Shown here piece by piece: positions 1 to 64,000 of a DNA stretch of 64,000 nucleotides. The stretch is from NCBI RefSeq assembly GCF_016595215.1, contig NZ_JAENHK010000010.1:372001-436000 (forward strand), given 5' to 3'. Both the position numbers and the translations under genes were made by a program. The stretch's first letter is position 1. Every line of letters begins with the position of its first letter. Below the pieces are notes generated by a model. That model ran no database searches. It had not been told where the DNA came from and saw only the letters and a program-made list of their open reading frames with translations. Source of the stretch: Chryseobacterium paridis. GTDB lineage: Bacteria; Bacteroidota; Bacteroidia; Flavobacteriales; Weeksellaceae.

Positions 1-12
1 ATCGGGATTTTT
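1..12 (+). terminator. 3' half of a terminator from an upstream gene
   Basis: The first 12 bases repeat the descending arm and T-run of the complete terminator at 472-504. They probably are the tail of a similar hairpin whose ascending arm lies outside the window. This is inferred from sequence identity alone. Confidence 0.4.
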
Positions 13-66
13 AATTTCCATTTAATTTTTTGTAATTTGGGAAACACCTTAATACAAAACTTAACT

Positions 67-435
67 ATGGAGACAAAATTTGAAGGCGGAATCAATATTG
101 CCATAAAAATCCCGAAAAACAAATACGATCAGACCGTATCTTTTTATAAAGAAATTCTCAAGCTGGAAGTGGAAGAAAAGCCAATTACCAATCCTACTGT
201 ATCGAGAACGCATGAAGTAAAGTTTGGAGGGAATATCGTTTGGTTGGATTGTGTAGACAATTATACCCATTCAGAGACCTGGCTGGAATTAAACGTACCT
301 GATGTAGAGGCTGCAACCTCTTACCTTAAAAATAATAATGTAGAAACCTGTGATGAATTTGAAAAGATCCCGGATAATATGCATTGGATTACAGATCCTG
401 CAGGGACGGTTTTTATTGTTAAACAGAAAGATTAA
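67..435 (+). CDS. VOC-family (glyoxalase/dioxygenase-fold) protein
   Basis: A 122-residue cytoplasmic protein with one vicinal-oxygen-chelate module. The opening strand and helix (IAIKIPKNKYDQTVSFYKE) and the closing DPAGTVFIVKQ are typical of the family. Family members include glyoxalases, ring-cleaving dioxygenases and antibiotic-binding proteins, and one module usually works as a dimer. The substrate cannot be told from sequence. A TTG ten codons upstream keeps the frame open, but the ATG at 67 begins just before the first beta strand and is preferred. It is a single gene with its own terminator, convergent with the thioredoxin operon. Confidence 0.8.
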   Translation: METKFEGGINIAIKIPKNKYDQTVSFYKEILKLEVEEKPITNPTVSRTHEVKFGGNIVWLDCVDNYTHSETWLELNVPDVEAATSYLKNNNVETCDEFEKIPDNMHWITDPAGTVFIVKQKD

Positions 436-471
436 CAAGTGAGTAAATAGTGGAATAAGACTTTAAACCAA

Positions 472-504
472 AAAAATCCTGATGTATCTAACATCGGGAT
501 TTTT
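472..504. terminator. Bidirectional intrinsic terminator
   Basis: AAAAATCC, a bulged T, then GATGT pairs across a short loop with ACATC and GGATTTTT. T-runs are present on both strands. It lies between the convergent VOC gene and the small gene ending at 572. Confidence 0.75.
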
Positions 505-571
505 AGTATGTAAACGTCAGGTTATCTGACCTTTAAATACTTGAATCTTTTAATTTTAAAATCAATTAAAA

Positions 572-820
572 CTATTTATCTATAGATCCTAAAACCTTTT
601 GAGCAAAAGAGTTTAAAGCATCTTTTTCGCTCATTCCGTTTTGAACATTAGCATGAACTTCTAGTGCACCACAGATATTGGTGATGAGCTCTCCAGCTAC
701 ATTTAAATCTTCTTCGCTTGTTCCTCTGAACTCACTGAAACTTTCTAAAACCTCTAACGTTTTTTCAAGGTTTTCAGGAGTTTGATTTTGATAAAATTGT
801 CTGATTACGGGTAACTTCAT
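572..820 (-). CDS. Small conserved protein of the peroxiredoxin-thioredoxin operon (DUF6952-like)
   Basis: An 82-residue acidic, helical protein with no signal peptide, membrane segment or cysteine pair; its single cysteine is in ITNICGALEV. It starts two bases after the thioredoxin stop, so the two genes are probably translated together. From memory this resembles a small Bacteroidota family (DUF6952) that follows thioredoxin genes; I could not check this. Its position makes a role in peroxide or thiol metabolism plausible, for example as a partner of the reductase. No biochemical function can be assigned. Confidence 0.75.
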   Translation of the reverse strand: MKLPVIRQFYQNQTPENLEKTLEVLESFSEFRGTSEEDLNVAGELITNICGALEVHANVQNGMSEKDALNSFAQKVLGSIDK

Positions 821-822
821 GA

Positions 823-1128
823 TTATAATTCGTTAAATAGGTTAATTAAACTTTCTGCCTGGTTAGATTGAACCTGATTCACCAATTCCCCGTTTTTGAA
901 GATCGCAAAAGTAGGTAAGTTATCCACTTTAGCTAGTTTTCTGCTTTCCGGTAATTTTTCAGCGTCTACATATAAAAATGGAATTGCATCATTTTCAGAA
1001 GCTAATTTTTTGAATTTTGGTTTCATAATTCTACAGTTCCCACACCATGTGGCACCATACTGAACTACTACTTTTTCATTATCGTTTACTATATTTTGTA
1101 ATGTATCTTCTGTTAACTCTGTGTACAT
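823..1128 (-). CDS. Thioredoxin-family protein with CGNC active site
   Basis: A 101-residue single-domain thioredoxin. The active site WCGNC has Cys29 and Cys32, and the cis-proline loop is NLPTFAIF. The classical motif is CGPC; Asn replaces Pro here, which in this family alters redox potential. There is no signal peptide, so it acts in the cytoplasm. It follows the peroxiredoxin gene by 62 bases and precedes the small conserved gene by two. The order suggests that it reduces the 2-Cys peroxiredoxin encoded upstream. A hairpin with a T-run in the 62-base gap may lower its expression relative to the peroxiredoxin. Confidence 0.9.
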   Translation of the reverse strand: MYTELTEDTLQNIVNDNEKVVVQYGATWCGNCRIMKPKFKKLASENDAIPFLYVDAEKLPESRKLAKVDNLPTFAIFKNGELVNQVQSNQAESLINLFNEL

Positions 1129-1148
1129 AATTGTTGTGATTTTAATTT

Positions 1149-1180
1149 AAAAAAAATAGGGTCTGAAAAATTCAAACCCC
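1149..1180 (-). terminator. Hairpin between peroxiredoxin and thioredoxin genes
   Basis: On the minus strand GGGTTTGAA pairs with TTCAGACCC (one G-T pair) across three bases and runs into TATTTTTTTT. It lies inside an apparent operon, so it is either a leaky terminator or an end point for a peroxiredoxin-only transcript. Confidence 0.6.
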
Positions 1181-1190
1181 ATTGTTATTT

Positions 1191-1823
1191 TTAGTTTTTA
1201 GCTAAATATTCAGCGGTTGAATTTCTGTCAGCTTTCATAGCTTCTTTCCCTTCTTCCCAGTTTGCAGGACAAACTTCTCCATGCTTCTGAACGTGAGTAT
1301 AAGCGTCAATTAATCTTAAATATTCTTTTACGTTTCTTCCAAGAGGCATATCATTTACAGACTCGTGGAAAATCTTTCCAGTTTCGTCGATAAGATAAGT
1401 TGCTCTGTAAGTTACGTTAGAACCTGTATAAATTTCATTTCCTTCGTCATCAAATTCGAAATCCTGATCTACAATTCCTAAAATGTTTGCTAATTGTCTG
1501 TGAGTATCAGCTAAAAGTGGGTAAGTTACTCCTTCGATACCTCCGTTATCTTTTGCAGTATTTAACCAAGCAAAGTGTACTTCGTTAGTATCACATGAAG
1601 CTCCGATTACTTTAGTGTTTCTTTTTTCGAATTCACCTAAAGCATCTTGAAAAGCGTGAAGCTCTGTAGGGCAAACAAAAGTGAAATCTTTTGGGTACCA
1701 GAATAAGATAACTTTCTCTTGATTTTTAGTTGTTTGTTCAAAAATGTTGATTCTAAGATCATCACCCATTTCAGACATCGCATCGATTGTTAGATTCGGG
1801 AATTTTTTTCCTACTAAAGACAT
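1191..1823 (-). CDS. Typical 2-Cys peroxiredoxin (AhpC/Prx1 type)
   Basis: A 210-residue alkyl hydroperoxide or hydrogen peroxide reductase. The peroxidatic cysteine is Cys51 in FVCPTEL, preceded by the PKDFTF loop. The resolving cysteine is Cys185 in EVCPANW. This identifies the typical 2-Cys class, in which two subunits form a disulfide and are recycled by thioredoxin or AhpF. The length is slightly above E. coli AhpC because of the C-terminal tail. No signal peptide is present. It is the first gene of a three-gene unit with a clear promoter, and the adjacent thioredoxin is the likely reductant. No OxyR-type regulator gene is nearby. Confidence 0.95.
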   Translation of the reverse strand: MSLVGKKFPNLTIDAMSEMGDDLRINIFEQTTKNQEKVILFWYPKDFTFVCPTELHAFQDALGEFEKRNTKVIGASCDTNEVHFAWLNTAKDNGGIEGVTYPLLADTHRQLANILGIVDQDFEFDDEGNEIYTGSNVTYRATYLIDETGKIFHESVNDMPLGRNVKEYLRLIDAYTHVQKHGEVCPANWEEGKEAMKADRNSTAEYLAKN

Positions 1824-1857
1824 AATTTTTCTGTTTTTATATTTAAATTTTCTGTTG

Positions 1858-1888
1858 CAAATATATGAATGATTTATCTATCGAACAA
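1858..1888 (-). promoter_or_regulatory. Bacteroidota promoter of the peroxiredoxin operon
   Basis: Minus-strand TATATTTG (1858-1865) matches the TAnnTTTG -7 element. A TTG (1886-1888) lies 20 bases upstream, a consensus spacing. The start codon follows about 34 bases downstream. Confidence 0.65.
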
Positions 1889-1935
1889 GCCTATTTTGAT
1901 AAATAAAATCTATAATTGTTTTTAAGTTGATAGAA

Positions 1936-1962
1936 AGAAAAAAGCTCTGAAAACAGAGCTTT
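1936..1962 (-). terminator. Terminator of the M16 peptidase gene
   Basis: AAAGCTCTG, a four-base loop and CAGAGCTTT form a perfect stem, followed on the minus strand by a T-rich run. It starts 10 bases after the stop of the peptidase gene. Confidence 0.8.
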
Positions 1963-1972
1963 ATAGTTATTT

Positions 1973-4912
1973 TTAGTAACCGAATATTTCGTTTAAGTTG
2001 AGTTTTTTAACCTCTCCTAATTTCTTCATATCGGCCTCATTTACTTTATCTTGGTTAGCCACCAAACAGTATGTGAAACTTTTACCTTTCATTTCCTTAT
2101 CATGGAAGCTGTTGATATCCGTAAATGCCAATTTTGGCGCTTGTTCATAGACATTCTTTCTGATATCTGTTGTATTACCAAGCTTTTGAGCTCTTAAGTA
2201 AGAGAAGATGATCCCATCCTGTGTAATTCTTTCAGAAGCGATAGATTTCTTCAATCCGCTCTTAGCTGTTTCAAATAATTGTTGAGACTGCGGAAGAGTA
2301 GTGAGAAGTTCGTTCATCGCTGCTGTAGATTCATTGAATTTATCTGCCTGAGTTCCTACATAAGCTGTTATGATATCCTTATCTTCTTTTTTACTAGGAA
2401 GAGAGAAGTAGGAATATGTAGAATATGCTAAAGCTTTAGATTCTCTGATAGTCTGGAATACAATAGATCCCATTCCGCCACCAAAATAATTATTGAATAA
2501 ACTTACTGTAGGTGTAATGGCTGCATTGTATGCTTCTCCGTTTCTTACCCAGAATACTTCAGCCTGAACCATATCGTAATGCGCAAACAATACTTTATTT
2601 TTATCTGTTGCAACTTGCGTAAACGTTTTAGACTTTGGCATCTCTTTTAAAGAAGCAGGAAGCTTATGGATTGGAGTTAACGAAGAAATAGCTGCATTTC
2701 CTGTTTTTGGTCCATAATACAATACTTTATGCTTGTAGTTGAACAGATCGTGAAGTATTTTAATAAGATCTTCTGCTTTCAAAGCGTCAAGCTCTGCATC
2801 GCTTAATACATTGTTGAATGGATTTTGAGCTCCGTACTGTGCGTAGCTTCTTAAACCAGCCATTATCGAACCTTTGTTTTGCTTAGCATTAGCTCTGGCT
2901 TTTTTCAATCTTGCTTTATAAGAATCCAAAGCAGCCTGATTAGGTTCACAGTTTTTAATTAAATCTTCAAATAAAGCTGCTGTCTTATCAAAGTTTTCGT
3001 CTAAACCTTCAAGTGTTACATATGTTTCTTCGTTACCAGCTCCCACACTGAAGCTAGAAGCTAATTTGTAAAACTCTTTACTGATCGCCTCAGAAGATTT
3101 GTTTTTTGTCCCCAGATACTGAAGATATTCAGCAGCTAGAGGAAGCATTTTATTATTCCATTTGCCAGAATCGAAATGATAATAAAGTCTGAATAGTTCA
3201 TTGTCCGTATTTTTCACAGAAAGAACATCGATACCTCCTAATTTTCCTTTTGCAATATCTTTATCAAAATTCAACCAAACCGGAGAGATTGCTGTTTCGG
3301 GCATCTCATTGATCTTTTTTACAAAAGCAGATTGGTCGTCTCTGTTTACAGAAACCGGAGTAATGGTAGGTTTATCAACTTTTACAATGTTTTTATCTTC
3401 TCCTTTTCTTTTGTAGATCGCAACATAGTTATTGTCCTGAAGATATTTAGAAACAAAGTCCATGATATCTTTCTTAGTAAGCTTGGAGATCTCTTCTACA
3501 TATTCTAAAGCAGCTTTGTGGTCGATATCAGAAGTGAACTCATCCATCAATGTGCTTGCTCTTGAAGAATATTTTTCATTGTTCTGAATAATGTTCTTTC
3601 TTTCATTATTGACTATAGACTGGATAAGATCATCAGAGAATTCTCCTTTTCTTAATTTATCAATTTCCTGAAGCAATAAGCTTTTAACCTGATCAAGAGA
3701 TTGTCCCTCTGTAGGATTTCCCTGTAAAAAAAGAACAGAATAATCTTTCAAAACATATGGAAAGGCATAAGCTGCTAATAACTTTTGTTTTTTTACCAAA
3801 TCAAGATCGATAAGTCCTGCTTGTCCATTAGTTAACATGCTTCCGATAAGATTAAGAAGTCGTGCATCCTTAGTGGTAGCACCCGGGAATCTGAAGCCTA
3901 TTGTAATATTTTCAGGATTCGGTCCAAAAACTTCCTTCGTAATAGGAGAGGTAATTGGTTTTTCCTGTCCGATGTTATAAGCAGGGATTTCCTTAGGCTT
4001 CATGTAAGAGAAGTCTTTGTCGATTTTAGCGATCATTTCGTCAGGATTAAAATCTCCGGACATGATGATTCCCATATTGTTGGGAACATAATAATTGTTG
4101 AAATACTCTCTGATTGCTGTTAAAGAAGGATTTTTCAAATGTTCAACTGTTCCGATGGTTGTTTGCTTTCCATAATTGTTATTAGGGAAAATAGCAGCAA
4201 ACATCGCTTCATATACTTTTCTTGAATCGTTATCCAATCCTCTGTTTTTCTCTTCATACACTGCTTCAAGTTCCGTATGGAAAAGTCTTAAAACAGGTTG
4301 TCTGAATCTTTCAGCCTGAACTGCCAAGAATTTATCAGTAGCATTAGAAGGAATATCTTCCGTATATACAGTTTGTTCAAAAGATGTGAAAGCATTCGTT
4401 CCATCAGCTCCCATTCCGGACATCATTTTGTCATACTCGTTAGCGATAGCATATTTAGCAGCCTCTCCGGAAACTCTGTCTATTTCTTTATAGATTTCCT
4501 TTCTTTTAGTCTCGTCTTTGGTCTGATTGTATTTTTCATACAATGCATCAATCTGATCCAACAAAGGTTTTTCTTTCGCCCAATCTTTAGATCCGAACTG
4601 ATCAGTTCCTTTAAAAAGCATATGTTCCAGATAGTGAGCAAGACCTGTATGGTCTGCAGGATCTGTTTTACTTCCTGCTTTTGTAGCGATATAAGCCTGG
4701 ATTCTAGGCTCTTTTTTAGTTGGACTTAAAATGACTGTCAATCCATTTTTCAACTTATAGTATCTGGCAGCCGTAGGGTCATTAGATACATATCTGTACG
4801 TGTAACCATTAGAAGTTGCTTCTTTCCACTGGAAGTCCTGTGCGTGAACATAGCCGCTAAAACTTGCTGCAGCGATGCTTGTGGCAATAGTGATTCTCTT
4901 TAATAAATTCAT
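1973..4912 (-). CDS. Secreted M16 (insulinase/pitrilysin) zinc metallopeptidase
   Basis: A 979-residue periplasmic or surface peptidase with two M16 halves. The N-terminal half carries the inverted zinc motif HYLEH (His93, Glu96, His97) and a downstream Glu in the helix ELEAVYEEKNRG. The C-terminal half, from about residue 540, lacks the motif and would be the structural partner domain. A signal peptide precedes AQDFQWK. A further ATG ten codons upstream (4942) overlaps the aminotransferase gene; the ATG at 4912 gives a clean signal peptide and is preferred. It lies 13 bases after the aminotransferase, so the two genes may be co-transcribed. The substrate is unknown. Confidence 0.92.
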   Translation of the reverse strand: MNLLKRITIATSIAAASFSGYVHAQDFQWKEATSNGYTYRYVSNDPTAARYYKLKNGLTVILSPTKKEPRIQAYIATKAGSKTDPADHTGLAHYLEHMLFKGTDQFGSKDWAKEKPLLDQIDALYEKYNQTKDETKRKEIYKEIDRVSGEAAKYAIANEYDKMMSGMGADGTNAFTSFEQTVYTEDIPSNATDKFLAVQAERFRQPVLRLFHTELEAVYEEKNRGLDNDSRKVYEAMFAAIFPNNNYGKQTTIGTVEHLKNPSLTAIREYFNNYYVPNNMGIIMSGDFNPDEMIAKIDKDFSYMKPKEIPAYNIGQEKPITSPITKEVFGPNPENITIGFRFPGATTKDARLLNLIGSMLTNGQAGLIDLDLVKKQKLLAAYAFPYVLKDYSVLFLQGNPTEGQSLDQVKSLLLQEIDKLRKGEFSDDLIQSIVNNERKNIIQNNEKYSSRASTLMDEFTSDIDHKAALEYVEEISKLTKKDIMDFVSKYLQDNNYVAIYKRKGEDKNIVKVDKPTITPVSVNRDDQSAFVKKINEMPETAISPVWLNFDKDIAKGKLGGIDVLSVKNTDNELFRLYYHFDSGKWNNKMLPLAAEYLQYLGTKNKSSEAISKEFYKLASSFSVGAGNEETYVTLEGLDENFDKTAALFEDLIKNCEPNQAALDSYKARLKKARANAKQNKGSIMAGLRSYAQYGAQNPFNNVLSDAELDALKAEDLIKILHDLFNYKHKVLYYGPKTGNAAISSLTPIHKLPASLKEMPKSKTFTQVATDKNKVLFAHYDMVQAEVFWVRNGEAYNAAITPTVSLFNNYFGGGMGSIVFQTIRESKALAYSTYSYFSLPSKKEDKDIITAYVGTQADKFNESTAAMNELLTTLPQSQQLFETAKSGLKKSIASERITQDGIIFSYLRAQKLGNTTDIRKNVYEQAPKLAFTDINSFHDKEMKGKSFTYCLVANQDKVNEADMKKLGEVKKLNLNEIFGY

Positions 4913-4925
4913 TTTTACGGTATTG

Positions 4926-6119
4926 TTAGTTAAACTTTTCAAGCAATTCTTTAATTCTTCTCATCGCTTCTCTTAAATCATCTTCTGAGGCGGCATAAGA
5001 AAATCTAATGCATTCCGGACTTCCAAATGAAACCCCACCTACACATCCCACGTGGGCATTTTCCAAAATGAACATCGCGAAATCATCTGCATCTTTAATT
5101 TCTGTTCCATCGAGTGTTTTATCAATATAATGCGAAATATCCGGGAAGAAATAGAAAGCAGCTTTTGGTAAAAGAACTTTGAATCCTGGGATCTCAGTGA
5201 TCAGATCATATACAAGGTCTCTTCTCTTTTTAAACGCATCGATCATGTATTTGTATTCAGAAGGATCTGTTTTTAGAGCAGTGATAGAAGCTCTTTGTGC
5301 CATTGTATTAGCACCGCTGGTCATTTGTCCCTGAACTTTTTCGCAAGCTTTTGCCAGCCATTCCGGGCATGCGGAATATCCGATTCTCCAACCTGTCATT
5401 GCAAATGCCTTTGACATACCATTGATCACAGCTGTTTGTTCATATATTTCCGGGAACTGTGCAATGGAAGCTGTTTTTGTTTCGTAATTGATGAATTCAT
5501 AGATTTCATCAGAAATTACAGTAACATGTGGGTATTTAGCAATAACCTTTGCTAAAGATTTTAGCTCATCATAAGTATAATATCCTCCGGATGGATTGCA
5601 AGGAGAACTGAATAAAACAGCTTTGGTTTTATCCGTAATGGCTTCTTCTAATTGTTCTGCTGTGATTTTAAAATCAGTAATATAGGAGGTAGGCACCATA
5701 ACGGAATTCCCACCCATCATTTTCACCATTTCATCATAACTTACCCAATAAGGTGTTGGAAGTATAACTTCATCTCCATCGTTGATAATAGCTGCCAAAA
5801 CATTTAAGATAGCTTGTTTGGCTCCATTGGAAACACAGATTTGTGTTGGTTTATATTCTAAATGATTGTCTCTTTTCAGTTTGTAAGCAATCGCTTCACG
5901 AAGTTCCAAAAATCCCGGAACTGGAGAGTAATGACTGTAATTTTGATTAATAGCATCGAATGCTGCCTGCTTTATGTTATCGGGAACGTCAAAATCCGGT
6001 TCACCAAGTGTTAAGCTGATAACGTCTATTCCGTTGGCTTTCATCTCTCTAGCCTTGTTAGACATTACAAAAGTCTGCGAGTAACCAAGTCTTTTTACTC
6101 TATCTGAAAGTTTGTCCAT
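4926..6119 (-). CDS. Class I PLP-dependent aminotransferase (aspartate aminotransferase type)
   Basis: A 397-residue cytoplasmic aminotransferase of fold type I. The pyridoxal-phosphate lysine is Lys237 in NGMSKAFAMTGWRIGY. Asp204 in SDEIYEF contacts the PLP nitrogen, and the SSPCNPSGG loop is present. Length and motifs fit the Ib aspartate/prephenate aminotransferase group, but related enzymes act on several amino acids, so the substrate is tentative. It is the first gene of a probable two-gene unit with the M16 peptidase. The functional link is unclear; shared transcription may be only positional. Confidence 0.9.
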   Translation of the reverse strand: MDKLSDRVKRLGYSQTFVMSNKAREMKANGIDVISLTLGEPDFDVPDNIKQAAFDAINQNYSHYSPVPGFLELREAIAYKLKRDNHLEYKPTQICVSNGAKQAILNVLAAIINDGDEVILPTPYWVSYDEMVKMMGGNSVMVPTSYITDFKITAEQLEEAITDKTKAVLFSSPCNPSGGYYTYDELKSLAKVIAKYPHVTVISDEIYEFINYETKTASIAQFPEIYEQTAVINGMSKAFAMTGWRIGYSACPEWLAKACEKVQGQMTSGANTMAQRASITALKTDPSEYKYMIDAFKKRRDLVYDLITEIPGFKVLLPKAAFYFFPDISHYIDKTLDGTEIKDADDFAMFILENAHVGCVGGVSFGSPECIRFSYAASEDDLREAMRRIKELLEKFN

Positions 6120-6243
6120 GTAATATTTTTGTATTCTAACAAAAATATATAATAAAAACTTAATTTAAATATAATATGAAATAAAAAAATCATAGTCTCT
6201 AAGCCAGAGGTTTTGTATATTTAAATCACTTTATATTGATCTT

Positions 6244-7581
6244 ATGAAATATTCTATTCTTCTGCTGTTTGTTCATTTTATTGGTTTTTCGCAAGTAAAC
6301 AAAAAGGATGATGAAATAAAAAAATATGTTTCTGCGGTAAATTCAGATTCTCTTAAAAGTTATATTAATCAACTTGTAAAGTTCAATACCAGACATACAT
6401 TAAGTTCTATTGATGATAAGAATCAGGGGATTGGAGCAGCAAGGAATTGGGTTATTAAGAAATTTAATGATTACGCGAAAAATTCTGATGGAAGAATGGA
6501 AGTGTATCTGCAGCAAGAAGAAATTCAACCGGATGGAAAAAGAGTAGATCAGGTGACAAGTCTTGGAAACCCTTTGGCTTTTCTAAAGGGAATAGATCCT
6601 AACGATAAAAGAGTTTTTCTTATTTCAGGACATTTGGATTCAAGAGTAACGGATGTTATGAACAGGAAATCATTCGCTCCCGGAGCAAATGATGATGGGA
6701 GTGGAGTAAGCGCTGTGATCGAAGCGGCAAGGATCCTGAGCAAATCTAAATTTCCTGCATCTATTATTTTTGTTGCATTTTCCGGAGAAGAGCAGTCATT
6801 GCTTGGATCGAAGTTACTGGCTGAAAAGGCTAAAAGGGAAGGCTTGCAGATTGAAGCTGTTTTAAATAATGATATGATCGGCAATGCTAAAGCAGGGGAG
6901 ACCGGGGAAGTCAATAATTATACGCTACGTGTATTTAGTGAAGGTTTACCATACATGGATCTTGATAAAAAAGCAATGGGCATAAGAAATCTGGGGCTTG
7001 AAAATGATAGTGAATCCAGGCAGTTGGCAAGATACATCGAAGAGATTGCTGAAAAATATGTTAAGAAGCTTGATGTGAAAATGATTTATAGAAATGACAG
7101 GTTTTTACGTGGTGGTGACCATTCCAGTTTCGTGAATTATGGATTTCCATCTGTCAGGTTCACTGAATATTACGAAAACTACGATCACCAACATCAGGAT
7201 GTCAGAATTGAAAATAATAAGCAGTATGGTGATCTTTCGGAATTTATTGATTACGGGTATTTGAAAAAGAATATCGAGGCTAATATTGCAGTATTGGCTG
7301 ATCTGGCTAAATCTACATCAAAACCTGAACATGTAGAAATAGAGGTTAAAGAACTTACCAATTCTACCACATTACATTGGAAAAAGCCAAAATCCGGAAT
7401 ACCTGCAGGATATTATGTACTGGTAAGAGATACAGATAGTCCAGTCTGGCAAAAAAAGATATTTACGACAGAACTTTCTATCAAAATTCCACTGTCAAAA
7501 GATAACTATATTTTTGCAGTACAGACTGTTAGCCAGACGGGGAACTTGAGTTTACCTGTTATTCCAGGCATTGCTAAGTAG
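6244..7581 (+). CDS. Secreted M28 zinc aminopeptidase with C-terminal FnIII-like domain
   Basis: A 445-residue exported peptidase. A signal peptide ends near GFSQ. Metal ligands of the M28 family are visible: SGHLDSR (His130, Asp132), GANDDGSG, FSGEEQSLLGS with the Glu pair, NNDMIGN, and a late His in YDHQHQD. After about residue 360 a beta-rich segment (TTLHWKKPKSGIPAGYYVL) resembles a fibronectin type III domain. It probably releases N-terminal amino acids from peptides outside the inner membrane. It has no T9SS sorting tail, so a periplasmic location is likely. It is divergent from the aminotransferase gene and upstream of rsmG, which has its own promoter. Confidence 0.9.
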   Translation: MKYSILLLFVHFIGFSQVNKKDDEIKKYVSAVNSDSLKSYINQLVKFNTRHTLSSIDDKNQGIGAARNWVIKKFNDYAKNSDGRMEVYLQQEEIQPDGKRVDQVTSLGNPLAFLKGIDPNDKRVFLISGHLDSRVTDVMNRKSFAPGANDDGSGVSAVIEAARILSKSKFPASIIFVAFSGEEQSLLGSKLLAEKAKREGLQIEAVLNNDMIGNAKAGETGEVNNYTLRVFSEGLPYMDLDKKAMGIRNLGLENDSESRQLARYIEEIAEKYVKKLDVKMIYRNDRFLRGGDHSSFVNYGFPSVRFTEYYENYDHQHQDVRIENNKQYGDLSEFIDYGYLKKNIEANIAVLADLAKSTSKPEHVEIEVKELTNSTTLHWKKPKSGIPAGYYVLVRDTDSPVWQKKIFTTELSIKIPLSKDNYIFAVQTVSQTGNLSLPVIPGIAK

Positions 7582-7621
7582 CCAGACAAATAGATATAAA
7601 TCGTAATAATCGACCTTAAAT

Positions 7622-7653
7622 TTGAATAAAGTATGAAATAAAACTTATTTTTG
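7622..7653 (+). promoter_or_regulatory. Promoter of rsmG
   Basis: TTG (7622-7624), 21 bases, then TATTTTTG (7646-7653). This fits the Bacteroidota TTG/TAnnTTTG consensus, and the ATG follows 18 bases after the -7 element. Confidence 0.6.
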
Positions 7654-7671
7654 CTTTTTATAATAATTTAC

Positions 7672-8307
7672 ATGCCTACATCGTTACTATTAAAATACTT
7701 TCCGGATCTTACAGAGAATCAGATACAACAATTCATTCAGCTGGAAAAGCTCTATATGGAGTGGAATGAAAAGATCAACGTAATCTCCAGAAAAGATATG
7801 GAATCTTTATACGAAAAACACATTCTTCACTCACTAGGAATTGCCAAGGTGATGGAATTTGCTCCCGGAACAAAGATTTTAGATATTGGAACAGGAGGAG
7901 GTTTTCCAGGTATCCCTTTAGCTATTTTATTTCCAGAGTCACAATTCACTTTAATTGATTCCATCGGAAAAAAGATTAGTGTTGTAAATGCCGTAGCAGA
8001 AGGAGTAGGACTGAAAAATGTAACGGCTATTCATGGAAGAGCCGAGAAATTAAAAGAAAAGTTTCATTTCGTAGTAAGCAGGGCAGTTACCCAAATGCCG
8101 GAATTTTTAAAATGGCTAAAAGGTAAATTCGAAAAGGAACAGTTTAATACCAAACATAATGGGATTTTATATTTAAAAGGCGGGGATCTGGCGGAAGAAC
8201 TTGCTGGTATTAAATGTGAAATTTATAATCTTAAAAATTATTTCGACGGAGAATTTTTTGATACTAAAAAAGTGGTTTATGTGTCAAAAGGCAATTTTAA
8301 TTCTTAA
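7672..8307 (+). CDS. rsmG: 16S rRNA (guanine(527)-N7)-methyltransferase
   Basis: A 211-residue GidB/RsmG enzyme that methylates N7 of G527 in 16S rRNA using S-adenosylmethionine; loss gives low-level streptomycin resistance in other bacteria. The SAM-binding motif ILDIGTGGGFPGIPLA is near residues 63-78. VSRAVTQMPEFLKW and ILYLKGGDL follow as in the family. The frame stays open upstream to a TTG, but the ATG at 7672 gives the usual family length and lies just after a promoter. It is not next to gidA/mnmG here, which is normal for Bacteroidota. Confidence 0.93.
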   Translation: MPTSLLLKYFPDLTENQIQQFIQLEKLYMEWNEKINVISRKDMESLYEKHILHSLGIAKVMEFAPGTKILDIGTGGGFPGIPLAILFPESQFTLIDSIGKKISVVNAVAEGVGLKNVTAIHGRAEKLKEKFHFVVSRAVTQMPEFLKWLKGKFEKEQFNTKHNGILYLKGGDLAEELAGIKCEIYNLKNYFDGEFFDTKKVVYVSKGNFNS

Positions 8308-8369
8308 TTTATTATAATTAGGGAATAATTTTTGCTGATAATTTGTTAATAATTAAAATATATTGTGCT

Positions 8370-8774
8370 ATGAAAAGACTTTTAAATATTGGGTTTTCTG
8401 CAATAATTTTAGGTGTAATGATTACTTCCTGTAATGATGATGATTATGAATCCATACAATCTATTGATAAAGTAAAAATAGATAGTGTAAAGATCACAAA
8501 AGATACCATGAACGTTTTTGATATACAACGTATTAGAACTTATTCTTCTTATGTTTCTCAATGTGAAGGATTTTATGGTTATGATTATATCCACAACGAT
8601 AATTTAACGAGAATGGTGACTGCTTACAAATTTCGTACAGATGCCCAATGCTCACAATCTACCCATCAGGGTATGAACCAGATCAATTTTAATCCACAAC
8701 AGACAGGAACATATACCTTTAAATTCTGGACAGGAACTAATACCTGGATTACCAAAACAATTGTTGTACAATAA
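8370..8774 (+). CDS. Putative lipoprotein of unknown function
   Basis: A 134-residue protein with a signal sequence ending in a lipobox-like ITSC followed by NDDDYES, an acidic stretch typical of surface-exposed Bacteroidota lipoproteins. The rest is beta-rich with two cysteines (SQCEG and AQCSQ) that may form a disulfide in the periplasm. I do not recognise the family. The ATG at 8370 is chosen because it starts directly before the hydrophobic core. The stop codon overlaps the next start (TAATG), so translation with the DUF922 protein is probably coupled. Confidence 0.7.
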   Translation: MKRLLNIGFSAIILGVMITSCNDDDYESIQSIDKVKIDSVKITKDTMNVFDIQRIRTYSSYVSQCEGFYGYDYIHNDNLTRMVTAYKFRTDAQCSQSTHQGMNQINFNPQQTGTYTFKFWTGTNTWITKTIVVQ

Positions 8775-9307
8775 TGAAATGGAGTATTGTTTGTTTATTG
8801 ATATCAGCTCAGCTATGGAGCCAGAAGATTATATGGGATGATCAAAGGAAGCTAGAGTGGTCCAATTTTCAGAGTAAGGTCAATGCAATGAAAAATCCTG
8901 ATGTCGTTGCTTATACGCACTGTGGATGGGAGTATTCCACTGTTGTTTCAAGCGACCCGTCTGTTCCTGTTAAAATTATGATCAATACCATTTTTAGAGA
9001 AGATAAATCGTGGAAAGATGTTAAAAGGATAAACGATTATGCCTTGCTCCACGAACAAAAACACTTTGATATCGCTGAAATATTTGCAAGAAAGCTTCGA
9101 AAAGAAGTTTCAGAAAATATTAAAACGTCCAGTGATTATCAAAAGAAATTCAAAGATATTTATAGCAAGATTTCCAATGAATACAAAGCCTTCCAAACGG
9201 CTTACGACAAGGATACACAAAATGGGATGAACAAAGAAAAGCAAGCACAATATAATACGATCATAGCCGAAGCATTAGAAAACTTAAATAGCTACAAAAA
9301 GTCTTGA
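8774..9307 (+). CDS. DUF922-type predicted secreted zinc protease
   Basis: A 177-residue exported protein. A short signal peptide ends near LWSQ, followed by the domain start IIWDDQRKLEWSNFQ. The sequence LLHEQKHFDIAE contains an HExxH zinc site (His93, Glu94, His97), the hallmark of the DUF922 family, which is annotated as a predicted Zn-dependent protease without a known substrate. The C-terminal third is a charged helix. It overlaps the lipoprotein gene (TAATG) and the nuclease gene (TTGA), making a compact three-gene unit. The link to a DNA repair nuclease is unexplained. Confidence 0.85.
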   Translation: MKWSIVCLLISAQLWSQKIIWDDQRKLEWSNFQSKVNAMKNPDVVAYTHCGWEYSTVVSSDPSVPVKIMINTIFREDKSWKDVKRINDYALLHEQKHFDIAEIFARKLRKEVSENIKTSSDYQKKFKDIYSKISNEYKAFQTAYDKDTQNGMNKEKQAQYNTIIAEALENLNSYKKS

Positions 9308-12003
9308 AGTTTCTCAATAAAATTATTCACGAACTCTTAGTCCAAAATACAGATCTTTCTGTATTTAATATTGTGATTCCCGGAAAACGTCCCATTGTTT
9401 TTATCAGGCAAATTCTTGAGGAAAGTAATTATTCGGGATTTCTACCCAACTTTTTCACTATCGAAGAACTTATTGATACTATTGCGGATAAACAACCTAT
9501 CCAGGGGATTTCCTTATGGCTTTTTGCGTTTGATGTTTATAAGAGTTTAAATCTCATTCCTAATGATAGTTTTTCTGATTTTTTAAAATGGTTTCCTACT
9601 TTACAGAAAGATTGGGATGATATTTTGAAATTTTCAGAAAGTGATGAAGCGGTATTGCAATACATGTTCGATGAGGAGCGGATCAAAGATTGGGCTCAGA
9701 ATTTAGGAGAAGATGACGATGTTCCCAGAAAAAAGTTTTTGAACTTTTGGAGAAACATGAATGTTTTTCTTCCGGTTTTAAAGAAAAAGTTGCAGGAAAA
9801 AAATTGGGCAACCTCAGGAATGATCCATGAAACAGCAAAAGCAAAAATCAATGACTTTGCAAAAAATACTTCAGAACAATTTGTTTTTTGTGGGTTCAAT
9901 GCTTTTACACCTGTAGAGGAAAAGTTGGTGAGAAGCTTATTGCAATGGGATAAAGGGCAGTGTTTTTTTCAGGCTGATCACTATTATTTTGATGATGAAA
10001 GGCAAGAGGCTGGCAAATTTCTTCGGAATCATAAATTGTGGAAGGAATTTAATGATAATCGGGCTTTCCAATGGATTGAAGATGATTTCAATCAACCTAA
10101 AAATATAAAAGTATATGAAGTTTCAGGTAATGTGACACAAACCAAAATTTTACCTGAAATTTTTAATGAAATAGATAATAAAACCTATTCCAATACAGCA
10201 CTTGTTCTGTTAGATGAAAACCTTCTTCCTGCGAGCCTTGATGTTATGCATGGGATTGATAATCTGAACATTACCATGGGTTTTCCATTGAAGAATTTAT
10301 CTTTTTCCAATGCTATAAAACAGCTCTTTTATCTGCAGAAGCAATTAGAGAAAAACAAATCTTCATATTATTATCGCGATCTGTTTCCTATTCTGGAAGA
10401 GCTTCCTAAATCCGTTGAAGATGAGAAGGTTATCAATCAATTTAAATTCAGAATAGAAGAAAGGAATATTGTTTATATATCTCAAAAACTATTACACGAA
10501 CTTTTAAGTGAGCTGTCTTATTTTCATTTACTCCAGAAAGCTGATTCTACAGGTGTCTATCTGGATATGCTTATCACATTTTGCCAGCAGATCAAATGGT
10601 TAGAGATAGATGATATTCAATATGAAAATGTCTCCCATTTTGAGAATGCATTCAGAATAATTAAAAACCAGGTGACTCCCTATGATTTTGAAATCAAAAT
10701 GGAGACATTGGAAATTCTGATCAATCAGCATATTAATTCCGAAAGTATCGATTTTCAGGGTGAACCTTTAAGAGGATTGCAGATCATGGGGCTTTTGGAA
10801 ACCAGGCTTTTGAATTTTGAAAATGTGATTCTTCTTTCTGTAAATGAGGGCAAACTTCCTTTAGGAAACTCTCAGAATACTTATATTCCTTTTGACATAA
10901 GAAAATTCTTTGATCTTCATACTTTTTTGGAAAACGATAGCATCTATGCGTATCATTTTTATCGTCTGATCCAGGATGCTAAAAATGTACATTTGTTGTT
11001 TAATGCATTAAGTTCAGGAGTGAATAGTGGAGAGAAGAGTAGGTTTATTACTCAGATCGAAATGGAGAGTTCCCATCATATTGAGCACCTCATTATCGAG
11101 AATTCTTCGGAGCCAATTACCACTGAACCTATTGAAGTTTCAAAAACTGATATTGTACTTGAGAGGCTTGAAAAATGGAAAGAAAAAGTTTCAGCTTCTC
11201 ACCTTACAAGTTATCTCTATAATCCAATAGATTTTTACTTATCAAAGATTTTAAATACTTCCGAAACAGATGAAATTGAAGAAGAATTATCTGTAAAGAA
11301 TTATGGAAATTTAGTACATTACTCACTTCAAGAAGTATATGAAGTACTTAAAGGTAAAATATTAAAAGAAAATGATTTACTAGATTTAATTAAAGCGATA
11401 GATAAATATATAGATATTGCTATTGAGAAGCTAAAACATCAGCCTGAATTTTACGAAAAGGGTATGAATTTTATTCATAAAGCCATCGCAAAAAAGGTAA
11501 TTGAAAACATCTTAAATCACGATCTTAGCCTGGTGAAGAGTGGAAATAAATTAGAGATTATCGCTATCGAAAGAAGGTTTGAAAATGTAGATTTTTATTT
11601 GGATGAAAATACAAAAGACAAGATTTCTTTCTTCGGTTTCATTGATCGAATAGACAAGTTAAACGGTACAATAAGGATTATCGATTACAAGACCGCAAAA
11701 ATAAAAAATCTCATTGTTAAAATTGATTCAGACAATGTGGATGGGTATTTTCATAATAGTGACAGGAAGCAAGCACTTCAACTTTGTATTTATCAATATG
11801 TGATTCAAAGTCTTCCTGAGTTTTGGGGCTTTCCCGTAGAAACAGGAATCTGGAGTTTTGCTGAAGCCAAAAAAGGAGTGGTTTCTCTCCAATTTGAAAA
11901 GGGGAGTATAGATGAAGCTATGAAGTCAGTTCGAAGCCTTATTCTGGAAATTCTTAATCCAGAAGTCAGCTTTATAGAGAATATCAATTCGTTTACCAAT
12001 TAA
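9304..12003 (+). CDS. AddB/RecB-like protein with PD-(D/E)XK nuclease domain
   Basis: An 899-residue protein resembling the AddB subunit of AddAB double-strand-break repair nucleases. The C-terminal RecB-type nuclease is intact: GNLVHYS (His672), FFGFIDRID (Asp781), IIDYKTAK (Asp794, Lys796) and the QLCIYQY motif. The long N-terminal part looks like an inactivated helicase scaffold. It shows no clear Walker A and no four-cysteine iron-sulfur cluster of the Bacillus AddB kind. The likely start is TTG at 9304, overlapping the previous stop as TTGA. The expected partner helicase AddA is not encoded in this window. It ends next to a convergent secreted hydrolase gene. Confidence 0.82.
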   Translation: MKFLNKIIHELLVQNTDLSVFNIVIPGKRPIVFIRQILEESNYSGFLPNFFTIEELIDTIADKQPIQGISLWLFAFDVYKSLNLIPNDSFSDFLKWFPTLQKDWDDILKFSESDEAVLQYMFDEERIKDWAQNLGEDDDVPRKKFLNFWRNMNVFLPVLKKKLQEKNWATSGMIHETAKAKINDFAKNTSEQFVFCGFNAFTPVEEKLVRSLLQWDKGQCFFQADHYYFDDERQEAGKFLRNHKLWKEFNDNRAFQWIEDDFNQPKNIKVYEVSGNVTQTKILPEIFNEIDNKTYSNTALVLLDENLLPASLDVMHGIDNLNITMGFPLKNLSFSNAIKQLFYLQKQLEKNKSSYYYRDLFPILEELPKSVEDEKVINQFKFRIEERNIVYISQKLLHELLSELSYFHLLQKADSTGVYLDMLITFCQQIKWLEIDDIQYENVSHFENAFRIIKNQVTPYDFEIKMETLEILINQHINSESIDFQGEPLRGLQIMGLLETRLLNFENVILLSVNEGKLPLGNSQNTYIPFDIRKFFDLHTFLENDSIYAYHFYRLIQDAKNVHLLFNALSSGVNSGEKSRFITQIEMESSHHIEHLIIENSSEPITTEPIEVSKTDIVLERLEKWKEKVSASHLTSYLYNPIDFYLSKILNTSETDEIEEELSVKNYGNLVHYSLQEVYEVLKGKILKENDLLDLIKAIDKYIDIAIEKLKHQPEFYEKGMNFIHKAIAKKVIENILNHDLSLVKSGNKLEIIAIERRFENVDFYLDENTKDKISFFGFIDRIDKLNGTIRIIDYKTAKIKNLIVKIDSDNVDGYFHNSDRKQALQLCIYQYVIQSLPEFWGFPVETGIWSFAEAKKGVVSLQFEKGSIDEAMKSVRSLILEILNPEVSFIENINSFTN

Positions 12004-12070
12004 TGGGCTTAACCGGTAAGCTGAATGAGGCTCTCGAAGTTAGCTTATTACATAAATTTTCAAACTTCAT

Positions 12071-12098
12071 AAAAAAGCTACCTTACAGTAAGGTAGCT
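12071..12098 (-). terminator. Terminator of the secreted hydrolase gene
   Basis: AGCTACCTTAC and GTAAGGTAGCT form an 11-base perfect inverted repeat around one base, followed on the minus strand by six T. On the plus strand there is no T-run, so it mainly serves the minus gene. Confidence 0.75.
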
Positions 12099-12136
12099 CT
12101 AAAATCAATATAATTTGATACGAAGAAAAATTAATG

Positions 12137-14086
12137 CTATAATTTTATTTTTTTACTGATTGTTTTTCCATTGTTAAGAATTACTTGAATTACATAAACT
12201 CCTGATTCTAAAGGTTTAGACTCAAAATTTAAAGTATTGATCTCTTGATTCTGTATAAGCGTTCCCGAAATAGAGTAAATACTGATGTGCTTAATGCTGT
12301 TCTTGGCTCGAACCAGAATCTGATTATTTCTGGAAAATACATCCACATTATTTTCTAAACTGCTCGTATTCCCAAAACTTTTGTTGAATTGAAGATTATA
12401 AAACTCAGTGATAATTTCAAATGTATAGTTTTGATGATCAATGTTGTTTAGATCAATTCCACCATCATCTATATATTCTCTTTGAGAAATCGTTTTAACA
12501 AGATTCTTATTTTCATCAAATATATTGATGGTTTGTAATTCCTCCTGATTGATCTTTAAACTTAAAATATTATTATTTTCAGAACTTACAATCTCATTTT
12601 CAGCAATGGATATTGGTGTGTTCTTAATATAAGGAATCTGCTTATTTTCGTTGTTTTGCTGTACTTTCAATAAATAAATACCATCTTTTAAAGAACTAAG
12701 ATTATTACTGGCAACTGATCTGTTTGTTGTATTGTCTTTATTGAAATCCTTTATTTCAATCACCTCCATAGAACCCAGATTTGGTTTTATTTGTGATGAA
12801 AATAATGGAGCAAGCTTAGGCTGATCATTGGTGGTCTGTTTAGATGTTAGGATAGCCCATTCATTGAGTATACCACCCTTTCGGAGTGTATTAAATTTAG
12901 CATTAGAGGCTAAAACAAAAGGTACTATTCCTCCAATATGCCCTAAAGGACCCCAATAAAATGATTGAAGCTTATACTTATCCAGATCCCACCATGAATA
13001 ATATCCTCTTTGTACGTCTATCGTTTTAGAAGTATTTTCAGGTGGAATTGCAAGGTCTACTGTGGAATGCCCTAATGTCATTGGTGTCTTATTGTACCAG
13101 TTATAGACGTCATTTGATTTTAGGCAAAGCCTGAGTTTATTATTGTTGTTATTGGTGACATCGTTGATAAAGTTATTTGTAAGTAGCTTTCTCCAAAGTA
13201 ATGGTCCCCACAGCAATCCGCCATTATCTTGTAACACATGATAATCGTATTTGTCAAGATACTCTGCTGATATAACTTCTGAAATATTATTGTTGTAGGT
13301 CTTGTAACCCGTATTGTTGCAGGTATTGATAACATTGGCAAGAAAAGAAGTGAAAGGATATACATCTTTTTCTAAAACCCCTTTTTGAAGTGTTACTCCG
13401 GAAAAGTCATAAGGACCATCACCCATATAAGCATATTTGAATTTCAATTGGGTAGGATTAGAAGTATTTAGCTTCATCAAGGTAGACATTGCTGCATGAG
13501 CCCCCTGGGAATAGCCTGTCAGAAAATATTCATCATATCTTTTTATCCCTAACTGTGCTAAAACTTTATTAGCAGCAGTTACAAAATCGATTGTTGCGCT
13601 GGATTCCGTAGGGTAGTGTACGTAAGGATGAACCCCATCACCACTGCCCATTCCAACATAATCAGGTGCCATCAGGATATAACCATTCAATGCGTAAGAC
13701 AATTCTACAACAAATCCGGCATACAGTACTCCCTTTAAATTAGAAGGAACATTACTTCTGCTGTCGGTTGTTCCATGGTCTGAAACAACAGTAGATAATT
13801 TGTAATTTACATTAGGATACATGATCAGCCCGGTTGCTTTAACCAGTGTATTGTTTTCATTTTTAGTATAATAGGTTATTTTGTATGCTTTTAATCCAAC
13901 ATTAAAACCATTAAGGTAACTAACAAAGTCAGGTGCGTTTTGCTCACCTAGATTATTGGCGATAAAATTAATAACTCCCTGAGGTGTCAAATCCAGTTTC
14001 TGCTCGAAATTTACAACATCCCCAGCCTGTTGAGAGAAGTAAAAAGGAGCAGAAAGACCAAGTAATAAAAGAGTAATTTTTCTCAT
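12137..14086 (-). CDS. Secreted alpha/beta-hydrolase (lipase/esterase-like) with T9SS sorting tail
   Basis: A 649-residue exported hydrolase. A signal peptide (MRKITLLLLG...YFSQQ) precedes an alpha/beta-hydrolase region whose nucleophile motif GYSQG places Ser193 on the elbow; the order resembles secretory lipases. Around residues 350-420 the catalytic His region (GPLGHIGG) is plausible. The last ~80 residues (SIYSISGTLIQNQ...ISKKIKL) form a type A T9SS sorting domain, so the protein is probably released or surface-attached through type IX secretion. The frame extends 17 codons upstream, but the ATG at 14086 begins the signal peptide. Substrate class (lipid, ester or peptide) is not determined. 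Confidence 0.82.
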   Translation of the reverse strand: MRKITLLLLGLSAPFYFSQQAGDVVNFEQKLDLTPQGVINFIANNLGEQNAPDFVSYLNGFNVGLKAYKITYYTKNENNTLVKATGLIMYPNVNYKLSTVVSDHGTTDSRSNVPSNLKGVLYAGFVVELSYALNGYILMAPDYVGMGSGDGVHPYVHYPTESSATIDFVTAANKVLAQLGIKRYDEYFLTGYSQGAHAAMSTLMKLNTSNPTQLKFKYAYMGDGPYDFSGVTLQKGVLEKDVYPFTSFLANVINTCNNTGYKTYNNNISEVISAEYLDKYDYHVLQDNGGLLWGPLLWRKLLTNNFINDVTNNNNNKLRLCLKSNDVYNWYNKTPMTLGHSTVDLAIPPENTSKTIDVQRGYYSWWDLDKYKLQSFYWGPLGHIGGIVPFVLASNAKFNTLRKGGILNEWAILTSKQTTNDQPKLAPLFSSQIKPNLGSMEVIEIKDFNKDNTTNRSVASNNLSSLKDGIYLLKVQQNNENKQIPYIKNTPISIAENEIVSSENNNILSLKINQEELQTINIFDENKNLVKTISQREYIDDGGIDLNNIDHQNYTFEIITEFYNLQFNKSFGNTSSLENNVDVFSRNNQILVRAKNSIKHISIYSISGTLIQNQEINTLNFESKPLESGVYVIQVILNNGKTISKKIKL

Positions 14087-14186
14087 AATGATAATTTTTG
14101 GTGAGGTTAATATAGAATTTTTTAAAATTAAATTCACTCTATTGAGATATTAATAGTTATTCATTGAATAGTAGTATTTATTAGAA

Positions 14187-14218
14187 TAAAAAAACGTCTG
14201 GTCAACTGACCAGACGTT
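14187..14218 (-). terminator. Terminator of the acyl-CoA dehydrogenase gene
   Basis: AACGTCTGGTCA and TGACCAGACGTT form a perfect 12-base stem, followed on the minus strand by six T. Confidence 0.85.
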
Positions 14219-14242
14219 CTGTATTTTTATGTTTTTAATTCT

Positions 14243-15421
14243 TTAGAAAGCGTTAATACCTGTAATATCCATTCCGGTAATTAATAAGTGAACATCATGT
14301 GTTCCTTCATAGGTAATTACAGACTCTAAATTAGCAGCATGTCTCATCATTGGGAATTCACCCATGATTCCCATCCCACCCAGTATCTGACGGGATTCTC
14401 TTGCAATATCAATAGCCATTTTCACATTGTTTCTTTTAGCCATTGAAATCTGTGCAGGGCTCGCCTTATGATCGTTTTTAAGATTTCCTAACTGTAAACA
14501 AAGCAATTGAGCCTTTGTAATTTCAGTTAAGAATTCTGCTAATTTTTTCTGTTGTAATTGATAAGATCCGATCGGGTTTCCGAATTGTCTTCTCTCTTTA
14601 GAATACTGAACTGCTGTACAATAGCAATCGATAGCAGCTCCGATAACTCCCCAGGAAATTCCATATCGCGCAGAGTTAAGGCAAGAAAGAGGTCCTTTTA
14701 ACCCAGTAACTCCCGGAAGAAGATTTTCCTTTGGAACCTTTACATCATTAAATACCAATTCTCCCGTTTTAGAAGCTCTTAAACTCCATTTGTTATGAGT
14801 CTCAGGAGTTGTAAAGCCCTCCATTCCTCTCTCAACAATTAGTCCCTGGATTTTCCCTTCTTCATTTTTAGCCCAAACCACTGCAATATCGCATAAAGGA
14901 GAATTAGTAATCCACATTTTTGCTCCATTTAACAGGTAATGGTCTCCCATATCCTTAAAATAAGTCTCCATAGATCCTGGATCAGAGCCATGATTAGGCT
15001 CTGTCAATCCGAAAGATCCAATCATTTCTCCCGAAGCTAATTGTGGAAGATATTTTCTTTTTTGTTCCTCAGAACCAAATTCGTTGATTGGGAACATTAC
15101 TAATGAGCTTTGTACAGATGCTGCAGAACGAACTGCAGAATCTCCTCTTTCCAATTCCTGCATAATAAGACCATAAGAGATCTGATCCAATCCGGAACCT
15201 CCATATTCTACCGGAATGTATGGACCAAGCGCTCCGATTTTCCCTAATTCTTTCATTAAACCAGGTAAATCTGTATGATTTTGAGCAGCGTGATCTATCT
15301 GAGGCATTACAAAACTTTCTACCCAATCTCTTACGGATTGGCGAATTAGTTTGTGTTCTTCGGTAAGTAAGGCATCAATTCCGTAATAGTCAGGAATACT
15401 TGTAAGAGGATAATATGACAT
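14243..15421 (-). CDS. Glutaryl-CoA dehydrogenase-type acyl-CoA dehydrogenase
   Basis: A 392-residue FAD flavoenzyme. The catalytic base is Glu372 in ITYEGTHDVH. The segment AVRSAASVQSSLV carries Arg98 and Ser102 at the positions that bind the glutaryl carboxylate in human glutaryl-CoA dehydrogenase (Arg94, Ser98). FGLTEPNHGSDPGSMET is also GCDH-like. It would oxidise and decarboxylate glutaryl-CoA to crotonyl-CoA in lysine/tryptophan breakdown, passing electrons to ETF. It is a single gene with its own terminator; no other lysine-degradation genes are beside it. The gcdH assignment rests on conserved residues, not on a search. Confidence 0.88.
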   Translation of the reverse strand: MSYYPLTSIPDYYGIDALLTEEHKLIRQSVRDWVESFVMPQIDHAAQNHTDLPGLMKELGKIGALGPYIPVEYGGSGLDQISYGLIMQELERGDSAVRSAASVQSSLVMFPINEFGSEEQKRKYLPQLASGEMIGSFGLTEPNHGSDPGSMETYFKDMGDHYLLNGAKMWITNSPLCDIAVVWAKNEEGKIQGLIVERGMEGFTTPETHNKWSLRASKTGELVFNDVKVPKENLLPGVTGLKGPLSCLNSARYGISWGVIGAAIDCYCTAVQYSKERRQFGNPIGSYQLQQKKLAEFLTEITKAQLLCLQLGNLKNDHKASPAQISMAKRNNVKMAIDIARESRQILGGMGIMGEFPMMRHAANLESVITYEGTHDVHLLITGMDITGINAF

Positions 15422-15579
15422 TTTTTAAATTTTCTTAAAAATAGCATTTTTCGTGATTTCAGAAAAATTTTTTTTGACTGCCTTTTGAAATAATATTTTT
15501 TTTCATTTGTATTAGTAAAATAAAGAATTAAGCCCTCTTTTTTTAGAGGGAATGTGATACCTTTTAATGAAATGTAAAC

Positions 15580-16374
15580 TTAGAATTCTTCCTCTTCTTC
15601 GTTGGAAATAGGATAGTGATTGACAGAATTATGGACTTTATTCTTGAATTTATACAAGTAGGGTGCTTTGTTGGCTGACCCATCATATAATTTTTCAAGT
15701 CTTTCCAGAATATTAAGGCTTAATATTTTCCGCTGAAAATTATTTCTTCTGAATTTCTGTCCTAAGATTGTTTCATACAAAGACTGCAAATCTTTCATGG
15801 TAAATTTTACGGGCAGAAGATTGCTTGCTGCAACTTCCGTATTGATATTCATTCTGAGGTATTCCAGCCCTGTTTCTATTATTTTATCATGGTCAAAAGC
15901 CATTTTAGGCAGATTGTCAACTTCAAACCATTCACAGGTTTCATTGAAAGCATCTGGGAAAGTATTGGCGAGTGAGAAATCGATAAGGCTACAATATCCT
16001 ACCGTAATGAACCTCTGAAATATCCAGTGATTTTTAGGAACTTCTATACCTTTGTTTTTAAGAAGGATTTGGTGGACATTATTTTCAGTACGGTCTATTC
16101 TTCCGAATGTATGAAATTGTTTCAGGAAAATATCTTTAAGGTGTGTTCTTTCATAAAGTACACGTTCGGCAGCTTCTCTAAGGTCTTCGTCATTAAAAAC
16201 AAATCCCCCGGGAAGTGACCAAAGATCCAGATCGTGATACTTTAGGAGTAAAACTTTCAGAATATTATTGTGAAAACCAAATATGGTGCAGTCCACTGAA
16301 ATATGGGCTACAAAGTCTTTGGTGTCTATAAGTTCCTTAAGCGTTTCTTTATTTTTTGAATCCTTGATTTCCAT
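15580..16374 (-). CDS. Nudix-fold transcriptional regulator (NrtR/AraR-like)
   Basis: A 264-residue protein with an N-terminal Nudix fold (about residues 20-160) and a C-terminal winged-helix region (about 170-245, LPVKFTMKDLQSLYETILG). The Nudix box is degenerate: where the consensus has REUXEE the sequence reads RVLYER, so hydrolysis is unlikely. This architecture is known from regulators such as NrtR and the Bacteroides arabinose regulator AraR, in which the Nudix fold senses a small molecule. It follows the MFS permease gene by 22 bases and lies divergent from the SusC operon, so it probably controls the glucan locus. The tail is unusually acidic (EEEEEF). Confidence 0.85.
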   Translation of the reverse strand: MEIKDSKNKETLKELIDTKDFVAHISVDCTIFGFHNNILKVLLLKYHDLDLWSLPGGFVFNDEDLREAAERVLYERTHLKDIFLKQFHTFGRIDRTENNVHQILLKNKGIEVPKNHWIFQRFITVGYCSLIDFSLANTFPDAFNETCEWFEVDNLPKMAFDHDKIIETGLEYLRMNINTEVAASNLLPVKFTMKDLQSLYETILGQKFRRNNFQRKILSLNILERLEKLYDGSANKAPYLYKFKNKVHNSVNHYPISNEEEEEF

Positions 16375-16396
16375 GGGAGTAAAAATAAAATTATTT

Positions 16397-17587
16397 TTAA
16401 TATGTTTTTTTAATAAGTCTAAAATAAATTAAACTTATTGAAAAAAGGACACTTACAATAAATAGTATGTATAATGGGTAATAGCTTAGTAATTGATTTT
16501 CAAATAATAGTGAAATAACAATAGAACTTACTGAACTTCCCAATGATGAAAAAATAACGATGAGTGAAGTAAACAAATTTGTTTTTTCCTTATCTATTTT
16601 TACAATCATTTTAGAATTGATCACCGGATAAAGAGGAGATAGAAAAAGACCAATGATGGGAAATAAAAATAAAATAGCTTTTGAGTCTTCTGAATCGAAA
16701 TACTGTATTCCCAATATCACCGATAATACAAGTAGAATACTTGATAAGCAGTAAACATAATACCTTGAAAGCGGGAATCTGTGAATGATATTGGCAGTCA
16801 CTGTTCTTCCTAAATAGGAAAAAAGAGCTAAAAAAGATGATGCCTGCAAGGCAAAGAAGGAATTGACCTTCAGGTGATTTTTATAAAATGAAGGTAACCA
16901 CGAATTAAAACTCTGCTCAACAAATACAATAGAGAAAACGACAGCCAAAAAAACAAAAATGGAAGGATTGATAAATCCGGAGAGATCTGAAAAAAGATCT
17001 TTCATATCAGCTGATTTTTTGGGCTCAGCAATTTCCAATCTTGAAAATAAATAAATGGTAATGGCTGAAAGTAATGATATGGCAATAAATCCAAACTTCC
17101 AATATTCTGAGTATTGACTGGAAATCAACCAGCCAAAACCTGTATTCACTACAAAAATCCCGATCATAAAAGAAGCTTCTACATTACTCATCGTTTTCGT
17201 CAGGGATTTTTCATCATAGATATTGTTTCTGATAATTCCGAAAACACAGATTTTCCCTATGGCAAAACAGGTGCCTATAATAGCAAACCAAAGTTTATAA
17301 AACCAAAATACTTTTGCAAAAGGAAGGACGGATGAACAAACTCCCACAATGATTAATGAAAAAATTAATGCTTTTTTAGTTCCAATTTTACTAATAAAAT
17401 TAACTGCGAAAAGAGAAATAAAAGCAATCGGTAAATCTTTAAAAGATTCTAAAAGTCCTAATTTTTCATAGGTGATTTTCGCTTCCGAAAGTTGCAATAT
17501 GATAATGCCCATGCAGTTTAAGACCATTGAGAAAATTAAGAAGGTCAGTTTTAGCGGAAGTGAAATATTCGGAAGCTTGCTCGTCAT
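16397..17587 (-). CDS. MFS sugar permease of the glucan locus
   Basis: A 396-residue inner-membrane protein with about 12 hydrophobic helices and a loop after helix 6 (residues ~195-210), as expected for the major facilitator superfamily. An FISKIGTKKAL segment matches the conserved loop between helices 2 and 3. It is co-oriented with the Nudix regulator gene (22-base gap) and divergent from the SusC/D operon. The likely role is uptake of glucose or gluco-oligosaccharides released in the periplasm by the GH3 and GH30 enzymes. Substrate specificity is inferred from context only. Confidence 0.82.
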   Translation of the reverse strand: MTSKLPNISLPLKLTFLIFSMVLNCMGIIILQLSEAKITYEKLGLLESFKDLPIAFISLFAVNFISKIGTKKALIFSLIIVGVCSSVLPFAKVFWFYKLWFAIIGTCFAIGKICVFGIIRNNIYDEKSLTKTMSNVEASFMIGIFVVNTGFGWLISSQYSEYWKFGFIAISLLSAITIYLFSRLEIAEPKKSADMKDLFSDLSGFINPSIFVFLAVVFSIVFVEQSFNSWLPSFYKNHLKVNSFFALQASSFLALFSYLGRTVTANIIHRFPLSRYYVYCLSSILLVLSVILGIQYFDSEDSKAILFLFPIIGLFLSPLYPVINSKMIVKIDKEKTNLFTSLIVIFSSLGSSVSSIVISLLFENQLLSYYPLYILFIVSVLFSISLIYFRLIKKTY

Positions 17588-17764
17588 TTTGGGGATGAAT
17601 TTTATTAAATTTTTAAGAGTTTTTATGAAATTTTAGTCAAAAAAAAGGGCTTTCAACCCCCAAAAATAAAAGAAATATTAAAATATTTATTAATATAATG
17701 TTAACTATTTAAAAAAAAATATATTTTTATTGTCTCAAAATGAGAATTAAAAAACTAACTGTAT
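17588..17764. promoter_or_regulatory. Divergent control region of the glucan locus
   Basis: This 177-base, very AT-rich gap separates the MFS-regulator operon from SusC. It contains a perfect 16-base palindrome, AAATATTAAAATATTT (17673-17688), a candidate operator. A minus-strand TATTTTTG (17661-17668) could be the -7 element for the MFS operon, though no TTG sits at the right distance. No consensus promoter is evident for SusC, which may mean an activator-dependent promoter. Confidence 0.4.
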
Positions 17765-20674
17765 ATGAATATTAGAATATCAAGAGGTTTGGGAGTAGTT
17801 GCTGTACTTTATTTTACAGCGAACTTCAGTGCCCAAAAAACAGCCAATGATACGCTCCCGAAAGAACAAAAAATTGAGGAAGTAGTTATGATTGGTTACG
17901 GTACTCAAAAAAAGAGTAATGTGACTGGAGCAATATCAAGTATTAAAGCTTCAGATATTGATGACGTTCCAGCAGGAAGACCTGAGCAAGTTCTACAAGG
18001 TAGGGCAGCTGGGGTTTCTGTAATTTCAAACTCTGGTCAGCCAGGATCTACAGCTACTGTAAGGGTGCGTGGTATTACCAGCTTTGGAGCTGGAAGTAAC
18101 GACCCATTATGGGTTGTAGATGGTATTGTTGTTGATAACATCGCTTGGTTAAATCAATCTGATATTGAGGGAATGGAAATTCTTAAAGATGGTGCTTCTG
18201 CAGCTATTTATGGGGTTTCTGCGGCAAAAGGGGTTGTCTTGATTACGACAAAGAAGGGAGTGAAAGGGCGATTAAATCTTTCCTATAATGGATTCTTTGG
18301 TGTTGGAAGTGCTGCAAAAAAGCTTGATCTTTTGAATGCATCACAATATGGGATGATCATGAACGAAGCTAATATGAATGATGGAAAGACTCCTGAATTT
18401 TCAAACCCGTCAGCTCTGGGAAATGGAACAGATTGGCAAAAACAAATTTTTAATACAGCACAGCGATCATCACATGAATTTAGCATTAGCGGAGGAAGTG
18501 ACAAATCTACTTTCTATACCTCTTTTGGTTACTACGATCAACAAGGTATTGTATTAAGAGATATTTCTAATTACAAAAGAATTAACGGAAGAATCAACTC
18601 AACACATAAAGTATTTGATTTTTTAACGATAGGACAAACTTTTGCTTATACCCATACTAAATCACAGGGGATTAATGCAAATGGAGAGTTTGGTGGTCCA
18701 TTAAGCTCAGCAATCAATCTTGATCCAACTACACCTGCAATAGTTACGAATGGTGTTGCTAATCAGCCTTTTCCAAGTGATTATATAAATAACCCTAATC
18801 ACATCAAAGACCCTAATGGAAATCCTTATGGAATATCACATTACGTCAGTAAAGAGATGTCCAATCCATTAGCGTTTCAGCAAACACAGTTGGGAAAATA
18901 CAGTTGGACAGATGATTTGGTAGCGAATGTATTTGCTGACTTAAAATTAACTAAACATGTAAGTTTTAAATCAAGTGTTAATGGGAAACTTTCTTATTGG
19001 GGAAATCAGGCCTTTAATCCGGTATCTTATCTAAGCTCTGCTGTAAAGAACGATTTTAACAGCTTATTTAGAGAAATCCAGAAGAAGTTTGAATGGAGTA
19101 CTGAAAATACAGTTACTTACCAGAACAAGTTTGGCCAACATAATTTAAATGTTTTGTTAGGACAAGGATATTACGAATACAATATTTCTTCCGGACAAAA
19201 TACAACCTATAAAAACTTACCTACTAACGATTGGCGTGAAGCTTCTTTCAACTTTGAAATTCCGCAGTCAGATAGATCTACAAATGCATGGGATGGAAAA
19301 GAAACCCATAAGACGTCCTATTTTGCAAGAGTCGTTTATGATTATGCAAACAGATACCTTTTCACAGGAACAATTCGTAGAGATGGATCTTCAAAATTTG
19401 CAAGAGCTTATCATTGGGGGAACTTTCCAGCAATGTCTTTGGGATGGAATGTGTCTAATGAGGAATTCTGGCCTGAAAACAACATTATCAACAGCTTTAA
19501 GCTAAGAGGTGGATATGGGGTGTTAGGAAATGATGCTATTGATGACTTTCAGTATGCCAACTTCCTGATTCCAGGAAGTAACTATACATTTGGAGATGAT
19601 GTCATTCATATTGGATATGCACCAAGTACATTGGAAAATCCTAATTTGAAGTGGGAAAAAACATCTCAGCTCAACATTGCTGCCGATTTAAAAATCTTTA
19701 AGAATTTTGATTTGTCGGTAGATGTCTACAGAAAAAAGAGTACAGATATTTTGAGAAAGATTGATCTTCCTGGTTATTTAGGTCTCATCAATAATCCTTG
19801 GAGAAATATTGGAGATATGAATAATGACGGGGTAGAGGTTAGTTTAGGATACAAAAAGAACTGGGGAGACTTCGGTTTTTCAGCAAATGGAAACTTTGCT
19901 TATCTGAAAAATGAAATTACCAGATTAGAAGGTGACAAACCTTATGTGAATTTTGCTTCATTCCAGTCTATGGGAGCAGTTTCCAGATTACAGGTTGGGT
20001 CATCATATGGTTCTTTCTATGGATATCAAAACTTAGGTGTTTTCCAGAACCAGGCTGAAATCGATGCTTACAGAAATGCAAACGGAGGATTGATCCAAGC
20101 GAATGCTAAACCAGGAGATTTTAAACGCCTGGATGCAAATGGAGATGGAAAAATTGATGAGAATGATTATGTAAATCTTGGTAACTCAGTACCTAAGTAT
20201 ACGTTTGGTCTTACTTTGAATATGAACTACAAGAACTTTGACTTGATGGTATTTGCTCAAGGGCAGGCAGGAAATAAAATATTCCAGGGCTTGAGAAGAT
20301 TGGATATTCAGGAAGCTAATTATCAAACTACTATTTTAGGTCGTTGGACAGGTGAAGGAACATCCAATACAATGGCAAGAGTTACTAAAGATGACCCAAA
20401 TCAGAATTATACAAGAATGTCTGATTACTATTTACAAAAAGGAGATTATTTACGTTTGAAATTGGTACAGGTAGGTTACACCCTTCCTAAAAATCTCTCT
20501 GAAAGTATTGGAGCAAGTAAAGTAAGATTCTATATCACTGCCGAGAATTTGGTAACGTTTACCAAATACACTGGTTACGATCCGGAAATCGCAGGCGGTG
20601 ATACATTTGGAATCGATAGAGCGTATTATCCTCAGGCAAGAACCTTTCTTTTCGGAGCTAATGTTCAATTTTAA
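17765..20674 (+). CDS. SusC/RagA-family TonB-dependent outer-membrane transporter
   Basis: A 969-residue outer-membrane beta-barrel that imports glycans together with its SusD partner. The signal peptide ends near NFSAQ. A TonB-box-like KIEEVVMIGYGT is followed directly by the plug domain, and the signature DGASAAIYG...GVVLITTKKG is present. The barrel ends with an aromatic-terminated strand (FLFGANVQF). Unlike most SusC proteins it lacks the carboxypeptidase-like beta-sandwich before the TonB box, so it is shorter than the usual ~1000-1050 residues. It is the first gene of a six-gene unit for beta-glucan uptake and degradation. Confidence 0.95.
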   Translation: MNIRISRGLGVVAVLYFTANFSAQKTANDTLPKEQKIEEVVMIGYGTQKKSNVTGAISSIKASDIDDVPAGRPEQVLQGRAAGVSVISNSGQPGSTATVRVRGITSFGAGSNDPLWVVDGIVVDNIAWLNQSDIEGMEILKDGASAAIYGVSAAKGVVLITTKKGVKGRLNLSYNGFFGVGSAAKKLDLLNASQYGMIMNEANMNDGKTPEFSNPSALGNGTDWQKQIFNTAQRSSHEFSISGGSDKSTFYTSFGYYDQQGIVLRDISNYKRINGRINSTHKVFDFLTIGQTFAYTHTKSQGINANGEFGGPLSSAINLDPTTPAIVTNGVANQPFPSDYINNPNHIKDPNGNPYGISHYVSKEMSNPLAFQQTQLGKYSWTDDLVANVFADLKLTKHVSFKSSVNGKLSYWGNQAFNPVSYLSSAVKNDFNSLFREIQKKFEWSTENTVTYQNKFGQHNLNVLLGQGYYEYNISSGQNTTYKNLPTNDWREASFNFEIPQSDRSTNAWDGKETHKTSYFARVVYDYANRYLFTGTIRRDGSSKFARAYHWGNFPAMSLGWNVSNEEFWPENNIINSFKLRGGYGVLGNDAIDDFQYANFLIPGSNYTFGDDVIHIGYAPSTLENPNLKWEKTSQLNIAADLKIFKNFDLSVDVYRKKSTDILRKIDLPGYLGLINNPWRNIGDMNNDGVEVSLGYKKNWGDFGFSANGNFAYLKNEITRLEGDKPYVNFASFQSMGAVSRLQVGSSYGSFYGYQNLGVFQNQAEIDAYRNANGGLIQANAKPGDFKRLDANGDGKIDENDYVNLGNSVPKYTFGLTLNMNYKNFDLMVFAQGQAGNKIFQGLRRLDIQEANYQTTILGRWTGEGTSNTMARVTKDDPNQNYTRMSDYYLQKGDYLRLKLVQVGYTLPKNLSESIGASKVRFYITAENLVTFTKYTGYDPEIAGGDTFGIDRAYYPQARTFLFGANVQF

Positions 20675-20685
20675 TTTAAAGAAAA

Positions 20686-22239
20686 ATGAAAAACAAAAGA
20701 TTTATATATAAGAGTTTATCTGTTCTATTATTATCAGGAATAGGTTTTGGAGCAATATCTTGTAATAACAGTAACCTTGAAGACGTACAGAATTCCGGTA
20801 CATTTGAACCAGATAACTATTTTAGAAATGAAGCTGAATCTTTTAGTGGTTTAGTTGCAGTCTATGATATGTTGAGAAAATATTCCGGAGGATTCGAAAA
20901 TGAAGTTACTTTCTTCAATGGAGCATCTGATGACTTCTTCTCAGGAGGTGGAAGTTCTACAGATGGTGCTGGTATCCAAGGATTTTCGAATTATACAATT
21001 AATCCTATTATTATGCCTCCAAGTTATTGGAAAGATTATTATCAGGGAATTGCTAAAGCGAACCTTTTATTTGAGAGGATTCCTAATTCAAATATGGATG
21101 AGCAGAAAAGAAAGCGATTTATTGCTGAAGCTAAAGTATTAAGATCATTATACTATTTTGAATTGTTAAGAATGTTCAAGAATATTCCTTTGATCTTAAA
21201 ACCGATCAAATACGATGATGATTATTATAATATTCCTCAGGCAAAACCTGAAGATGTGTATGCACAGATAGAATCGGATATTGTTTCAGCTATTAATGAT
21301 CTTCCCGTATCGATTGCTTCAACAAACAAAAGTGAATTAGGAAGAATTACACAAGGTTCTGCACGTGCTATATTAGGTAAGATTTATCTCTATGATAAAA
21401 AGAATACTGAAGCTGCAACTCAATTTGCAATGGTAAATGGAACACCTGGGGCAACAAGCCAGTATGGATATAAACTAGTAGCTAATTTTGCTGATCTATG
21501 GGTTGTAAATAATAAGTTCACTTCAGAATCTATATTAGAGGTAATGCATACCAATAAGAGTAATGCGGATTGGGCATTTTGGGGAAGTGGAAAAGATGAA
21601 GGAAACACAGTAAACCAGATGGTAGCAATAATATCTTACGGAAAAGTAGCACCTGCACCAGGACAACCTGCAAATAATGCTCCCGATATTTATAAAGGAT
21701 GGGGTTTTAATCCTGCTACTGAAGATTTATTTAATTTCATGCAGGGAGACCCACGTTTAAGTGCTACTATTTTTAATGCAAAACAATTAAAACAGGATGG
21801 TAAAATCACTTATACTCCAGGATTCAAGGATACAGGATATTTTTTACAAAAATTCTTACCTACAAACGCAGATAAATCTACAGAACCTGGGGCTACAGAA
21901 TTGAATTTCCGTCAAAATTTCATGGCCATCAGACTAGCTGATACTTATCTTATGGAAGCAGAGGCATTAGGTGGTTCTGGAGCAAGAGCTCAGGCATTAC
22001 TGGATGCGGTAAGAGCTAGGGTAGGATTAGCTTCAGTTCCTGTTTCTATGCAGGCGATTAAGGATGAAAGAAGAAGAGAGTTAGCAGGTGAAGGCCACAG
22101 ATGGTTTGATCTTGTAAGATGGGGTGATGCGCCGGCTAAATTAGGAGCAAGAGGATTTGTAGCAGGTAAAAATGAAATTTTACCAATTCCTTTCAACGAA
22201 TTAGTGAATACAGCTCTAAAACAAAACCCTGGCTATTAA
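20686..22239 (+). CDS. SusD/RagB-family surface glycan-binding lipoprotein
   Basis: A 517-residue lipoprotein. The lipobox AISC (Cys26) follows a hydrophobic segment, and N-N-S-N after the cysteine fits export to the cell surface. The family regions are visible: N-terminal helical TPR-like repeats (YFRNEAESFSGLVAVYDML) and the C-terminal signature IKDERRRELAGEGHRWFDL. It caps the SusC barrel and binds oligosaccharide. It starts 12 bases after SusC, so the two are co-transcribed and probably translated at similar levels. The ligand is inferred to be a beta-glucan from the downstream enzymes. Confidence 0.95.
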   Translation: MKNKRFIYKSLSVLLLSGIGFGAISCNNSNLEDVQNSGTFEPDNYFRNEAESFSGLVAVYDMLRKYSGGFENEVTFFNGASDDFFSGGGSSTDGAGIQGFSNYTINPIIMPPSYWKDYYQGIAKANLLFERIPNSNMDEQKRKRFIAEAKVLRSLYYFELLRMFKNIPLILKPIKYDDDYYNIPQAKPEDVYAQIESDIVSAINDLPVSIASTNKSELGRITQGSARAILGKIYLYDKKNTEAATQFAMVNGTPGATSQYGYKLVANFADLWVVNNKFTSESILEVMHTNKSNADWAFWGSGKDEGNTVNQMVAIISYGKVAPAPGQPANNAPDIYKGWGFNPATEDLFNFMQGDPRLSATIFNAKQLKQDGKITYTPGFKDTGYFLQKFLPTNADKSTEPGATELNFRQNFMAIRLADTYLMEAEALGGSGARAQALLDAVRARVGLASVPVSMQAIKDERRRELAGEGHRWFDLVRWGDAPAKLGARGFVAGKNEILPIPFNELVNTALKQNPGY

Positions 22240-22242
22240 AAC

Positions 22243-23673
22243 ATGAAGTTTCATAATTTATATAGTTTCTTTTTTAAAAGTACTGCACTACTATGTGGTG
22301 TAGTACTTTTGCCTTTATCAGCCTGTAAATCCAATTCGGCCAATAAAAGAAACGAAGTTCAGGTATGGCTTACCAAAGGGGATGAGAGTGTAAAATTACA
22401 ACAGCAACCTTCTATTCATTTTACGGATAATCCTGTTAGCGGTCAGAATATTGAAATTGATGATACTCAAAAGTTTCAATATATTGATGGTTTCGGATAC
22501 ACTTTGACGGGAGGAAGCGTGGAAGTAATCAACCGGCTTTCTGAATCTAAAAGAAAGGCTTTACTCAATGAGCTTTTCGGAAGTAATAACAATTCAATTT
22601 CTGTAAGCTATCTGAGATTAAGTGTTGGAGCTTCGGATCTTGATAGTGAGGTTTTTTCTTATGATGATCTTCCGGAAGGGCAGACTGATGTTTCATTGGA
22701 ATATTTTAGCCTCGCACGAGATAAAGATCTTATTGCAATGCTGAAAGAGATTTTACTGATTAATCCCAAAATTAAAATCATTTCTGCACCATGGTCATCA
22801 CCGGTTTGGATGAAAGATAATGGGAAATCAAAAGGAGGCAGTTTAAAACCTGAATATTATAAAGTGTATGCTAACTACTTTGTAAAATACATTCAGGGAA
22901 TGAAAAAAGAGGGTATTACAATTGACGCCATCACGCCTCAGAATGAACCTCTACATCCTGGAAATAATCCGAGTTTGTATATGACATCTGATCAGCAGAA
23001 GGATTTTATTAAAAATCATCTGGGTCCCGTTTTTAAGTCTAATAGAATTAAAACCAAAATTGTTGTTTATGATCATAATTGTAACAAACCAGAATATGCA
23101 ACCAATATCTTAAGTGATCCGGAAGCATATCAATTTGTTGATGGTTCTGCATTCCATTTATATGAAGGGGATATTTCGGCCTTAAGTACAGTTCATAATG
23201 CCTATCCGAATAAAAACCTTTATTTTACAGAACAGTGGACGGGATCGAAAAGTAATTTTAATGAAGATCTCAACTGGCATACCAAGAATGTGATCATCGG
23301 TTCCATGAGAAACTGGAGTAAAACTGCCTTAGAATGGAATTTGGCAAATGATCCAAAATTTCAACCTCATACTATTGGAGGATGCACTGAATGTAAAGGA
23401 GCTATAACAGTTTCAGGTAGCGAAAGTTTTACCAGAAATGTTTCTTATTTTATTATAGCGCATGCGACAAAGTTTATTCCTGCCAATTCACAAAGGATAG
23501 CATCTTCACAAACTGATAACCTCTCAACTGTTGCTTTTAGGACTCCTGAAGGAAAAACAGTTTTGATCGTACAAAATAACAGTAAAACGGAAGAGGTCTT
23601 CTCTCTTAAAATAAATCAAAAAACAGCTCCTGTGACCTTGTCAGGGAATTCTGTAGCAACCTATATTTTCTAA
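22243..23673 (+). CDS. GH30-family lipoprotein, probable endo-beta-1,6-glucanase
   Basis: A 476-residue glycoside hydrolase anchored by a lipobox LSAC (Cys28). The retaining catalytic pair is visible: acid/base Glu235 in TPQNEPLHPG and nucleophile Glu330 in LYFTEQWTG, 95 residues apart as in GH30. The (beta/alpha)8 barrel is followed by a short beta-domain rich in strands (TVLIVQNNSKTEEVFSL). In PULs, GH30 lipoproteins next to GH3 typically cut beta-1,6-glucan (pustulan or laminarin branches). It begins three bases after SusD. The subfamily and linkage are inferred, not tested. Confidence 0.9.
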   Translation: MKFHNLYSFFFKSTALLCGVVLLPLSACKSNSANKRNEVQVWLTKGDESVKLQQQPSIHFTDNPVSGQNIEIDDTQKFQYIDGFGYTLTGGSVEVINRLSESKRKALLNELFGSNNNSISVSYLRLSVGASDLDSEVFSYDDLPEGQTDVSLEYFSLARDKDLIAMLKEILLINPKIKIISAPWSSPVWMKDNGKSKGGSLKPEYYKVYANYFVKYIQGMKKEGITIDAITPQNEPLHPGNNPSLYMTSDQQKDFIKNHLGPVFKSNRIKTKIVVYDHNCNKPEYATNILSDPEAYQFVDGSAFHLYEGDISALSTVHNAYPNKNLYFTEQWTGSKSNFNEDLNWHTKNVIIGSMRNWSKTALEWNLANDPKFQPHTIGGCTECKGAITVSGSESFTRNVSYFIIAHATKFIPANSQRIASSQTDNLSTVAFRTPEGKTVLIVQNNSKTEEVFSLKINQKTAPVTLSGNSVATYIF

Positions 23674-23679
23674 ATAATT

Positions 23680-25902
23680 ATGAAAAAAGCCTATTTCTTA
23701 CTAGCATTGGCCACACTCGGGATGAATGCATACGGACAAAAAACAATTGATCAAAAAGTGTCTGACCTTTTGTCTAAAATGACTTTAGAGGAAAAAGTAG
23801 GACAATTGGTACAATACAGTGGTTTTGCTTATGCTACAGGACCTCAGAATTCCAATTCCGCAACTGTTCTGGAAGAAATAAAAAAAGGTAAAGTAGGTTC
23901 TATGCTCAATGTAGCCGGAGTGGAAGAAACGAAATCCTTTCAGAAGCTGGCTTTGGAATCGAGATTAAAAATTCCATTGTTGTTTGGGCAGGATGTTATT
24001 CATGGATACAGGACTACATTTCCTGTAAATATTGGACAGGCTGCAAGTTGGGATTTAGGTTTAATAGAAAAATCAGAAAGAATAGCCGCCACAGAAGCCT
24101 CAGCTTATGGAATTCACTGGACTTTTGCACCAATGGTTGACATTGCCAGAGATCCAAGATGGGGAAGAGTAATGGAAGGTTCCGGGGAAGATACGTATTT
24201 GGGGACATTGATCGGTTTAGCCAGGATCAAAGGATTTCAGGGAAAAGGTCTCGGAAATCTGGATGCGATCATGGCTTGTGCTAAACATTTTGCAGCCTAC
24301 GGAGCGGCAGTGGGTGGAAGAGATTACAATTCTGTAGATATGAGTCTCAGACAATTGAATGAAACGTATTTGCCACCTTTTAAAGCAGCCGCGGAAGCAG
24401 GAGTAGCTACTTTTATGAATTCATTTAATGATATCAATGGAATTCCTGCAACAGCTAATCAATATATCCTCAGAGATTTATTAAAAGGAAAATGGAATTA
24501 CAAAGGTTTTGTAGTTTCTGATTGGGGAAGTATTGGTGAAATGGTGAATCATGGCTATACAAAAGATAAAGCAGAAGCTGCTGAAAAAGCTATTATTGCT
24601 GGAAGTGATATGGATATGGAAAGCCGTGTTTATATGGCTGAACTTCCAAAACTTGTGAAGGAAGGAAAAGTAGATCCTAAATTTATTGATGATGCAGCAA
24701 GAAGAATTTTGATCAAGAAATTCGAAATGGGATTGTTTGATGATCCTTATCGATTCAGTGATGATAAAAGACAAAAAGAGCAAACCAATAATCAGGAAAA
24801 CAGAAAATTCGGAAGAGAATTTGGTTCAAAAAGCATTGTTCTTTTAAAAAATCAAAATAATGTATTGCCTCTTTCAAAATCTACAAAAACTGTAGCCTTG
24901 ATAGGCCCTTTTGGAAAAGAAACTGTAGCAAATCATGGCTTCTGGTCAGTGGCCTTTAAAGATGACAATCAAAGAATTGTAAGTCAGTTTGATGGAATTA
25001 AAAATCAATTGGATAAAAATTCCACCTTATTGTATGCCAAAGGATGTAATGCAGACGATCAGGATAAGTCGATGTTTGCTGAGGCAATCGAAACAGCGAA
25101 GAAGGCAGATGTTGTCATTATGACCTTAGGAGAAGGACATGCAATGAGCGGCGAAGCAAAAAGCAGAAGTAATCTTCATTTTTCAGGAGTTCAGGAAGAA
25201 CTATTAAAGGAAATTGCTAAAACAGGAAAGCCAATCGTATTGATGATCAATGCAGGAAGACCTCTTGTTTTTGATTGGGCAGCAGATAACATTCCTACAA
25301 TCTTATATACATGGTGGCTGGGAACTGAAGCTGGAAACTCAATTGCAGATGTTTTGTTTGGAACCGTAAATCCTGGAGGAAAGCTTCCTATGACATTTCC
25401 AAGAACAGAAGGACAGATTCCTGTTTATTATAACCATTACAATACCGGAAGACCAGCAAAAACAAATAAAGAAAGAAGCTATGTTTCTGCTTATATCGAT
25501 TTGGATAATGATCCTAAATTTCCCTTTGGTTATGGTTTAAGCTATACAAAATTCAAATATTCTGATATGACGTTAAGCGCTGAAAATCTTAACGGAAATC
25601 AATCTTTACAGATCAAAGTGAATGTTTCTAATAGTGGAAATTATGATGGTGAAGAGGTGGTTCAGCTGTACATCAGAGACCTGTTTGGAAAAGTGGTAAG
25701 ACCCGTAAAAGAGCTAAAAGGTTTCCAAAAGGTATTTCTGAAAAAAGGAGAAACAAAAACGGTGAATTTTACATTAACACCTGAAAACTTAAAATTCTAT
25801 GATGATCAGTTGAATTATGATTGGGAAGGAGGAGAATTCGAAATCATGGTGGGAACAAACTCTCACGAAGTTCAGACAAAAAAAATTAATTGGATTAAAT
25901 AA
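23680..25902 (+). CDS. GH3 beta-glucosidase (BglX type)
   Basis: A 740-residue periplasmic exo-beta-glucosidase with signal peptide ending NAYGQ. The nucleophile is Asp281 in VVSDWGS. The N-terminal TIM barrel contains KHFAAYG and the ARDPRWGR motif; the alpha/beta sandwich (residues ~385-600) and a C-terminal FnIII-like domain (VNVSNSGNYDGEEVVQLYI) follow. This is the standard three-domain BglX layout. It would trim gluco-oligosaccharides to glucose for the MFS permease. It starts six bases after the GH30 gene. A hairpin with T-run follows it, so part of the transcripts may end here. Confidence 0.95.
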   Translation: MKKAYFLLALATLGMNAYGQKTIDQKVSDLLSKMTLEEKVGQLVQYSGFAYATGPQNSNSATVLEEIKKGKVGSMLNVAGVEETKSFQKLALESRLKIPLLFGQDVIHGYRTTFPVNIGQAASWDLGLIEKSERIAATEASAYGIHWTFAPMVDIARDPRWGRVMEGSGEDTYLGTLIGLARIKGFQGKGLGNLDAIMACAKHFAAYGAAVGGRDYNSVDMSLRQLNETYLPPFKAAAEAGVATFMNSFNDINGIPATANQYILRDLLKGKWNYKGFVVSDWGSIGEMVNHGYTKDKAEAAEKAIIAGSDMDMESRVYMAELPKLVKEGKVDPKFIDDAARRILIKKFEMGLFDDPYRFSDDKRQKEQTNNQENRKFGREFGSKSIVLLKNQNNVLPLSKSTKTVALIGPFGKETVANHGFWSVAFKDDNQRIVSQFDGIKNQLDKNSTLLYAKGCNADDQDKSMFAEAIETAKKADVVIMTLGEGHAMSGEAKSRSNLHFSGVQEELLKEIAKTGKPIVLMINAGRPLVFDWAADNIPTILYTWWLGTEAGNSIADVLFGTVNPGGKLPMTFPRTEGQIPVYYNHYNTGRPAKTNKERSYVSAYIDLDNDPKFPFGYGLSYTKFKYSDMTLSAENLNGNQSLQIKVNVSNSGNYDGEEVVQLYIRDLFGKVVRPVKELKGFQKVFLKKGETKTVNFTLTPENLKFYDDQLNYDWEGGEFEIMVGTNSHEVQTKKINWIK

Positions 25903-25913
25903 TCAGATCAGTA

Positions 25914-25937
25914 GGAGCGGGCGAATGCCCGCTTTTA
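25914..25937 (+). terminator. Hairpin between GH3 and GH16 genes
   Basis: AGCGGGC, loop GAAT and GCCCGCT form a GC-rich stem followed by TTT. It sits in the only long gap (93 bases) of the glucan operon and could set lower expression of the last two enzymes. Confidence 0.6.
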
Positions 25938-25995
25938 ATAAATGGATAATAACCATCAAACTATTTAATAAGAAAATATCAGATTATCACAACTT

Positions 25996-26805
25996 ATGAA
26001 AATGAAAATTCAAAATCGTTTGCCTTTGTTGATAGGAGGGATTTTCTTCTTTTCTCTCATATATTGCACCGCTCAAAAGCCGGATTCTAATAAAAAGCTT
26101 ATCTGGAGTGATGAATTCAATGGAAAAGGCTTGCCTGATGCTTCAAAATGGAATTATGATGTTGGAGGTGGCGGTTATGGAAATCAGGAAGCCCAGTACT
26201 ACACCAAAGACCGTCTTGAAAATGCAAGAATGGAAAATGGAAATTTACTGATTGAAGCAAGAAAAGAAAATTGGGAGAAAAATAAATATACATCCGCAAG
26301 ACTTTTAACCAAGGGAAAATTTTCTTTCCAATATGGAACGATTGAAGTCAGAGCAAAACTACCTAAGGGAAGAGGAACATGGCCTGCTATCTGGATGATG
26401 AGCGAGGACATGAAAAAGTGGCCGGATGATGGAGAGTTAGATATTATGGAACATGTCGGATTTAATCCTGGTTATATCCATGCCTCTATCCATACTAAGA
26501 AATACAATCATATTCAGGGAACCCAGAAGACAGACACTTTAGTTGTAAGTGATGCGAGTGATCAATTCCATGTCTATAAAGCAGACTGGACCCCCGAGAA
26601 AATAGATGTTTATATCGATGATAAAAAGTTTTTCACCTATGAAAATAAAGAGAAAACATATGAAGCATGGCCTTTTGATCAGCCATACTTTATCATCTTG
26701 AATTTAGCTGTTGGTGGATTTTGGGGTGGAGAAGAAGGAATTGATGATTCTATTTTCCCCCAGAAATATTATATAGACTATGTACGGGTTTACCAAAATA
26801 AATAA
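25996..26805 (+). CDS. GH16 endo-beta-1,3-glucanase (laminarinase type)
   Basis: A 269-residue secreted endoglucanase. After a signal peptide ending near CTAQ comes a single GH16 jelly-roll domain. The catalytic motif GELDIMEHVG holds Glu147 (nucleophile), Asp149 and Glu152 (acid/base) with the extra residue of the beta-bulge type found in laminarinases. WSDEFNG and GTWPAIWMM are typical. It would cut internal beta-1,3 or mixed-linkage glucan. There is no T9SS tail and no carbohydrate-binding module. A second ATG two codons later is an equal start choice. The gene lies after the hairpin at 25914 and 41 bases before the second GH30 gene. Confidence 0.93.
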   Translation: MKMKIQNRLPLLIGGIFFFSLIYCTAQKPDSNKKLIWSDEFNGKGLPDASKWNYDVGGGGYGNQEAQYYTKDRLENARMENGNLLIEARKENWEKNKYTSARLLTKGKFSFQYGTIEVRAKLPKGRGTWPAIWMMSEDMKKWPDDGELDIMEHVGFNPGYIHASIHTKKYNHIQGTQKTDTLVVSDASDQFHVYKADWTPEKIDVYIDDKKFFTYENKEKTYEAWPFDQPYFIILNLAVGGFWGGEEGIDDSIFPQKYYIDYVRVYQNK

Positions 26806-26846
26806 TGAAGGGAGACTAACACCTCCATAAAAAAGGAAGTAATACA

Positions 26847-28286
26847 ATGAAAAAACTAATCGTAAGTTGCTTTGTGTTGGGAATAGCTTGTAATGCCCAT
26901 GCCCAAAACTATTGGAAAAAGAATGCAGGAAAATCAGCTCATGTAATACTGACGAATTCCAAGGCCAACGAAAAAATGGTTGATAAAGGAATGGTGAAAT
27001 TTGAAAAATTTGAGCAACCTAAGGAAAATGAGGCATGTATTTTTGTAGATCCCGATTTTAAATACCAGAAACTGATAGGAATTGGAGGAGCGATTACTGA
27101 TGCCGCTGCAGAAACTTTTTATAAACTACCTAAAGACAAACAAAAGGAAATTATTGAAGCCTATTACGGAAAGAATGGATTAGGATATACCGTTGTTCGA
27201 ACCAATATGAATTCCTGTGACTTTTCAAGTGATTCTTATACTTATGTAGAAGACAATGATACTTCATTAAAATCATTTTCTGTTGCACACGATGAAAAGT
27301 ATAAGATTCCGATGATTCAGGAGGCTCAAAAGGCAATAGGAAATCAGTTTAAACTGTATTTTTCTCCGTGGAGTCCACCGGCATGGATGAAATCCAATAA
27401 GAATATGTTAAGCGGGGGTAGACTAGAAAATCAATATTATCAAACCTGGGCGGATTACTATATCAGGTTTATTAAGGAATACGAAAAAAGAGGGATGAAA
27501 ATATGGGGACTGACGGTTCAGAATGAAGCAATGGCAAAGCAAACCTGGGAATCCTGTCTTTATACTGCTGAAGAAGAAGGAGCATTTTTGAAAAATAACC
27601 TTGGACCTACTTTATGGAAAAATGGATTCAAAGATAAAAAAGTAATGATCTGGGATCATAACAGGGATCTAATTTACCAGAGAGCAACAACCACTTTGAG
27701 TGATCCTGAAACTTCAAAATATGCTTCAGGTATTGCCTATCACTGGTATGAAACCTGGCATAACAAAACACAATTATTTGATAATGTTGGAGAAACGCAC
27801 AGAGCATTTCCAGATAAATTCCTGGCTTTTACAGAAGGGTGTAAAGAAGTATTCAATATGTCCAGAATCAATGATGTAAGCCTGGGAGAACTGTATGGCA
27901 AAAACATGATCAATGATTTTAACAGAGGAACTTCACTATGGACAGACTGGAATGTATTGCTTGATGAAACAGGAGGTCCTAATCATGTAGGAAATCTATG
28001 TTTCGCACCAATCATTGCTGATACCAAAACCGGAGAAGTACACTATACTTATGAGTACTATTATGTAGGCCATGTTTCAAAATACATAAAACCCAATGCA
28101 CAAAGAATAGGAAGCTCTACCAATACCTCAGGGCTGATTTCTACTTCTTTTATGAATGAAAATGGACAATTGGTAACTGTAATTATGAATAACTCAGATA
28201 ATGATATAGATACGAATCTTTGGATTGAGGGAATGGCAGCTAAGCTTTCAGCACCAGCTCACTCTATACAGACCGTAATTATATAA
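26847..28286 (+). CDS. GH30-family glucosylhydrolase, second paralogue
   Basis: A 479-residue secreted hydrolase with signal peptide ending NAHAQ rather than a lipobox. Catalytic residues are Glu227 in GLTVQNEAM and Glu330 in LAFTEGCKE. The substrate-proximal motif FSPWSPPAWMKSN matches GH30 glucosylceramidase-like and beta-1,6-glucanase members. It is clearly diverged from the first GH30 enzyme, so the two may act at different steps, for example endo at the surface and exo in the periplasm. It is the last gene of the locus and ends just before a strong terminator. Confidence 0.92.
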   Translation: MKKLIVSCFVLGIACNAHAQNYWKKNAGKSAHVILTNSKANEKMVDKGMVKFEKFEQPKENEACIFVDPDFKYQKLIGIGGAITDAAAETFYKLPKDKQKEIIEAYYGKNGLGYTVVRTNMNSCDFSSDSYTYVEDNDTSLKSFSVAHDEKYKIPMIQEAQKAIGNQFKLYFSPWSPPAWMKSNKNMLSGGRLENQYYQTWADYYIRFIKEYEKRGMKIWGLTVQNEAMAKQTWESCLYTAEEEGAFLKNNLGPTLWKNGFKDKKVMIWDHNRDLIYQRATTTLSDPETSKYASGIAYHWYETWHNKTQLFDNVGETHRAFPDKFLAFTEGCKEVFNMSRINDVSLGELYGKNMINDFNRGTSLWTDWNVLLDETGGPNHVGNLCFAPIIADTKTGEVHYTYEYYYVGHVSKYIKPNAQRIGSSTNTSGLISTSFMNENGQLVTVIMNNSDNDIDTNLWIEGMAAKLSAPAHSIQTVII

Positions 28287-28320
28287 ATACAATACACTTC
28301 ATATTAATATTTTTTTATTA

Positions 28321-28351
28321 AAATAGGCTGTCTCAAAGAGACAGCCTATTT
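28321..28351. terminator. Strong hairpin ending the glucan operon
   Basis: AAATAGGCTGTCTC and GAGACAGCCTATTT form a perfect 14-base stem with an AAA loop. It lies between convergent genes and may serve both directions. Confidence 0.8.
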
Positions 28352-28405
28352 ACTTATATTATTAAAAGTTGATTATTACTGAATTGTAATATTTGAAACT
28401 TTTTA

Positions 28406-29139
28406 TTATACTTCTTCCAGTAAAATATAAGTCCCGACAGAAGTTCTTGTAGCTGCTCCAGAAACATAGTATCCAGCATCTCCGGCATTGCTTCCCCCAT
28501 AACGAACCTTCAACTCCACATAACCAGTACCAGCATCACCTGTAGTTACAATGATAATGGGTGGAGTTACTCCTCCGTCATCAAAGCTTTCAGTGGAAGA
28601 CTCCGTGTAGCCCTGAGTAGTTACGATAGCATCTGCATCACCTCCAGCTGAAAAAAGAGAAGTAATGTAACCTGGAGTAGTATTGCTGTTACCTGTAGTA
28701 CTTCCTTTAATTCCTATATAACCAGTTATTTTAAAGGTTTTATTGGGTGGCAAATTAATTCTATCCTTTTGACTATTAAATGATAAATGATTCGTATTAA
28801 TTCCACTCACTACACCATCATAAGTTAAATTGTAATCAGTTCCTCTTGTTGTAAGAAACTGGGAGCTATTTTTAGATAGTACTGCATAGATTTTTTTTTA
28901 ATTACTTCAGGATTGCTATCAGACAATTTATCAACATTCACTTTTTGAACAACACCATTATCATCAGGAGTTAAAATATATTTTGGAGCTGATGATATGC
29001 TGTCAACTTTCCTTATTCTAAGATCTCCGTTCACATCAAGTGTTGCGGTTGGTGATGTAGTATTAATCCCTATTTGCGCATTTAAAGAATACGAAAACTG
29101 AGCTATAATCACAAAAATAAATACTTTTAGCTTTTTCAT
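28406..29139 (-). pseudogene. Secreted surface-type protein gene split by a one-base frameshift
   Basis: Two minus-strand frames (29139-28825 and 28810-28406) form one gene of 244 codons if one A is added to the run of nine A (28891-28899 on the plus strand as T). The N-terminal part has a signal peptide ending LNAQ and the common Bacteroidota motif IGINTTSPTATLDVNGDLRI. The C-terminal part is a Gly/Thr/Ser-rich beta domain ending TYILLEEV. As read, the product stops after 104 residues. The cause is slippage in the homopolymer, either real (pseudogene or switchable gene) or a sequencing error. A TACTTTTG -7 element lies upstream at 29157-29164. Function unknown. Confidence 0.8.
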
Positions 29140-29293
29140 TATTTGTTAAATTTGTGCAAAAGTAGATTAATTCTAATGGTAGGGAAAAAATACAAGTTGG
29201 AAGTATTATGTGTGGCATATTGTTTAAGAGTTTGTTTCTATCTTATCCTTTGATTGGATAAAGATGGAAAGGCTTGATCAAAATATACTAAAT

Positions 29294-29323
29294 AAAAAAA
29301 GGCCATCAAGAAAAGATAGCCTG
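29294..29323 (-). terminator. Terminator of fabI
   Basis: On the minus strand AGGCTATC pairs with GATGGCCT (one wobble) across seven bases, followed by seven T. Confidence 0.65.
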
Positions 29324-29353
29324 TTTTTTTATTATTAAAGTTGAATAATTTAG

Positions 29354-30163
29354 TTATTCAACATCATATTTACTGATTACTTTCTGAGTAACTCCTGAGC
29401 TGCTGAATCCACCGTCATGGAAAAGATTCTGCATCGTTACTTTCTTGGTAAGATCAGAGAAAAGCGTAACACAGTAATCTGCACATTCAAGCGCTGTAGC
29501 ATTTCCTAGAGGAGACATATCTTCTGCATATCCAAGGAAACCTCCGAAACCTTTTACTCCACTACCAGCAGTAGTTACAGTAGGAGACTGAGAAACTGTA
29601 TTTACACGTACTTTTCTTTCACCCCAATAGTTTCCGAAAGTTCTGGCAATACTTTCTAAATAAGCCTTGTTATCAGACATATCATTATAATCAGGGAATG
29701 TTCTTTGAGCAGCAATATAAGTAAGTGCCAAAATACTTCCCCACTCATTCATACAGTCTTTTTCCCAAGCCACACGCATTACTTTATGGAAAGAAACAGA
29801 AGAGATATCCCAACCTTTTTCTAACCAATCGTAGTTCATTTCTGTATAATGTTTTCCTTTTCTTACATTTACGGACATTCCTATCGAATGAAGGATAAAA
29901 TCTATTTTCCCGAATTTTGCTACCGCAGCATCAAAAAGTTTTTCAAGATCTTCAATAGAAGTAGCATCCGCACCAATAACCTCTGAACCTGTTTTTTCGG
30001 CTAAAGCATTAAGCTCACCCATTCTCAAAGCAATAGGAGCGTTTGATAAGATAAATTCAGCTCCTTCTTCATGGCATCTTTCTGCAACTTTCCATGCGAT
30101 CGATTGTTCATTAAGGGCCCCAAAAATAATTCCCTTTTTGCCTTTAAGTAAACCGTATGACAT
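29354..30163 (-). CDS. fabI: Enoyl-[acyl-carrier-protein] reductase (NADH)
   Basis: A 269-residue short-chain dehydrogenase-type enzyme catalysing the last reduction step of each fatty-acid elongation cycle. The FabI-specific spacing Tyr159-x6-Lys166 lies in DYNDMSDNKAYL. The N-terminal NADH site GIIFGALNEQSIAW has the FabI form without the usual GxxxGxG. DATSIEDLEKLF and LHSIGMS also match. It is cytoplasmic and is the target of triclosan in other bacteria. A minus-strand TACATTTG (30189-30196) is a likely -7 element. The gene stands alone with terminators on both sides. Confidence 0.95.
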   Translation of the reverse strand: MSYGLLKGKKGIIFGALNEQSIAWKVAERCHEEGAEFILSNAPIALRMGELNALAEKTGSEVIGADATSIEDLEKLFDAAVAKFGKIDFILHSIGMSVNVRKGKHYTEMNYDWLEKGWDISSVSFHKVMRVAWEKDCMNEWGSILALTYIAAQRTFPDYNDMSDNKAYLESIARTFGNYWGERKVRVNTVSQSPTVTTAGSGVKGFGGFLGYAEDMSPLGNATALECADYCVTLFSDLTKKVTMQNLFHDGGFSSSGVTQKVISKYDVE

Positions 30164-30228
30164 AATTTTTTAATGTTTATTAATAATACAAATGTAACGA
30201 TAATTTGTGTTTAGAGCATAATAAAAAA

Positions 30229-30259
30229 ACAGAGCCTTAATAAAAAGACTCCGTTTTTT
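30229..30259 (-). terminator. Terminator of the LEA-like gene
   Basis: On the minus strand AACGGAGTCTT pairs with AAGGCTCTGTT (two wobble pairs) across six bases and is followed by a T-run. It lies between the LEA-like gene and fabI. Confidence 0.65.
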
Positions 30260-30284
30260 TGAAAATATTTATATGACTGAAATT

Positions 30285-30650
30285 CTAATTCGTTTTCTTA
30301 TTCCATTCTGCTTTGACATCTTCTGCTGCATCATTAGCTTTATCCTTTACATCATTGGCAGCATCTGTTGCTTTATCTTTTGCATCTTCTGCCATCTCTT
30401 TTGTTTTTTCCCAAGCATCACCAGCCTTATCCTTAATGTCTTCCCATGCGTCAGAAATATTAGCTTTTACCCTGTCCAGCCAATCTTCTTGGCTTGCTTC
30501 CTGGTCGTTATCCCTTTTCTCATTAATATAATCCCTAGCTTTATCTGCTAAATCATTGATTTTCCATTTTGCATCAGTCGCTGCATTTTTTAAAGTATTC
30601 TCTGCATTATTTACTGCGTCTTCTGCTTTGTTGTAATCCGAATTGTTCAT
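30285..30650 (-). CDS. LEA-like / YtxH-like amphipathic helical stress protein
   Basis: A 121-residue, highly charged, Ala/Lys/Asp-rich protein without signal peptide or membrane segment. Three 11-residue units stand in a row: AEDAKDKATDA (87-97), ANDVKDKANDA (98-108) and AEDVKAEWNKK (109-119). This periodicity is that of group 3 late-embryogenesis-abundant proteins, which are disordered in solution and fold into helices on drying. Related bacterial proteins are often stress-induced. The opposite strand is also open for 92 codons, but it has no coding character. Function is inferred from composition only. Confidence 0.75.
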   Translation of the reverse strand: MNNSDYNKAEDAVNNAENTLKNAATDAKWKINDLADKARDYINEKRDNDQEASQEDWLDRVKANISDAWEDIKDKAGDAWEKTKEMAEDAKDKATDAANDVKDKANDAAEDVKAEWNKKTN

Positions 30651-30792
30651 AACATTTATTATTTAGTGATATCTGTAGTAAAACAATAACCATTCCTAAG
30701 CAATTAGATACGTTGTTAAACTTTTCATAATCTTTTGTTATAATTTTCACAATCTGTTTTATCTTTAGGAAAATAAATGAGAACTAAAACCT

Positions 30793-31353
30793 ATGGAAAA
30801 AGTACGTTGTGGCTGGTGTGAGAAAGACGATTTGTATAAGAAATATCATGATGATGAATGGGGGAGTCCTGTATATGATGATGAAACTATTTTTGAATTC
30901 CTGATCCTGGAAAGTTTTCAGGCGGGTTTAAGTTGGTATACCATTTTAAGCAAAAGAGAAAATTTTAAAAAAGCATTTGACAATTTTAATTATAAAAAAA
31001 TTGCAAAATATTCTGATGAGAAAGTAGAAGAGCTCATGCAGGATGCTGGAATAATTAGAAACAGGCTTAAAGTTTTAGCAACGATTACCAATGCACAACG
31101 CTTTATGGAGGTTCAAAAAGAATTTGGATCTTTTTCGAAATACATTTGGGGATTTGTAGATGGAAAACCCATTGATAACAAACCTAAAACCCTGAAGGAT
31201 GTTCCGCCTACCACCGAGATTTCTGATATGCTTTCAAAGGACCTGAAAAAAAGAGGCTTTAAATTTATGGGTTCTACCGTAGTGTATGCCCATATGCAGG
31301 CAACAGGAATGGTGAATGATCATATTGAAAGCTGTTTTACAAGGTTGTCATAA
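30793..31353 (+). CDS. tag: DNA-3-methyladenine glycosylase I
   Basis: A 186-residue base-excision repair enzyme that removes 3-methyladenine from alkylated DNA. The zinc 'snap' ligands are all present: Cys6 and His19 at the N-terminus, His177 and Cys181 in VNDHIESCF. The catalytic Glu40 lies in LESFQAGLSWYTIL. Length and motifs match E. coli Tag. A weak promoter TTG (30735), 22 bases, TATCTTTA (30760-30767) precedes it. It is followed 42 bases later by a gene of unknown function in the same direction. The assignment is firm. Confidence 0.95.
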   Translation: MEKVRCGWCEKDDLYKKYHDDEWGSPVYDDETIFEFLILESFQAGLSWYTILSKRENFKKAFDNFNYKKIAKYSDEKVEELMQDAGIIRNRLKVLATITNAQRFMEVQKEFGSFSKYIWGFVDGKPIDNKPKTLKDVPPTTEISDMLSKDLKKRGFKFMGSTVVYAHMQATGMVNDHIESCFTRLS

Positions 31354-31395
31354 AATCATTGGAAAAATGTTATTTAAGATTGAAATTTAATAATT

Positions 31396-32244
31396 ATGAA
31401 AAAATATTTAATCTGTTTTAGTTTACTATTTATAGGCTTTCTTGGAGCACAGGATACTACCAAAAATAAAAAAGATCAGTATGTGCACGCAGAAATTACG
31501 AAAAAAGATGGACAAATAATGAATGTTCTATTGTATAAAATGAAGGTATTAAAAATAAGTACTTTTAAAGAAATACTGGGTGGACAAGGCTATTATCCCA
31601 GAACTAAACTTGAATATAAAACCTCAGAAACCTCACCAGCAGAGAAAATGGATGGGAAAGAGATTGCTGGACTAAAATTCCTAGATAAAGATAATGATGA
31701 AGTTCTAAGATATGAGAAACTTAGAATAAAAGAATTTGATAAAAATGGAGTGTTGAAGGACACAAAAAAAGAAATTTTTCTACCACAGGTATATGATGGC
31801 AAAATTGGGATCTATGGTGATCCAGTAACAGAATGTGTGAATCTTTCAAGGAAGCCAAACTCGCCTTTGGACTGTGAGTATATGCACTCAATTTTTTATC
31901 TTAAGAATAATCAGGAGAATTTCGTGATTATGCCATTGGACATTAATCTTTTTGATATTAATAGAAGCTTTGATAATTTTGTTAATGCTTTTAAAGTAGC
32001 AGGAAAAGAATGTCCTGAATTTTCAAAATATCTGGAATTTTTCCGAAAGAAGATGGAAGATAAAAGTTTCCAAAAAGAGATGAGGAAAAATATTATAGAA
32101 TACAGAAAAGAAGTAAAGAAACAAGCTAGAGAAAATCAGTTGAATATGGTTGAAACATTAGATTTTACAACAAGAAAAATGTTTTTTTATGAAGCCAATC
32201 TTTATATTGGAATTGTTAAAGAATACGAAAAAAGCTGTCCATAA
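31396..32244 (+). CDS. Secreted protein of unknown function
   Basis: A 282-residue exported protein with a signal peptide ending FLGAQ. The mature part starts with DTTKNKKDQY and is rich in Lys and charged helices toward the C-terminus (FRKKMEDKSFQKEMRKN). Two cysteines occur in VTECVNLSRKPNSPLDCEY and two more near GKECPEF and the C-terminal KSCP, consistent with oxidation in the periplasm. I recognise no domain. It follows tag by 42 bases but its location makes a shared function unlikely. A strong terminator follows. Confidence 0.75.
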   Translation: MKKYLICFSLLFIGFLGAQDTTKNKKDQYVHAEITKKDGQIMNVLLYKMKVLKISTFKEILGGQGYYPRTKLEYKTSETSPAEKMDGKEIAGLKFLDKDNDEVLRYEKLRIKEFDKNGVLKDTKKEIFLPQVYDGKIGIYGDPVTECVNLSRKPNSPLDCEYMHSIFYLKNNQENFVIMPLDINLFDINRSFDNFVNAFKVAGKECPEFSKYLEFFRKKMEDKSFQKEMRKNIIEYRKEVKKQARENQLNMVETLDFTTRKMFFYEANLYIGIVKEYEKSCP

Positions 32245-32245
32245 A

Positions 32246-32279
32246 ATAAAAAGGATTTCAAATCTGAAATCCTTTTTTT
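32246..32279. terminator. Bidirectional terminator
   Basis: AAAAAGGATTTCA and TGAAATCCTTTTT form a perfect stem around AATC with T-runs in both directions, between convergent genes. Confidence 0.9.
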
Positions 32280-32287
32280 ATGTTCTA

Positions 32288-33142
32288 TTATTTAATGATC
32301 CTTTCCAATACCCACTCAATAAGGTTCTTTTCTGACGCATGATGATCAGAAGAAAACTCTCCACGTCTTCTGTTGGCTATCACATTGTTTACGGTAATTG
32401 CTTTGTGGCCTAATAATTTTGAGAAAGCGTAAATAGCAGAAGTTTCCATTTCAAAATTGGTGATACCAAGATCATTCAATGTTTCCAGGAATTTGTCATC
32501 TAAAGATTTTAAACGAAGCTGTCTTCCCTGAGGAGCATAGAATCCCGGGAATGTAGCTGTATTTCCATGATATCTGGCATCTTTATAATAGTATGCCATA
32601 TCTTCAGCCCAATCTGCAAAATAAAGCATAGGCTTAATTTTATCATAAGGGAATTTTTCCAAGAAGCTTTTAGAAAATTCATTTTCAAACTGGTAATCCT
32701 GATAAAAATGCATTAAACCATCTAAACCTACCACATTTTGGGTAACAAGCATGTTGTCTACCTGAACATCAGGATTAACACTGCCACAAGTTCCCATACG
32801 GAAAAGCTCAAGGCTTTTATGCTCTGTTTTGATTTCCTTATTTTTAAGATCGATATTCACTAGAGCATCCAGCTCATTCATTACAATATCAATATTCTCT
32901 GTACCGATTCCGGTAGACATTACAGAAATTCTCTCACCACGCAATGTTCCTGTGTGGGTATAGAATTCTCTTTTGTTCTTTTTAATATCTACTTTATCGA
33001 AATACTGAGATACTTTAGGTACCCTGTCCGGATCACCTACAAGAATAATTTTATCCGCAATATCTTCAGGTAAAAGATTTAAGTGATAAACACTTCCGTC
33101 ATCATTTAGTACAAGCTCTGAAGCTGCAAGTTTATTTAGCAT
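32288..33142 (-). CDS. Nucleoside phosphorylase (uridine phosphorylase-like)
   Basis: A 284-residue cytoplasmic enzyme of the PNP/UDP phosphorylase family. IILVGDPDRVPKVSQYF carries the phosphate-binding GDPxR motif, STGIGTENIDIVMNEL the second conserved region, and FEMETSAIYAFSKLLG the ribose/base-binding Glu-Met-Glu. It would split a nucleoside with phosphate to give a base and (deoxy)ribose-1-phosphate in salvage. The Met-Glu motif suits uridine phosphorylase-like members, but the base preference is not certain. It follows a small secreted protein gene by 10 bases. Confidence 0.88.
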   Translation of the reverse strand: MLNKLAASELVLNDDGSVYHLNLLPEDIADKIILVGDPDRVPKVSQYFDKVDIKKNKREFYTHTGTLRGERISVMSTGIGTENIDIVMNELDALVNIDLKNKEIKTEHKSLELFRMGTCGSVNPDVQVDNMLVTQNVVGLDGLMHFYQDYQFENEFSKSFLEKFPYDKIKPMLYFADWAEDMAYYYKDARYHGNTATFPGFYAPQGRQLRLKSLDDKFLETLNDLGITNFEMETSAIYAFSKLLGHKAITVNNVIANRRRGEFSSDHHASEKNLIEWVLERIIK

Positions 33143-33152
33143 AATAATATGT

Positions 33153-33620
33153 TTATTTTTTTATATCAATGAAAATGGCATCTTTATAAGGGGAAGTTAC
33201 AAGGTCATAAAGAGAACCATACTCTTCCACAATTCTTTTCTGGCCATTGAAAACTTCGTAAACCGTTACCGTTGTTTTTTCGATGTTTTTGGGATCTTTT
33301 CTTTGTGAGGTGATTTCATAAAAGTGATTGTCCTTTTTCAGAATAGAAACCAACTCTTCTTTAGTAGAATTATTGGAAGTCATCATTCCTGGAAAATCCA
33401 TAACAACATCTTTTAAATCTGTATATGTTTTGTAGGGTTTAAGCTGTCCATCTGAATAAACGTAAACCTTAGGTATAGGTTGGTCTTGTACCAAACGAAC
33501 TAAATAATAGTCATTACCTTTTTTTTCTGCATATACCGCCATCTCCTGACCTAATTTTTGTGCAAAAGCACCCAATGAAAAAAGGCTGGCAATGAATACC
33601 AATAATAGTTTTGTTTTCAT
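33153..33620 (-). CDS. Small secreted protein of unknown function
   Basis: A 155-residue exported protein with signal peptide ending LGAFAQ. The mature part is a compact alpha/beta protein without cysteines (MAVYAEKKGNDYYLVRLV...). No known family is recognised. It lies 10 bases upstream of the nucleoside phosphorylase gene, so it is probably the first gene of a two-gene transcript, although one product is periplasmic and the other cytoplasmic. No function is assigned. Confidence 0.75.
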   Translation of the reverse strand: MKTKLLLVFIASLFSLGAFAQKLGQEMAVYAEKKGNDYYLVRLVQDQPIPKVYVYSDGQLKPYKTYTDLKDVVMDFPGMMTSNNSTKEELVSILKKDNHFYEITSQRKDPKNIEKTTVTVYEVFNGQKRIVEEYGSLYDLVTSPYKDAIFIDIKK

Positions 33621-33847
33621 AATAATATTTCGTTTTAATGTGTGTCGAATAATTTTAAAATCCTCTTCCCGTCATCTCCCATCATTATTTTAAAAGAAGC
33701 TGGTTGATGTATTCAGCTTTTTGAGTAATGAATTTGGTTTCGGGGTTTAAAATTAATAAAATTTCATGAATTAAAATATAAACATTATTTAATCCAGATT
33801 TAAAACTGGGATAACGTGGGATGATTAGCTTTGCCGCTAAAAAATTC

Positions 33848-35674
33848 ATGAGATATTCTCTATTATTTATCATCTCCCTCATATTCGGTTTTGCAATCAT
33901 GTCATTTAATCCTACTGATAAAGGTGTAGAAAATGAAAACACAGTCATTAATAAAGGATTAACCGATTTCAAAAACAAACTCGAACAATTGAAAGCAGAT
34001 GTCTATCTGTTTGATGAGGATAAAATATCTCTTGAAGATCTGCGAAAGTCACTAAGCAGTACAAGAAATTCATTTAAAGAAATAGAGTTCTATATTGCTT
34101 ATCATTATCCTGAGTTTACGAAAACCCATTTGAATGCAGCACCATTGTTCCATATAGAAGCAGCAGGAACTTCTGCATATACTTTACCTCCTGAAGGATT
34201 ACAGGTATTGGATGAATTAATCTTTTCAGAAGAAGCTGGTGAGGAAAAGGAAAAAATAAAATCCATCACAGATTTTTTATACAATAGCTACTCCAACTTT
34301 TATTTAAGCTCTGTTAAAAATGGATTAAGTAAAGGAGCTAATAAAACATTACCTCTTCGAATCGAATTAATACGCATTTACAGTTTAGGAGTTACAGGAT
34401 TTGATACACCTGGTTCATTGAATATATCAGAAGAAACGGGTTATGCTTTATTAGGAATTAAAAAATACATCAATGATGACCCTTATTTCAAGAATTACAA
34501 TATTCTAAAAGCAAATACAATACTGTCTTCTGCTAATGAATATCTTTCAAAACATAAAGATTTTGAAACCTTTGATCGCATAGAATTTTATAAAAAATAT
34601 ATACAGCCCTTATACGAGGAATTTGGAAATTGGGACGGAAGAGCAGATGATCTTAAAGAATTCTCCGGATGGAATGTCAGTAACAAAAATTTCTTTAGCA
34701 GTGATTTTCTGGATCCTTACTTTTATACCTTATTACAATCTTCTGAAGATAATTCGGAGCTTAGGAAACTTGGCAAAGAGATTTTCTATGATCAAAGTGT
34801 AAGTGGTAACACAAAGATGAGTTGTGCAACGTGCCATTTACCTGAAAATGCCTTTACGGATTTAAAAATAAAATCACCAAGTAATGTGGAAGGAAAGACA
34901 GTACTAAGGAATTCTCCTTCTTTATATAATGCAGTATTTGCAAAAAGATTTTTCTATGATATGCGAGCATTCTATATTGAACAGCAGGCGGAACATGTGA
35001 TTTATAATGAAGATGAATTCAATACAAGTTATGAAAGTATTATTAAAAAGTTGAAAACAAAACCCGAGTATAAAAAAGCTTTCCGTGCAGCATTTATAGA
35101 TGGCAAGATCAATAAAGAAAATTTCTCTAAAGCATTAAGTTCCTATGTTGCTTCTCTTTACTCTTTTGAAAGTGATTTTGATCGCTTTATGAGAGGTGAA
35201 AAGGAAATTTCTGAAGATGCTAAAAAAGGGTTTAATTTATTTATGGGAAAAGCGAATTGTGCAACCTGTCATTTTGCTCCTCATTTTTCAGGATTAGTTC
35301 CTCCTTTCTATAATGAAAATGAATCTGAAGTGTTAGGAGTGACCAAAGAACCTATTAACAAATTACCTTTAGAATTAGATTCAGATATGGGAAGAGTAAA
35401 AAGTCCTGTAAAAAAAGAAAACTCCTGGATTTATGAAAATTCTTTTAAAACCATGACCGTAAGAAATATTGCTCTTACTAAACCTTACTTTCACAATGGA
35501 GCCTTCAATACCCTGGAAGAAGTCCTTGATTTTTACAATGAGGGAGGAGGAGAAGGATTAGGATTAAAAATGAAAAACCAGACTTTACCAGCAGATAAAC
35601 TCAACCTCACTCCAGTTGAAATGAAGCAGATCATTGCATTTTTGAATACGCTTACGGATGTGAGCAGGAAATAG
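33848..35674 (+). CDS. Di-haem cytochrome c peroxidase/MauG-like protein with extra N-terminal domain
   Basis: A 608-residue exported protein. Two c-type haem sites are visible: CATCH at 326-330 and CATCH at 471-475, the layout of bacterial cytochrome c peroxidases and MauG. The closing part (YFHNGAFNTLEEVLDFYN) is typical. Before the peroxidase part lie about 270 residues of mainly helical sequence with APLFHIEAAG and PPEGLQVLDEL, which resemble imelysin-type proteins only weakly. The ATG at 33848 starts the signal/anchor segment; an upstream in-frame start at 33821 is less suitable. It may reduce peroxide or oxidise a partner in the periplasm. No paired electron donor is encoded nearby. Confidence 0.85.
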   Translation: MRYSLLFIISLIFGFAIMSFNPTDKGVENENTVINKGLTDFKNKLEQLKADVYLFDEDKISLEDLRKSLSSTRNSFKEIEFYIAYHYPEFTKTHLNAAPLFHIEAAGTSAYTLPPEGLQVLDELIFSEEAGEEKEKIKSITDFLYNSYSNFYLSSVKNGLSKGANKTLPLRIELIRIYSLGVTGFDTPGSLNISEETGYALLGIKKYINDDPYFKNYNILKANTILSSANEYLSKHKDFETFDRIEFYKKYIQPLYEEFGNWDGRADDLKEFSGWNVSNKNFFSSDFLDPYFYTLLQSSEDNSELRKLGKEIFYDQSVSGNTKMSCATCHLPENAFTDLKIKSPSNVEGKTVLRNSPSLYNAVFAKRFFYDMRAFYIEQQAEHVIYNEDEFNTSYESIIKKLKTKPEYKKAFRAAFIDGKINKENFSKALSSYVASLYSFESDFDRFMRGEKEISEDAKKGFNLFMGKANCATCHFAPHFSGLVPPFYNENESEVLGVTKEPINKLPLELDSDMGRVKSPVKKENSWIYENSFKTMTVRNIALTKPYFHNGAFNTLEEVLDFYNEGGGEGLGLKMKNQTLPADKLNLTPVEMKQIIAFLNTLTDVSRK

Positions 35675-35682
35675 GAGAGAGG

Positions 35683-36100
35683 GGAAAATTGAAAATTGAA
35701 AGTGGAAAGTTGCGAGATTTGAGGTTCGAGGTTCGGGATGCGAGTTTTTTGAGTTTCTAGGTTCTTGCCACGTGAAGGATTCTAGGCGAGTTTAGGGATA
35801 TGAGAGTTATTGAGGTTCGGGTTATGAGTTTATGGTTTATAGTTTATAGTTGCGAGCTGGGGTTTAGAAACAATATGATTAGGAGTGCAAACTATTGCTT
35901 AATAAATTACGAAACTCATAATATGACTATTTTCACTTATCACTTATCACTTATCACTTATCATTTATCACTTATCATTTATCACTTATCATTTTCAACT
36001 TTCAACTTTCCATTCTCAACTTCCATTCTCAACCCAAAATCACAACTCTCTCCCGCAATCCCCTATCTCGTACCCCGCACCTCGAACCCCGAATCCCACA
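35683..36100. repeat. Seven-base word array with inverted arms
   Basis: The 560-base gap between the peroxidase-like and PhoX-like genes holds low-complexity DNA. Eight tandem copies of CAYTTAT lie at 35934-35989. GTTTATR words lie near 35828-35850. The left arm has GAAAGTGGAAAGTTG and GAGGTTCGAGGTTCGGG (35698-35737). The right arm has their approximate complements, CAACTTTCAACTTTCC and CACCTCGAACCCCGAAT (35997-36094). The whole can fold into a large imperfect hairpin. An open frame at 35800-36105 has no coding character. Confidence 0.75.
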
Positions 36101-36234
36101 TTTAACAAAAACTTAATTCACTTAACATTGGGTTTTTAATTTTGTAACATTGATCATTGTTTATTTAAAACTCTATTAATAGAGGGCTCGCAATTAAAAA
36201 ATAGTTTTGCAACATCTAATAAATCGAAACTATT

Positions 36235-38382
36235 ATGAAGAAAAAACTACTAACAGTTGCAGCTCTTGCATTAGTATCAAGTTCTGTCCTTCAGGCACAG
36301 ACTTTTGTTTTCAATAAGAATGCCTCGTGGAGGTACAAAGACAACAACCAGGCGCAGGTTGATCAATGGAAAGACACCAACTTTGATATCACTTCATGGT
36401 CTACTGGAAACGGGCCTCTTGGATATGGTGATCCGGTAACAACAACTATTAACACTGGACTTACAGCAGCTTATTTTGCAAAAGATTTTACTGTAAATCT
36501 GGCTGATCTTTCTGATACAATGGAATTAGGGGTTATGAGAGATGATGGTATCGTAGTATATCTGAATGGAGTAGAAGTTGTGAGAGATAATATGCCTACT
36601 GGTACTATTGCATTTAATACACCATCTGTTACCACTATTGATGGTGCTGCAGAAAGTGTTTATAATCTTTTCTCAATTCCAAAATCAAAATTTGTTAATG
36701 GAAGCAATAGAATATCTATTGAGTTACATAACAGAACAGGGCAAAGTTCAGATCTAAGAATCGATGCTTACCTTAAAACGACTACGACAACAACGAATCC
36801 GGTTACATGTAATGCAGCTCACATCAGTTGCTTTACATCTATTGTACCTACTTCACAAACGAATAAATTAATTATCCCAACAGAACATAAATACCAGCTT
36901 ATTCTAAAAGAAGGTGATGCTTATACACAAGGAGGAGGATTAGTAGGAGGTCAGAATGACTTTACTGCTTATGTTCCTAAAAGTGCAAGCTCTACGAATG
37001 GTTACCTTTCTGTAAACCATGAAACGAATCCTGGTGGGGTTACTATGGCTGAGATCAACTATAACGCTTCAACAAAGCTTTGGCAGTTGACAAAATCAAG
37101 AGCTGTAGATTTCTCAACACCAAGTCTGGTACAAACTATCAGAAACTGTTCAGGAGGGATTACTCCTTGGGGAACCGTAGTTACAGCTGAAGAATCTGTA
37201 ACTTCCAGTGATACGAATGCTGATGGATATAAAGATTATGGATGGTTGGTAGAAATTGATCCTGCAACAGCTCAAGTGATCTCTCATAATACAGATGGTT
37301 CTAAAGGTAAACTATGGCAGATGGGTATTATGAATCACGAAAATGTAGTGATCAATAATGCAGGAACTACTGCTTATTATGGTGAAGACGGTGGAACCCA
37401 TTTAGTATACAAATATGTAATGGATACACCAAATGATCTTTCTTCAGGTAATCTTTATGTACTGAAATTAGATCAGGGATTAAGCTCTGGCGGTGACCCT
37501 GTAGGAACTACAGCAACCTGGATCCAGGTCCCTAATAAAACAAAAGCTGATCAGAATAATACGAATAACCTTGCATTTTCATTAGGAGGAACTAAATTTA
37601 ATGGAGTAGAAGATGTTGACATCAGCCCATTAGATGGAAAAATCTATTTTACAGCTAAAGGTTTAAATAAAGTATACCGTTTACAGGATAATGGAACTAC
37701 TGCTTCGCAAGTAGAAACATTTGTAGGTGGTTTGTCCACAGTATATTCTTTCAATACTGCACAAGGGATTAAATCTGAGGCTTGGGGTGATGGGAATGAT
37801 AACCTTACTTTTGATGAGCTAGGAAACCTTTGGGTATTACAGGACGGTGGTAAAAATTATATCTGGGTAATAGCACCAGACCATACACAGGCTAATCCGA
37901 AGGTGAGATTATTTGCTTCTATGCCAGCTGGATCTGAACCAACAGGACTTACATTTACCCCTGACCATAAATTTGGATTCTTCTCTATCCAGCATCCGGA
38001 TGCAACAATTTCCACAGATATTGATGCTACAGGAAATACAATTGATTATCGTGGAAAATCTGCTACTATTGTAGTGGCTCTTAAAGACAATTTAGGACAA
38101 AACGGAACTTTGGGAACTATCGATGCACCAGCAGAAAATACGGTAACCGTAGCACCAAACCCGACTTCAGGTATTGTAAAACTTAATTCTCCTAAAGGAT
38201 TAAAGAACATTTCTGTAACGGCTTACAGTATGGATGGTAAAATTGTTTATACTAAGAAATTTACAGGTTCTAATACTTCATTGGATTTAGATTTTACTTC
38301 ACAACTTGAAACATCTCGTGTTTTAATTGTAAATATTGAAGCTGAAGGTTTCCAGAAAACAGTAAAAGTTCTTAAAAAATAA
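36235..38382 (+). CDS. PhoX-like (DUF839) secreted phosphatase/phytase-fold protein with T9SS tail
   Basis: A 715-residue exported protein. After the signal peptide (VLQAQ) come about 170 residues of beta-sandwich with RDDGIVVYLNGVEVV, like a galactose-binding fold. The central part is a PhoX/DUF839-type propeller; NCSGGITPWGTVVTAEES matches the conserved PhoX segment with its iron-binding Cys. The C-terminal 75 residues (VAPNPTSGIVKLNS...FQKTVKVLKK) are a T9SS sorting domain, so the protein is secreted or cell-surface. Known PhoX enzymes release phosphate from organic esters. TAGTTTTG (36202-36209) may be the -7 element. Catalytic activity is inferred from family. Confidence 0.8.
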   Translation: MKKKLLTVAALALVSSSVLQAQTFVFNKNASWRYKDNNQAQVDQWKDTNFDITSWSTGNGPLGYGDPVTTTINTGLTAAYFAKDFTVNLADLSDTMELGVMRDDGIVVYLNGVEVVRDNMPTGTIAFNTPSVTTIDGAAESVYNLFSIPKSKFVNGSNRISIELHNRTGQSSDLRIDAYLKTTTTTTNPVTCNAAHISCFTSIVPTSQTNKLIIPTEHKYQLILKEGDAYTQGGGLVGGQNDFTAYVPKSASSTNGYLSVNHETNPGGVTMAEINYNASTKLWQLTKSRAVDFSTPSLVQTIRNCSGGITPWGTVVTAEESVTSSDTNADGYKDYGWLVEIDPATAQVISHNTDGSKGKLWQMGIMNHENVVINNAGTTAYYGEDGGTHLVYKYVMDTPNDLSSGNLYVLKLDQGLSSGGDPVGTTATWIQVPNKTKADQNNTNNLAFSLGGTKFNGVEDVDISPLDGKIYFTAKGLNKVYRLQDNGTTASQVETFVGGLSTVYSFNTAQGIKSEAWGDGNDNLTFDELGNLWVLQDGGKNYIWVIAPDHTQANPKVRLFASMPAGSEPTGLTFTPDHKFGFFSIQHPDATISTDIDATGNTIDYRGKSATIVVALKDNLGQNGTLGTIDAPAENTVTVAPNPTSGIVKLNSPKGLKNISVTAYSMDGKIVYTKKFTGSNTSLDLDFTSQLETSRVLIVNIEAEGFQKTVKVLKK

Positions 38383-38398
38383 CACACTAATATTTAAT

Positions 38399-38432
38399 AG
38401 CTGTCGGTAATTCTATTATCGGCAGCTTTTCT
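38399..38432 (+). terminator. Terminator of the PhoX-like gene
   Basis: AGCTGTCGGTAAT pairs with ATTATCGGCAGCT (two wobble pairs) around TCT and is followed by TTTCT. It ends just before the LRR gene start. Confidence 0.7.
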
Positions 38433-38438
38433 CTATCT

Positions 38439-39338
38439 ATGAAAAAGCTTTCCATACTTATTATTTTGTTTTCTCTTAGCTATGCTAAAGCACAGATCGA
38501 CCCTGTAAAATATCCAACCTATACTAATGTAGAGGAGGCTTTGAAAAGCAATACACCTGTGTATAGTATGAGTTTTAGAGGTAAAGGATTATTTAATCTT
38601 CCTTCTGAGATCAAAAAATTGAATTCTTTGTTTTTCTTAAATATTATGGGGAATAATTTGGAAAAGATGGATCAGGAGCTTTTTCTACTAAAAGAACTTG
38701 AAATTTTAAATGTGAATGAAAACAGCATTAAATTCATTCCCGATGAGGTAGGAGAATTGACAAAGTTGAAAACGCTTTCAATGAATCTGAATAGTTTAAC
38801 GTCTATCAATCCTAATATTGCTAAATTACAGCAGTTAAAAGTAATTCATCTTGATGCTAATAACCTGAATGTATTCCCGCATTCTTTAACTCAAATTCCA
38901 ACCCTGGAAGAGATTAATTTACAGGATAACCAGATCAGTTTTATTTCTGAGAATCTGCATCAAATTAAAAACTTGAAATATCTGAATCTAGCTGCCAATC
39001 AGATCAATGACCTCGGAAATCTGGAATTTCCAAAGAATCTGAAGTATCTGGAATTGCAACAAAATGCGATTTCAAAATTACCGGAAACTTTATTTCAATC
39101 TAAAAACCTGGAATTCCTGAATGTAAGTCAAAACAACATTAAAGAAATTTCAACTAAAATAAAGGGGTTGAAGAATGTTGTTAGTATGAATCTGGCTAAC
39201 AATGATTTAAAAGAGCTTCCTACAGAGATCTCAAAATTGAAAAATCTTAAAACATTAATATTAACAGGGAATCCTATGGATAAAACAACAGTAGAAAAAT
39301 TGAAGAATCTATTGCCGGAAACACAGATTTATTTCTAA
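38439..39338 (+). CDS. Secreted leucine-rich-repeat protein
   Basis: A 299-residue exported protein with signal peptide ending AKAQ. From about residue 50 to the end it consists of roughly ten LRR units of ~23 residues with the pattern LxxLxLxxNxLxxLP, for example LKYLELQQNAISKLP and LEFLNVSQNNIKEI. Such solenoids bind proteins; no enzymatic domain or T9SS tail is present. It lies only a few bases after the PhoX terminator and ends exactly beside the convergent SUI1-type gene (stops at 39338 and 39339). The partner is unknown. Confidence 0.88.
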   Translation: MKKLSILIILFSLSYAKAQIDPVKYPTYTNVEEALKSNTPVYSMSFRGKGLFNLPSEIKKLNSLFFLNIMGNNLEKMDQELFLLKELEILNVNENSIKFIPDEVGELTKLKTLSMNLNSLTSINPNIAKLQQLKVIHLDANNLNVFPHSLTQIPTLEEINLQDNQISFISENLHQIKNLKYLNLAANQINDLGNLEFPKNLKYLELQQNAISKLPETLFQSKNLEFLNVSQNNIKEISTKIKGLKNVVSMNLANNDLKELPTEISKLKNLKTLILTGNPMDKTTVEKLKNLLPETQIYF

Positions 39339-39662
39339 TTATCCACCGACTCTTTTAGTTTTATAACCCATACCTTTAAGAATCTCCATAATCTTATCAC
39401 GGTTGTCACCTTGGATGATAATTGTTCCATCCTTTTCAGATCCACCGATTCCTAAAGTTGTCTTAATCTTCTTTGAGATTTTTTTTAAATCTTCTTCACT
39501 ACCTTCCCAGCCTTCAATCACAGTGACAGGCTTTCCATTTCTCCCTTTTTTCTCAAATTTGCATACCAAAGGCTCTTTCTGCTTGAATTGTTCTTCAGGC
39601 ATTTCAAAATCCTGTTCTTCATGTTCAGGAAAAAGGTTCTTTAATTGATCTCGTAAATCCAT
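39339..39662 (-). CDS. SUI1/eIF1-like translation factor (YciH family)
   Basis: A 107-residue cytoplasmic protein. The C-terminal two thirds (from CKFEKKGRNGKPVTVI) form the SUI1 fold: beta strands with KKGRNGK, the helix DLKKISKKIKTTLG, and GGSEKDGTIIIQGD followed by KIMEILKGMGYK. This family is the bacterial counterpart of eukaryotic eIF1 and, in E. coli YciH, affects initiation fidelity and translation under stress. The N-terminal 35 residues are acidic and probably flexible. The gene abuts the LRR gene tail to tail without a spacer. Confidence 0.9.
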   Translation of the reverse strand: MDLRDQLKNLFPEHEEQDFEMPEEQFKQKEPLVCKFEKKGRNGKPVTVIEGWEGSEEDLKKISKKIKTTLGIGGSEKDGTIIIQGDNRDKIMEILKGMGYKTKRVGG

Positions 39663-39759
39663 ACAGCAAAATTAAAAATAATAATTAATACATCATATGG
39701 GATCTCTTAAATAAGTTTCACAGGTTCTCACGGACTAAGTAAATAATGCATTTTTTTAA

Positions 39760-40407
39760 CAGCGAGAATAAAGATCTGCGTTATCTGCTGGATCGGCGAG
39801 CTTATTTTTATTTCTGTACAATTTATTTATGATTTATTTTTTCTCTCGCTGATTTTGCAGATAACGCAGATTTTTTAGTATTGTGATTTAGAAAGGTGTT
39901 CAATTCGTGTGATTCCTTACAGGGTAGGTTTATTTGTTTTCCCACAGATGACACGGATTGCACAGATTTTTTAGCAGTGAGAGTAAAGATTTGCGTTATC
40001 TGCTTGATCTGTGAGCTTGTTTTATTTCTGTACAGTTTATTTATGATTTATTTTTCTCTCGCGGATTTTGCAGATAACTTAGATTTTTTAGTATTGTGAT
40101 TAAGAGAGATGTTCAATTCGTGTGATTTCTTATAGGATAGATTTATTTGTTTTCCCACAGATGACACGGATTGCACAGATTTTTTAGCAGTGAGAGTAAA
40201 GATCTGCGTTATCTGCTTGATCTGCGAGCTTATTTTTATTTCTGTACAGTTTATTTATGATTTATTTTTCTCTCGCGGATTTTGCAGATAACTTAGATTT
40301 TTTAGTATTGTGATTAAGAGAGATATTCAATTCGTGTGATTCATTACAGAATAGGTTTATTTGTTTTCCCACAGATGACACGGATTGCACAGATTTTTTA
40401 ATAATGA
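39760..40407. repeat. Three tandem copies of a ~214-base intergenic repeat
   Basis: Copies run about 39760-39974, 39975-40187 and 40188-40407. The landmark CCCACAGATGACACGG starts at 39941, 40154 and 40368, giving periods of 213 and 214 bases. Copies 2 and 3 are nearly identical; copy 1 is more diverged. Each contains GCAGATAAC/GCAGATTTTT-type words, TCTCTCGC and TTTATTTGTTTTCCC. The unit is non-coding on both strands. It fills most of the 908-base gap between yciH and gpmI; the remaining flanks show nothing else. Confidence 0.9.
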
Positions 40408-40570
40408 GATTAGAGATATGTTTAATCTACCGGATCTATGAGTGCAAAGAAATCTTTTAAGATCCCGGATATAGAAAGTAAATAATAAAACCTTAACTGA
40501 AATTTAAGTCTTTCAGATTATTAGATTCATCGGAAAATAGGTAAATTTGTATGATAAAAAGTTACAGAAA

Positions 40571-42121
40571 ATGTCGAAAAAAGCAATACTAGCAATACTT
40601 GACGGATGGGGACTGGGAAAGAATCCTGAAGTTTCAGCGTTAGACGAAGCCAATACACCATTTATAGATAGTTGTTTTCATAAATTTCCACACACCACAC
40701 TTGAAGCAAGTGGTACTGCGGTAGGACTTCCCGCTGGACAGATGGGAAATTCTGAGGTAGGGCACATGAATCTTGGAGCTGGAAGGGTCGTTTATCAGAA
40801 TCTTGTGAAACTGAATATGGCTGTGGAAAACGGTACGTTGGGTGAAGAAAAGGTAATTCAGGAAGCTTTTGAATATGCTAAGAGAGAAAGCAAAAAAGTA
40901 CATTTCATTGGATTGGTTTCCAATGGTGGGGTACATTCACATATCAATCATTTAAAGGGACTATTAACCGCTGCAAAGAATTTTGGATTGAATGAAAATG
41001 TTTTCGTTCATGCTTTTACAGACGGTAGAGATTGCGATCCACATTCAGGATTGGGATTTATCAAAGAACTGGAAGAACATATGCATGCTACTACAGGTAA
41101 GTTAGCTACTGTTGTCGGTAGATATTACGCAATGGACAGAGATAAAAGATGGGAGCGTGTAAAGCTGGCTTATGATGCACTTACGGAAGGTGTAGGGCTT
41201 CAAACGACAGATGCTTTGGCAGCTATTCAACAATCTTATGATGATAATGTTACAGATGAGTTCTTAAAACCGATTATCCTTATGAATACTACTGAAACCG
41301 GTAATGTGGTACCAGTAGCTAAAATCATTGATAATGATGTAGTGATTTGCTTCAACTTCCGTACAGATAGAGGACGAGAAATCACGGAAGTTCTTTCTCA
41401 GCAGGATTTTCCTGATTTTTCAATGCATAAATTGAATCTATACTACGTTACCCTTACCAATTATGATAAGACCTTTAATAATGTACATGTAGTTTTTGAT
41501 GAAGAAGTTTTACATGAAACAATGGGAGAGATCATTGAAAAAAATGGTAAAACACAAATCAGAATTGCAGAAACAGAAAAATATCCGCACGTAACATTTT
41601 TCTTCTCCGGAGGTAGAGAAAAAGAATTCGTTGGAGAAAAAAGGTTACTTTGTCCAAGTCCGAAAGATGTACCTACCTATGATCTGAAACCGGAAATGTC
41701 GGCATACGATATTACCAATGCTATCATTCCTGAACTGGAAAATGAGACCGCAGATTTTATCTGTCTGAACTTTGCCAATACCGATATGGTAGGGCACACC
41801 GGAGTATTTGAAGCAGCAGTAAAAGCCGCTGAAACAGTGGATAAATGTATAGAAAAGGTGGCTACTACAGCTTATGAACATGGCTATGCAGTATTTATCC
41901 TTGCGGATCACGGAAACTCTGATGTGATGATCAATCCTGATGGAACGCCTAATACACAGCATTCCACCAACCTGGTTCCTTTTATTATAATGGATAAAGA
42001 ACGCACATGGAAGCTGAAACCTGGAAAGTCAGGAAAATTAGGTGATGTTGCCCCAACCATTCTCAAAATAATGGGAATAGATATCCCTGAAATAATGACG
42101 GGAGATGTTTTAGTAGAGTAA
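40571..42121 (+). CDS. gpmI: 2,3-bisphosphoglycerate-independent phosphoglycerate mutase
   Basis: A 516-residue cytoplasmic glycolytic enzyme interconverting 3- and 2-phosphoglycerate. It belongs to the alkaline-phosphatase superfamily and needs manganese. DGWG at residues 11-14 gives the first metal Asp, and Ser61 in GQMGNSEVGHMNLG is the phosphoserine nucleophile. YYAMDRDKRWER and ADHGNSDVM are also diagnostic. The ATG at 40571 gives the family start (KKAILAILDGWG); the frame extends eight codons upstream to a TTG that overlaps a TAAATTTG -7 element. It is a single gene with its own terminator. Confidence 0.96.
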   Translation: MSKKAILAILDGWGLGKNPEVSALDEANTPFIDSCFHKFPHTTLEASGTAVGLPAGQMGNSEVGHMNLGAGRVVYQNLVKLNMAVENGTLGEEKVIQEAFEYAKRESKKVHFIGLVSNGGVHSHINHLKGLLTAAKNFGLNENVFVHAFTDGRDCDPHSGLGFIKELEEHMHATTGKLATVVGRYYAMDRDKRWERVKLAYDALTEGVGLQTTDALAAIQQSYDDNVTDEFLKPIILMNTTETGNVVPVAKIIDNDVVICFNFRTDRGREITEVLSQQDFPDFSMHKLNLYYVTLTNYDKTFNNVHVVFDEEVLHETMGEIIEKNGKTQIRIAETEKYPHVTFFFSGGREKEFVGEKRLLCPSPKDVPTYDLKPEMSAYDITNAIIPELENETADFICLNFANTDMVGHTGVFEAAVKAAETVDKCIEKVATTAYEHGYAVFILADHGNSDVMINPDGTPNTQHSTNLVPFIIMDKERTWKLKPGKSGKLGDVAPTILKIMGIDIPEIMTGDVLVE

Positions 42122-42138
42122 AGAACAAATAATAAAAT

Positions 42139-42171
42139 AAAAATGCCGTTATAGTGCTAATGGCATTTTTT
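42139..42171 (+). terminator. Terminator of gpmI
   Basis: AAAATGCC and GGCATTTT pair, extended by TTA/TAA after a one-base mismatch, followed by a T-run. Confidence 0.75.
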
Positions 42172-42276
42172 ATGATATATGTCATACATATTATGAGAGA
42201 CATATGTTATTATGCTCTAAATAATAAATAAATCCTATCTTTGTATATTAAATTGTAATTAATCTAAATAACGGAA

Positions 42277-43254
42277 ATGTATCAAACGCTGGTAAGGAAG
42301 GAAGTAATGGGTATCTTGGAAAAGGAAGTAAGTTCTTTTCTTGAAAAATTTTTGACGCCAATTGAAAAAATCTGGCAGCCCTCAGATTACCTACCAGATC
42401 CATCGAGTGAAAATTTCAAGTATGATTTAGAAGAAATTCAGACTTTTGCCCGTGAAATGCCTTACGATCTTTTTGTTACCCTTATAGGGGACTGTATTAC
42501 CGAAGAAGCATTGCCATCCTATGAATCATGGTTGATGGGTGTAGAAGGGATTAATCAGGAAGAAAAAGTAGGCTGGGCCAACTGGGTGAGATCATGGACC
42601 GGAGAAGAAAACAGACACGGGGATTTGTTGAGTAAATACCTTTATCTGTGTGGAAGAGTGAATATGAGAGAAGTAGAAGTTACTACTCAATATTTAATTA
42701 GTGACGGTTTTGATTTAGGAACAAGCATGGATCCATACAGAAACTTCGTTTATACCAGTTTCCAGGAGACGGCAACTAATATTTCTCACAGAAGAGTAGG
42801 AACTTTAGCAAAACAATCCGGAAATGGTAAATTAGCTAAAATGTGTGGAGTAATTGCAGCTGATGAAGCAAGACACGCTAAAGCATACAAACATTTTGTG
42901 GCTAAAATTCTTGAATTAGACCCTTCAGAAATGATTATAGCATTTGAAGATATGATGCGTAAGAAAATTGTAATGCCTGCTCACTTAATGAGACAGTCAG
43001 GACAAAAAGCGGGAGAGCTTTGGGGACACTTCTCGGATGCAGCACAAAGATGTATGGTATATACCGGTCAGGATTATATCAATATTATGAAAGAGCTATT
43101 GGACGAGTGGAAAATTGAACATTTTAAAGGTCTTACTGAAAAAGCTGAAAAAGCTCAGGAATACCTGATGAAACTTCCTGCAAGACTACAAAAAATTACG
43201 GATAGAGTTTCTACACCAGACTTGCAATTTCAGTTCAGTTGGGTAAAAAAATAG
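42277..43254 (+). CDS. Acyl-ACP desaturase (soluble di-iron)
   Basis: A 325-residue soluble di-iron enzyme that introduces a cis double bond into acyl chains on acyl-carrier protein. The two four-helix-bundle EExxH-type motifs are clear: GEENRHG (Glu111, His114) and ADEARHA (Glu197, His200). Additional ligands Glu77 (TEEALPSYE) and Glu164 (FQETATNISH) are at the expected places. It resembles plant stearoyl-ACP delta-9 desaturase in length. It needs reduced ferredoxin; none is encoded nearby. TATCTTTG (42236-42243) is a -7 element candidate. In these bacteria it would adjust membrane fluidity. Confidence 0.93.
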   Translation: MYQTLVRKEVMGILEKEVSSFLEKFLTPIEKIWQPSDYLPDPSSENFKYDLEEIQTFAREMPYDLFVTLIGDCITEEALPSYESWLMGVEGINQEEKVGWANWVRSWTGEENRHGDLLSKYLYLCGRVNMREVEVTTQYLISDGFDLGTSMDPYRNFVYTSFQETATNISHRRVGTLAKQSGNGKLAKMCGVIAADEARHAKAYKHFVAKILELDPSEMIIAFEDMMRKKIVMPAHLMRQSGQKAGELWGHFSDAAQRCMVYTGQDYINIMKELLDEWKIEHFKGLTEKAEKAQEYLMKLPARLQKITDRVSTPDLQFQFSWVKK

Positions 43255-43281
43255 ACAAAGAATATATAAATTATAAAGTAA

Positions 43282-43315
43282 GGGTGCCAAGTGTTTTTTG
43301 GCACTCTTTTTATTT
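43282..43315 (+). terminator. Terminator of the desaturase gene
   Basis: GTGCCAA (43284-43290) pairs with TTGGCAC (43298-43304) and runs into TCTTTTT. Its descending arm contains the TTG of the next promoter. Confidence 0.75.
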
Positions 43316-43325
43316 CTTATCTTTG
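43298..43325 (+). promoter_or_regulatory. Promoter of the small HAD-like gene
   Basis: TTG (43298-43300), 17 bases, TATCTTTG (43318-43325). This is an excellent match to the Bacteroidota consensus and lies 20 bases before the chosen ATG. Confidence 0.7.
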
Positions 43326-43345
43326 CACAGCTAAAAACGCAGAAA

Positions 43346-43777
43346 ATGTTAAATAACAAAAAAATTGCTGTAGACTTTGACGGAACAATTGTTGACGATG
43401 CTTATCCCGGCATTGGAAAGGCAAAGATCTTTGCATTTGAAACATTAAGAAAACTTCAGTCAGAAGGATATAGGTTAATTCTTTGGACATACAGACATGG
43501 AAAAACATTAGATGAAGCAGTAGAATTCTGCAAAAAAAACGGAATAGAATTTTATTCTGTTAATGGCAGTTTCGAAGGAGAAGTTTTTGATCCTGAAACA
43601 CAATCCAGAAAAATAGATGCAGATTGGTTCATTGATGATAGAAATTTAGGAGGTTTTCCAGGATGGGGAGAGATCTATAACATCATTAGTGAAAGAATAG
43701 AGTTTCGTGTAGAAGGAAAAGAAGTTTTGGCCTATTCTAAGCTTAAAAAAGAAAAGAAAAAAGGACTTTTCTGGTAA
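43346..43777 (+). CDS. Small HAD-superfamily-like phosphatase-fold protein (BT0820-like)
   Basis: A 143-residue cytoplasmic protein. IAVDFDGTIVDD holds the HAD motif I aspartates (Asp10, Asp12). LILWTYRHG fits motif II (Thr), and DADWFIDDRNLGG fits motif IV (Asp-Asp). It lacks a cap domain and the long insertion of larger HAD enzymes, like the small Bacteroides BT0820-type proteins. Substrate unknown; a phosphatase role is inferred. The frame is open 16 codons upstream, but the promoter at 43298-43325 lies inside that stretch, so the ATG at 43346 is right. The C-terminus is Lys-rich. Confidence 0.85.
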   Translation: MLNNKKIAVDFDGTIVDDAYPGIGKAKIFAFETLRKLQSEGYRLILWTYRHGKTLDEAVEFCKKNGIEFYSVNGSFEGEVFDPETQSRKIDADWFIDDRNLGGFPGWGEIYNIISERIEFRVEGKEVLAYSKLKKEKKKGLFW

Positions 43778-43861
43778 GAAAAGTACAACCATGTGAAAGA
43801 TCATCAATTTTAATATTGGTGATTGTTGCATTGGCAAATTCATAAATTGTTACATTAGAAC

Positions 43862-44671
43862 ATGATTCAATTAAAAACAATAGACGAACTTCGTCTCATG
43901 AAGCAGAGTGCCCGATTGGTTTCTAAAACATTGGGAATGTTGGCAAAAGAAATCAAACCAGGGATTACCACCTTGTATTTAGATAAATTAGCACATGATT
44001 TTATTAAAGATCATGGAGCTGAACCTGCTTTCTTAGGATATGGCGGGTTTCCCAATTCTCTTTGTATTTCACCTAATGATCAGGTAGTACATGGTTTTCC
44101 GAATAATGATATCATTAAAGAAGGTGATGTAATTTCTGTAGACTGTGGAGTTATTTTAAATGGTTTTGTAGGAGATCATGCCTATACATTCGAAATAGGA
44201 GAGGTTGATCCGGAAACTAAGAAACTATTACAGGTAACAAAAGAATCTTTATATAAAGGAATTGAACAATGTATCAGAGGAAAGAGAATTGGAGACATTT
44301 CTCACGCTATTCAGGCACATTGTGAAAAAGAAGGGTATGGAGTGGTTAGAGAGCTTGTAGGACATGGTTTAGGAAGAAAGATGCATGAAGATCCTCAGGT
44401 TCCGAATTATGGAAGACAAGGAAGTGGTAAGGTTATCAAGGATGGTTTGGCCATTGCTATTGAACCTATGGTTAACCTTGGAACTGAGAAAGTAAAATTT
44501 CATAATGATGGCTGGACGGTAACTACCTTAGATAATAAACCATCTGCACATTTCGAACATGATGTCGCGGTAATCAATGGAAAACCAGTGTTGCTTTCTA
44601 CCTTTGAATATGTGTACGAAGCTTTAGGCATTCAAAGTGATGAGGAGAAGCCTTTTCAAATGGATTTTTAA
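43862..44671 (+). CDS. map: Methionine aminopeptidase, type I
   Basis: A 269-residue cytoplasmic metalloenzyme that removes the initiator methionine from new proteins. Metal ligands are in VDCGVILNGFVGDHAYTF (two Asp), ELVGHGLGRKMHEDP (His), AIEPMV (Glu) and FEHDVAV (Glu). There is no N-terminal zinc-finger extension, as in type Ia. The stop overlaps the next start (TAATG), so the methyltransferase gene downstream is translationally coupled. The gene is not in the usual ribosomal operon next to secY, which is normal for this phylum when a second copy exists; I cannot see other copies here. Confidence 0.95.
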   Translation: MIQLKTIDELRLMKQSARLVSKTLGMLAKEIKPGITTLYLDKLAHDFIKDHGAEPAFLGYGGFPNSLCISPNDQVVHGFPNNDIIKEGDVISVDCGVILNGFVGDHAYTFEIGEVDPETKKLLQVTKESLYKGIEQCIRGKRIGDISHAIQAHCEKEGYGVVRELVGHGLGRKMHEDPQVPNYGRQGSGKVIKDGLAIAIEPMVNLGTEKVKFHNDGWTVTTLDNKPSAHFEHDVAVINGKPVLLSTFEYVYEALGIQSDEEKPFQMDF

Positions 44672-45438
44672 TGAAAAAAGTAACCAAGCTTTTATTAAAC
44701 ACTATTCCACGTCCTATGCTTATTACCATGAGTATATGGGCCAGACCTCTTATTTATCAGTTTTTTAAAGGTGATGAATTCTTTGATCCGATTGATGGAA
44801 AATCATATCGTAAATTCCTCCCTTATGGATATGGAAAACAAAGAGAAAATGCTTTGTCTCCCGGAACATTAAGTTTAGAGAGGCATCGTCAGATGTGGCT
44901 GTACCTTCAGAACGAAACTGATTTTTTTATTAAAAATTATAAGGTTTTACATATTGCTCCCGAGCAGGAATTTTTAAGGAAGTTCAAAAGAATGAGAAAC
45001 CTTGATTATATCTCCGCTGATCTGTTTTCTCCTATTGTAGATGTGAAAGCAGATATTCTGGACCTTCCTTTTGCTGATGAAAGCTTCGATATTGTTTTTT
45101 GTAATCATGTTTTAGAACATATTGAAGATGATGCCAAAGCAATCAGCGAATTGTATAGAGTAATGAGACCTGGTGGATGGGGGATTTTTCAGGTGCCAAT
45201 GAAAAATTCATTGGAAAAAACTTATGAAGATTTTAGCATTAAAGACCCAAAAGAACGGCAGAAACATTTTGGTCAGTATGATCATGTACGTTGGTATGGG
45301 ATGGATTATTTTGACAGGTTGAAAAAAGCAGGATTTGATGTAGATATCAATTTCTATTCACAGAAATTTTCAGAAGAAGAAATTAAAAAATACGGATTAA
45401 GACATAATGAGATCTTACCTGTTGTTTTCAAGAAATAA
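44671..45438 (+). CDS. Class I SAM-dependent methyltransferase
   Basis: A 255-residue protein with a Methyltransf_11-type core. DVKADILDLPFADESFDIV and CNHVLEHIEDD are motifs II and III, with MRPGGWGIFQVP following. The usual glycine-rich motif I is degenerate here (VLHIAPEQEFLRKF), which is typical of a subgroup acting on small molecules or lipids. The N-terminal 90 residues (FDPIDGKSYRKFLPYGYG) are specific to this subgroup. The start overlaps the map stop. The substrate is unknown, and the link to methionine removal is probably only transcriptional. Confidence 0.85.
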   Translation: MKKVTKLLLNTIPRPMLITMSIWARPLIYQFFKGDEFFDPIDGKSYRKFLPYGYGKQRENALSPGTLSLERHRQMWLYLQNETDFFIKNYKVLHIAPEQEFLRKFKRMRNLDYISADLFSPIVDVKADILDLPFADESFDIVFCNHVLEHIEDDAKAISELYRVMRPGGWGIFQVPMKNSLEKTYEDFSIKDPKERQKHFGQYDHVRWYGMDYFDRLKKAGFDVDINFYSQKFSEEEIKKYGLRHNEILPVVFKK

Positions 45439-45441
45439 AAT

Positions 45442-45472
45442 AAAAAAGTCTTCAATTATTGAAGACTTTTTT
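45442..45472. terminator. Bidirectional terminator
   Basis: AAAAAAGTCTTCAAT and ATTGAAGACTTTTTT form a perfect 15-base stem with a one-base centre between convergent genes. Confidence 0.9.
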
Positions 45473-45493
45473 ATTTTGATGAAAGGTTTGTCT

Positions 45494-45820
45494 TTAGTGT
45501 GAAGCAGCTTTAAGTCCTATAATAGATCCAATCAGTGTAGTAATGAAAAATATTCTCCAAAACGTTACCGGATCTTTAAAAAATAACATACCCATTAAAG
45601 CAGTACCCACAGCACCAATACCTGTCCATACAGCGTAAGCAGTTCCTATTGGAAGAGTCTGTGTCGCTTTGATTAATAAAAGCATGCTGATGGTCATGGT
45701 AACCAGAAAGCCGGCAAACCAATAGTACATTTCTGATCCTGATGTTTCTTTTGCTTTTCCTAAACAAGAAGCAAAAGCAACTTCAAACAATCCTGCGATA
45801 ATTAAAATAATCCAGTTCAT
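45494..45820 (-). CDS. Small multidrug resistance (SMR) transporter, SugE/Gdx-like
   Basis: A 108-residue inner-membrane protein with four hydrophobic helices. Glu13 in AGLFEVAFA is the essential proton/substrate-coupling glutamate. LPIGTAYAVWTGIGAVG is the SMR helix 3 signature and IIGLK closes the last helix. The sequence is nearer to the guanidinium exporter Gdx (SugE) than to EmrE, but the Gdx tryptophan after the Glu is Phe16 here, so the substrate could differ. It is a single gene with no guanidine riboswitch visible upstream. It probably works as a homodimer, since no second SMR gene adjoins. Confidence 0.88.
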   Translation of the reverse strand: MNWIILIIAGLFEVAFASCLGKAKETSGSEMYYWFAGFLVTMTISMLLLIKATQTLPIGTAYAVWTGIGAVGTALMGMLFFKDPVTFWRIFFITTLIGSIIGLKAASH

Positions 45821-46023
45821 CTTTATTTTTTTTTATGGTGCAAAGTTCCATATTTACGGGCAGTAAAAATTTTACAAATGTTAAAAAATGAATTTTTCCC
45901 CATTTAAATTATACTATTCCTAATGATGAAATAGAATAGCTTATTACAAGGAAGTCAACTCGTCACTTCGAGTAGTAGGTTTTGAAGAAACCGTATCAAG
46001 AAGCTTTGGAATAGCAATCATGC

Positions 46024-46694
46024 TTTGGTTAATCGCAAAGGCGCAAGAGATGTTACAATTGAAACGTTTTTAAGGCGCAAGAAAATCGAAGATTTTCGGC
46101 AGTTTTTTTAACGCAAAGGTTTTATAATGATGCAGCTTTGTTTAAGAAGGCAAAGGGTAGCATCGCTGATGAAGCTTGTGTATTAGTATAAATTTAGACA
46201 AAAGAATAAGGTGAAAAAGATTGCTTCGTTCCTCGCAATGACGGTACGTTTTATTTCCCACAGATTTCACGAATTTCACAGATTAATATGGCAAAAATTT
46301 AAAGATTGGCAACAACTCCCAATCGACCTAGGAAGCTGTAGCGTTAAGAAAATGATTTCTGTGAACGTAAAGAAAATTCTACTGTCCGAAGCGCGACAAC
46401 AATGCCGAATTGGAAAACTCACAATGAATTCGCGCAAGTTTTAGAATTTTTAGTGAACAGAAATTATTTTTAGTGGAAGATTCCAGTCTTGAACTTTTGG
46501 TTCTTTTGCTTCAAGGTAAAAGAACATGATAAAAAAAGAGATTGCTTCGTTCCTCGCAATGACGCTCATTGTGCTTTTATTTCCCGCGGATCACACAGAT
46601 TACGCAGATCTCAATTTTTATCTCTGATAAAAATCCTTGCGCCTTAAAAGCATAATACATTAAAGAAAACTTACCACCATTGCGATTGACCAAA
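46024..46694. repeat. Composite intergenic repeat block A with inverted ends
   Basis: The block starts with TTTGGTTAATCGCAAAGG (46024-46041) and ends with CCATTGCGATTGACCAAA (46677-46694); the ends are inverted repeats with 16 of 18 matches. Inside are a GAAAATC-GAA-GATTTTC hairpin (46080-46096), a 48-base stretch (46321-46368) identical to block B, a second long shared stretch (46432-46563), and two copies of GATTGCTTCGTTCCTCGCAA. It fills most of the 984-base gap 45821-46804. The open frame at 46211-46444 follows repeat units and is not a gene. Confidence 0.75.
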
Positions 46695-46730
46695 AACACA
46701 ATCAACCAAAAATACCAGTTCATCACAACA

Positions 46731-46762
46731 AAAAACCATCTGCCCCGAAAGACAGATGGTAC
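46731..46762 (-). terminator. Terminator of the RCC1-like gene
   Basis: ACCATCTG and CAGATGGT form an 8-base stem around ten bases, followed on the minus strand by a run of T. Confidence 0.65.
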
Positions 46763-46804
46763 AAAAAATGAAAATGCTATTATTCTTGAGTAATATAGCC
46801 TTGG

Positions 46805-48781
46805 TTAATAATTATCTTCTGAATTACATCCGGCTTGGATACAAACCCATCCTTTTCTATCCGAGGCTACGGTAGGGTTATTTCCTCTGTATAATTTGAC
46901 GCATTTAGCGTCTGTATCGTAAACGATCATTCCTGCTACGGGGGTTAATGCATTGATCTGTGCGGTGGTCATATGAGTGATTACCATTCCTTTTTTAGAG
47001 GCATCTAATACCATATGTCCATTGGGAACTTGAGTTGGCCAATTATTCGAGTGCGACTCTTTGGTAGAGATCCCAAACTTGCTGGATAAACCGGTGCCGG
47101 TTTCTATAGGAACTTTACAGGTACAATTTTCATATCCTGGATCTCCGGGTGCCAGATTAGAGATGACAACAGGGTCTGAAGCGGGTGCGTTATCACAATT
47201 CCCTGTATTTGTTGGGATGTAAAAAGCATAATAAGTACCAGGGCCTACTGCTCCTGGGTTGGCAACCTCTGTTCCAGCGTCTCTTGTTGGGGTGGTATAC
47301 CATTTGAGTTCGTAACCATTAGGTGTAGCTCCCGTATGCATAGTAATCAGATCGACCTTGGTTTCAGAGCAAATCTTTTTACTGATTACGTCTGGTTGGG
47401 CATTAGATCCACAAAGATTAATTTTTGCTGTAAAAAATGTATATTCATTTTCTGTAGTATTAGCAGATGATCCATTACCCATACTTCCATTGACACGATG
47501 ACCTACATATCCAAAGTTTTGACTACATTGTTTTATAACCATAGTGGTATGCCCTCCAGTTTCTACTGCCATTAAAACATCATTATCATCGAGTCCACCA
47601 GGCATAAATGTTGGATCATTACCCCTTCTACTTTCTATTCCAAGCATCCACCCATCATTATTTCCCCAAGCATAGAGTTTTCCATTGGTAGTTAGTGCAT
47701 TAATAGCTGCATGGTCTGTATCATGCTCCTGAGGACTAATCCAGGTAATATCATTCATATCTTCAGTAGCTGATTTTTTTACCCGCACCCATGTTGTTCT
47801 ATTAGTGGTGGTAAAATCTCCAAGTTGCTTTACATTATTAGAGCCGAGACTATACAGGCTACCATCTGAAGACAGAAGATAATAAGTATTATCAGATGAA
47901 TTATTTCTGGTCATTCCAATCATCTTAGGTCTTGCTCTGGAAGGCCAGTCTAAAGGAAGGGGCATCTCCGTTGCGTAGGCTCTATTACTCCGTGCTGAAC
48001 CATCTCCTAAATAAGTACCAGTTCCCCATGTATAAATTTTACCATTGCTGGTTAATGCCATAAGAGCATTTGTGTTTCCTCTTACAGCTACAACATCAGT
48101 AAGAAACTCATTGTCTCCGTTTCCGGTTTTTACCCTATGCCATACTCTGTTATTTGCTGTTGTTTGTGATGTTCCATCCCCATTTTTAGAGCCATTCATT
48201 GATAAAACCCATGCTTGTCCATTGCAAGTAGTAATCGCTAAGGTTCGATAGGATCCAAACATCATTTTAACATCTGTAGGATTCACTCCTTCAGGAAGAC
48301 CATCAGCTTTTGTTCCTGATATCCCGTATGTACCAATGCTTACTTTTCCAAAAGTTGCTGTATTTTTAATTGATGAACTAACAAGTTTGTTGACTAGCCC
48401 CCATACGAAAAGACCATCTGTTGTTAATACAACAAATTGTGGTCCCTTATTATTTTCTACTCTTGTACTATAACTCCCTCCTGTAGATTTTAAGATATTT
48501 CCGGTAAGTCCGGGATAATTAGTTGAATTAAGCTCGATAGGAGAAAGTACATCTGATGAGCCATTACGTGCAATAGCTTCTCCCCAAACCATTACTTTTC
48601 CAGAAGCTTCTTTTACCATAGAAGAATGAAAGGTGGAAACCATATTATCATATTCAATGGTATTGGGATCATTACTTTGAACATATGTATTCCCATTACA
48701 TCCGGATGTGCCGCATTGCGCCTGCAGGCTACCGGTAATTCCCGGAGCCATCATCAGCATGAAATAAATGTATTTTTTCAT
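46805..48781 (-). CDS. Secreted RCC1-like beta-propeller protein with C-terminal MxVYDT module
   Basis: A 658-residue exported protein with signal peptide ending SLQAQ. Residues ~45-430 hold RCC1-type propeller blades, marked by VMVWGEA, LFVWGLVN, IYTWGTGTYLGDGS, LYSLGSNNVKQLGD and LYAWGNNDGWMLG. Next comes an Ig-like segment (DLITMHTGATPNGYELKWYT) with Cys-rich ends. The final ~70 residues carry DASKKGMVITHMTTAQI and PVAGMIVYDTDAKC, a module recurrent in Bacteroidota secreted proteins and present twice in the neighbouring gene. No T9SS sorting tail follows. Surface or adhesion role is inferred. It lies between two related repeat blocks. Confidence 0.8.
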   Translation of the reverse strand: MKKYIYFMLMMAPGITGSLQAQCGTSGCNGNTYVQSNDPNTIEYDNMVSTFHSSMVKEASGKVMVWGEAIARNGSSDVLSPIELNSTNYPGLTGNILKSTGGSYSTRVENNKGPQFVVLTTDGLFVWGLVNKLVSSSIKNTATFGKVSIGTYGISGTKADGLPEGVNPTDVKMMFGSYRTLAITTCNGQAWVLSMNGSKNGDGTSQTTANNRVWHRVKTGNGDNEFLTDVVAVRGNTNALMALTSNGKIYTWGTGTYLGDGSARSNRAYATEMPLPLDWPSRARPKMIGMTRNNSSDNTYYLLSSDGSLYSLGSNNVKQLGDFTTTNRTTWVRVKKSATEDMNDITWISPQEHDTDHAAINALTTNGKLYAWGNNDGWMLGIESRRGNDPTFMPGGLDDNDVLMAVETGGHTTMVIKQCSQNFGYVGHRVNGSMGNGSSANTTENEYTFFTAKINLCGSNAQPDVISKKICSETKVDLITMHTGATPNGYELKWYTTPTRDAGTEVANPGAVGPGTYYAFYIPTNTGNCDNAPASDPVVISNLAPGDPGYENCTCKVPIETGTGLSSKFGISTKESHSNNWPTQVPNGHMVLDASKKGMVITHMTTAQINALTPVAGMIVYDTDAKCVKLYRGNNPTVASDRKGWVCIQAGCNSEDNY

Positions 48782-49009
48782 AATAAAATTGTGTTTTAAA
48801 TTTTTTTTAATTGTTAAATAGTAAGCATCATTATAGCGTTTCAGGATTTCATATCCTGAAATAGGTTGATATCAAAAGATAAACAGCAATCTGTTTTTTA
48901 TATCATCCAGTACTCAATAGAACATTGGTCTATGACCTTTGAGACTATTGAGCACGATGAATGAATACGTGAGATCGTATAGTTAATGTTGTTTAATTGT
49001 AAAATAAGC
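48782..49009 (-). promoter_or_regulatory. Leader region with two hairpins before the RCC1-like gene
   Basis: The 228-base gap holds TTTCAGGAT/ATCCTGAAA (48839-48861) with a five-base loop, and a second longer inverted repeat CTCAATAG/CTATTGAG (about 48913-48952). Neither has a clear T-run. They could be a terminator of the upstream gene or a leader structure; I see no consensus promoter. Confidence 0.35.
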
Positions 49010-49513
49010 TTATTGCCAGAAGAACCAGTTTTGTCCATCGCAAACCGCTAAAGAGTCACTGTTCGTGTCATAGACCATCGTACCTGCTACCGGGCTTTTA
49101 AAGTTAGTGTGTGGGTTAGATACTTTGGGTAAGATCATCGCCTTTGTGGTCGATTCCAATACCAATACTCCAGGTTTTGAAGAAGTGTTAGCTCCAATAA
49201 TAACACCTTGATCTGTTGCTTTATCAGCAATCTGTGTGTTCACATAACGATTGGCTACAGCTTCTCCAGAAAGAGTTAGGTTGGTCCAGTCAGAACCATT
49301 GTGGTATTGTACCGCTTTGTCATTGGTGTTGACGATAAAAGTACCGCCTACAGCACCGGGAGCAGAATCTACTGAAGGAAGAATGATTCCTTTGTTTTCC
49401 GATCCAAATTCAAGAAGTGTGCTTGGATTGGTGATGTTGTCTTTTCCGATAGCTACCTGAGCGTGTAGCATCATGCAGAAGAATCCTGCGCAAGTCATTG
49501 TTAATTTTTTCAT
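49010..49513 (-). CDS. Secreted protein made of two MxVYDT-type modules
   Basis: A 167-residue exported protein with a signal peptide ending LHAQ followed by VAIGKDNITNPSTLLEF. It consists of two related ~50-residue modules: ENKGIILPSVDSAPGAVGGT with FIVNTNDKAVQYHNGSDW, then TTKAMILPKVS with PVAGTMVYDTNSDSLAVCDG. The second is also the C-terminal module of the RCC1-like protein encoded downstream. The family is frequent in Bacteroidota; its function is not established. A minus-strand TACTTTTG (49534-49541) is a likely -7 element. It may form a two-gene unit with the RCC1-like gene. Confidence 0.75.
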   Translation of the reverse strand: MKKLTMTCAGFFCMMLHAQVAIGKDNITNPSTLLEFGSENKGIILPSVDSAPGAVGGTFIVNTNDKAVQYHNGSDWTNLTLSGEAVANRYVNTQIADKATDQGVIIGANTSSKPGVLVLESTTKAMILPKVSNPHTNFKSPVAGTMVYDTNSDSLAVCDGQNWFFWQ

Positions 49514-49845
49514 TTGTTGTTGTGTTTCGGGAGCAAAAGTAGAAAATAAAAAAGATAAATAGCTTAAAAAAAAATTAAAAAAATATTAGAATGTTATTAG
49601 AATGCCTTTTTATTTATCAAATCCATAGTTTTATATTATGTCTATGATAATGATAAAATCGATTTTTTGAGGTGTTTTGTAGTAATCTTTACATTAAAAA
49701 AACTTGTATTTATCTGTTTTTTAACAATTAAGTTACAGTGTGGTTTCCTGATCATAAAGATTGAAGTACATTAAAATGTTTTAAGATGTGAAATTTTAAA
49801 ATGAATTTTTAGGTGATATGGATGAATAATTGATAATTTTAAATT

Positions 49846-50886
49846 GGTTAATCGCAAAGGCGCAAGGGTTTCTAAAATGGAAGCATTTTTAAGGCGCAAG
49901 AAAATCAAAGATTTTCGGCAGGTTTTTTTTCAACGCAAAGTTTTATACTAAGGATGCATATGATTAAGAAAGCAAAGAGTAGCTTCGCTGATTTAGTTTG
50001 AACCATTAAGTTTTTATGAAGGAGTGAAGTTGAATTAAGGATAATCATTCTGATTGTAAGCGACAGCTCATCTTAATGTTCTTAACAGCTTAAATAATCC
50101 TTAATGGTTTATCTTTTTACGTTAATATTTGGCTAATCGCAAAGGCGCAAAGGGTTTTAGAAGTAAACGTTTTTTAAGGCGCAAGAAATCGAAGATTTCG
50201 GCAATTTTTTTAAAAAATTTTTGAATGTAAAGTTTCTTTCTACGATGTTTAGATTCCTTCACTACGCTTTCGCTTCGTTTCTGAATGACAAAGAGGGAAA
50301 ATTAGAATAGGGTTGATAAGAAAAATCTTTGATTTTTTTTAAACTTATGTGTACTTCTTATACATTATTATTTATCTTAAAGCTAAAGTGCACTAAAGTG
50401 TTTAAAATAAAACGCAGTCAAAGAAAACTTTTGTGCCTTTTGTGGTTTGAAAAAGCTCTCGCAGATTTTGCAGATTACGCAGATTAAAAAGGCTAAAATT
50501 TCAAATTTGGAAATAGATTCTTAATCGACCTAGGAAGCTGTAGCGTTAAGAAAATGATTTCTGTGAACGTTAAAAAAATTCTACTGTTTGAAGCGCGGGA
50601 CATCCATTCAATAATAAATTCACATTACATCCGCGCAAGTTTTAGAATTTTTAGTGAGCAGAACTCATTTTTAGCGAAAGCTTCCAGTCTTGAACTTTTG
50701 GTTCTTTTGCTTCAAGGTAAAAGAACACCATAAAAAAAGAGATTGCTTCGTTCCTCGCAATGACAGTACGTTGTATCTCTCGCAGATCAAGCAGATTACG
50801 CAGATCTTCAATTTTTATCTTTGATAAAAAATCCTTGCGTCTTAAAAACATAATGCAGGAAAAAAATAGCGTCTTTGCGATTAACC
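49846..50886. repeat. Composite intergenic repeat block B with inverted ends
   Basis: The block runs from GGTTAATCGCAAAG (49846-49859) to CTTTGCGATTAACC (50873-50886), a perfect 14-base inverted pair. A second left-end copy (GGCTAATCGCAAAGG, 50131-50145) suggests that a ~285-base partial unit precedes a ~756-base full one. The 48 bases at 50523-50570 equal block A, and 50633-50764 align with 46432-46563. The open frame at 50651-50851 is repeat-derived. Outside the block, 49514-49845 is AT-rich with no feature that I see beyond the -7 element at 49534. Confidence 0.75.
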
Positions 50887-50906
50887 TCCCCCCACACTAC
50901 AACACA

Positions 50907-51470
50907 TCATTTAATTTCAGCCCGAATCCTGCTTAAGCTCACCTGTGTAATGCCCAAATAAGAAGCAATATGTCCCAGCTGAACCCTCCTCAAAAGATGA
51001 GGCTTATCCCGCATCAGATCTTTATACCGTTCTGTAGAGGTTTTAAATTGTCTTGAAATAATAAGTTCTTCGGTTTTTACAAGCTCTCTTTCTGCAAATT
51101 TTCGTCCCCAGTTCGCAATATGAATATCTTCGTTAAAAAGCTTTCTTAAATTTTCAGTATCGATTTGGTAGAGTTCACAATCTTCCAGTAATTCAATACT
51201 TTCATAACCTGGTTTGTCCTGTACATAGCTCTTCATTGAGATGATGGTTTCCCCTTCGCTTCCAAACCAGAAGGTGATATCATTGTCTACAGTAGAAGCA
51301 TAGGCACGAACAATTCCCTTTCTAATAAAATAAACCTGTGAAATGATTTTATCTGCTTCCATCAGACAAAAACCTTTTGGATAAGAAACTTCTGTGATAT
51401 AAGTTTTTAGATTTTCCCTTGAAGATTCAGGGAGAATAAGCAAATGGTCAATGATTTCGTCTATGGTCAT
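50907..51470 (-). CDS. Crp/Fnr-family transcriptional regulator
   Basis: A 187-residue cytoplasmic regulator. An N-terminal cyclic-nucleotide-binding fold (GFCLMEADKIISQVYFIRKG, residues ~30-115) is followed by a C-terminal helix-turn-helix, LGHIASYLGITQVSLSRIR. It lacks the Cys residues of an Fnr iron-sulfur cluster and the classical cAMP-binding RS pair, so the signal is unknown. Proteins of this type are common in Bacteroidota. It is a single gene with no clear target gene adjacent. Repeat block B lies directly downstream. Confidence 0.88.
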   Translation of the reverse strand: MTIDEIIDHLLILPESSRENLKTYITEVSYPKGFCLMEADKIISQVYFIRKGIVRAYASTVDNDITFWFGSEGETIISMKSYVQDKPGYESIELLEDCELYQIDTENLRKLFNEDIHIANWGRKFAERELVKTEELIISRQFKTSTERYKDLMRDKPHLLRRVQLGHIASYLGITQVSLSRIRAEIK

Positions 51471-51763
51471 GAAAGCAAATTGAGATGAGTAAAATTATTT
51501 GTTTTTAATGACTAATTCAATAATATCAGGAATTAATTTTTATATTTATGACTTTTAAAATAGAAAAATAATTAAAGGTCGATACATATTGATTGAAAAG
51601 AATACAAAAGAAAATAGGCAATAACCTTGATCATTCTTACGTATTTTGTTGATGACCAGTAGATTTTAAAGTTATGAAACTATATATAATTTTATAGAAA
51701 ATAAATATATTCCTGGTTCTTTTTTTATAAATTATAAAATACTTTTGTACGTTACCTAAAACA

Positions 51764-52765
51764 ATGAAGAGAGCTTCCATAAAAGATATTGCAAGAATTG
51801 CCGGAGTTTCCGTAGCAACTGTTTCCTATGTTATCAACAAAAAGGAGGGGAGCAGGATCAGCGAGTCTACAAAAAACAGAATTTTGGAGATTGCAAAAGA
51901 AATAAATTATACTCCCAATAAGATTGCCCGAAGCTTAAAAATGAATAAAAGCAAACTTATAGGACTTATAGTTCCGGATATTTCCAATGATTTTTATTCT
52001 AATATAGCCAGGTGTATAGAGAATGAAGCCATGAAGCTGGGATATACGATTCTTATTGGAAGTTCTGATGAAAACCCGGAAAAATTTAAAAAGTTGACAG
52101 AACTATTCTCCGAACAACAGGTAGATGGAATGATCGTAACTCCGGTTGCAGGATCAGATGAAGCCATTAAAAGACTTTTACAGGACGAATATCCTCTTGT
52201 TTCAGTTGATTATTACCTGGAGAATGTTAGCTTCCCGGCTGTAACGCTCAATAATTTCGAAATTTCAGAACATATTTTCGATTACCTTATGAAGCACAAT
52301 TTCGAAGAACTGATCTATATCGGATATGATACGACACTTCCACATTTACAGGACAGGCAACAGGGATTTGAAAGGAAGATATCTTCAAGTGGTGTTACCG
52401 CAAAGAAAATCCTTGTAAAAATGGGAGATGTGACATCTGAAGTACATGCCGGGCTTGAAAAGAATCTTATAATCGGATCAAAAAAGACGGCGTTGTATTT
52501 TCTAAATAATAAAATAGGGAATGCAGGACTGCATTATCTTGCTAAAAATAAGATCAGAGTCCCTGAAGATGTTTCTGTGATTGCTTTTGATGAAACAGAT
52601 GCTTATAGCTTATTTCCCACAGAAATTACCTGTATCAGGCAACCACTGAAAGAAATGGCAAAGCAAGCTATAAAACTTCTGGATGAGCAAACAGCACACT
52701 TTTCTATGAAAGGGGAAAGGGTAGTATGTCAGGCAGAATTAATCATTAAAAAATCAGTAAAATAA
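51764..52765 (+). CDS. LacI-family transcriptional regulator
   Basis: A 333-residue regulator. The N-terminal helix-turn-helix (SIKDIARIAGVSVATVSYVI) and hinge (YTPNKIARSL) are followed by a periplasmic-binding-protein-like sensor (LIGLIVPDISNDFYSNI; VIAFDETDAYSLF). It would bind a sugar or sugar phosphate. It is followed by a PfkB sugar kinase gene after 30 bases, suggesting control of that kinase. TACTTTTG (51740-51747) is a -7 element. A palindrome TTAAACGTTTAA between the two genes has the central CG of LacI-type operators. Confidence 0.93.
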   Translation: MKRASIKDIARIAGVSVATVSYVINKKEGSRISESTKNRILEIAKEINYTPNKIARSLKMNKSKLIGLIVPDISNDFYSNIARCIENEAMKLGYTILIGSSDENPEKFKKLTELFSEQQVDGMIVTPVAGSDEAIKRLLQDEYPLVSVDYYLENVSFPAVTLNNFEISEHIFDYLMKHNFEELIYIGYDTTLPHLQDRQQGFERKISSSGVTAKKILVKMGDVTSEVHAGLEKNLIIGSKKTALYFLNNKIGNAGLHYLAKNKIRVPEDVSVIAFDETDAYSLFPTEITCIRQPLKEMAKQAIKLLDEQTAHFSMKGERVVCQAELIIKKSVK

Positions 52766-52780
52766 AATTTTAATCAATAT

Positions 52781-52792
52781 TTAAACGTTTAA
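52781..52792. promoter_or_regulatory. Candidate LacI-family operator
   Basis: TTAAACGTTTAA is a perfect 12-base palindrome with a central CG, placed three bases before the kinase ATG. Shape and position fit a LacI-type operator; binding by the upstream regulator is inferred. Confidence 0.5.
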
Positions 52793-52795
52793 CCA

Positions 52796-53692
52796 ATGAC
52801 GCAAAACAACCAATATGTAGTATGCTTCGGAGAAGTTCTATGGGATATCTTTCCTCAAGGCTCAAGAGCGGGTGGTGCCCCTTTTAATGTGGCTTACAAT
52901 GTTTATAAAGCAGGAATAGATGTAAAAGTACTCAGTAGAATAGGAAAAGATGACCTTGGAGATCAATTGGTCAATCAGATAAGAAATTGGGGGATTTCCA
53001 CAGACTATATTCAGATTGATGATGAAAAACCTACCAGTACGGTTATTGCTACGATAGATGCAGATAATGAAGCAAGCTATGAAATTATTAATGAAGTAGC
53101 CTGGGATTATATAGCGTTTTCTCCTGAACTTGTAGAATTGGTTTCCAACGCAGATGCGTTCATATTTGGAAGTTTATCGGCGAGAAATGAAAAAACCAGA
53201 GAAACCCTTTTTAAACTTCTGGAATATGCAAGGTTAAAAATATTTGATGTCAACTTCAGACCCCCATTTACTGAAATAGAGCTTATCAAGAACCTTCTTC
53301 ATAAAACCGATATTGTAAAAATGAATAAATCGGAAATGAGGCAGATCATGAGTTTCCTTAATGAAGAATATATCAATGAAGATCAAAGTGCTGCTTTTAT
53401 TCAAAATCATTTTAAAATTAATGAAATCGTTCTTACCAAGGGAAGTAAAGGAGCAAGGTATTTTGTAGGAAATGAAAGCTATGATTGTCCTGCTGTTCCT
53501 ATCACGATTGCCGATACTGTCGGAAGTGGTGATTCATTTCTTGCCGGATTTATTTCTAAAAGAATTAAAAATGAAGCTCCGGATAAAATTATGAAAGAAG
53601 CTATTGCTCTGGGTGCTTTTATTACATCAAAGCCAGGTGCCTGCCCAGACTATGAATATGAGGATTTTCAGAAATTCAGAGATCAGTACTAA
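52796..53692 (+). CDS. PfkB-family carbohydrate kinase (fructokinase-like)
   Basis: A 298-residue cytoplasmic sugar kinase of the ribokinase fold. CFGEVLWDIFPQGSRAGGAP is the substrate-binding N-terminus of fructokinase-like members. IFDVNFRPPF contributes to the active site, and DTVGSGDSFLAGF holds the catalytic Asp and anion hole. It phosphorylates a ketose or related sugar with ATP; fructose is the best guess from the N-terminal motif. No sugar transporter accompanies it, so the sugar must enter or arise through genes elsewhere. The upstream LacI regulator probably controls it. Confidence 0.88.
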   Translation: MTQNNQYVVCFGEVLWDIFPQGSRAGGAPFNVAYNVYKAGIDVKVLSRIGKDDLGDQLVNQIRNWGISTDYIQIDDEKPTSTVIATIDADNEASYEIINEVAWDYIAFSPELVELVSNADAFIFGSLSARNEKTRETLFKLLEYARLKIFDVNFRPPFTEIELIKNLLHKTDIVKMNKSEMRQIMSFLNEEYINEDQSAAFIQNHFKINEIVLTKGSKGARYFVGNESYDCPAVPITIADTVGSGDSFLAGFISKRIKNEAPDKIMKEAIALGAFITSKPGACPDYEYEDFQKFRDQY

Positions 53693-53766
53693 AGATTTAA
53701 ATCTTTAAAATTTATCCTAAAGACCAGTTTTCTTTTAGTAACTTTGCAGTCCGTAATATAATTTTT

Positions 53767-54642
53767 ATGCACAAATCAGGATTTGTAAATATAGTTGGAA
53801 AACCTAATGCCGGAAAATCTACCTTACTCAACCAGTTAATGGGGGAGAAGCTTGCGATTGTAACGCAGAAGGCACAAACCACACGTCACAGAATTTTTGG
53901 AATTTATAATGAAGAAGACTTACAGATCGTATTTTCTGATACTCCGGGAGTATTAGATCCAAAATATGGTTTACAGGAGAAAATGATGGATTTTGTAAAG
54001 GACTCTTTGCAGGATGCTGATGTATTTTTATTCATCGTGGATGTTACAGATAAAGCTGAGCCTTCAGAATTTTTAATTGAAAAGCTCAATAAAATCCCTG
54101 TTCCTGTTTTGTTGTTATTAAATAAAGTGGATCAGACCAATCAGGAAGGACTTGAAAAGCTGGTAGAGGATTGGCATAACAGAATTCCTAAAGCTGAAAT
54201 TTTACCGATCTCTGCATTAAATGCTTTTAATACTGATGTTATTCTTCCGAAACTTAAATCTATGTTACCGGAGAATCCTCCTTATTATGATAAAGACCAG
54301 TATACAGATAAGCCAGAAAGATTTTTTGTAAACGAGGCAATTCGTGAGAAAATCCTTTTGAACTATGATAAAGAAATACCTTATTCCGTAGAAGTAGTCA
54401 CCGAACAATTTAAAGAAAAGGAGGGGATTATTTTTATAGATTCTATTATTTATGTGGAAAGAGATACCCAAAAAGGGATTATTATCGGGCATAAAGGAGA
54501 GGCTATCAAAAAAGTAGGAACAGAAGCGAGAGTAGATTTAGAGAAATTTTTTGCTAAAAAAATCCACTTGAACTTATTTGTAAAAGTGAAAAAAGATTGG
54601 CGAAAAAATGACAGAGATTTAAAGAATTTTGGTTACAGGTAA
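53767..54642 (+). CDS. era: GTPase Era
   Basis: A 291-residue essential GTPase that binds the 3' end of 16S rRNA during 30S assembly. The G1 motif GKPNAGKS is at residues 11-18, G3 is DTPGVLD, and G4 is NKVDQ. The C-terminal KH domain contains IIIGHKGEAIKKVG. The effector region AQTTRHRIFGI is typical. TAACTTTG (53739-53746) is a likely -7 element. It stands upstream of a DoxX gene in the same direction; the spacing of 66 bases suggests separate transcription. Confidence 0.96.
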   Translation: MHKSGFVNIVGKPNAGKSTLLNQLMGEKLAIVTQKAQTTRHRIFGIYNEEDLQIVFSDTPGVLDPKYGLQEKMMDFVKDSLQDADVFLFIVDVTDKAEPSEFLIEKLNKIPVPVLLLLNKVDQTNQEGLEKLVEDWHNRIPKAEILPISALNAFNTDVILPKLKSMLPENPPYYDKDQYTDKPERFFVNEAIREKILLNYDKEIPYSVEVVTEQFKEKEGIIFIDSIIYVERDTQKGIIIGHKGEAIKKVGTEARVDLEKFFAKKIHLNLFVKVKKDWRKNDRDLKNFGYR

Positions 54643-54708
54643 ACTAAAACACCAATAATCATCGTTGTATTGAAAGATTTTACTATCTTTAAACTAAATT
54701 TTTCATAC

Positions 54709-55137
54709 ATGAATTATAGTAACTCAAATTCTAATCCCATATTTAGAGATATTATACTGTTAATTGTGAGAGTTTTTATTGGATTCGCCATGCTTTCTCA
54801 CGGATTTCCCAAGCTTCAGATGCTGTTTGGACCAGATAAAATTGAATTTTATGATTTTCTGGGTCTCGGTCCGCAGATTACTTTAATTCTGACTATAATA
54901 GGAGAATTTGTGTGTTCCATACTCCTGATTTTAGGATTATTTACAAGGGTAGCATTAGGGATCTTGCTATTTACAATGGTGATCGCTGTTTTTGTAGTTC
55001 TTGGAGGGCAGCCTTTTGAAAAACAGGAATTAGGATTGATTTATTTATCTGTGTATCTTCTCTTAGTGGCTATTGGAGCCGGAAGATTTTCAGTAGATCA
55101 TATGATTGAAAAACGTAAAAGAGCATCCGATTGGTAA
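54709..55137 (+). CDS. DoxX-family membrane protein
   Basis: A 142-residue inner-membrane protein with four hydrophobic helices. IILLIVRVFIGFAMLSHGFPK and GEFVCSILLILGLFTR match the DoxX/DoxD-like family, which includes quinone-linked and oxidative-stress-associated proteins of unclear biochemistry. The frame is open 13 codons upstream, but the ATG at 54709 is followed by a polar Asn/Ser stretch and then the first helix, and a TATCTTTA element lies within the extension. No partner oxidoreductase gene is adjacent. Confidence 0.82.
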   Translation: MNYSNSNSNPIFRDIILLIVRVFIGFAMLSHGFPKLQMLFGPDKIEFYDFLGLGPQITLILTIIGEFVCSILLILGLFTRVALGILLFTMVIAVFVVLGGQPFEKQELGLIYLSVYLLLVAIGAGRFSVDHMIEKRKRASDW

Positions 55138-55156
55138 CAGTCTGGAAAATATAAAA

Positions 55157-55193
55157 TAAAAAGAGCATTAAATTTATTAATGCTCTTTTTTTG
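55157..55193 (+). terminator. Terminator of the DoxX gene
   Basis: AAAAGAGCATTAA and TTAATGCTCTTTT pair across a short AT loop and are followed by a T-run. Confidence 0.85.
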
Positions 55194-55278
55194 TTTTTGT
55201 ATTTAGATCTTTATTGCAATTTGTAATTTTATCCTATATAACTACAAAATTTACTAAATTCGTGAAAAATGTGATAAA

Positions 55279-57681
55279 ATGAAGATAAAACTAACTATTT
55301 GCCTTTTGGCATTTCTTAATTTCTACGAGGCACAGGAAAACGTTACTTATCAGAAACCATCTGCGGAAATTCTTAAACTCGCAGATTATGAAAGACCTCC
55401 AAGTGTTTTAATGAACAGCAAAAAAGATTGGGTTGTATTTACATATCGTCCTACTTATAAGACCTTAGAAGATCTTAGCCAACAGGAAATGAAGTTAGGA
55501 GGATTAAGAATCAATCCTGTTACTAATATTTCAAGCACTGCAACTTACTCCAATAATCTTAAGGTTAGAAAGATCAATGATAAACAAGAAATTCAGGTAA
55601 AAGGACTTCCTGCCAATCCAAAAATAACCAATATGTCTTTTTCTCCTGACGAGAAAAAAATGGCGTTTACCAATACAACAAGTAAAGGGGTGGAGCTTTG
55701 GATTGTAGATCTTGAAACAGCAACAGCTAAAAAAATCACCAATGATAATCTGAATGCCAACTTAGGAAGCCCATATACATGGTATAAAGATTCTCAGAAT
55801 TTATTGATCAAGGTACTTCCACAAAACAGACCTTCTTTGATTGATTCCAGTAAAGATCTTCCAACGGGTCCTATTGTATCTACAGCTGACGGAAAAGTTT
55901 CTCAAAACAGAACCTATCAGGATCTTCTGAAGAATCCTCAGGATGAGAAAAACTTCGAAATTCTTACCGCTTCTGATATTTATAATGTCGATCTTGCCGG
56001 AGGGCTTAAAAAAGTAAAAGATCAGGATATGTATTCTGGTCTGAGTTTTTCTCCGGACGGAAATTATTTAATGGCTACAACGATTAAGAAGCCGTTTTCT
56101 TATATCGTTCCTTTGAACAGATTTCCAATGACAACAACAGTTTATGATGCTCAGGGAAATGTTGTGAAAGTAGTGAATGAAGTTCCTTTAAATGAAATAA
56201 TGCCTAAGGGATTTGCGTCCGTAAGAACAGGAAAAAGGGATATGGGCTGGAGAAGTGATATGCCTGCTACTCTTGTCTATGCAGAAGCCCTGGATGGTGG
56301 AGATCAATCCAAAACCGCTGAATACAGAGACGAAATCTTTACGTGGGAAGCGCCATTCAATACAGCGGCAAAATCTTTCTTTAAAACCAAACAAAGATAC
56401 GAAGGAACAAGCTGGACCAATGATCATTATGCTATTGTTTCGGAAGACTGGTATGACACCAGAAATACAAAATCGTTCTTAGTTGATTTAAATAACGGTG
56501 AATCGAAAGTAATTGATGACAGAAATTATCAGGATGTGTACAGCGATCCTGGAAACTTCAATACTACAAAAAATCAATTTGGTAGAAATGTAATTGATAT
56601 GAAAGGAGGAAAAGCATATCTTATTGGAGATGGCTTTACAAAGGACGGACAACATCCTTTCATCGATGAAATGGATATGAAAACCTTGAAGAAGAAGAGG
56701 TTGTATACTTCTAATTTAAAAAATGCTAAAGAAGAAATTATAGATATTCTTAATCCTTCAAAAGGAGAGGTATTGACCATCCAGCAATCTGCAAGTCAGT
56801 ATCCAAATTATTTCAAGAAGAATATTAAATCCAATAAATCGGAGCCGGTAACTACTTTTGCAAACCCTTTTGAAAGCATAAAAGATGTGTATAAAGAGGT
56901 AATTAGTTATAAAAGGAATGATGGAGTAACATTGACGGGAACTCTTTATCTACCTGCAAACTATGACAGAAAAGCAAAAAATGAAAAGCTTCCATTACTA
57001 ATCTGGGCGTATCCGACAGAATATAAAGACAAGAATACAGCCGGACAGAATACACAAAACCCTAATGACTTTACATTCCCATATTATGGATCTTTTGTGT
57101 ACTGGACGACAAAAGGATATGCTGTCCTTGACGATGCAGCTTTCCCAATCATCGGGGAGGGAAAAACAGAACCTAACGATACCTTTATTCCTCAATTGGT
57201 TGCCAATGCAGAGGCAGCGATCAATGCTGTAGATCAGCTAGGCTACATTGATAAAAAGAAAGTGGCTGTTGGAGGGCATTCTTACGGAGCTTTTATGACG
57301 GCTAACCTTTTAACCCATTCTAAGCTTTTCGCTTGTGGAATTGCAAGAAGTGGAGCTTATAACAGAACGTTGACGCCATTTGGTTTCCAGAGTGAGCAAA
57401 GAAATTATTGGGATATTCCTGAAATTTACAATGCGATGTCTCCATTCATGAATGCGGATAAAATGAAAACTCCATTACTTTTAATTCATGGTGATGCAGA
57501 TAATAATCCTGGAACGTTTACTTTACAGACAGAAAGGTATTTCCAGGCACTAAAAAACCTTGGAGCACCTGTGAAAATGGTTCTTTTACCAAAAGAAGCT
57601 CATGGTTATGTTGCTAAGGAAAACATTCTTCACCTTTTATGGGAACAGGATCAGTTCTTAGAAAAATGTTTGAAGAAATAA
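55279..57681 (+). CDS. Secreted S9 prolyl-oligopeptidase-family peptidase
   Basis: An 800-residue exported serine peptidase with a short signal peptide ending YEAQ. The N-terminal ~540 residues form a beta-propeller with WD40-like blades (MSFSPDEKKMAFT; LSFSPDGNYLMAT). The C-terminal alpha/beta-hydrolase holds Ser668 in GGHSYGAF, an Asp in LIHGDADNNPGT (Asp739 or Asp741) and His775 in KEAHGY, the S9 triad. Its length suits the glutamyl endopeptidase / acylaminoacyl-peptidase-like subgroup. It probably acts in the periplasm on peptides. It is a single gene with a strong terminator. Confidence 0.92.
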   Translation: MKIKLTICLLAFLNFYEAQENVTYQKPSAEILKLADYERPPSVLMNSKKDWVVFTYRPTYKTLEDLSQQEMKLGGLRINPVTNISSTATYSNNLKVRKINDKQEIQVKGLPANPKITNMSFSPDEKKMAFTNTTSKGVELWIVDLETATAKKITNDNLNANLGSPYTWYKDSQNLLIKVLPQNRPSLIDSSKDLPTGPIVSTADGKVSQNRTYQDLLKNPQDEKNFEILTASDIYNVDLAGGLKKVKDQDMYSGLSFSPDGNYLMATTIKKPFSYIVPLNRFPMTTTVYDAQGNVVKVVNEVPLNEIMPKGFASVRTGKRDMGWRSDMPATLVYAEALDGGDQSKTAEYRDEIFTWEAPFNTAAKSFFKTKQRYEGTSWTNDHYAIVSEDWYDTRNTKSFLVDLNNGESKVIDDRNYQDVYSDPGNFNTTKNQFGRNVIDMKGGKAYLIGDGFTKDGQHPFIDEMDMKTLKKKRLYTSNLKNAKEEIIDILNPSKGEVLTIQQSASQYPNYFKKNIKSNKSEPVTTFANPFESIKDVYKEVISYKRNDGVTLTGTLYLPANYDRKAKNEKLPLLIWAYPTEYKDKNTAGQNTQNPNDFTFPYYGSFVYWTTKGYAVLDDAAFPIIGEGKTEPNDTFIPQLVANAEAAINAVDQLGYIDKKKVAVGGHSYGAFMTANLLTHSKLFACGIARSGAYNRTLTPFGFQSEQRNYWDIPEIYNAMSPFMNADKMKTPLLLIHGDADNNPGTFTLQTERYFQALKNLGAPVKMVLLPKEAHGYVAKENILHLLWEQDQFLEKCLKK

Positions 57682-57685
57682 ATTG

Positions 57686-57713
57686 AAAAATCGCTCCTAT
57701 CAGGAGCGATTTT
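57686..57713 (+). terminator. Terminator of the S9 peptidase gene
   Basis: AAAATCGCTCCT and AGGAGCGATTTT form a perfect 12-base stem followed by ATTTT. Confidence 0.9.
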
Positions 57714-57724
57714 ATTTTCCTCAT

Positions 57725-57863
57725 GTCATTGCGAGGAGCAAGGCGACGAAGCAATCTCTTAAAACAGATTTCTCGCTTCATTTCATTACGCTCGAAATGA
57801 CAATGTACTTTGTATAACTTAGCGCTGTCATTCAGAATGAAGCGAAGCGTAATGAAGAATCTG
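57725..57863. repeat. Cluster of dispersed palindromic units
   Basis: GTCATTGCGAGGAG...GAAGCAATCTC (57725-57758) is an inverted copy of units seen at 46219, 46540 and 50741. It is followed by two units of the TCATTCAGAATGAAGCGAAGCG type in opposite orientations (57766-57803 and 57826-57863). The cluster is non-coding and lies between the S9 peptidase terminator and the next gene. Confidence 0.75.
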
Positions 57864-57891
57864 TTAAAATAATTTACAATAATTTAGTACC

Positions 57892-58452
57892 ATGAAGTTA
57901 GTTGTGAAAAAAATGTTTACAATTTTCCTTGTAATTACCTTGATGGGTAGGCTTTTCGGACAAACTGAAAATATAGAAAACAGAAAATATCATCCCGCAA
58001 AAGAACACTTTGAGAAAGAATACATAAAACAGGATTATCAAAAATACTTAAAATCCCAAATTAAAATTGAAAAGGATAAAGTAATCATTGATGTTGTGAA
58101 AATTATTGAATTTTCAGAAAACTTAGATAAGAGATTTAAATTAATCTTTGAGAATGGATTGATAGATCCAACAAAAGTAAATAGCAGCTATATTTTAAGA
58201 ATTTCAAGTATTGACGAACTTAAGTTATTAAATCCAAATCCTCAAACAAAAAGATTTAGTTTTTGGGTATTTCCTCAAGGTAAAACATCTGTACAGAATA
58301 ATTCCGTTGAACATATGTTACGAGGAAGATTTAATCCTGACGAATATTATTTTGAACTTCAAAATGACAATGCAGATGATAATACAAGCTTTGAAGAATT
58401 TATTGTAGGTGCAAGACTTACTTACTTAGGATATAGTGGAATTGTATTATAA
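57892..58452 (+). CDS. Secreted protein of unknown function
   Basis: A 186-residue exported protein with a signal peptide ending LFGQ. The mature part begins with TENIENRKYHPAKEHFEKEY, then has a mixed alpha/beta region without cysteine. The segment VGARLTYLGYSGIVL at the end resembles a short beta strand pair. I do not recognise the family. It is flanked on both sides by dispersed palindromic repeats, which may indicate a mobile or recently acquired position, but no transposase is present. Confidence 0.65.
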   Translation: MKLVVKKMFTIFLVITLMGRLFGQTENIENRKYHPAKEHFEKEYIKQDYQKYLKSQIKIEKDKVIIDVVKIIEFSENLDKRFKLIFENGLIDPTKVNSSYILRISSIDELKLLNPNPQTKRFSFWVFPQGKTSVQNNSVEHMLRGRFNPDEYYFELQNDNADDNTSFEEFIVGARLTYLGYSGIVL

Positions 58453-58454
58453 TC

Positions 58455-58498
58455 TGTCATTGTTATTCAGAATGAAGCAAAGCGTAGTTAAGAATCTT
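58455..58498. repeat. Dispersed palindromic unit
   Basis: CTGTCATTGTTATTCAGAATGAAGCAAAGCGTAGTTAAGAATCT-type sequence begins right after the stop at 58452 and matches the unit at 57826-57863 apart from an insertion and a few substitutions. Confidence 0.65.
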
Positions 58499-58595
58499 AT
58501 GAAAGAAGAATTCTCACCTCATTTCTGACCCACATCCGCCGAATTACGGTTTGTATTCGAAATGATATCACTTTTGCTGCTACTCTGAAAAAAGC

Positions 58596-59291
58596 TTAAT
58601 AATTCAAATATTTCAAAACTCCGCTGATATCCTCCAGTTCAGCAAATCTTTCGTGTTTCAATTGGTGTTCATGTTGCTCATGTGCCCAGGTGGTATGAAA
58701 TGGAATATGTGCAGCAAATCCTCCAATGTCTAAGACAGGTATAATATCTGATTTTATGGAATTGCCTAACATGAGAAAATGTTCAGGTTGGCAATCCAAA
58801 TGTTTCAGTAATTTTTCGTAATCACTGTTTTTCTTATCACTCATAATTTCGATGTGATGAAAATACTTTTCCAGTCCCGATTTTTTAAGCTTTCGTTCCT
58901 GATCAAGAAGATCACCTTTTGTCGCCATTACCAATCGATATTTTCCTTTCAGGGCTTCTAATGTCTCTGTCACTCCTTCCAACAGCTGAACAGGTTGTTG
59001 TAAAAGATCATGTCCTAATTCAATGGCCTTGTTTATTAATTGGAGAGAAGCGGTTCCGTTAGAAACCCTGCAAATGGTTTCAACCATACAAAGCATAAAA
59101 CCTTTTACGCCATAACCATACAAATGGAGATTTTGCATTTCGGTTTTAAATAATTCCTGTGATACAGAATGATGTGGCAGATAATCCTCAAGCAAGGCAC
59201 AAAACTCTTTTTCTGTTTCCTGAAAATAAGGCTCATTTACCCAAAGCGTATCATCTGCATCAAACGCTATTGTTGTTATATGATTTTTCAT
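58596..59291 (-). CDS. HAD-superfamily hydrolase
   Basis: A 231-residue cytoplasmic phosphatase-type protein. IAFDADDTLW holds motif I (Asp10, Asp12). RLVMATKG gives motif II, KKSGLEKYFHHIEIMSDKK supplies the motif III lysine, and FLMLGNSIKSDIIPVLDIGG gives motif IV. A helical cap lies between motifs I and II. It belongs to the beta-phosphoglucomutase/YjjG-like group; the substrate is unknown. Start codons exist at 59318, 59306 and 59291; the last is chosen since a plus-strand promoter for the neighbouring crp gene overlaps the longer versions. The genes are divergent. Confidence 0.82.
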   Translation of the reverse strand: MKNHITTIAFDADDTLWVNEPYFQETEKEFCALLEDYLPHHSVSQELFKTEMQNLHLYGYGVKGFMLCMVETICRVSNGTASLQLINKAIELGHDLLQQPVQLLEGVTETLEALKGKYRLVMATKGDLLDQERKLKKSGLEKYFHHIEIMSDKKNSDYEKLLKHLDCQPEHFLMLGNSIKSDIIPVLDIGGFAAHIPFHTTWAHEQHEHQLKHERFAELEDISGVLKYLNY

Positions 59292-59301
59292 TTTACTTTT
59301 G
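59273..59301 (+). promoter_or_regulatory. Promoter of the second Crp/Fnr-family gene
   Basis: TTG (59273-59275), 18 bases, TACTTTTG (59294-59301). It overlaps the 5' end of the divergent HAD gene and points toward the gene starting at 59369. Confidence 0.6.
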
Positions 59302-59346
59302 TACATTTCTGAGAGCAAAAATCAGAATAAAAAACACAAGAACAAA

Positions 59347-59358
59347 GGACATTTGTCC
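59347..59358. promoter_or_regulatory. Palindrome upstream of the second Crp/Fnr-family gene
   Basis: GGACATTTGTCC has perfect five-base arms around TT and lies between the promoter and the ATG. It could be an autoregulatory operator; this is only positional inference. Confidence 0.35.
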
Positions 59359-59368
59359 CGGATCATAT

Positions 59369-59938
59369 ATGTTACGAACCAACCAAGCATTTTTAAGCTA
59401 TTTAGAGCAGCTATACGCTAAACAGGAGCGTAAAGAAGATATTATCATCAAATCATTTTCAAAAGGAAAAAGAATATTGATTCAGAACGAAGCACCTTCC
59501 AAGATCATGCTAATTAGTAATGGGATTACAAAATGCTATTTAGCTGAAGAAAATGACAAAGAATTTATAATTGAATTTTTAGGGAAAGGCGAAATTATTG
59601 GGGAAATAGAATTCATCAAAAATATTAACTGTCTTTGTTCCATTGAAGCGATGACGGAGGTGTCTGTTTACGCGATTTCAATTCCTTATTTTAGATCGCT
59701 GCTCAAAAGTGACTTAGCCTTTAATAATTTATTATTGGATGTTTTCGCTGAGCGTATTGTAAATACATCAACAAGAGCCTCTTATCAGCAATTGTATACA
59801 ACAGAACATAATTTAGAAAAACTTCTAAAATTACAATCCCAACAGAAAATCGAGATTTCAAAAGAAGATATGGCTTCTTATTTAGGAGTTACCATAAGAA
59901 GTTTAAACAGAGCGCTGAAAAGCCTTAATGAAAAATGA
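59369..59938 (+). CDS. Crp/Fnr-family transcriptional regulator
   Basis: A 189-residue regulator with a cyclic-nucleotide-binding fold (IKSFSKGKRILIQNEAPSK... FLGKGEIIGEIEFI) and a C-terminal helix-turn-helix (ISKEDMASYLGVTIRSLNR). GEIIGE resembles the ligand loop, but the cAMP arginine-serine pair is absent. The frame is open for 70 codons upstream across the HAD gene; the ATG at 59369 starts the natural protein. It is unlike the regulator at 50907 beyond the family level. It is divergent from the HAD gene and followed by a seven-base word array. Confidence 0.88.
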   Translation: MLRTNQAFLSYLEQLYAKQERKEDIIIKSFSKGKRILIQNEAPSKIMLISNGITKCYLAEENDKEFIIEFLGKGEIIGEIEFIKNINCLCSIEAMTEVSVYAISIPYFRSLLKSDLAFNNLLLDVFAERIVNTSTRASYQQLYTTEHNLEKLLKLQSQQKIEISKEDMASYLGVTIRSLNRALKSLNEK

Positions 59939-60140
59939 AAAATGAAAAAAGTTGAAAGTTGAAAGTGGAAAGTGGAGAGTTGAAAGTGGAAAATGAGAAG
60001 TTAGAAGTTAGTGCAAAAATATAATTTGAACAACAACGCAAACCTCGAATCCCGCATCTCGAACCCCATAACTCCTCAACCCAGAAATCTCTAAGCTTCC
60101 CTCACTTTCAACTCTCAACTTTCAATTTTCAACTCTAAAG
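59939..60140. repeat. Second seven-base word array with inverted arms
   Basis: The left arm (59948-60010) has repeated words GTTGAAA, GTGGAAA and GTTAGAA. The right arm (60044-60136) has CCTCGAATCCCGCATCTCGAA, then CTTTCAACTCTCAACTTTC. The arms are approximate inverted complements, so a transcript could fold back. The same words occur in the array at 35683-36100. There is no open reading frame of interest. Confidence 0.7.
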
Positions 60141-60163
60141 AACTATTTGTACTTATCTGATTA

Positions 60164-61528
60164 TTATACTCTATTCTGTTTTATTTTCTTTGCAGACATA
60201 TTTAAAAATCGTTTTACAAGAAAGACCGCAGATACCGTTAATCCCAATCCTAAAGCGATCCACATTCCAAATGCTCCCATTCCTAACGTGACACAAAGTA
60301 AATAGCCTAAAGGTACTGTAATCACCCAATACGCAATGAATGTGTAGATAGAAGGAATCTTAACATCCTGTATACCTCTTAACATTCCTAAAGCGGTCAC
60401 CTGAATTCCATCTGATAGCTGAAATAATGCAGCAATGATCATTAATTTTGAAGCCAGTGTAATCACTTCCACTTCTTCCTTTTTCGTAAAGAAAGTAGGA
60501 AGAATATTTCTACCCAAAATAAATACAATCCCACAGATACACATAAAGATAAAAGCAATCTTTAAGTTATTGATCCCCACTTTTCGGAGCTCAACATAAT
60601 TCTGTTCACCCATTTTTCTCCCGATCATAACTGTGGAGGCAACACTGAATCCTACACATAAGTTAAAGGTAAATGAAGCCATACTTAAAGCGATCTGGTG
60701 AGATGCAATATCATGAGCAGAGATTAATCCACAGATGAATGCAGCACCTGCGAAAGCGGTTACTTCAAAGAACATTTGTAAAGCCGTAGGTAGTCCTAAT
60801 TTTACCATTTTATCAAACATTTGCTTAGAGAATACCTGGATCTTTAAAGAAAAATCTTTGATATATCGTCTGGTTCTTTCTTCTTTTACTAAAACAAAAT
60901 ATAAAAAGACCACCATGAAGATTCTAGCAATCAAGCTGGCTAATGCAGATCCTTTTACTCCCATTGGAGGTAATCCGAAAAGTCCTTTGATAAAAACATA
61001 GTTTAAAACAATATTGATAACGTTGGCAATGATAGTCGCTTTTGTTACCCCGATCGTATATGACAATCCTTCAGAAACCTCTCTTAAGGTCTGAAATGCC
61101 ATAAAAGGAATCATACTTATTGCCATGATCCCCAAAAAATGAACCGTATCAGGAACAATCTTAGCCGGTTGTCCGGAATGATAGAGTAGAGGCAATCCTA
61201 ATAGTAATATAGCCATCAAAATAACACCAACGGTCATATTAATAACAAAGCCATGGCTGAAAACGGAGTTAATCGTTTTATGGTCATGTCTCGAATGTGC
61301 TTCTGAAACCAAAGGTGGAATTGCAAAGGAAAATCCCAACGCTAATACAAACATTGAGAAAAATACTGCATTCCCTAAAGATACAGAAGCTAATGCATCT
61401 GCTCCCAACAACTTTCCAACAATAATATTGTCAAATAAGTTTACAGATACTTGTCCTACCTGCGTTAGCATTACGGGTAGCGCCAAAGTAAGGCATTCTT
61501 TCGTATAGTTTTTATTTAAAAAGCTCAT
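60164..61528 (-). CDS. MATE-family multidrug/cation efflux transporter
   Basis: A 454-residue inner-membrane protein with 12 helices arranged as two bundles of six. MLTQVGQVSVNLFDNIIVGKL is the start of helix 1, and the second half repeats the motif (LPTALQMFFEVTAFAGAAF). The family exports cationic drugs or metabolites using a sodium or proton gradient. The subgroup is NorM-like by length. A short Lys/Arg-rich tail follows. It lies between a seven-base word array and the terminator of the sigma-54 activator gene, transcribed in the same direction as that gene. Confidence 0.93.
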   Translation of the reverse strand: MSFLNKNYTKECLTLALPVMLTQVGQVSVNLFDNIIVGKLLGADALASVSLGNAVFFSMFVLALGFSFAIPPLVSEAHSRHDHKTINSVFSHGFVINMTVGVILMAILLLGLPLLYHSGQPAKIVPDTVHFLGIMAISMIPFMAFQTLREVSEGLSYTIGVTKATIIANVINIVLNYVFIKGLFGLPPMGVKGSALASLIARIFMVVFLYFVLVKEERTRRYIKDFSLKIQVFSKQMFDKMVKLGLPTALQMFFEVTAFAGAAFICGLISAHDIASHQIALSMASFTFNLCVGFSVASTVMIGRKMGEQNYVELRKVGINNLKIAFIFMCICGIVFILGRNILPTFFTKKEEVEVITLASKLMIIAALFQLSDGIQVTALGMLRGIQDVKIPSIYTFIAYWVITVPLGYLLCVTLGMGAFGMWIALGLGLTVSAVFLVKRFLNMSAKKIKQNRV

Positions 61529-61541
61529 AGTTTTAACAAAA

Positions 61542-61575
61542 AAAAAATTTGCAGTGTTACGACTGCAAATTTTTT
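61542..61575 (-). terminator. Terminator of the sigma-54 activator gene
   Basis: AAAAAATTTGCAGT and ACTGCAAATTTTTT form a perfect 14-base stem around GTTACG with a T-run on the minus strand. Confidence 0.9.
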
Positions 61576-61600
61576 ATAATTTATTTAGGTTATAATTAAA

Positions 61601-62785
61601 TTATTTTCTTACAAAATTTGCAACATCCTCTTTGGAAACTGTAGCTCCTCCCAGGATAATTAATCTTTCAACAACATTTCTTAATTCTCTGATATTTCCA
61701 GTCCATGAAAGTGCTTTAAGCGCTTCAATAGCTTCATTATCAAATTTTTTCACAGCAGTACCATGTTCGTCTGAAATCATTCCTGAAAAATGGTCTACCA
61801 ATAATTTGATATCCTCTTTTCTTTCATCCAATGGTGGTACATAAATTTCAATTACAGAAAGTCTGTGGTAAAGATCCTCTCTGAATTTCCCTTCTTCAAT
61901 TTCCTTCTGCATATTTTTGTTAGTTGCTGCAAGTACTCTTACGTCAACTTTTATCTCTTTATCACTTCCTACAGGAGAAACTTTACTTTCCTGAAGTGCT
62001 CTTAATACTTTTGCCTGTGCGATAAGGCTCATATCTCCGATTTCGTCCAGGAAAATGGTACCTCCTGTTGCTTGCTCGAATTTACCTTGCTTATCTTTAA
62101 TAGCTCCTGTAAAAGAACCCTTAACGTGTCCGAAAAGTTCGGATTCGATAAGTTCTGATGGGATTGCAGCACAGTTGACCTCAATCATAGGTCCTTTTGC
62201 ACGTTCACTTTGATTATGAATTGCATGCGCTACTAATTCCTTTCCTGCACCATTCGGTCCTGTTATCAATACTCTGGCATCAGAAACAGCCACCTTTTCA
62301 ATCATATCCTGAATCTTCTGCAAAGCAGGAGAGTCCCCAATCATCTGGTATTTTTTGTTGACTTTCTTTTTGAGTGTTTTATTCTCGGTCTGAAGATTTT
62401 TATTTTCCTTTTTCAGGGTTTCTTTAGCCAAAGCATTTTTTACGCTTGTAATCAACCTGTTGATGTCAATTGGTTTGGAAATGAAGTCGTATGCACCATC
62501 CTTCAAACAAGACACCGCAGAATCGATATCTGCATGTCCCGAGATCATAATAAAAGTAGTTTCAGGCTTTAGTATCAAAGCTTGCTTTAGTAGTTCTGTT
62601 CCTGAAAGTTTAGGCATTTTTATATCTGAAATCACCAATGCGAAATCTTCTTTTTCCAAATGCTTATAGCCTTCCAAACCATCTTCGGCTACAACAAATT
62701 CGTAATTGGTAAGTTCATCTGAAAGAATACTGTGAAGTACTCCTGAGATTGCTTTTTCGTCTTCTACTATAAGGATTTTTTGCAT
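61601..62785 (-). CDS. NtrC-type response regulator with sigma-54 AAA+ domain, no Fis-type HTH
   Basis: A 394-residue two-domain regulator. The receiver (residues 1-120) has the phospho-acceptor Asp54 in VISDIKMP. The AAA+ domain has Walker A GPNGAGKE, Walker B GGTIFLDEIGD and the sigma-54 contact loop as GSFTGA instead of GAFTGA. The R-finger region TGNIRELRNVVERL ends near the C-terminus, and the protein stops after EDVANFVRK. The DNA-binding Fis helix-turn-helix of NtrC proteins (another ~60 residues) is absent. It would work without a fixed DNA site, as proposed for FlgR and CtcC. No histidine kinase gene adjoins. Confidence 0.9.
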   Translation of the reverse strand: MQKILIVEDEKAISGVLHSILSDELTNYEFVVAEDGLEGYKHLEKEDFALVISDIKMPKLSGTELLKQALILKPETTFIMISGHADIDSAVSCLKDGAYDFISKPIDINRLITSVKNALAKETLKKENKNLQTENKTLKKKVNKKYQMIGDSPALQKIQDMIEKVAVSDARVLITGPNGAGKELVAHAIHNQSERAKGPMIEVNCAAIPSELIESELFGHVKGSFTGAIKDKQGKFEQATGGTIFLDEIGDMSLIAQAKVLRALQESKVSPVGSDKEIKVDVRVLAATNKNMQKEIEEGKFREDLYHRLSVIEIYVPPLDERKEDIKLLVDHFSGMISDEHGTAVKKFDNEAIEALKALSWTGNIRELRNVVERLIILGGATVSKEDVANFVRK

Positions 62786-62841
62786 AGTTGCAAATTTAGA
62801 ATTTTTGATTGAATTATTAGCAAAAATTGTACCTAAATACT

Positions 62842-63501
62842 TTATTTAGAATAATCTCTTCGCCCGAAAATAGCAGATCCAACTCTTACCGAATTAGCGC
62901 CGCATTCAATGGCAATAGGGAAATCATCACTCATTCCCATTGATAATGTATCTAGTTTTTTTAATTGATTTAATTCATCAAAAACTTTTTTTAAAGTTAA
63001 AAATTCTCTTTTCACCTGTTCTTTATCTTCTGTAAAAGTGGCCATTCCCATTAGACCTGTTATTTCAACATGAGAAAATTCTCCATTGATATATCTTTGA
63101 AACAGATCCTTGGCTTCAGTAATTTCAAGACCAAATTTGCTGTCTTCTGTTGCAATTTTTACTTGTAAAAGAACTTTGATTGTACGGTTATGCTTTCCAG
63201 CTTCTTTATTGATCTCCAAAACTATTTTTTCAGAATCTGCACTCTGAATGGTATCGATGAATTCAGCAATGTATTTTACCTTATTCGTTTGCAGATGTCC
63301 TATGAGGTGCCATTGAATGTCTTTTGGAAGGAGTGGATATTTTTCCATTAATTCCTGTACCTTATTTTCACCGAAAACTTTCTGTCCCAAATCATAGACT
63401 TCCTGAATGGCTGAAACAGGATGAGTTTTTGAAACAGCCACCAGCTCAACACCTTCCAGAAGTTGATTTTTTATAGTATTGTAATTTTCTTTAATATCCA
63501 T
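62842..63501 (-). CDS. YggS/PROSC-family PLP-binding homeostasis protein
   Basis: A 219-residue single-domain TIM-barrel protein. The PLP lysine is Lys25 in LVAVSKTHPV. FGENKVQELMEKY, IQWHLIGHLQTNK and LSMGMSDDFPIAIECG... VRVGSAIFG are the family blocks. It has no known catalytic activity; loss disturbs vitamin B6 and amino-acid balance in other bacteria. It is smaller than alanine racemase, lacking the second domain. It lies 56 bases upstream of the sigma-54 activator in the same direction. Confidence 0.95.
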   Translation of the reverse strand: MDIKENYNTIKNQLLEGVELVAVSKTHPVSAIQEVYDLGQKVFGENKVQELMEKYPLLPKDIQWHLIGHLQTNKVKYIAEFIDTIQSADSEKIVLEINKEAGKHNRTIKVLLQVKIATEDSKFGLEITEAKDLFQRYINGEFSHVEITGLMGMATFTEDKEQVKREFLTLKKVFDELNQLKKLDTLSMGMSDDFPIAIECGANSVRVGSAIFGRRDYSK

Positions 63502-63599
63502 AATTGCAAATTTCTGAATTCTTAAGGCAAAAAACTAATAATTTTATAAAATTTTCATTTTCCTCCTCGTCGAAACCATAGCATATAATTAATGTGCTT

Positions 63600-64000
63600 T
63601 TAATTTAAAACTTCATTGATTTTAGGATAGGCAGAAATCTTTCTGAATACGAAGCGATTGCTTTTCTGTAACTTTTCAATAAACAGATCCAGCTCATTAA
63701 TGGAATCGGTATCTGCGAGGTATTGATCATGGGTAAGAAAAACAAGATGTCTGGAAGTTTTCTCAAGGTCATTGAAAAATATACTATCTACCTTTTTCAA
63801 CATAGCTTCATGGCTACCCTTTAATACCATTTTATTGGTAGGCTTCCATTCCAGATCCCAGCCAATGACTTTGTAACCTGCTTTTTTCAAACCATCTGCT
63901 GCCAGGGTCGAACTTTTAATATCGGTAACATTAATATTGTTGAGTCTCCAAATATTTCTTCCCGGAGTTCTTGCTATTTTGTCATGAAGTCTCAGGGAGT
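63600..64000 (-). CDS. Polysaccharide deacetylase (NodB-type), 3' part only
   Basis: The minus-strand frame is open from 63600 to the window end with no stop, so the gene begins beyond 64000. The visible C-terminal ~133 residues include IARTPGRNIWRL, a variant of the RxPxG substrate loop, then VIGWDLEWKP and HLVFLTHDQYLAD, the last carrying the catalytic His motif of NodB deacetylases. Family members remove acetyl groups from glycans such as peptidoglycan or exopolysaccharide. The TTG at 63890 is not a start. Signal peptide and the metal-binding Asp-Asp motif are outside the window. Confidence 0.75.
   Translation of the reverse strand, partial: SLRLHDKIARTPGRNIWRLNNINVTDIKSSTLAADGLKKAGYKVIGWDLEWKPTNKMVLKGSHEAMLKKVDSIFFNDLEKTSRHLVFLTHDQYLADTDSINELDLFIEKLQKSNRFVFRKISAYPKINEVLN

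Follow-up and report, generated by a model that had tools for sequence, protein, structure and literature searches.

The question raised by this locus of Chryseobacterium paridis is what two related repeat blocks, lying on either side of an RCC1-like gene and its partner, represent. The original prediction saw in them either non-autonomous, MITE-like elements or the borders of a gene cassette moved by recombination. The window, i.e. the whole stretch of 64,000 nucleotides analysed here, is part of contig C2 of a 4.77-Mb genome, and its relevant features are the following:

46024-46694: block A, from GGTTAATCGC at 46027 to GATTGACC at 46691
46027..46111, + strand: end module at the left of block A, starting GGTTAATCGCAAAGGCGCAAG; family D1, an independent dispersed repeat
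46220..46242, + strand: short module ATTGCTTCGTTCCTCGCAATGAC, copy 1
46255..46283, + strand: CACAGATTTCACGAATTTCACAGAT-type module, family D4, with more copies at 46581-46609, 50456-50484 and 50777-50805
46324..46526, + strand: 203-nt structured element, copy A, CGACCTAGG ... CAAGGTAAAAGAACA; 236 bits with the R1 model, the same sharp ends as 32 copies that lie outside the window in unrelated flanks
46541..46563, + strand: short module ATTGCTTCGTTCCTCGCAATGAC, copy 2
46613..46691, - strand: inverted end module at the right of block A, with dispersed copies
46730..46763, - strand: intrinsic-terminator-like hairpin after the RCC1-like gene, recognised by eye, with block A just beyond
46805..48781, - strand: RCC1-like gene, between the blocks (PF25390, PF13540, PF00415)
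49010..49513, - strand: partner gene, no Pfam match
49846-50886: block B
49846..49930, + strand: end module, first copy in block B; family D1
50001..50109, no strand assigned: palindromic repeat AACCATTAAG...CTTAATGGTT in block B, arms 72% complementary; family I4
about 50129-50213 (listed as 50131..50213), + strand: second end module of block B, in direct orientation; family D1
50526..50727, + strand: structured element, copy B (202 nt); 231 bits with the R1 model
50742..50764, + strand: short module ATTGCTTCGTTCCTCGCAATGAC, copy 3
50811..50886, - strand: inverted end module at the right of block B, from the motif search and dispersed copies

The resemblance between the blocks holds up. The stretch of 48 identical bases claimed for them lies at 46321-46368 in block A and 50523-50570 in block B (compared by eye), the second near-identical stretch, put at about 130 bases, was found as 149 nt at 91% alike, and further similarity covers a 103-nt stretch at 83% plus the end sequences. 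The inverted ends are present, block B having in addition a second direct copy of the end, and both blocks are in direct orientation around the RCC1-like gene pair. This likeness goes beyond chance: with up to 3 mismatches allowed, the end motif occurs 4 times (0.11 expected), the 23-nt motif 3 times (0.00 expected) and the 21-nt motif 2 times (0.00 expected), each count being above all 100 shuffles. Nor is the similarity limited to short stretches, as the original prediction had considered, with 68 matches (E<=1e-3) to block A in its own genome, itself counted.

These genome matches split into separate modules, namely the end module, the ATTGCTTCG and CACAGATT modules and the middle part, and none except A and B themselves covers the whole composite. 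On contig C11 the middle part and two short modules make up two tandem groups, the spacing from unit to unit being about 320-330 bp. Block A resembles a single unit of this kind in which the short modules are repeated once more and which is enclosed by two inverted end modules; block B follows the same pattern and adds a further end module and the palindromic repeat. Blocks A and B are mosaics of independent dispersed repeats. Since end motif, 203-nt element and shorter modules are each dispersed on their own, a single MITE-like composite with inverted ends is not supported and was rejected; what stands of the MITE-like proposal is that the blocks consist of dispersed repeats and that empty sites exist. 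Two more copies of a CGCAGATT-type short module lie elsewhere in the window (39843-39872 and 40199-40228), and in other species sequence resembling the palindrome of block B adjoins elements (by eye).

As to the genes, a Pfam scan of eight neighbouring proteins (an SMR transporter, the RCC1-like protein, its partner without a hit, a Crp-like regulator, a methyltransferase, a LacI type, a phosphoglycerate mutase and a desaturase) bears out the reported absence of a transposase near the blocks. Relatives of the Crp-like gene were compared in 80 listed loci of 291, all from Chryseobacterium records. The SMR gene comes next without the RCC1-like pair in 78 of these 80 (within 772 nt in 77 of them and at 2702 in the other), the SMR match of another lies upstream, and the pair is in place in only one, that of Chryseobacterium sp. 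LAM-KRS1, the closest listed relative; for this reason, the RCC1-like gene and its partner (46805-49513) look like a lineage-specific insertion. In LAM-KRS1 both spacers around the pair are without blocks: a hairpin similar to 46730..46763 follows the RCC1 gene, and about 17 nt further on the SMR upstream region begins, where the window has block A. As the pair stands there without them, its presence is independent of the blocks. Recombination between direct blocks as the means of moving the pair would fit their orientation on its two sides and its absence from 78 of the 80 listed relatives, but LAM-KRS1 carries the pair at the same place with the blocks missing, and the blocks are 82% alike over their largest common part; that locus contradicts the cassette, to which we leave next to no probability. 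The 203-nt element is found between the Crp-like and SMR genes in none of the 80 listed loci (BLAST, E<=1e-8, >=90 nt), and the sole match within 8 kb of them is short and 6.8 kb off (L490). Sites without blocks thus exist among relatives, as in LAM-KRS1, and the simplest account is that this lineage acquired blocks A and B beside its SMR and Crp-like genes.

The 203-nt element has sharp ends: among 34 copies aligned with their flanks, it starts with YGACCTAGG and finishes with CAAGRYAAAAGRAYA, and the sequence outside is unrelated save within tandem arrays. Its own genome holds 11 copies and one fragment, the model search also returning 11, and eleven congeners gave 13, 17, 2, 18, 7, 12, 4, 0, 13, 1 and 14 matches (model, E<=1e-3, partial ones included). 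A genus search with the whole of block A matched 135 of 148 genomes (E<=1e-10), mostly through the middle part. R1 model matches (E<=1e-3) occur in 74 of 296 genomes order-wide and in 84 of 395 sampled genomes phylum-wide, other orders and classes included, the phylum search having stricter filters and few candidates scored per genome; with 3 (genus), 8 (order) and 6 (phylum) candidates scored in each genome, copy numbers there are lower bounds. Family members range from about 165 to 235 nt, arrays reach 7 copies in the stretches examined, and in many of the distant copies inspected, some of them GC-rich, the overall plan is retained and the stems are re-paired (by eye). No Rfam 15 covariance model reached its gathering threshold in the window, matches over the element having E values of 5.8 or worse, and a second Rfam comparison gave none over it at E<=5. 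The literature searched, most subscription papers and all preprints lying outside it, yielded no description of the element; the available portions of PMC11109978, PMC8632094, PMC5395568, PMC9723704 and PMC2864571 do not describe it, and that of PMC2267715 holds none of the terms sought. The 203-nt element belongs to an unnamed family of interspersed structured elements across Bacteroidota.

The fold of the element is strand-specific. For copy B, the folding energy on the + strand is -58.5 kcal/mol (z -4.86, equalled by none of 200 shuffles), and on the - strand z is -2.64 (equalled by 1 of 200). A consensus fold of 33 copies contains 49 pairs, 9 of them changed on both sides. The structure is an interrupted long hairpin in which a 3-bp terminal helix, two short helices and three longer ones are nested, with conserved interruptions that on the 5' side read approximately CGTTAAGA twice and then CTGTTTGARGC. 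G.U cells outnumber A.C cells by 97:28 and 47:31 on structure-fitted alignments and by 28:3 on one that was not so fitted, in a count that omits pairs whose commonest type is the wobble; such asymmetry would be equally expected of a strand-specific function as single-stranded DNA.

Covariation was then assessed at a single orthologous site, between argC and argD. Among 67 distinct copies, on alignments fitted to the model (as for part of the wobble count), 96.4% of cells are paired (89.4% shuffled), the covariation score is 0.222 (0.102 shuffled, sd 0.004) and 19 pairs are changed on both sides (14.4 shuffled), with no shuffle of 500 as high in any of these. Of the five measures, four lie above all shuffles and one, 'further pair types', does not (295 of 500), so that the compensatory base-pair changes expected of a structured RNA are found beyond controls in all but one measure.

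How the element persists can be followed at this same site. Of 146 genomes of the genus, 131 yielded argC; 110 of these loci were taken, and the exclusion of two without argD in the stretch left 108, four of them relabelled after inspection (L202, L275 and L297 to 'full', L298 to 'none'). The spacer holds a full copy in 69, a remnant in 6 and no element in 33, and the element is therefore dispensable there. On a tree of argC plus argD, 20 presence changes are needed, at least 8 of them forced by starred branches ('none' label). Identity in the 21 pairs formed by seven close species is 95.3% for the element, against 91.4% for argC, 81% for its third codon positions, 78.4% and 86.3% for the left and right flanks and 78.7% for the apical loop of the element, and argC is less conserved than the element in 19 of the 21 pairs. 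Against a reading in terms of selection, across all 69 copies (400 sampled pairs) the element (80.0%) is above argC (85.2%) in only 132 of the 400; the left and right flanks there are 57.8% and 51.2% identical.

A comparison with the copies at purB indicates how these sequences are inherited. Same-site copies of different species are 95.3% identical at argC-argD (21 pairs) and 90.7% at purB (78 pairs, best copy each), whereas argC-argD and purB copies are 71.0% identical within one genome (15 pairs) and 71.3% between genomes. The copies are therefore not homogenised, and gene conversion between them is unsupported as a source of the covariation; the identities imply that the copies at both sites are inherited, with the fold kept copy by copy. 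Purifying and compensatory evolution in place is shown at the sites studied, argC-argD and purB.

In 15 species the purB element lies about 20 nt after a terminator-like hairpin (by eye); several have one copy and others arrays, G117 has none (a ragged deletion) and G066 a remnant. Between sdaA and tyrA the element is present in 3 of 30 loci, with two copies in the window genome, one in G112 and a different copy elsewhere in the spacer in G058; the spacer of G114 measures 55 nt and has no element. Target-site duplications were sought at the empty sites (sdaA-tyrA, argC-argD, purB and LAM-KRS1), where spacers are too diverged or deleted. Among the argC-argD remnants, L252 and L258 miss the inner arm, as if a hairpin had been cut out, and L226, L260, L263 and L293 keep little but the 3' end. 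Empty argC-argD spacers (L205, L209, L231 and others) hold other dispersed-looking words, CTCGAATCCCGTATC, AGGTTGCAGATGATAGGTTGCAG and CAACTAACAACTAGCAAC, and on this account the spacer may be an exchange hot spot. In G002 (L320) and G023, the elements before purB are preceded upstream by a gene for a small peptide whose leader is of the GG type, bacteriocin-like as judged by eye; in G023 the 3' part of this gene is matched again within the array region.

These patterns bear on the possibility that the element is non-autonomous mobile DNA, moved in trans as a folded single strand in the manner of IS200/IS605 or RAYT systems, with the fold as the recognition site of the enzyme. HEARO/OMEGA RNAs and IS200/IS605 ends are a related known system, with structured RNA of a mobile element similar to ours in size; Rfam includes a HEARO model, and no HEARO/OMEGA model matched over the element. 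Multiple copies, sharp ends, a strand-specific fold, the absence of long terminal inverted repeats and the co-existence of occupied and empty sites would all suit such mobility, as would the presence of PF01797 (Y1/RAYT) in 14 of 18 chosen genomes, most copy-bearing ones among them. However, PF01797 is missing from copy-bearing G000, G120 and G151, where past activity is possible, and present in G008, where the model search gave no element, as well as in G013, G042 and G099, without an element at E<=1e-10 with three candidates scored per genome; G072 has neither. With co-occurrence inconsistent in these 18 genomes, a RAYT/Y1 partner was rejected. Also against mobility, same-site copies are conserved and covarying without homogenisation between sites, and remnants are ragged deletions, though none of the 33 empty argC-argD spacers retains a trace that would speak for or against this; in addition, copy B found no match in plasmid and phage records at blastn sensitivity. 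Viral contigs gave no match to one exact 19-base pattern of the element, and, as regards an adjacent IscB/TnpB-type gene as in HEARO/OMEGA systems, the proteins flanking copies were viewed in part, by eye. We consider this mobile-DNA explanation rather unlikely, while giving it real weight.

The genomic context is informative on the remaining explanations. Among 77 sites defined by mechanically called ORFs (L084, L091, L092, L096 and L140 not entered, L139 skipped as a duplicate, L131 giving no site, and six sites at locus edges unclassified), the two neighbouring genes are co-directional at 46, convergent at 25 and divergent at 6. After orthologous sites were merged by hand, 21 are sense and 9 antisense (p=0.043), a slight bias. 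A replication-strand bias was rejected by eye, without a count, as the element occurs on both strands within short distances, e.g. in G002 and G087. The gene of a small RNA acting in trans, driven by a promoter of its own and amplified to many copies in tandem arrays, would agree with a structured, strand-specific sequence in arrays of up to 7 copies and with copies in convergent spacers beside terminator-like hairpins. Yet in the 34 copies aligned with flanks, sequence conservation does not extend past the element, which suggests that it carries no promoter along; a copy also sits between argC and argD, and in 6 of 13 loci it lies 16-18 nt ahead of the called start of argD. We hold such a gene to be improbable. 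Still less probable is a chromosome-organising site for a nucleoid protein, gyrase or a replication-related function, in which the imperfect palindrome would be read as DNA: the rarity of divergent placement (6 against 25 convergent) and the resemblance of the arrays to BIMEs fit it, but neither the wobble strand asymmetry nor the asymmetric 3' end is expected of duplex recognition. A general role as terminator is not favoured, given that copies are found next to terminator-like hairpins distinct from the element, and also within the argC-argD spacer.

Among the closest known systems are REP and BIME repeats with their RAYT transposases; like the element, these repeats are intergenic imperfect palindromes with tandem clusters and polymorphic presence. 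According to PMC3733652, REPs measure 20-40 bp, mostly with GTAG or CGTC tags. In contrast, the element is not such a tagged palindrome, being about 165-235 nt long with internal loops and other conserved words, and RAYT presence does not track it (G000, G120 and G151 have copies and no RAYT/Y1). The ERIC/RU repeat units of enterobacteria are intergenic, dispersed and 127-168 bp long (PMC2759123), and they resemble MITEs; unlike them, the element is phylum-wide and covaries at a single site, and it lacks the terminal inverted repeats of a MITE, its ends sharing only the 3-bp terminal helix and the block ends being separate repeats. The nearest in kind in the literature searched is the MRSC-65-2 motif (mobile/repeat sequence candidate) of PMC11109978, which is structured, has many copies per genome and strong covariation, and whose structure may, for its authors, be relevant as DNA. 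It has a single long stem, repeated UYCCGG and a distribution over diverse phyla, whereas the element has other words and two 3' helices.

On this evidence we read the element as selected in place as a folded strand, most likely RNA that would act in cis in a REP/BIME-like manner. The + strand would fold within inter-cistronic, 3'-flanking or read-through transcripts, and the folded RNA would bind a protein or protect or process mRNA ends, as REP/BIME do; new copies would arise rarely and then be multiplied in tandem or deleted by recombination. Against this cis-RNA reading, both window copies are antisense to their neighbours, and little transcription is expected at the purB copies and block A, as both lie just past a terminator-like hairpin (by eye). 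To the whole explanation, in which the blocks are repeat clusters, the phylum-wide family is selected in place and the + strand would work as folded RNA in cis, we give an even chance. If under selection, the family would be a large addition to the catalogue of bacterial intergenic elements, with matches in about one fifth of the sampled Bacteroidota genomes, and it may explain part of the intergenic repeat clusters in Chryseobacterium genomes. Occupied and empty orthologous sites, argC-argD for instance, constitute a natural test of selfish against useful repeats.

A more specific proposal, which we advance tentatively and regard as possible rather than probable, is that the element represents a class of functional structured RNA not described before and spread through the phylum Bacteroidota. 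Selection on its fold would keep it at fixed gene boundaries; the fold would be a helical rod in which internal loops recur, closed by a 3' hairpin whose loop would pair back upstream as a pseudoknot or switch, and the RNA would work with a conserved host protein. The 3' end comprises two covarying helices, CTTGAN/NTCAAG and GNNCTTTTG/CAAAAGNNC. Out of 162 distinct tails, 14 failed to parse; in the other 148, the terminal triplets are GAC/GTC in 106, GGC/GCC in 22, GCC/GGC in 2 and other or unparsed in 18, the variable pair of the first helix is kept in 141, and the second helix has 9-11 bp in 119. As the two helices overlap, they form either a pseudoknot or alternatives. A classical H-type pseudoknot was discarded on reasoning, the helices being too close for its geometry, and the arrangement may be a loop-to-linear pseudoknot or a switch. 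At one point in the loop of the 3' hairpin, an insertion of about 20 nt (GACTACGTCGAATCTTCGAT type) was seen in L223, L275, L252, L293, L297, L078 and L089, copy lengths suggest more such cases, and L118 has an insertion of another sequence at the same point.
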